Origin: a virus
Virus record (IMG/VR): IMGVR_UViG_3300003409_000027
Span: 4,849-25,794 of that record
Length of the DNA: 20,946 nucleotides
Strand: one strand, 5' to 3'
Shown here: positions 1 to 20,946 of the stretch, in pieces
Layout: each line of letters opens with the position of its first letter
How positions within the stretch are numbered: position 1 is the stretch's first letter
Program-made: the position numbers and the translations under genes
Notes under the pieces: model-generated
Databases searched by the model: none
The model's input: only the letters and a program-made list of their open reading frames with translations
Told to the model about the DNA's origin: nothing

Positions 1-534
1 GACGAAGATGATGACGAATCAGAAGAAGGCGGTGATGAGCCAGCAACTAAAGATGACGTTATGGATCTTGCTCAACAAATTGAAGACTTAGAAGCTGCAT
101 TCAAAGAATATGCCGCTGGTGAAGACGGCGAGCCTGGCGCAGAAGATGAAATGGAAATGGATTCATTTGCTCCAGAATTTGAAAGCGAAGAGTCAGATGA
201 CTTAGAAACTGTACGTGAATATGTTGAAAAAGTAGATGGCCACGGTGCTGAGAAGAAAGGTAAAGCAGAATCTGCTGATAACACTTCATCTCCTGTAGCA
301 AGTTCTAACGACATGGGCGGTACAACTGCTAATATGACAAAAGGCGGCGAAGGCGGCGGTTCTGAAACAGGACTAACTGGCAAGCCAAAAGACATGAACA
401 CAAAGAACATCAACAAAGTTGGTGGATCTAAAGACAGTGAGCGCATGAGCAAAAATGGAGCAGGTCACGGTGCTGAAAGAAAAGGCACAGGTGAAGGTTC
501 TGCAGACGCTTCAAGCATCATTGGCAGTAAGTAA
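1..534 (+). CDS. Acidic prohead-core-like protein (gp67-like position), 5' end outside window
   Basis: The reading frame is open from base 1, so the gene very probably starts upstream of the window. The 20 codons before the first ATG (61) are strongly acidic, like the rest, so the ATG is probably internal. The visible 177 codons are low-complexity: an acidic part (to about residue 50 after the ATG), then a Gly/Ser/Lys-rich tail. The tail holds two copies of a motif beginning GHGAE(K/R)KG, at 238-291 and 463-516. There is no membrane segment and no enzyme motif. It lies directly before the gp21 protease gene, where T4 encodes the acidic core proteins gp67 and gp68. A role as a prohead inner-core component is therefore inferred from position and composition, not from a firm sequence match. 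The 14-base gap to the next gene suggests co-transcription. Confidence 0.6.
   Translation, partial: DEDDDESEEGGDEPATKDDVMDLAQQIEDLEAAFKEYAAGEDGEPGAEDEMEMDSFAPEFESEESDDLETVREYVEKVDGHGAEKKGKAESADNTSSPVASSNDMGGTTANMTKGGEGGGSETGLTGKPKDMNTKNINKVGGSKDSERMSKNGAGHGAERKGTGEGSADASSIIGSK
238..516 (+). repeat. Two diverged copies of an 18-codon motif in the acidic core protein
   Basis: Copies lie at 238-291 and 463-516. Both start GHGAE(K/R)KG and contain SAD followed by a Ser/Thr stretch. They differ at many third codon positions, so this is an old internal duplication or a selected short linear motif, not a recent tandem copy. Confidence 0.6.
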
Positions 535-548
535 TCGGAGCCCAGTAG

Positions 549-1181
549 GTGAAAAATACTCTAACAGAACATTTAAGTTTTGACCAAGCTCAAGTACAAC
601 TCGAAAGGGCCGGTGAAGGAGAGAAGAAATCCCTCTATATGAGCGGCATTTGTATCCAAGGCGATATTAAAAATGCTAATCAGAGGGTCTATCCTACTTC
701 TGAAATTTCTCGGGCTGTCAAAACCCTTAACGAACAAATTGAGGGCGGTTATTCAGTTATGGGAGAGGTTGATCATCCTGCTGATCTACGCATTAATTTG
801 GATCGTGTCAGTCACATCATTACCAAGATGTGGATGGACGGACCAAATGGGTACGGAAAATTGAAAATACTCAATACTCCCATGGGACATTTAGTACAAA
901 CCATGTTGGACGATGGAGTTAAACTGGGCGTTTCCAGCAGGGGCTCCGGTAACGTTTCAGATGATGGATCCGGTAAAGTATCGGATTTTGAAATTATTAC
1001 AGTAGATGTAGTAGCGCAACCAAGCGCACCTGGTGCTTATCCAACGCCAGTATACGAGCATCTAATGAATACAATAGGCGGTGAAAAGGCATACAAAGTG
1101 GCACAAGAAGTTCAAGGCGACCCCAAGGCACAAAAATATATCGCAGAAAGCCTGGTGAATATCATCAGGAAACTGAAATGA
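549..1181 (+). CDS. 21: Prohead core serine protease, T4 gp21 family
   Basis: This 210-residue protein matches the T4 gp21 prohead protease in length (T4 about 212) and motifs. The protease is activated inside the assembled prohead and cleaves scaffold and capsid proteins after L/I-x-E. Visible hallmarks are GDIKNANQRVYP (residues 38-49), GEVDHP with the probable catalytic His76, GVSSRGSG (127-134) with the probable nucleophile Ser129 or Ser130, and the acidic ITVDVVAQPSAPGAYP block (150-165). The last may supply Asp153. The start is GTG, with GGAG at 537-540, 8 bases upstream. The next in-frame Met (residue 31) lies inside the conserved fold and would truncate it. It is flanked by the core-protein and scaffold genes with 14- and 16-base gaps, as expected for a late head operon. 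Confidence 0.93.
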   Translation: MKNTLTEHLSFDQAQVQLERAGEGEKKSLYMSGICIQGDIKNANQRVYPTSEISRAVKTLNEQIEGGYSVMGEVDHPADLRINLDRVSHIITKMWMDGPNGYGKLKILNTPMGHLVQTMLDDGVKLGVSSRGSGNVSDDGSGKVSDFEIITVDVVAQPSAPGAYPTPVYEHLMNTIGGEKAYKVAQEVQGDPKAQKYIAESLVNIIRKLK

Positions 1182-1197
1182 TCTGTAGGAGAATCAC

Positions 1198-2298
1198 ATG
1201 ATAGATATTGTTAAACAACTATTCGAAAACGATGTGATTTCCGAGGAAATGAAATCGGAAATTGAATCTGCTTGGTCAAGTAGGATTCAAGAAAACCGTG
1301 ATCAAGTCACCGCAGAACTTCGTGAGGAGTTTGCTCAGAAGTATGAGCATGACAAATCCACTATGGTAGAAGCTGTAGATAAAATGGTAAGCGATCGTTT
1401 AGCATCTGAATTATCAGAGCTAGCAGAAGATCGTAATCAACTTATTGAAGCCAAAGCCAAGTATGCTAAAAAGATGAGTGAAGATGCTAAGAAGATGGAA
1501 GGATTCGTCCTACAAAAACTTGCGTCAGAGCTGTCAGAGCTACACGAAGATCGTAAAAATGTAGCGGCTAATTTTGCTAAGTTAGAAAGTTTCATTGTAG
1601 ATGCTCTTTCAAAAGAAATCGCAGAATTCCACACTGACAAGAAAGACCTAGCTGAAACAAAAGTCAAACTTGTACGTGAAAACAAAGCAAAATTTGAAAA
1701 TGTCAAGTCAGAGTTCATTGCTAAGACAGCAAAACTTGTTGAGAACGTTGTTAAGACTAAACTAAGCAACGAAATCAGCCAGTTGAAGGAAGACATTGAA
1801 ACCGCTCGTAGAAACGACTTTGGTCGCAGAATCTTTGAATCTTTTGCAAGCGAATACGCTTCAAGCCATTTAAATGAAAAATCTGAAACTGCTAAACTGT
1901 TACAAATGGTTAAGCAAAAAGAGGAAGCATTGGCAGAAGCAAGCAAGGTTATTGAAGAAAAAGATAAACTTGTTGAAAGCAAAGAACGTGAACTTCGTGT
2001 TGTAAATGACATGGCTTCGCGTAAAGATGTAATGAATGAGCTACTCGGTCCGCTTACTGGTGATAAAAAATCAGTAATGAGTGAGTTACTTGAAAGTGTA
2101 CAAACTAACAAGTTGAAGTCGGCATTTGAAAAGTACTTGCCAGCTGTAATGGCAGGCGATGCTCCAAAAACAAAGGCAACACTGGTAGAAGGCAAAGAAG
2201 TAACAGGCGATAAAGAAACACAGGCACAAACAATCAGCAGTGAGGACAAAACTGCTGCAATATATGATATCCGCAAGCTCGCGGGACTTAAAGTTTAA
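1198..2298 (+). CDS. 22: Prohead scaffolding core protein, T4 gp22 family
   Basis: The product is 366 residues, almost wholly charged and helical, and lies between the protease and capsid genes as T4 gene 22 does. Gp22 forms the temporary inner core on which gp23 assembles; gp21 then degrades it. The N-terminus MIDIVKQLFEND and the C-terminal block with VMNELLGP and SVMSELLES (about residues 277-302) fit this family. Long coiled-coil-like segments run from about 50 to 200. Within them a motif of type LASELSEL recurs at residues 68, 108, 137 and 189, usually followed by an E/T-D-(R/K) helix. Many L-x-E sites for the protease are present. It is about 100 residues longer than T4 gp22 (269). AGGAG at 1187-1191 supports the ATG. 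The TAA stop overlaps the ribosome binding site of the capsid gene, which suggests tight translational coupling. Confidence 0.88.
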   Translation: MIDIVKQLFENDVISEEMKSEIESAWSSRIQENRDQVTAELREEFAQKYEHDKSTMVEAVDKMVSDRLASELSELAEDRNQLIEAKAKYAKKMSEDAKKMEGFVLQKLASELSELHEDRKNVAANFAKLESFIVDALSKEIAEFHTDKKDLAETKVKLVRENKAKFENVKSEFIAKTAKLVENVVKTKLSNEISQLKEDIETARRNDFGRRIFESFASEYASSHLNEKSETAKLLQMVKQKEEALAEASKVIEEKDKLVESKERELRVVNDMASRKDVMNELLGPLTGDKKSVMSELLESVQTNKLKSAFEKYLPAVMAGDAPKTKATLVEGKEVTGDKETQAQTISSEDKTAAIYDIRKLAGLKV

Positions 2299-2309
2299 GG
2301 AGAACTAAT

Positions 2310-3482
2310 ATGTCAGAACTACTCGAGTCACGCTGGCAGGAAACCAAAGGCGCTCTACTAGAAGGCCTTAATGGAACTCGCAAATCAGTGATGGACGTTA
2401 CTCTCGAAAATACTCGCAAGTATTTGTCGGAGAGTGCTACAGCTGGTGCTACTTCTGCCGGTAACGTTGCAACCCTAAATCGTGTGATTCTTCCTGTAAT
2501 CAGACGTGTAATGCCAACAGTCATTGCTAATGAACTAGTTGGTGTACAACCAATGACAGGACCAGTCGGTCAAATCCACACTCTACGTGTACGCTATGCG
2601 TCCACTGATAGTGGTGCTGGTGTGACAGCTGGCGAAGAGGCGTTAAGCCCATTCAAGATCGCGGCTGCCTATTCAGGCAACTCAGCAGATCCAGCTAAAG
2701 CAGGCTCAACAGCTTCTTTAGAAGGTGAAGCAGGTAACAAACTAAGCATCCAGATCTTGAAGCAGACAGTCGAAGCAAAAACCAGAAAGCTATCAGCTCG
2801 CTGGACTTTTGAAGCGGCTCAAGATGCTCAAGCTCAACAGGGCATTGACATCGAAGCTGAGATCATGGCAGCTCTTGCACAAGAGATTACTGCTGAGATC
2901 GATCAGGAAGTGATCAACAGCCTACGTGATCTAGCTGGAACTGGTTCAGAAACTTATGACCAGTCAGCGGTTTCAGGTACTGCTACTTTTGTTGGTGACG
3001 AACATGCTGCACTAGCTGTTCTAATCAACAGACAAGCAAACTTGATCGCACAGCGTACACGTCGTGGCGCAGGTAACTACGCTGTAGTTTCACCATTCGC
3101 GCTAACAATTCTTCAAAGTGCTACAACTTCTGCGTTCGCAAGAACAACTGAAGGTACTTTCGAAGCTCCAACTAACACTAAGATGGTTGGTACTTTGAAT
3201 AACGCTATGAAGGTGTATGTTGATTCTTACGCTGCAAATAACGCACCTGTACTTGTTGGTTACAAAGGTTCAAGTGAGTCAGACGCACCTGCGTTCTACT
3301 GCCCATACATTCCATTGATGAGCAGTGGCGTTGTGCTTGATCCAGCAACTTTCGAGCCAGTAGTTAGCTTCATGACCAGATATGGTTATGTTGAACTAAC
3401 AAACACAGCATCATCTCTTGGTAATGCTGCAGACTACTTGGCACGTGTTGAGATCACAGACTCTAGCGTATCATTCAAGTAA
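2310..3482 (+). CDS. 23: Major capsid protein, T4 gp23 family (compact)
   Basis: This is the HK97-fold shell protein of the T4 type. Conserved blocks seen are GVQPMTGP (78-85), TVEAKTRKLSARWTFEAAQD (153-172), an IEAEI...EI..EIDQEV helix (181-201), TRRGAGNY (250-257), VGYKG (316-320), FYCPYIPL (329-336) and FMTRYGY (354-360). The charged N-terminal region before LSE-S (cut after Glu41) is the expected propeptide removed by gp21. At 390 residues it is clearly shorter than T4 gp23 (521) and than the roughly 460-470 residues I recall for cyanophage homologues. Much of the loss is between the LRVRY strand (92-96) and the EAKTRKL helix, where T4 carries its insertion domain. AAGGAG at 2297-2302 supports the ATG. 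A strong terminator follows, so this is the last gene of the head operon. Confidence 0.96.
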   Translation: MSELLESRWQETKGALLEGLNGTRKSVMDVTLENTRKYLSESATAGATSAGNVATLNRVILPVIRRVMPTVIANELVGVQPMTGPVGQIHTLRVRYASTDSGAGVTAGEEALSPFKIAAAYSGNSADPAKAGSTASLEGEAGNKLSIQILKQTVEAKTRKLSARWTFEAAQDAQAQQGIDIEAEIMAALAQEITAEIDQEVINSLRDLAGTGSETYDQSAVSGTATFVGDEHAALAVLINRQANLIAQRTRRGAGNYAVVSPFALTILQSATTSAFARTTEGTFEAPTNTKMVGTLNNAMKVYVDSYAANNAPVLVGYKGSSESDAPAFYCPYIPLMSSGVVLDPATFEPVVSFMTRYGYVELTNTASSLGNAADYLARVEITDSSVSFK

Positions 3483-3500
3483 TTTAATTACTTTGAAACT

Positions 3501-3530
3501 AAAAAGGGCCTCTTATGGGGCCCTTTTTTT
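3501..3530 (+). terminator. Intrinsic terminator after the capsid gene
   Basis: A 10-bp perfect inverted repeat, AAAAAGGGCC at 3501-3510 and GGCCCTTTTT at 3519-3528, surrounds an 8-base loop and runs into a T tract to 3530. It begins 19 bases after the gp23 stop. The A-rich left arm suggests it may also act on minus-strand transcripts, but no minus-strand gene is evident. Confidence 0.9.
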
Positions 3531-3537
3531 ATGACTG

Positions 3538-3546
3538 CGTAAATAC
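3538..3546 (+). promoter_or_regulatory. Possible weak late promoter (CGTAAATAC)
   Basis: CGTAAATA at 3538-3545 matches the T4 late -10 box TATAAATA at 6 of 8 positions. The decamer TAAATACATT (3540-3549) recurs exactly at the better promoter 3820-3829. It lies just after a terminator, where a new start is needed. Initiation would fall almost on the ATG at 3553, which weakens the call or implies a leaderless message. Confidence 0.4.
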
Positions 3547-3552
3547 ATTGAG

Positions 3553-3822
3553 ATGGAATGTAAGAGCGCAGAAGATTTTGACTTAGTCAGACAAGAAGTA
3601 CGCAAGTGGCGTAAGCGACATCCTATGTTCAAACATGATATTGAACGGATCTCTGCCATTATAGAAAATCACATATCAGAACATAGTAAGATACTTGTTG
3701 ATTATAGAAGAACAAGAAACCAAAGATATCTTGAAAAAGCAAATAACGAAATACAAGAAATAAACAGAATCATGTCGACTGTTGGAAAGGTGGAACTTAT
3801 GGCAATTTTATCGCAAGGATAA
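3553..3822 (+). CDS. Small basic helical protein, unknown function
   Basis: The product is 89 residues, rich in Lys, Arg and Glu, and predicted almost wholly helical, with a conserved-looking RKWRKRHPMF segment (residues 17-26) and a C-terminal helix ending in MAILSQG. I do not recognise a named family; small proteins of this style occur in marine T4-like phages. It could bind nucleic acid or a partner protein, but nothing shows which. The gene stands alone between a terminator and the next late promoter. No Shine-Dalgarno sequence precedes the ATG, and the possible promoter at 3538 leaves almost no leader. Its TAA stop (3820-3822) is part of the next promoter. The coding character and flanks make it a real gene; a start at Met25 would lose the basic N-terminus. 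Confidence 0.7.
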   Translation: MECKSAEDFDLVRQEVRKWRKRHPMFKHDIERISAIIENHISEHSKILVDYRRTRNQRYLEKANNEIQEINRIMSTVGKVELMAILSQG

Positions 3823-3826
3823 ATAC
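3818..3826 (+). promoter_or_regulatory. T4-type late promoter overlapping a stop codon
   Basis: GATAAATAC at 3818-3826 matches the T4 late box TATAAATA(C) except for the first base. The TAA stop of the small helical gene lies inside it. It is followed by an 89-base leader and a gene with a good ribosome binding site, so it probably drives the four-gene unit 3912-7058. Confidence 0.72.
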
Positions 3827-3829
3827 ATT

Positions 3830-3911
3830 AGTCATAGAGCGTGCCTCTACGATGAGGACTTATGCGGTTACCCGCCGCGTATTACTTAGAACGTAACTAT
3901 AGGAGAAAACA
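3830..3911 (+). other. Structured 5' leader of the four-gene unit
   Basis: Two small hairpins are visible: CCTC (3844-3847) with GAGG (3854-3857), and a 7-bp stem 3861-3867 with 3875-3881 (one G-T pair) around the loop TTACCCG. TTAC occurs at 3868-3871 (loop) and 3882-3885. Both can pair with GTAA at 3893-3896, just before the AGGAG (3901-3905), so alternative folds or a pseudoknot next to the ribosome binding site are possible. I recognise no known riboswitch. Confidence 0.45.
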
Positions 3912-4268
3912 ATGGGACGTCCAGTAAATAAAAGAAACTTTGGTGCCACAGGCGCCACACCATCAACTATCCCTGTCAGATTTTGGGATGGCGATTCATC
4001 TGAAGAAGGCTATGTAGTAGCACAAAAAGGTACAAACAAGTTTAAAGTAACAGATGGTGTAACTACTATCACAGGTAGACTTGTAAACGAAATTGCTCCA
4101 AACGGCGCAGGCGAAATTTCAATCGTTGGTATTGCTCCAGGAAGCACACCCGTTATTCTTAAGAAAATTTTCAACAGAACAGCGGTTGATTGGAACAACA
4201 ATCGTTATACTTGGGAAGCACAAGATGACTCCTCACAGTCATTATTGATCCTAACACCTGTGAGCTAA
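3912..4268 (+). CDS. Small virion-associated protein of marine T4-like phages, unknown role
   Basis: The product is 118 residues beginning MGRPVNKRNFGATG. This start, the middle VVAQKGTNKFKVTDG (residues 36-50) and the terminal NRTAVDWNNNRYTWEAQ (88-104) resemble, from memory, a small beta-rich protein family common in marine T4-like myoviruses and usually annotated only as a structural or hypothetical protein. Alternating hydrophobic strands suggest a compact beta fold. There is no signal peptide, membrane segment or enzyme motif. It has AGGAG at 3901-3905 and is first in a late unit whose other products resemble fibre or baseplate accessories. It is thus probably a virion component, by context rather than by a domain hit. 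Confidence 0.7.
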   Translation: MGRPVNKRNFGATGATPSTIPVRFWDGDSSEEGYVVAQKGTNKFKVTDGVTTITGRLVNEIAPNGAGEISIVGIAPGSTPVILKKIFNRTAVDWNNNRYTWEAQDDSSQSLLILTPVS

Positions 4269-4283
4269 TCTAAGGAAATTTGA

Positions 4284-5822
4284 ATGGCTGAAATACTTCA
4301 AACCAGTAACGACTACAAAATTAAAACTAGACGCGGCGGCGAAATCACACTCGATGTCGGCACAGCATCTAGCGGCGGTACTGTAAAAGTTACAGGTAAT
4401 CTGTTAGTTGAAGGCGATACAACAACAGTTGAAAGCCAACAAATGACCATTGAAGATAATGTTATTACTCTTAACAAGGGTGAGGCTGGAAACGGTGTCA
4501 CCCTTGGAGTAAGTGGCATTGAAATTGATAGAGGATTTTCTGCTCCGAGTGTCGCTAATCCATATGCTGTTTTTAGATTTAACGAAACAGATAATAGTTG
4601 GGAAATTATTGAAAGAAACGTAAGCACAGTTAGTTTCAATAATAGCGCAATTAAAGTTAAAAAAATTGCTACTGATAGTTTTACAGACGGCGGCGACCTA
4701 ACACTAATTGGATCAGGAACTGGAGTTGTTAAAGTAGATGGAACAACTGACTATCATTTAAATGTTAGCGGTGACGATGATATTCCAAATAAAAAATATG
4801 TCGATACTGCTATTAATGTTAGAGAACCATTAAACAGAATCCAGCGTGATGATACTTACGTAATTGTACAAGATACTAGTGGCGGCGCCGCTGGTAATGT
4901 TATCATGGCTGTCGGCCAAATTGATATTAATTCTAAAGGAACCGGTTATGCTATTGGTGATGAGTTAATTATTAATGAAGGCACAAGAATTAGAGATGCT
5001 AGACTTACAGTTGATACGATTGACGGAGTAGGCGGCATTTTAACATTTACTGTTGCTGATAGTGGATTATTTACAGCACTACCAACATCTAGATTAAATG
5101 TTCAAACCATTACAAACGGTGGTGGCAATGGCGCAACTTTTGATATGTTCTACAACGTCACTGACGTCGAGCTAACAAACTCAGGTAATGACTATCAAAG
5201 TGTTACAGTAGCATTTATTGATAACGGTGGCCAAGTAAGATTAGCTACTGCTACAGCAACTATTGATTTAGATCCTAACAGTCCTACTTTTAGACAAATT
5301 AATAATGTAACAGTTACAGACGGCGGCAATTACACTGATATTCCATCTGTTGAATTTTCAGCAGGTATAAACTCTTCGTTGCCTGAATCTCAAGCACAAG
5401 TAGTTGTTGACGGAAATATTGTTGCTACATTTTATTCAAATAGATCACAACTAGGTGACCTTGAAGTTTTAGGAAATACAATTTCCAACAACAATACAAA
5501 CGAAAATATTGTTTTAAGAACACAAGGCACAGCGGCTGTTGAAATTCCAAGAGCTTTACAATTTAATTACACAGGTGAAGTTGTTCCTCACATTGTAGGT
5601 GCTACATTAGTTTATGGTGATTTAAACGAGACAGTATCAGCAGACCCGTCGACAGGCGGTACAGGATTATATTTTAGTAATTCAAAGCAATCTCTGTCTT
5701 GGCAAGAATGGGCTACAAATAATTCAGATACAAATATCAATGGCGGAAATCTAACTGCGTATCCACCAAAAAATGAATTGATAAGTAAACAACGAGCACT
5801 AGCATTTAGTATGCTATTTTAG
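4284..5822 (+). CDS. Fibre-like virion structural protein with one copy of the shared repeat
   Basis: This 512-residue beta-rich protein has three visible parts. The N-terminus (about 1-180) has the style of phage fibre shafts, with VTGNLLVEGDTTTVESQQM (31-49), IEIDRG and NKKYVDTAI. The middle holds three Gly-rich beta modules of the type GTGYAIGDELII, SGNDYQSVTVAF and GGNYTDIPSVEF. Near the C-terminus the segment NTNENIVLRTQGTAAVEIP is a single diverged copy of the 'SNSDLELRASGTGKVLVP' repeat found many times in the two giant proteins downstream. The end, KQRALAFSMLF, resembles the short hydrophobic ends of those giants. No enzymatic residues are evident. It has AAGGAA at 4272-4277 and is 15 bases from its neighbour. 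It is probably a fibre subunit or adaptor, inferred from shared modules. Confidence 0.72.
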   Translation: MAEILQTSNDYKIKTRRGGEITLDVGTASSGGTVKVTGNLLVEGDTTTVESQQMTIEDNVITLNKGEAGNGVTLGVSGIEIDRGFSAPSVANPYAVFRFNETDNSWEIIERNVSTVSFNNSAIKVKKIATDSFTDGGDLTLIGSGTGVVKVDGTTDYHLNVSGDDDIPNKKYVDTAINVREPLNRIQRDDTYVIVQDTSGGAAGNVIMAVGQIDINSKGTGYAIGDELIINEGTRIRDARLTVDTIDGVGGILTFTVADSGLFTALPTSRLNVQTITNGGGNGATFDMFYNVTDVELTNSGNDYQSVTVAFIDNGGQVRLATATATIDLDPNSPTFRQINNVTVTDGGNYTDIPSVEFSAGINSSLPESQAQVVVDGNIVATFYSNRSQLGDLEVLGNTISNNNTNENIVLRTQGTAAVEIPRALQFNYTGEVVPHIVGATLVYGDLNETVSADPSTGGTGLYFSNSKQSLSWQEWATNNSDTNINGGNLTAYPPKNELISKQRALAFSMLF

Positions 5823-5831
5823 GATGATAAA

Positions 5832-6203
5832 ATGATAGAGAACAAACAACTTACACAAGCTATAGAACCAATTTTTACAGCACCTGGTACGCCCGGAGAT
5901 GTAAATTCTCAAAGTGCTATTACTACTATGATCTTTTGTAATATTATTGATACAGACGATTCGACTATAGCACCAAGCACAGGCGCAATGGGCGGCGACA
6001 CAAATATTGATGTTTATCTTGTTAAGTCGGGAGCAACTGCTGACCCAACAGTAAACGCAATTATGAAAAATTTAAAACTTCCAGCAGGCGAAACATTGTT
6101 TTTTGATACAGAACGAATTGTACTAGGCGCTGGAGATAGTATTCAAGCAAGGGCAACAGAAAGCGGAAAAGTAGTCGCAACAGTTAGTATATTACCGGTA
6201 TAA
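5832..6203 (+). CDS. Small beta-sandwich-like virion protein
   Basis: This 123-residue protein has no signal peptide or membrane segment. The pattern is alternating beta strands with a central VYLVKSG and a LKLPAGETLFF turn (about residues 81-91), then LGAGDSIQARA. The same arrangement (strand, 'PPGQSL', strand, late charged strand) is seen in the 109-residue product of 20147-20476, so the two may be distant homologues, each lying next to a giant fibre-like gene set. Such small beta proteins often attach to or cap fibre assemblies, but the role here is inference. AGGAT at 5821-5825 precedes the ATG, and the gap from the previous stop is 9 bases, consistent with coupled translation. Confidence 0.65.
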   Translation: MIENKQLTQAIEPIFTAPGTPGDVNSQSAITTMIFCNIIDTDDSTIAPSTGAMGGDTNIDVYLVKSGATADPTVNAIMKNLKLPAGETLFFDTERIVLGAGDSIQARATESGKVVATVSILPV

Positions 6204-6206
6204 AGA

Positions 6207-7058
6207 ATGAAATATTTAAAAACACAGAACTTATCAAAATTTAGTGCTCAAGATAATACTTTTAAAGTAGAACATCCTACTGGTCAAGTTACTGTGAATT
6301 CTAAGGATAGTATGCTACTACCCAAAGGCGAGATAGCAACTAGAACTTATTTTCCTTTTGAAGGAATGATTCGTTATACAACTGACAATACTAATCAACA
6401 TGAAAATCCAGAACTATCTCAACATTATCCTAATGACGCAGTTGGGTTAGAAGTTTATCACGAAGGTACATGGTATCCTCTAAAAACTACAAGACCTACT
6501 AAAATTATCAAGCAAAACTTAGGCGTTGGCAACTACGATGTAGTTTCACAGCCAGTTGAAGAATTAAGTCAATACTTTCCAACATATGATGCTAATAGAA
6601 ATTACACAGGACTAACTTATGTTCCTGGTTTATCACACGGCTTAGATCCACAAGACTATATTGACAATATGATTGTTGTAGTTGAAAACGTTATTCAGAT
6701 TAGCGGAACAAACTACGAATTATATCAATCTCAAGGAGAGATTGTAGGTTTTACTATTACTAGCGCAGGATCTAGTGATCATACAACAATGAGCATTGGT
6801 GTTAGTACTAGCGATTCAACAGGAAGCGGTGGCACATTTACTGCTAATTTAGACGGTAGCCCAGGCACCTTAGACAGCGTTACTGTTGTTGACGGTGGTG
6901 TAGGATTTAATGATGCGTCATTAATTACTGTAACAGCAACAGGTGATGGAACATCTAATCCAACACTAGAAGCATACGTTCTTCAACCAGGATGGCATTT
7001 AAAACTTCTCTCAGCCGTCCCTGATACTAAACCAGTTACAATTTACCTCGGTTATTAA
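6207..7058 (+). CDS. Virion structural protein with cap-like 'GMIRYTT' motif
   Basis: The product is 283 residues. Residues 36-100 contain LLPKGEIATR...FEGMIRYTTD...GLEVYHEGTWYPL, a version of the cap motif (R-P-x-x-G-x-I-R-Y-N, then a GTxW turn) that ends both giant proteins downstream. After it come an Asn/Tyr-rich region and, at about 180-260, a Gly/Thr-rich beta module (GFTITSAG..., VTVVDGGVGFNDASLITV) similar to those in the 512-residue protein. The C-terminus, WHLKLLSAVPDTKPVTIYLG, is typical of structural beta proteins of marine phages. The ATG is only 3 bases after the previous stop with no clear ribosome binding site, so it is probably translated by re-initiation. It is likely a fibre or fibre-attachment component; this rests on shared modules. 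Confidence 0.68.
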   Translation: MKYLKTQNLSKFSAQDNTFKVEHPTGQVTVNSKDSMLLPKGEIATRTYFPFEGMIRYTTDNTNQHENPELSQHYPNDAVGLEVYHEGTWYPLKTTRPTKIIKQNLGVGNYDVVSQPVEELSQYFPTYDANRNYTGLTYVPGLSHGLDPQDYIDNMIVVVENVIQISGTNYELYQSQGEIVGFTITSAGSSDHTTMSIGVSTSDSTGSGGTFTANLDGSPGTLDSVTVVDGGVGFNDASLITVTATGDGTSNPTLEAYVLQPGWHLKLLSAVPDTKPVTIYLGY

Positions 7059-7064
7059 TCTACC

Positions 7065-7095
7065 TGCTCCTACAATAAATACAGCATAAGGAGCA
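7065..7095 (+). promoter_or_regulatory. Hairpin that hides the protein A ribosome binding site, with a late promoter in its loop
   Basis: TGCTCCT (7065-7071) and AGGAGCA (7089-7095) form a perfect 7-bp inverted repeat with a 17-base loop. The right arm contains most of the AAGGAG (7088-7093) that serves the ATG at 7100. The loop carries the late box AATAAATA (7074-7081). RNA started from that box would begin near 7087-7088 and lack the left arm. No T tract follows, so it is not a terminator. Confidence 0.72.
7074..7082 (+). promoter_or_regulatory. T4-type late promoter for protein A
   Basis: AATAAATAC matches TATAAATA(C) except for the first base. It lies between the stop of the preceding gene (7058) and the protein A start (7100). 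The expected start site, about 6 bases after the box, leaves a leader of only about a dozen bases that begins at the Shine-Dalgarno sequence. Confidence 0.68.
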
Positions 7096-7099
7096 ATTC

Positions 7100-10000
7100 A
7101 TGTCTAACACTCTAGGTCGTATTTCCGGTCAAATGCTTAAAGCAAACCTTGAAAGGTTTGGTGTTGATCTTGCCTTTGAAAATGACCTATTATATCTAGA
7201 TGTAAACACTGGAAAAGTAGGCATGAAAACGTCTACTGTACCTAGAGACTTAACTTTAGACGGAGATATGGCTACAACAAACTTAATTGTTGATGCCGGA
7301 TTATTTCAAGTCGGTGATGTTATTATTGATGGTAGTACTGGCAACATTTCTACGGTAGGAAATGTACCGATTACATTTGACCCTGCTACTGATCAAATAT
7401 CACTGAGCATATTAAAAACCCCAAATATTGTTATTGATAATAGCACTATACAAACTACGGAATCGAATTCAAATTTAGAATTAAGAATTTCAGGAAACGG
7501 TCGTGTAGAATTTGGTTCAGACGATTCTGCTTTTACTGATACTTTAGTTCAAGGTAATCTACACACAGTTGGTGATGTAACACTAGACGGAACAATTAGC
7601 TTTGGCGATAGTAGTTTAGAAGACGCAGTATCTGTTAATGGTGAAATTGGATCAGATATACGTCCTACAGTTAATAGTCTCTATGATTTAGGATCTCCTA
7701 CTAAAAAATGGCTAAATGTTCATTCTCAGTTAATTCGAGGCGATTTCTTAACCACAACAAATTTTAGTGTTCCTGGCATTTCTACAATTAGTGCTAGACC
7801 TGGAAATACATATTATGTAAGTTCAGCAGAAGGCAAAGACACAAATGTCGGTAATCATCAAATGGGTCCTTTTAGGACTGTAAAACATGCTTTGAGTCAA
7901 GCAACTGCTGGAGATATGGTGTATATCTACGCAGGGGATTATGAAGAATATTTTCCCTTAACTGTTCCTAAAGGTGTAACTGTACAAGGCGAAGGAATTC
8001 GCTCAACAAAAATCTATCCCCATACTAGTAATAATGATAAAGATGCTTTTTTGCTAAACGGCGAAACTACTGTTGAAAATTTGACAGTGGCAGACTTTTA
8101 TTATAATAGTACAAATGATACTGGATATGCGTTTAGATTTGTTAATAATTTCCAAGTTGACTCTCGAAGCCCTTACATAAGAAATATTTCAGTTATTACA
8201 AGATCAGACAGTAGTTTAGAAAGTGCTGGCCGCGGCGCATTAGTTGACGGTAGTGTAGCAACACAATACAGTAAAGAAGCCAGTATGTTATTTCACAGCG
8301 TGACATTTATCACACCAGGAAGTACAGCACTGTTTATGAAAAACGGTGTAAGGGTTGAATGGCTCAATTCATTTACATATTTTGCTAATAGAGGGTTATA
8401 TGCTGTTAATGGAGCATTTGGCAGATTAACACCGGACGGTAGCACTATTAAGTATGGTGCTGAGTTGCGCTCAATCGGATCAGCAAATGTGTATGGAAAT
8501 ATCGGTGCTGAAGCAGATGGTAATCAATGTTTAATGTATTTGATTAATCATAACTTTGCTTATATTGGTGCCGGCACAGATGTAGAAAATGACCCCACAT
8601 TGGTTGATCAACCTAAAGAAACTATTGAAGTTTCTGGAGGCAAAATTTATTATCAATCATCAGATCAAGGTGGCGATTTTAGAGTAGGCGAAGCATTTGT
8701 TGTTGAACAGCAAACTGGTTTTATTACAGCAAATGGTATTGGAGGAGGAGCGCAAGGTGCTTCGAGTATTAGTTTTAGCGACGGCGTTAATAATACTGAA
8801 ATTGATGCTTCTAGTGTTGACACTGGAAATGTACAGTTAACACAGAATAATATTAACACAGTTGGCGGTGATTTAAATGTTACTCCTGCGAGCGGACAAA
8901 CAACACTAGACAGTAATGTTACTGTACAAGATACGTTAACAGTTGACGGTGATATGGTTGTTACTGGAGCGATTAGCTTTGGAGATAGTACACAACAAGG
9001 TGCTTCTACTACTTTTAGTTTTAACGCACCTGTAAGTATTAACTTAGAACCAACATTTACAAAATCTTACGATATCGGTTCTGACACCTTTAGTTGGAAG
9101 AATGTGTATTCTGTAAGGTACACTAGTAACGATATTAATATATTTCAAAATAAAATTTACACTACAGTATCTAGCAGTAGTCTTGAATTAGATGCTGCCG
9201 GCACAGGTAGAGTTGTTTTTAATTCTCCGTTAATTATTAACAACAATTTTACAGTTAGCGACACATCATTACAAAATGTTGGTATTACAGGAAGTTTGTT
9301 ACACACAGGCGACCTAACTCAAACAGGAAATAAAGTTGTAACTGGAGATTATACACTAAGCGGTGCTTTATCATTAAATGATATTGATGTGCCGTTTGAT
9401 GGTATTAGCATAAACGGAAATAGAATTGAAACAACAGAGTCTAATAGTAATTTAGAACTACACACAAGCGGAAACGCTAGTGTTATAGTACCCAATAATA
9501 ATCTTAGAATTATTGGTGACACAACAGTTCAAGATGTGTTTATTTCAAACACAGCAACCATTACTGGTACACTTTCAAGTGACGAGTTCTTAACTGATAG
9601 TTTACAAATATTTCAAAATAACATAACCGGTATTACTAATGCTGATATAGAATTAAGAACTATAGCAACAGGCATAGTCCCATCATCTATAACTTCTACA
9701 GCAACTATATCAAGATTTGAATTCCAACCTGGCAGTGATTATAATCAAAGTGTTTCAGTGTTGTACATAGATACAACTGATTGGGATATTAGCGGTCAGA
9801 CATTCCCACAATATTTAAAAGGTACAAATACAGTTAACGGAGAGTACTTTTTAATTGAAATTGATAATCCAACACCTAGCGTTGGAGATCAGTACATTTA
9901 TGATGTAACACAGCATGTTTCTTCATCGGCTTCAACTATTACTATTAATCAAAGCGATTTATTTAATTTAGAACTTGGTACTGTTTTAGGTGATATTGGA

Positions 10001-13000
10001 GGACCAACTAGCCCTATTATTCTAGATGAAAATGTTGATGTAACACAAGACTTGACAGCAAATACTGGAGCAAGTATAACATTTTCAAATACAGATGTCA
10101 ATGGAAATGTTACATTAACTGGTCCAGCAAATCTTATTGGAAATACACAATTAACTGGTGAATTAGTTACATCAGGAGACATTACTGCTGACTCACTGTT
10201 CCTTGATAATATTAGTATCGACAACAATGTTATTACAACAACAGAATCAAATAGTGATTTGGAATTACGAGCCAACGGTACTGGAAAAATTGTTACTAAT
10301 AATCCGGTTACTGTCGAAAATACAATAGAAATTAAAGGTGCGCTAAACTTTAATTCTTTAACAGCGCAAAACAGTGTTAGTGCTGGACAATTCTATACTG
10401 ATCAAATATTAATACAAGAAAACTTTTTTACTACCACAAGCAGTAACGGACCCTTAGAACTACGTGCTAGTAGCACAGGCAAAATATTAATACCAAATAA
10501 TAATGTACAAATAGATAACAATTTAACTGTAAGTGGAGATACAACTCTACAAAATCTTAGCGATAGACAAGAAAGCAGTGCTTCTCTTGATTTTACTGTA
10601 GACAATCCAAATCCTGTTGGAACTTTTAGAACTGATAGTTTTTCAGAAAATGTTAAAGCAGACGGAAACTATGCTATAGCAAGTGCTCGTGAAGAAGACA
10701 CGGGTACTAATTCTGGTAAAGCCTATATTATTGATACTACAACAGGCAATATAACACAAACACTAGATAATCCTAACGCTTACGGTACATCTAATGCTGA
10801 CAACTTTGGAATAGGGGGTGTTGACATAAGCGGAAATTATGCTATTGTTGGTGCTCCTCTAGAAGATTCAGCAGGAGGATTAGATTCAGGAAAAGCATAT
10901 ATATTTGATGTTGCTACTGGAAATTTAGTTTTTACTATAGACAATCCAAACGCTAATCAAAGTGAAAATACTGATTATTTTGGTACTAGTGTTGCTATAG
11001 ATGGAAACTATGCTATTGTAGGTGCTCCGTATGAAGATATAACACCAACTTTCGACTTTGCTAATAGAGACAACGGTGCTGTGTATATTTTTACAACAGC
11101 AACAGGAGATTGGACAGATACTACATTAGTTCATACTATTTTTGCTGATGGAAACTCGGCCTTTGTAGAATTTGGACGAGCAGTTGATATTAGCGGAACT
11201 ACTGCTGTTGTTGGAGCTCCGCTTACTTCAGCACCTAACTATGCTTGCGGCGCAATATCTATAATAGATGTTACTACAGGAAATATTACTCATACTATTA
11301 ATGACCCGGATGGCACATCGAATAATAGATTTGGTTCAAATGTTGCTGTACACGGTAATTATGTAGTAGCATGTCCAACATTATGGCCATACTATGGATA
11401 TGATGATATAAATGGTGACATTATTGGTAGAGTTTATATATTTGACGCAACTACTGGATCATTACTTGATACATTAGACAAGCCAAATTATAATCCAGCA
11501 GATAATAACAATGTTTTCTTTGGAAACTCAGTTGATTTAAACGATAAATTTTTAGTAGTTGGCATGCCAGGACAAGAAGGCGGAACTAATGAATCTGCTG
11601 TATTTGTTTATGATGTAAACACTAGAGAATTACTATATACATTTAATAATCCTAATCCAGTATTCCCAGCAAACAATCGAAACGATGCGTTTGGTCTTTC
11701 TGTTAGTGTTTCCGGAAACACGATTATTGCAGGCTCGTTAGAAGACGAAGGCGACATTAACAGCGTTTTTGCTGACGTCGATGGTACCCAATTTCTTTCT
11801 GGCAAGGCATACATCTATTCTATAACTGATGAAATTTTACCGGTTGTTGTTCCGGTTGATCTAAATATTACAGGTGTGTTAAGTCATACTGGTAATAGAA
11901 CACAAGTAGGAAATTTAGTACAAACTGGAAACTATAACCTGTTCGGTAACACCGAACTTGACGGATACTTACAACTTGCTGATATTAGATTTGAAACAAA
12001 CTATGTTTCGTCTACACTATCTAACAGTGACTTAGAACTACGTGCTAGTGGTACCGGTAAAGTTACTGTTAGTAATACTAATGTATCTATAAATGAAAAT
12101 TTAGTAGTGGTTGGAGATATTTTTACAACTAATGCTAATATTACAAATACATTATCATTTGATAGACTAGAACAAAATGAAATTATTCTAGACAACAATT
12201 ACATAACCACATCTACATCAAATACTGATTTAGAACTTAGAGCAAGTGGTACTGGAAGTGTGTTAATTGATGACAACTTACTTGTTGAAAACAATGTTAA
12301 TTCAAATAATTTAATAGTTCCACAAACAGTAGTAACAAGTACAACACAAATTAATGGAAACGTCTTACAAAATGGTAATACAGTAAGAAACGGAATAACC
12401 ACATTAAACAGCGGCATAATTGTTAATGATTCTCTACAATTTGAAAACATAAAAATTGATGATAATTTAATCACTACAACTGAATCTAATAGCGATTTAG
12501 AATTACGTGCCTCAGGCACAGGCCAAGTTTTATTTGATACAGATGTTACAGTAAACAGAAATATTGAAGTACTAGGTGATGTTAATCTAACTGGAGACTT
12601 TACTGTTTCTAGGATTAATTTTAATAGTATTACCGATGGAAACATTTTAATTGATGACAATTTTATTACCACAACACTTTCAAACAGCGACTTAGAATTA
12701 AGAGCAAATGGTACTGGGATTTTATTGTTAGACAGCAACGATTTAGAAGCAGGACAAGATTTATCAGTACTAGGAAATACTGATATAAAAGATACTAATA
12801 TTAATGGTACAGTTCTTCATAATGGCAATGCTGTACATACTGGTAACTTTACCAATAACGGCAAAGTTAACATCGGAAAGAACTTTGTTACTAATTCAAC
12901 AGTTTCTTTTTCAAACATTCAATTGTTTAATAATGTTATTAGAACTTCAGAGTCAAATGGAGATTTTGAACTTAGAGCAGACGGACTAGGAAAAATTGTA

Positions 13001-13945
13001 ACTGAATCTGAAACACGATTTGATTTTGATTTAGATGTTTCAGGAAATACAATATTAAACGACGCAACAGCAACTTCTATTACTGCTGATGTGTTACAAA
13101 CTACTGACGATATAAGAATATCTAACAGTACCATAGAAACAACAGTAAGCAATAGTAATTTAGAGTTTAGATCGAGTGTTGATGTAAGAATAGATGATTT
13201 GATTTTTGAAGATAACAAAATCAAATCATTAAACACTGATCAAAATATTGTTCTTTCTCCGGCTGGTAACTTAGATCTAACAAACACTAATATTATTGTT
13301 CCAAGAGGTCCTAGTAATACATCACCATCTCAACCAGGTGAACTTAGATATAATACCACAGAAGGAAAATTTGCTGGTTATGTTTCTGGTACACAGTTAT
13401 TTGGCGGAGTATTTTCTAGTGATTTAGAAACTAGTGTTACAGCATCAAACAGTAGATTTTTTAAAGACAATGGCACAATAAATTTTGTAGTTAACAATGT
13501 AGACATTGGCCATATTGATAGCAATGGTATCAATATTCATGGTCTAAAAATTGATCAAGTTACTATCAATGGTAATACTGTTAGTTCAATAGCGAATAAT
13601 GATATTAACATTACTCCTAATGGAACAGGTACTACTGTACTTGATGATACAACAATTTCAACCAATGCGTTTACAAATCAAAATGCTACAGATCCAATGA
13701 CACTCGCTACAACACAAAACGGTTATGTAAAATTTAATTCAACAACTGGTGTTGTTATGCCAACAGGAGATATTAGTCAACGTCCTCTTAATCCTGAAGT
13801 TGGTGAAATTAGATACAATAACCAACAAGGAACGCCAGAAGTTTGGAACGGCACTACATGGGCTACTTGGGCCGGAAACAGTGTCACAGCAACAGAAGCA
13901 GAAATTGACGAAATATCGAATATATTTGCTATCCTACTAGGCTAA
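7100..13945 (+). CDS. Giant modular fibre/adhesin-like protein A with beta-helix, repeats and a seven-repeat propeller
   Basis: This 2281-residue protein shows these modules in order. An N-terminal anchor (about 1-50, GRISGQMLKANLERFGVDLA, then FENDLLYLDV) is nearly the same as in protein B. Shaft repeats follow. A right-handed beta-helix (pectin-lyase-like) domain runs about 233-545, starting RPGNTYYVSS, with GDMVYIYAGDYEE and PKGVTVQGEGI, then EASMLFHSVTFITPG and VEWLNSF. A repeat array of type SNSDLELRASGTG covers about 690-2080. It contains an unrecognised 114-residue insert (859-972) and a 435-residue FG-GAP-like beta-propeller (1153-1587). The cap (about 2080-2281) has GELRYNT and GEIRYNN motifs and ends FAILLG. 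There is no signal peptide, membrane segment or catalytic motif. It is probably a late virion surface or tail-fibre protein for host binding; this is inferred from domains and context. AAGGAG at 7088-7093 supports the ATG. Confidence 0.82.
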   Translation: MSNTLGRISGQMLKANLERFGVDLAFENDLLYLDVNTGKVGMKTSTVPRDLTLDGDMATTNLIVDAGLFQVGDVIIDGSTGNISTVGNVPITFDPATDQISLSILKTPNIVIDNSTIQTTESNSNLELRISGNGRVEFGSDDSAFTDTLVQGNLHTVGDVTLDGTISFGDSSLEDAVSVNGEIGSDIRPTVNSLYDLGSPTKKWLNVHSQLIRGDFLTTTNFSVPGISTISARPGNTYYVSSAEGKDTNVGNHQMGPFRTVKHALSQATAGDMVYIYAGDYEEYFPLTVPKGVTVQGEGIRSTKIYPHTSNNDKDAFLLNGETTVENLTVADFYYNSTNDTGYAFRFVNNFQVDSRSPYIRNISVITRSDSSLESAGRGALVDGSVATQYSKEASMLFHSVTFITPGSTALFMKNGVRVEWLNSFTYFANRGLYAVNGAFGRLTPDGSTIKYGAELRSIGSANVYGNIGAEADGNQCLMYLINHNFAYIGAGTDVENDPTLVDQPKETIEVSGGKIYYQSSDQGGDFRVGEAFVVEQQTGFITANGIGGGAQGASSISFSDGVNNTEIDASSVDTGNVQLTQNNINTVGGDLNVTPASGQTTLDSNVTVQDTLTVDGDMVVTGAISFGDSTQQGASTTFSFNAPVSINLEPTFTKSYDIGSDTFSWKNVYSVRYTSNDINIFQNKIYTTVSSSSLELDAAGTGRVVFNSPLIINNNFTVSDTSLQNVGITGSLLHTGDLTQTGNKVVTGDYTLSGALSLNDIDVPFDGISINGNRIETTESNSNLELHTSGNASVIVPNNNLRIIGDTTVQDVFISNTATITGTLSSDEFLTDSLQIFQNNITGITNADIELRTIATGIVPSSITSTATISRFEFQPGSDYNQSVSVLYIDTTDWDISGQTFPQYLKGTNTVNGEYFLIEIDNPTPSVGDQYIYDVTQHVSSSASTITINQSDLFNLELGTVLGDIGGPTSPIILDENVDVTQDLTANTGASITFSNTDVNGNVTLTGPANLIGNTQLTGELVTSGDITADSLFLDNISIDNNVITTTESNSDLELRANGTGKIVTNNPVTVENTIEIKGALNFNSLTAQNSVSAGQFYTDQILIQENFFTTTSSNGPLELRASSTGKILIPNNNVQIDNNLTVSGDTTLQNLSDRQESSASLDFTVDNPNPVGTFRTDSFSENVKADGNYAIASAREEDTGTNSGKAYIIDTTTGNITQTLDNPNAYGTSNADNFGIGGVDISGNYAIVGAPLEDSAGGLDSGKAYIFDVATGNLVFTIDNPNANQSENTDYFGTSVAIDGNYAIVGAPYEDITPTFDFANRDNGAVYIFTTATGDWTDTTLVHTIFADGNSAFVEFGRAVDISGTTAVVGAPLTSAPNYACGAISIIDVTTGNITHTINDPDGTSNNRFGSNVAVHGNYVVACPTLWPYYGYDDINGDIIGRVYIFDATTGSLLDTLDKPNYNPADNNNVFFGNSVDLNDKFLVVGMPGQEGGTNESAVFVYDVNTRELLYTFNNPNPVFPANNRNDAFGLSVSVSGNTIIAGSLEDEGDINSVFADVDGTQFLSGKAYIYSITDEILPVVVPVDLNITGVLSHTGNRTQVGNLVQTGNYNLFGNTELDGYLQLADIRFETNYVSSTLSNSDLELRASGTGKVTVSNTNVSINENLVVVGDIFTTNANITNTLSFDRLEQNEIILDNNYITTSTSNTDLELRASGTGSVLIDDNLLVENNVNSNNLIVPQTVVTSTTQINGNVLQNGNTVRNGITTLNSGIIVNDSLQFENIKIDDNLITTTESNSDLELRASGTGQVLFDTDVTVNRNIEVLGDVNLTGDFTVSRINFNSITDGNILIDDNFITTTLSNSDLELRANGTGILLLDSNDLEAGQDLSVLGNTDIKDTNINGTVLHNGNAVHTGNFTNNGKVNIGKNFVTNSTVSFSNIQLFNNVIRTSESNGDFELRADGLGKIVTESETRFDFDLDVSGNTILNDATATSITADVLQTTDDIRISNSTIETTVSNSNLEFRSSVDVRIDDLIFEDNKIKSLNTDQNIVLSPAGNLDLTNTNIIVPRGPSNTSPSQPGELRYNTTEGKFAGYVSGTQLFGGVFSSDLETSVTASNSRFFKDNGTINFVVNNVDIGHIDSNGINIHGLKIDQVTINGNTVSSIANNDINITPNGTGTTVLDDTTISTNAFTNQNATDPMTLATTQNGYVKFNSTTGVVMPTGDISQRPLNPEVGEIRYNNQQGTPEVWNGTTWATWAGNSVTATEAEIDEISNIFAILLG
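9674..10015 (+). other. 114-residue unrecognised domain spliced into a repeat unit of protein A
   Basis: The repeat segment ELRTIATG is followed by a non-repeat stretch, and the repeat resumes with IILDENVDVTQDL. The inserted part is beta-rich, with aromatic strands such as SVSVLYIDTTDWDI and GEYFLIEIDNP and a DQYIYDV strand. I do not recognise a family. Boundaries are accurate to a few residues. Confidence 0.65.
10556..11860 (+). other. Seven-repeat FG-GAP-like beta-propeller domain spliced into protein A
   Basis: The 435-residue insert holds seven blade repeats. Each has a strand of type 'G.SVAIDGNYAIVGAP.ED', then 'GKAYIFDVATG', then a 'TLDNPN' turn. Six turn motifs are complete and the seventh blade (GLSVSVSGNTIIAGSLED ... 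GKAYIYS) closes with ITDE. This is the integrin-alpha/FG-GAP style of propeller. Such domains bind proteins or glycans; the ligand here is unknown. Confidence 0.8.
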
Positions 13946-13957
13946 ATTTCCAAAACG

Positions 13958-13965
13958 TATAAATA
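13958..13965 (+). promoter_or_regulatory. T4-type late promoter for protein B
   Basis: TATAAATA is exact, followed by CTATTG, close to the extended T4 late consensus. It lies 13 bases after the protein A stop. Initiation is expected near 13971, giving a leader of about 95 bases. Confidence 0.85.
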
Positions 13966-13972
13966 CTATTGA

Positions 13973-14066
13973 TTACAAGATACGACCATTTTCTTGTATG
14001 ACTAAACTGTGGTAAACCCGCAATGTAAGGTGGTTATCCGTGAAAGACGGAAGTTAGGAGAGCGAA
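13973..14066 (+). other. Structured 5' leader of protein B
   Basis: One 7-bp hairpin pairs TACAAGA (13974-13980) with TCTTGTA (13992-13998). A second pairs TCCGT (14037-14041) with ACGGA (14047-14051) around GAAAG, just before TTAGGAG (14054-14060). GGTTATCCG (14032-14040) resembles GGTTACCCG (3866-3874) in the leader of the earlier late unit. I see no known riboswitch that fits fully. Confidence 0.45.
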
Positions 14067-17000
14067 TTGAGCCAATTAGGTCGAATTTCGGGTCCGCTCT
14101 TGAAGGCGAATCTTCTTCGTAACGGAGTTGATCTAGCCTTTGAGAATGACCTTTTATATCTAGATGTTACAAATGGAAGAATTGGTATCAACACCAGTAC
14201 GCCAACACACGACCTACAAGTTGTTGGTACTACACGCACTACTAACTTAGAAGTTACAAATTCAGTTTCACTAGCAGATTTTAATATTACAGGAAGCACA
14301 GTCACAAATTCAACAGGTGATATTGCTTTCAATTCCCCAGTCATTATCAATAACGGCTTGTCTTTTGACAGTATGCGTATTTCTGATAACTTTATTGAAA
14401 CAACAGATTCAAACGCAAACTTAGAACTACGCACAAGCGGCACAGGTATAGTTGATATACAGTCTGATTTATTAGTAGGCGGCAACTTACACGTTAATGG
14501 AAATATTACAGCAGACGGTACAATTTCGTTAGGTGATAGTTCTACAGATGTTATTAATTTTAATGCTGAAATTGCTAGTGATTTAATACCTGATCAAAAT
14601 GAAGTATATCAAATTGGTTCTGATCCATCTGACTCAACCGGAAAACGTTGGGGAGATCTTTGGGCATCTAATTTGTATGCTGACTCTGTATTTTCAGCGA
14701 ACATTATTATTGATGGTATTAACTTAGCAACAAGACCTGGTAATACCATTTATGTAGGAACAACAGGCGACGATACAAACAACTCAGGAACCCACCAAAA
14801 CGATCCTGTGCTTACTGTACAAAAAGCAGTTAGTCTTGCTTCAGCAGGAGATACTATTTGGATTTACCCAGGCACATACGAAGAAACATTTCCTATTGTT
14901 ATCCCACAAGGGGTGATTATTAGAGGTACTGGTATTAGAGCAGTATCTATTAAACCAACTGCGGCAACAAGAAACAAAAACGCATTTGAAATGAATGGCG
15001 AAACAACTGTTGAAGATTTAGCAGTTGTTGATTTTGAATACGACAGCGTAAACGACACAGGATATGCGTTTGCTTTTGCTAATAATATAACAGTTACAAG
15101 TCGCTCGCCATATGTTAGAAACATATCAGTACTAACAAAAGGTAGCACAGTAAGATTAGGAACTAATCCTCCGGAAGATCCTTTAGGATTTGACGCAGGT
15201 GATGCTGGCCGCGGTGCTAAAATTAATGGTAGTGTTGCTAATGCTTCAAGTAATGAAGCAAGTATGCTCTTCCATTCAGTTACATTTATTACTCCTGGTG
15301 TTGACAGCATTGTTGCTCTTAACGGAACAAGAGTAGAATGGCTCAACAGTTTTGTTTATTACGCAAACAGAGGTATGTACCTACAAAGTGGTACTGCTGG
15401 TTTTGCTGGTGACGGTAAAACAAGAGTTAAGATTTCAAATACAACTGGTACTTTTGCTGTAAATGACACACTAACATATTATGATACTGACGGAACAACA
15501 GTTTTAGCAAGCGGTACTATTGAAAGTATTAGTGGCGACTTTTATAACATCGACGGAAAAGTTATAGGGTTTGAAACCCTTGAAGATAGAGCAGGCAAAG
15601 TTGGCACAGCATACGGTAATGCTCAAATTGATATAGATCAAGCAAAGTTTGGTGTTTCAAGTTTACTACTCGATGGTATCGGTGACTATTTAGGATATTC
15701 AACCCAACCAGATTTTGGATTTGGAACAAACGATTTTACAGTCGAAGGATGGTTCAGACTGTCTGCCACTGGCATTGAACAAACATTATTTGATTTTAGA
15801 AACGGATCTGACGCTGATTTAGCACCACTTGTTAGAATTAATACTTCTAATCAAGTAGAATTTGCTCCAGCAGAGGATTCAACGCAGATAACAGGAACAA
15901 CAAGTTTAACATCAGGAACTTGGTATCATATTGCTGTTTCAAAATCTTCAGGCTCAACAAAACTATTTGTAAACGGAACAAATGAAGGTGTGGTATATGC
16001 CGATTCAAACGATTACGGTACAAGCAAACCATTAACAATTGGCGCAACACACAACGCAGTTAACTTCTTTAATGGACATATAGATGACATACGAGTTTCA
16101 AACGTTGCTCGCTATACCTCAACGTTTGCTGTACCAAGTTCAGCTTTTACTAGTGACTCAAATACTTTACTACTTTTACATTTTAACGGAACCGATGGAT
16201 CTACAGTAATTGTTGACGACGGTATTACTACGCAAGACATTAGAACAACCAGTGGCGGAACTGCTAGTAAGATCGATTTTGCTAACTATTCAGACTTTGG
16301 TGTTGAAGTAAGAAGCATTGGATCAGCAAACGTATACGGCAACTATGGTATATATGGCGACGGTGACGGTGTTATTGCTTACCTTATTGGACATAATCTA
16401 GCATACATTGGCGCAGGAAAGTCTAGCGAAAACGACAACACACAAGTAATACAGACAAACGAAGTTACAGAACTTAACAGAGCAAAAATTCTTTACAATA
16501 CAGTTGACCAAGATGGTGATTTCCGTGTTGGCGAAAACTTTTATGTTAATCAAAGAACAGGCGAAGTTAGTTTTTCAAACAGCGAGCTTGCTGTAACAGG
16601 TAATTTGACATTTACGTCTGGTGGTGATACTACCTACATTGATGCTACTAGAATAGATACTGGCAATTTAAGGCTAAGTGGTAATACTGTTTCTAGTACA
16701 AGCGGAGATATCAACGTTGATCCGTTTACTAATCAACTAAATCTAAACAGTGACGTTACAGTAACTGGTGATTTAAACATTAATAGCGATGCTACTATTG
16801 GCGGTAACTTGATTCTAATTGGAGATATTGTCCTTAGTGCTAAAATTGATTCGGATATTATTCCAAATGCTGATGACACATACAATATTGGTGCTCCGAC
16901 ATATCAATGGAAAGATGTTTATGCTTCAAGATTTATAACTGAAAACATTGAGATAGACAATAACAAAATTAGAACTCTTGATTCTAATAGCGATCTCGAG

Positions 17001-20000
17001 CTTGAGGCCGCAGGCAATGGTAATATTGTTATTGAAAACAATGACGTTGTAACACAAAACATCGAAGTTCAAGGTACAACTACCTTAGCAAATACAACAA
17101 TCAACGGCGCATTAACACAAACCGGTGACCAGACAATTACAGGAAGTGTTGTACAAACTGGCGATCTACAAGTTGATGGCCAATTCAGTGCCGGCGATTT
17201 AAGTTTAGATGCTATCGACATTATTGGCAATAAGATTACTTCAACCGAAAGCAACGCACCTTTAGAACTTGCGGCTAGCGGAACAGGATCAGTTGATATT
17301 TTAACTGATTTAAATGTTTCACAAGACATTACGGCTTTAAATTTAGTAGCAGGACAGAATTTTACTGTTGAACAAACTACTACATCCGGTGTATTTGAAA
17401 CAACAAGTTTAAGCATTAGTGGTAATGTTATTAACAACACAGTTAGTAACGATTCATTAATATTAAGAACCAGCGGAACTGGTAATATTGTATTAGATAC
17501 AACAAATGTTGATGTAACAAACAATTTAAATGTACAAGGTACAACAATATTATCAACTACAGACATTACAGGCACACTAAATGTAACAGGCGATGTTACA
17601 CATACAGGTGATTTAAATCAAACTGGATCATTAAATATTTCTGAAAATATTGATCTTGGTGGATACTTACAACTCGATAATATTAGAGTTGACACAAATT
17701 ACATTGCTACAACTGAATCTAACAGCGATTTAGAACTAAGAGCCGCAGGCACAGGTAAGGTATTATTTCCAACTAGCAGTGTAGAAATCAATAATGACCT
17801 AGATGTTAAAGGTAGTATTGTAACAAGCAATTTAAGTGTTACTGGTTCTATCACCGCTCCATCATTTGATAGTGGCGACATCATCATTGAAAATAATGTT
17901 GTTACTACAACAACATCAAATAGCGATTTAGAATTACGTGCTAGTGGAACTGGTGAAATACTTGTACCAGAAAATAATGTACAAATAGATAATGATTTAA
18001 CTGTTAGCGGTGTTACTGATTTACAAAATACTGTAATTACAGGTACGTTAACCCAAACAGGTAACATTGCTCAAACAGGTGATACTACACAGACAGGAAA
18101 TATTAATTTAACTGGTGATTTTACTTCATCTGGTTATGTTGATTTACCTGATTTGTTAATTGAAACAAACTTTATTTCAACAAAAACAAGCAATAGTGAT
18201 TTAGAACTACGAGCTAATGGAACTGGAATTGTATTAGTACCTAATAATAATGTAGAGTTTGGACAAAATCTAACAGTAGTAGGTGATATCACAGCCAGTG
18301 ACATCAATATTACCGGTGTATTAAGCGCACCTGTTATTTCAAACGGTAACATTGAATTAGATAATAATGTAATCACTACAACAGAATCAAATAGTGATCT
18401 TGAACTGAGAGCAAATGGTACAGGCACAGTATTAATACCAACTAATGATTTAGAAGTTGTTAATAACTTTGATGTTAACGGCACAGCAACCATTGATACT
18501 CTTGTTACACAGAATGTTAACATTACTGGTCCAGTAACTCATACTGGAAATTACATACAAAATGGAACACAAACACTTAATGGTCAATTAAATGTAAATG
18601 ATATTGCTCAATTTGAAGAAATTCAAATCAATACAAACTTTATCACTACTACGTCAAGCAACGCAGACTTAGAACTACGTGCTAGTGGTACTGGACAAGT
18701 GGTTGTTCCTGGAAATGATGTCACAATTACTCAAAATTTAACAGTTGGCGGCAATATTACTGCTAATGGAATAACAGTTGACCAAGATTTAGAAGCAGAT
18801 ATTATCAACAACGGCGATATTGAAATCGCAGGTAATTTAATTACTACAACTTTAAGTAACAGCAACCTAGAGCTTAGGGCAAATGGTGCTGGTGTTGTGC
18901 TTGTTCCTGAAAATAATGTAGAAATTGATAATGATTTAACAGTAGATGGTATAACAACATTAAGTGACACAACTATTAACGGAACATTAGTTCATGTTGG
19001 TAACACTACTCAAACTGGAACCACAACAATTACCGGAGACTTAGATGTCAATGGCGATGTTAATATCGATGGCTTTGGCCAGTTTTCTAACATCAGAATT
19101 GAAACAAATTACATTTCAAATACAGTTACTAACCAAGATTTAATATTGTTTGCTCAGGGCACAGGCAAAGTTACTATTCCTTCAAACAATGTAGTAGTTA
19201 ATAACAACCTTGAAGTCAATGGAAGTACAACTTTAAACAGTCTTACGGTCAATAATACTATTACTTCTCCGATATTCAATGTTGGTGACCTAAAAATACA
19301 AGGTAATGTAATTGAAAATGCTACAGGTTCGATAGTTCTTAGTGCTAGTGGCACAGGATCTATTGAATTAGAAAACATAATTGTAAACGAAAACACAATT
19401 TCAACAGCGACATCTAACGAAGATTTAGTACTTCAGCCAAATAGCGCAGGCTATGTTGATATTGATAGCAATACCAGTGTAGTATTACCGAGCGGAACAA
19501 CACTTGAGCGTCCTTCCGGCCAAGAAGGAATGATAAGATACAACACTGACTTCAACGGATACGAAGGTTATGATGGAACAGCATGGCGTAGACTTGATGG
19601 TGTGTATGATATTGACCAAAATACTTACATTACTGCTGAACTAAATCCTGGTTCTAATGATAATGTTATTAGATTTTATGTAAACGGTGCGCTTGCGGCA
19701 ACACTTGATGCCCAACAACTAACAGCAAATTTGTTAAATGTTGATGATATTGAAATTAATAACAATACTATCAGCACGTTAACCACTAATGAAGACATTG
19801 TTTTTGCTCCAAACGGTACAGGTAGTACCAATATAGGAAATTTTGCCTTCAAAAATAATACAATAACTAATACTGTAGTTGATAGTGTTACAGTTTTCAA
19901 TCAAACTGGAGCAAACGGCTACTTTAAGATTGATGGAACTAATGGATTTGTTATTCCTATTGGGCAAGATAGCGAACGAGGAGCACTTGCTGAACAAGGA

Positions 20001-20141
20001 ATGATTAGATTTAACACAACTGACAATCGTGTTGAAATTTATAATGGTACAAATTGGATTTCAGTTGCTGGCGCAGGCGGCGGAGTAACTATTACAGAGG
20101 CAGAAGATCTGTCAATTAGAAACGCTTTAATATTTGGATAA
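14067..20141 (+). CDS. Giant modular fibre/adhesin-like protein B with beta-helix, LamG domain and repeats
   Basis: This 2024-residue paralogue of protein A has the anchor GRISGPLLKANLLRNGVDLA then FENDLLYLDV (5-36). A beta-helix domain starts at about 222 (RPGNTIYVGTTGDD, then GDTIWIYPGTYEE). An insert of about 286 residues follows (about 456-741) that includes a LamG-like domain, after which the shared segment resumes with VRSIGSANVYGN. The alternating repeat array runs about 970-1710. The cap has GMIRYNT (about 1820) and GMIRFNT near the end, finishing RNALIFG. The start is TTG, with TTAGGAG at 14054-14060; the N-terminal match to protein A from residue 5 fixes it, and the next Met is far inside. 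There is no catalytic motif or signal peptide. It is probably a second late fibre or surface protein carrying a different binding domain. Confidence 0.82.
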   Translation: MSQLGRISGPLLKANLLRNGVDLAFENDLLYLDVTNGRIGINTSTPTHDLQVVGTTRTTNLEVTNSVSLADFNITGSTVTNSTGDIAFNSPVIINNGLSFDSMRISDNFIETTDSNANLELRTSGTGIVDIQSDLLVGGNLHVNGNITADGTISLGDSSTDVINFNAEIASDLIPDQNEVYQIGSDPSDSTGKRWGDLWASNLYADSVFSANIIIDGINLATRPGNTIYVGTTGDDTNNSGTHQNDPVLTVQKAVSLASAGDTIWIYPGTYEETFPIVIPQGVIIRGTGIRAVSIKPTAATRNKNAFEMNGETTVEDLAVVDFEYDSVNDTGYAFAFANNITVTSRSPYVRNISVLTKGSTVRLGTNPPEDPLGFDAGDAGRGAKINGSVANASSNEASMLFHSVTFITPGVDSIVALNGTRVEWLNSFVYYANRGMYLQSGTAGFAGDGKTRVKISNTTGTFAVNDTLTYYDTDGTTVLASGTIESISGDFYNIDGKVIGFETLEDRAGKVGTAYGNAQIDIDQAKFGVSSLLLDGIGDYLGYSTQPDFGFGTNDFTVEGWFRLSATGIEQTLFDFRNGSDADLAPLVRINTSNQVEFAPAEDSTQITGTTSLTSGTWYHIAVSKSSGSTKLFVNGTNEGVVYADSNDYGTSKPLTIGATHNAVNFFNGHIDDIRVSNVARYTSTFAVPSSAFTSDSNTLLLLHFNGTDGSTVIVDDGITTQDIRTTSGGTASKIDFANYSDFGVEVRSIGSANVYGNYGIYGDGDGVIAYLIGHNLAYIGAGKSSENDNTQVIQTNEVTELNRAKILYNTVDQDGDFRVGENFYVNQRTGEVSFSNSELAVTGNLTFTSGGDTTYIDATRIDTGNLRLSGNTVSSTSGDINVDPFTNQLNLNSDVTVTGDLNINSDATIGGNLILIGDIVLSAKIDSDIIPNADDTYNIGAPTYQWKDVYASRFITENIEIDNNKIRTLDSNSDLELEAAGNGNIVIENNDVVTQNIEVQGTTTLANTTINGALTQTGDQTITGSVVQTGDLQVDGQFSAGDLSLDAIDIIGNKITSTESNAPLELAASGTGSVDILTDLNVSQDITALNLVAGQNFTVEQTTTSGVFETTSLSISGNVINNTVSNDSLILRTSGTGNIVLDTTNVDVTNNLNVQGTTILSTTDITGTLNVTGDVTHTGDLNQTGSLNISENIDLGGYLQLDNIRVDTNYIATTESNSDLELRAAGTGKVLFPTSSVEINNDLDVKGSIVTSNLSVTGSITAPSFDSGDIIIENNVVTTTTSNSDLELRASGTGEILVPENNVQIDNDLTVSGVTDLQNTVITGTLTQTGNIAQTGDTTQTGNINLTGDFTSSGYVDLPDLLIETNFISTKTSNSDLELRANGTGIVLVPNNNVEFGQNLTVVGDITASDINITGVLSAPVISNGNIELDNNVITTTESNSDLELRANGTGTVLIPTNDLEVVNNFDVNGTATIDTLVTQNVNITGPVTHTGNYIQNGTQTLNGQLNVNDIAQFEEIQINTNFITTTSSNADLELRASGTGQVVVPGNDVTITQNLTVGGNITANGITVDQDLEADIINNGDIEIAGNLITTTLSNSNLELRANGAGVVLVPENNVEIDNDLTVDGITTLSDTTINGTLVHVGNTTQTGTTTITGDLDVNGDVNIDGFGQFSNIRIETNYISNTVTNQDLILFAQGTGKVTIPSNNVVVNNNLEVNGSTTLNSLTVNNTITSPIFNVGDLKIQGNVIENATGSIVLSASGTGSIELENIIVNENTISTATSNEDLVLQPNSAGYVDIDSNTSVVLPSGTTLERPSGQEGMIRYNTDFNGYEGYDGTAWRRLDGVYDIDQNTYITAELNPGSNDNVIRFYVNGALAATLDAQQLTANLLNVDDIEINNNTISTLTTNEDIVFAPNGTGSTNIGNFAFKNNTITNTVVDSVTVFNQTGANGYFKIDGTNGFVIPIGQDSERGALAEQGMIRFNTTDNRVEIYNGTNWISVAGAGGGVTITEAEDLSIRNALIFG
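15612..16205 (+). other. LamG/concanavalin-like lectin domain inside protein B
   Basis: Hallmarks of the LamG jelly-roll fold appear in order: SSLLLDGIGDYLGY (about residue 530), NDFTVEGWFRLS (about 555), SGTWYHIAVSKSSGSTKLFV (about 616-635), PLTIGA (about 655), then NGHIDDIRVSNVARY (about 669), ending with NTLLLLHFNG. Such domains bind carbohydrates or proteins. Protein A has only a short linker at the matching place. Confidence 0.87.
16983..19190 (+). repeat. Alternating short/long repeat array in protein B
   Basis: Anchors of the 'ESNSDLELRASGTG' motif start at 16983, 17250, 17445, 17718, 17916, 18189, 18387, 18657, 18855 and 19128. Spacings in codons are 89, 65, 91, 66, 91, 66, 90, 66, 91. 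Long units carry extra 'QTGN/HTGD' steps such as GTLTQTGNIAQTGD. Short units instead carry a 'SGDIIIENN' type turn. Degenerate units continue toward 19850. Confidence 0.92.
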
Positions 20142-20146
20142 AGACA

Positions 20147-20476
20147 ATGGCAACATTTTTTAGAAATAAAGTAATTAATGAATTAGGTACAACGCCAACT
20201 ACTATCGCAGATAGTACACAAACTAGTAGGATTACAATTATCGGTCTTAGTATTTGTAATTTAAAAGATCATGTAATCAAAGCTAGTGTTCAACTATCGG
20301 ACAATTCAAGTTCTCAAGGATATTATATTAAAGATGTAATTATTCCACCAGGACAAAGTTTACGGGTAGTTAATGGCGGTGAAAAATTAGTAATGGCAGA
20401 AAGTAATATTTTAACTGCTTTTTGTGATACAGAAGGCGGAGCAGATGTTATATCTAGTTACGTCGAAATTGTTTAA
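20147..20476 (+). CDS. Small beta-sandwich-like virion protein
   Basis: This 109-residue protein starts 5 bases after the stop of protein B and is probably translationally coupled to it, with no strong ribosome binding site. It shows the strands TSRITIIGLSICNL (about 26-39), QGYYIKDVIIPPGQSLRVV (about 57-75) and a C-terminal VISSYVEIV. The layout matches the 123-residue product of 5832-6203, including a P-x-G turn before a hydrophobic strand. I do not recognise a named domain; it is likely a small structural accessory of the fibre set. Alternative readings, such as a head decoration protein, cannot be excluded from sequence alone. Confidence 0.68.
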   Translation: MATFFRNKVINELGTTPTTIADSTQTSRITIIGLSICNLKDHVIKASVQLSDNSSSQGYYIKDVIIPPGQSLRVVNGGEKLVMAESNILTAFCDTEGGADVISSYVEIV

Positions 20477-20486
20477 GGAGAAATAA

Positions 20487-20852
20487 ATGTCTGGAAATTC
20501 ATATGTAGGTTCTTTTAGTCCAACTGATATACTTGGAGGAGGTGTTCCAAGATATTTTTATGGATTGCGAAGAGACGAAGACGGAGATTTATTTCTAGTT
20601 AGAGTTGATCAAATGTTGCCTAACGAAACTGTTACGATTAATGAATCAGGATTACCGGAAGATAACTATGAAGGATTTGAACCCGGAGTAGATTTCTATG
20701 AAGGCAGAGACGTTAACCACAATTTAACTTATGCTAACTTAAAATACGAACAGTATAGATGGGATTCACGTCCTATTTACTATTACATTGATGATGAAGG
20801 TAACTTTACAATAAGAGTCAACCAAGGATACGACTATCCAACAGGACTATAA
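20487..20852 (+). CDS. Conserved marine T4-like phage structural protein, unknown role
   Basis: The product is 121 residues: MSGNSYVGSFSPTD, then PRYFYGLRRDEDGDLFLVRV (about 21-40), an acidic middle with GVDFYEGRDVNHN (about 67-79), and YEQYRWDSRPIYYYIDDEG (about 87-105). From memory, the YFYGLRR...DG(D/E)L...RVDQ and YEQYRWD...YYYID blocks are widely conserved among marine T4-like phages, where the protein is listed as a hypothetical or structural protein. It is Tyr- and Asp-rich with no membrane segment or enzyme motif. AAGGAG (20475-20480) lies 6 bases before the ATG and the preceding stop overlaps it, so translation is coupled. The stop codon lies inside the next late promoter. Confidence 0.75.
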   Translation: MSGNSYVGSFSPTDILGGGVPRYFYGLRRDEDGDLFLVRVDQMLPNETVTINESGLPEDNYEGFEPGVDFYEGRDVNHNLTYANLKYEQYRWDSRPIYYYIDDEGNFTIRVNQGYDYPTGL

Positions 20853-20855
20853 ATA
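20848..20855 (+). promoter_or_regulatory. T4-type late promoter overlapping a stop codon
   Basis: TATAAATA is exact; the TAA of the preceding gene (20850-20852) is part of it. Initiation near 20862 would give a leader of about 23 bases before the ATG at 20885. Confidence 0.72.
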
Positions 20856-20884
20856 TACAATAATAACCAAGTGGGACGAAATTA

Positions 20885-20946
20885 ATGGGTGAATTTACAC
20901 TAAGCAGAATTAGATTTAGATGGGTAGGTGAGTGGGCTGCCGAAAC
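20885..20946 (+). CDS. Start of a virion structural protein gene, 3' end outside window
   Basis: ATG at 20885 opens a frame that runs to the window end and reads MGEFTLSRIRFRWVGEWAAE. This N-terminus, with a basic-aromatic 'RIRFRW.G.W' block, resembles the start of structural proteins of marine T4-like phages whose next segment often begins a 'tW..GTxY..gD.V' carbohydrate-binding-like module; the window stops before that can be checked. The upstream ribosome binding site is weak (a GTGGGACG stretch near 20871). A late promoter lies just upstream. The call rests on 20 residues. Confidence 0.6.
   Translation, partial: MGEFTLSRIRFRWVGEWAAE

Follow-up and report, generated by a model that had tools for sequence, protein, structure and literature searches.

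A late-promoter hairpin over the ribosome binding site of a giant virion gene in a T4-like phage as a candidate translational read-through filter

Why should the late promoter of a giant virion gene sit inside a hairpin that covers the gene's own ribosome binding site? The gene encodes protein A and lies in the window, the stretch of 20,946 nucleotides analysed here, which is part of a 28,930-base IMG/VR virus record of a T4-like phage. The gene order is head maturation protease, Gp23 major head protein and then fibre-type virion genes. Direct reading of the sequence in front of protein A revealed two arms that pair perfectly over 7 bp and cover the Shine-Dalgarno sequence (SD) AAGGAG, with a late box in the 17-base loop between them, exactly where the preliminary description had placed them (Table 1). 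The box, AATAAATA, has one mismatch relative to TATAAATA. An A at -13, the first box position, occurs in 9 of the 50 listed T4 late promoters (PMC2988020), and cyanophage S-PM2 is described as having NATAAATA as its late motif (PMC2984593). In all of the 22 loci compared, the protein A gene is preceded by an ORF whose C-terminus is similar (...(G/N)(Y/F/L)D(Q/K/R)-stop); in the window, the C-terminus of this upstream gene is ...LGY-stop.

Table 1 Features of the protein A locus and of the cyanophage start regions used for comparison. Positions are those of the window unless a contig is named.
Feature	Position	Strand	Remarks
Upstream late box GATAAATA	3818..3825	+	likely source of read-through RNA
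Co-directional upstream unit, ORFs of 118, 512, 123 and 283 aa	3912..7058	+	
Upstream gene, 283 aa	6207..7058	+	
Hairpin left arm TGCTCCT	7065..7071	+	7-13 nt past the stop codon of the upstream gene
Hairpin loop, 17 nt	7072-7088		
Late promoter box AATAAATA	7074..7081	+	within the hairpin loop
Predicted late mRNA 5' end	7086..7088	+	+1 = 7087±1, inferred from the T4 box position
SD AAGGAG	7088..7093	+	anti-SD duplex -7.2 kcal/mol
Hairpin right arm AGGAGCA	7089..7095	+	covers the SD
Protein A start codon ATG	7100		
Protein A, 2281 aa	7100..13945	+	beta-helix/FG-GAP giant tail-fibre or baseplate-type virion protein
ACG-2014f / S-CAM7 start regions compared	L164:2945-3040 / L166:547-642		Synechococcus ACG-2014f isolate: start region at about 196971 of KJ019085

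RNA folding gave the hairpin as the sole predicted structure of 7060-7105, with -9.3 kcal/mol at 37 C and -13.0 kcal/mol at 15 C. The hairpin is predicted on the long RNA and is gone from the fold of RNA beginning at 7087, as the preliminary description had anticipated, and the computed cost of opening the SD is 8.0 kcal/mol on the read-through RNA versus 2.0 kcal/mol on the late RNA. An intrinsic terminator was considered and rejected because no U tract follows the hairpin: the sequence after it is ATTCATG, without a T tract, and the hairpin is absent from the terminator scan. No curated covariance model in Rfam matched 7065-7095. The only Rfam match in the window is the freshwater-2 RNA (RF02980) at 3843-3914, just past the upstream late box, where it makes up the leader of the upstream unit; freshwater-2 also lies 2.4-3.3 kb upstream of the related genes in L018, L019 and L030.

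With a probability of about three in four, we interpret the arrangement as a translational filter on read-through RNA at protein A, of the kind known from T4 gene e and I-TevII. RNA arriving from the upstream late unit would contain both arms, so that the SD of protein A would be held in the 7-bp stem and 30S binding would be poor. RNA from the late box in the loop would start at about 7087 without the left arm, carry AAGGAG at its 5' end and be translated. With the long RNA closed and the late RNA open, protein A would thus come chiefly from its own late promoter, and its synthesis would be independent of how much the upstream unit yields. The arms, the box, the SD, the folding, the recurrence in orthologues and the rarity elsewhere come from sequence and computation; the start site, the read-through transcription, the degree of repression and the purpose are inferences.

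The predicted start follows from the position of the T4 late box, which is -13 to -6 relative to +1; RNA from 7087 retains the SD and has lost the left arm. In 13 related contigs, the ATGs near late boxes, counted for ORFs of 60 aa or more, peak exactly 5 nt past the box, at 21 sites (some of them near-copies in related contigs), whereas two control words gave about 3 sites at each offset. This peak is the pattern expected of leaderless late mRNAs from +1, and it supports the predicted start. Most of the 5-nt sites have no SD-preceded alternative start nearby. Late boxes with an ATG exactly 5 nt downstream are seen upstream of the window (L047:3543-3557, G000) and in related contigs, and this sequence pattern makes leaderless late mRNAs probable in several gene families.

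Two T4 systems were recovered as positive controls by the same SD-occlusion calculation. In gene e, opening the SD on the long RNA costs 13.5 kcal/mol; as at protein A, the SD is in a stem on the long RNA, the late promoter or promoters lie in or beside the left arm, and the left arm comes just past the upstream stop. I-TevII, with an SD opening cost of 11.7 versus 0.4 kcal/mol, is alike in CCTCGTATAAATATGAATACGAGG, with the late box in or at the loop, and in a box-to-SD gap of 7 (6 in the window). The settings differ. The gene e hairpin acts on read-through RNA of the early phase and guards against premature lysis, whereas here the gene is a giant virion gene and the recognised upstream promoter is late; I-TevI, I-TevII and I-TevIII are intron-encoded and are carried on early/middle td or nrd transcripts (PMC2988022). 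Sequestration of the ribosome binding site (RBS) in T4-related phages is also described for Aeh1 mobE and T4 segB (PMC3014915, PMC2988022), which differ in being free-standing homing endonucleases and are likened here by description, not by sequence. Further late T4 genes reported with RBS-sequestering structures are soc and 49 (PMC3014915) and 39, 25 and 26 (PMC2988022). However, soc scores as unoccluded in our calculation (1.75 on read-through RNA), which indicates that some reported cases escape the measure or are modelled wrongly by it, and the stem of gene 49 is independent of the sequence 5' of the box (p 0.52). Both therefore differ in geometry from the protein A hairpin. The preliminary description had likened the layout to genes e and soc; the likeness is supported for an SD-hiding hairpin with late transcripts that lack the left arm, as in gene e, and was not recovered for soc by our calculation.

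The pairing might be due to chance, or be a by-product of conserved promoter and SD sequences, given that the SD and the box are constrained, that some orthologues are weak and that the arm has been lost in one cyanophage lineage. Total folding energy is not the evidence on this point, because the 81-nt fold as a whole has a modest z-score of -1.4; this measure was dropped as uninformative. When the 45 nt upstream of the box were shuffled, the SD occlusion of the window was reached with p 0.005, and grafting in the 5' half of each of 45 other late promoters gave p 0.022 for the window, the floor of the test. Because it was the window that prompted the test, the independent evidence comes from the orthologues. 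Of the 435 good-SD starts in the 13 related contigs, 5 have at least 5 SD bases covered by a perfect inverted repeat of 7 bp, and 4 of these 5 starts belong to the protein A gene. In a survey of 74 late-box starts in these contigs, the protein A starts are outliers in the phages where the gene has the promoter, with SD costs of 5.6-9.3 versus mostly 0.2-4 elsewhere. This rarity, the lack of such a hairpin at the late starts of other genes, and arms that differ in sequence and sit in different registers all argue against chance, which we regard as improbable.

Orthologues down to 41-55% identity have an SD cover built from other arm sequences. Close relatives (75-79% identity; L001-L007, L016) pair TCCTTACA with TGTAAGGA across a 10-nt loop; L019, L020 and L066 pair CGCTCC with GGGGCG, the L070 group pairs CTTCGACA with TGTTGAGG, and L130 pairs TCCTATA with TATAGGA, its left arm overlapping the box. 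In a gapless alignment, the left arm occupies columns 13-19 in the window, 15-22 in the L001 group and 16-21 in the L019 group, and in all three registers the SD columns are covered. Column-wise covariation of the arms is inapplicable to arms in different registers; the structure is rebuilt, not inherited column by column. That relatives rebuild the arrangement with different sequences makes it look functional. In L018, L142 and L135 the hairpin spans or flanks the SD and the left arm lies mostly between the box and the predicted +1, so that a late start would remove it, while L133 and L143 have the promoter with weak SD occlusion. Taken singly, several groups are weak as well, with graft p values of 0.1-0.26. 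Thus the comparison of arms in homologous phages, which the preliminary description had proposed, yielded several different arm pairs that retain SD cover, and weak cover in two cases. Graft p values for the SD are at most 0.043 for the window, L001, L002, L003, L007, L016 and L130, 0.09-0.11 for L019, L020, L066 and L070, and 0.17-0.33 for the hairpin types cut by the predicted start. L021 and L026 were rejected as hairpin-less protein A orthologues: their matches are the B paralogue, and the true orthologues of these contigs are L066 and L069, with the L019-type hairpin. L138-L140, L144 and L145 have no credible start with an SD and were excluded from the comparison. A search of isolated-phage DNA with 6207-9500 gave no match.

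The orthologue series also forms a natural experiment, with promoter and hairpin present or absent together. Two clades, separated on the supported tree, have no late box, and strong SD cover was also not found in them; opening the SD costs 1.1-4.0 in these clades. The protein A start lies 10-15 nt past the upstream stop without the promoter versus 22-41 nt with it. The median SD cost is 7.3 in the promoter-bearing and 3.1 in the promoterless loci (Mann-Whitney p 0.0004, the rows being related), and the presence/absence contrast comprises only two independent pairs, in the expected direction or tied (sign test p 0.5). A comparable case is the giant "baseplate wedge initiator" gene of cyanophage ACG-2014f, where the late box lies under a very stable hairpin that hides the SD (14.7-15 versus 3.5 kcal/mol). 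S-CAM7, with SD and start identical to those of ACG-2014f, has kept the late box and lost the left arm (5.3 versus 1.9), indicating that such hairpins can be dispensable and can come and go. A tentative generalization, to which we give a little less than an even chance, is that T4-like phages use late-promoter hairpins generally to insulate the translation of neighbouring late cistrons from one another. The protein A locus would then alternate between a promoterless, tightly spaced state with an open SD and a state with its own promoter and a closed SD, the hairpin being re-invented with new arms and geometry.

For what purpose might protein A be shielded from read-through RNA? The preliminary description had proposed control of timing for a very costly protein. 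In classic early/late timing, as in T4 gene e, the hairpin would block premature protein A synthesis from early or middle RNA. The architecture is the same as in T4 e and I-TevI/II, the RBS hairpins of T4 belong to late genes that are carried on early/middle transcripts (PMC2988022, PMC3014915), and overlapping early and late promoters are thought to be used by cyanophages (PMC2984593). However, the nearest promoter recognised upstream of protein A is the late box at 3818, the upstream genes are of the virion type, the intervening ORFs resembling fibre proteins, and sigma-70-like matches are no commoner than in shuffles (39 versus 44), the scan being uninformative on early promoters. A late upstream promoter in front of virion-type genes implies that the read-through RNA is probably late too, and timing, which is thus not evident as the purpose, appears unlikely. 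Nor does cost alone explain the hairpin, since these phages have further giant ORFs (1902-3761 aa) whose late promoters are not set in such a hairpin. A better fit than early/late timing would be that the hairpin insulates a single late cistron from the late unit upstream of it.

Somewhat less likely than timing is translational coupling, in which ribosomes finishing the upstream gene would melt the hairpin and protein A would be made in proportion to upstream translation. The left arm starts 6-9 nt past the upstream stop in the window and in the L001 and L019 groups, and lies inside the upstream coding sequence in the L070 group; a ribosome terminating on the upstream gene would overlap part of it. 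Because the stop precedes the left arm in the window, though, melting would be partial and brief. T4 gene e is similar, nudE ending 37 nt before e, yet its repression is about 100-fold (PMC3014915), and the SD is open in the closely spaced promoterless relatives. A phage repressor site, of the kind that T4 uses as a hairpin operator for gp43 (PMC3014915), is at odds with arm and loop sequences that are unconserved between groups except for the late box and the SD; for an mRNA 3'-end stabiliser or processing site, the U tract after the hairpin is missing. We rate these roles as marginally less probable even than chance pairing. The read-through filter, in turn, follows a hairpin principle already known from phage T4, with a possibly new use. 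It would carry a textbook T4 device, familiar above all from lysozyme and homing endonucleases, over to a virion gene in uncultivated T4-like phages of marine/freshwater origin; the probably late nature of the incoming RNA suggests a second use, in which a late cistron is kept independent of its neighbour.

Protein B, a paralogue of protein A, has a leader of its own. A perfect late box at 13958 is followed by a leader of about 100 nt with the core CTGTGGTNAACCCGCAANGTAAGGTGG (window 13958-14066). This core has at least 81 matches in a scan of the collection, the window included, and a wider core is found in at least 77. Among the matches listed, the wider core generally follows a late box by about 50-60 nt and closely precedes genes starting M..GRI(S/T)GPLL; 25 of 49 carry a variable 5' stem of at least 8 bp, compared with about 4.5% of shuffles, and 45 different arms occur. 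The leader has no above-chance match in Rfam and is a candidate for a new, widespread structured leader RNA. Proteins A and B (window 7100-7190 and 14067-14160) have a paralogous N-terminus in common, LGRISG..LKANL...GVDLAFEND, and this type of N-terminus also occurs on other giant fibre-type proteins in relatives. In L030, L031, L032, L035, L036, L040 and L042, the stretch of about 60 nt in front of paralogous starts holds another conserved leader, ATACCCGGGCTCACCC(A/T)GGAATGAA...GAGGTG(A/G)AGGAG.
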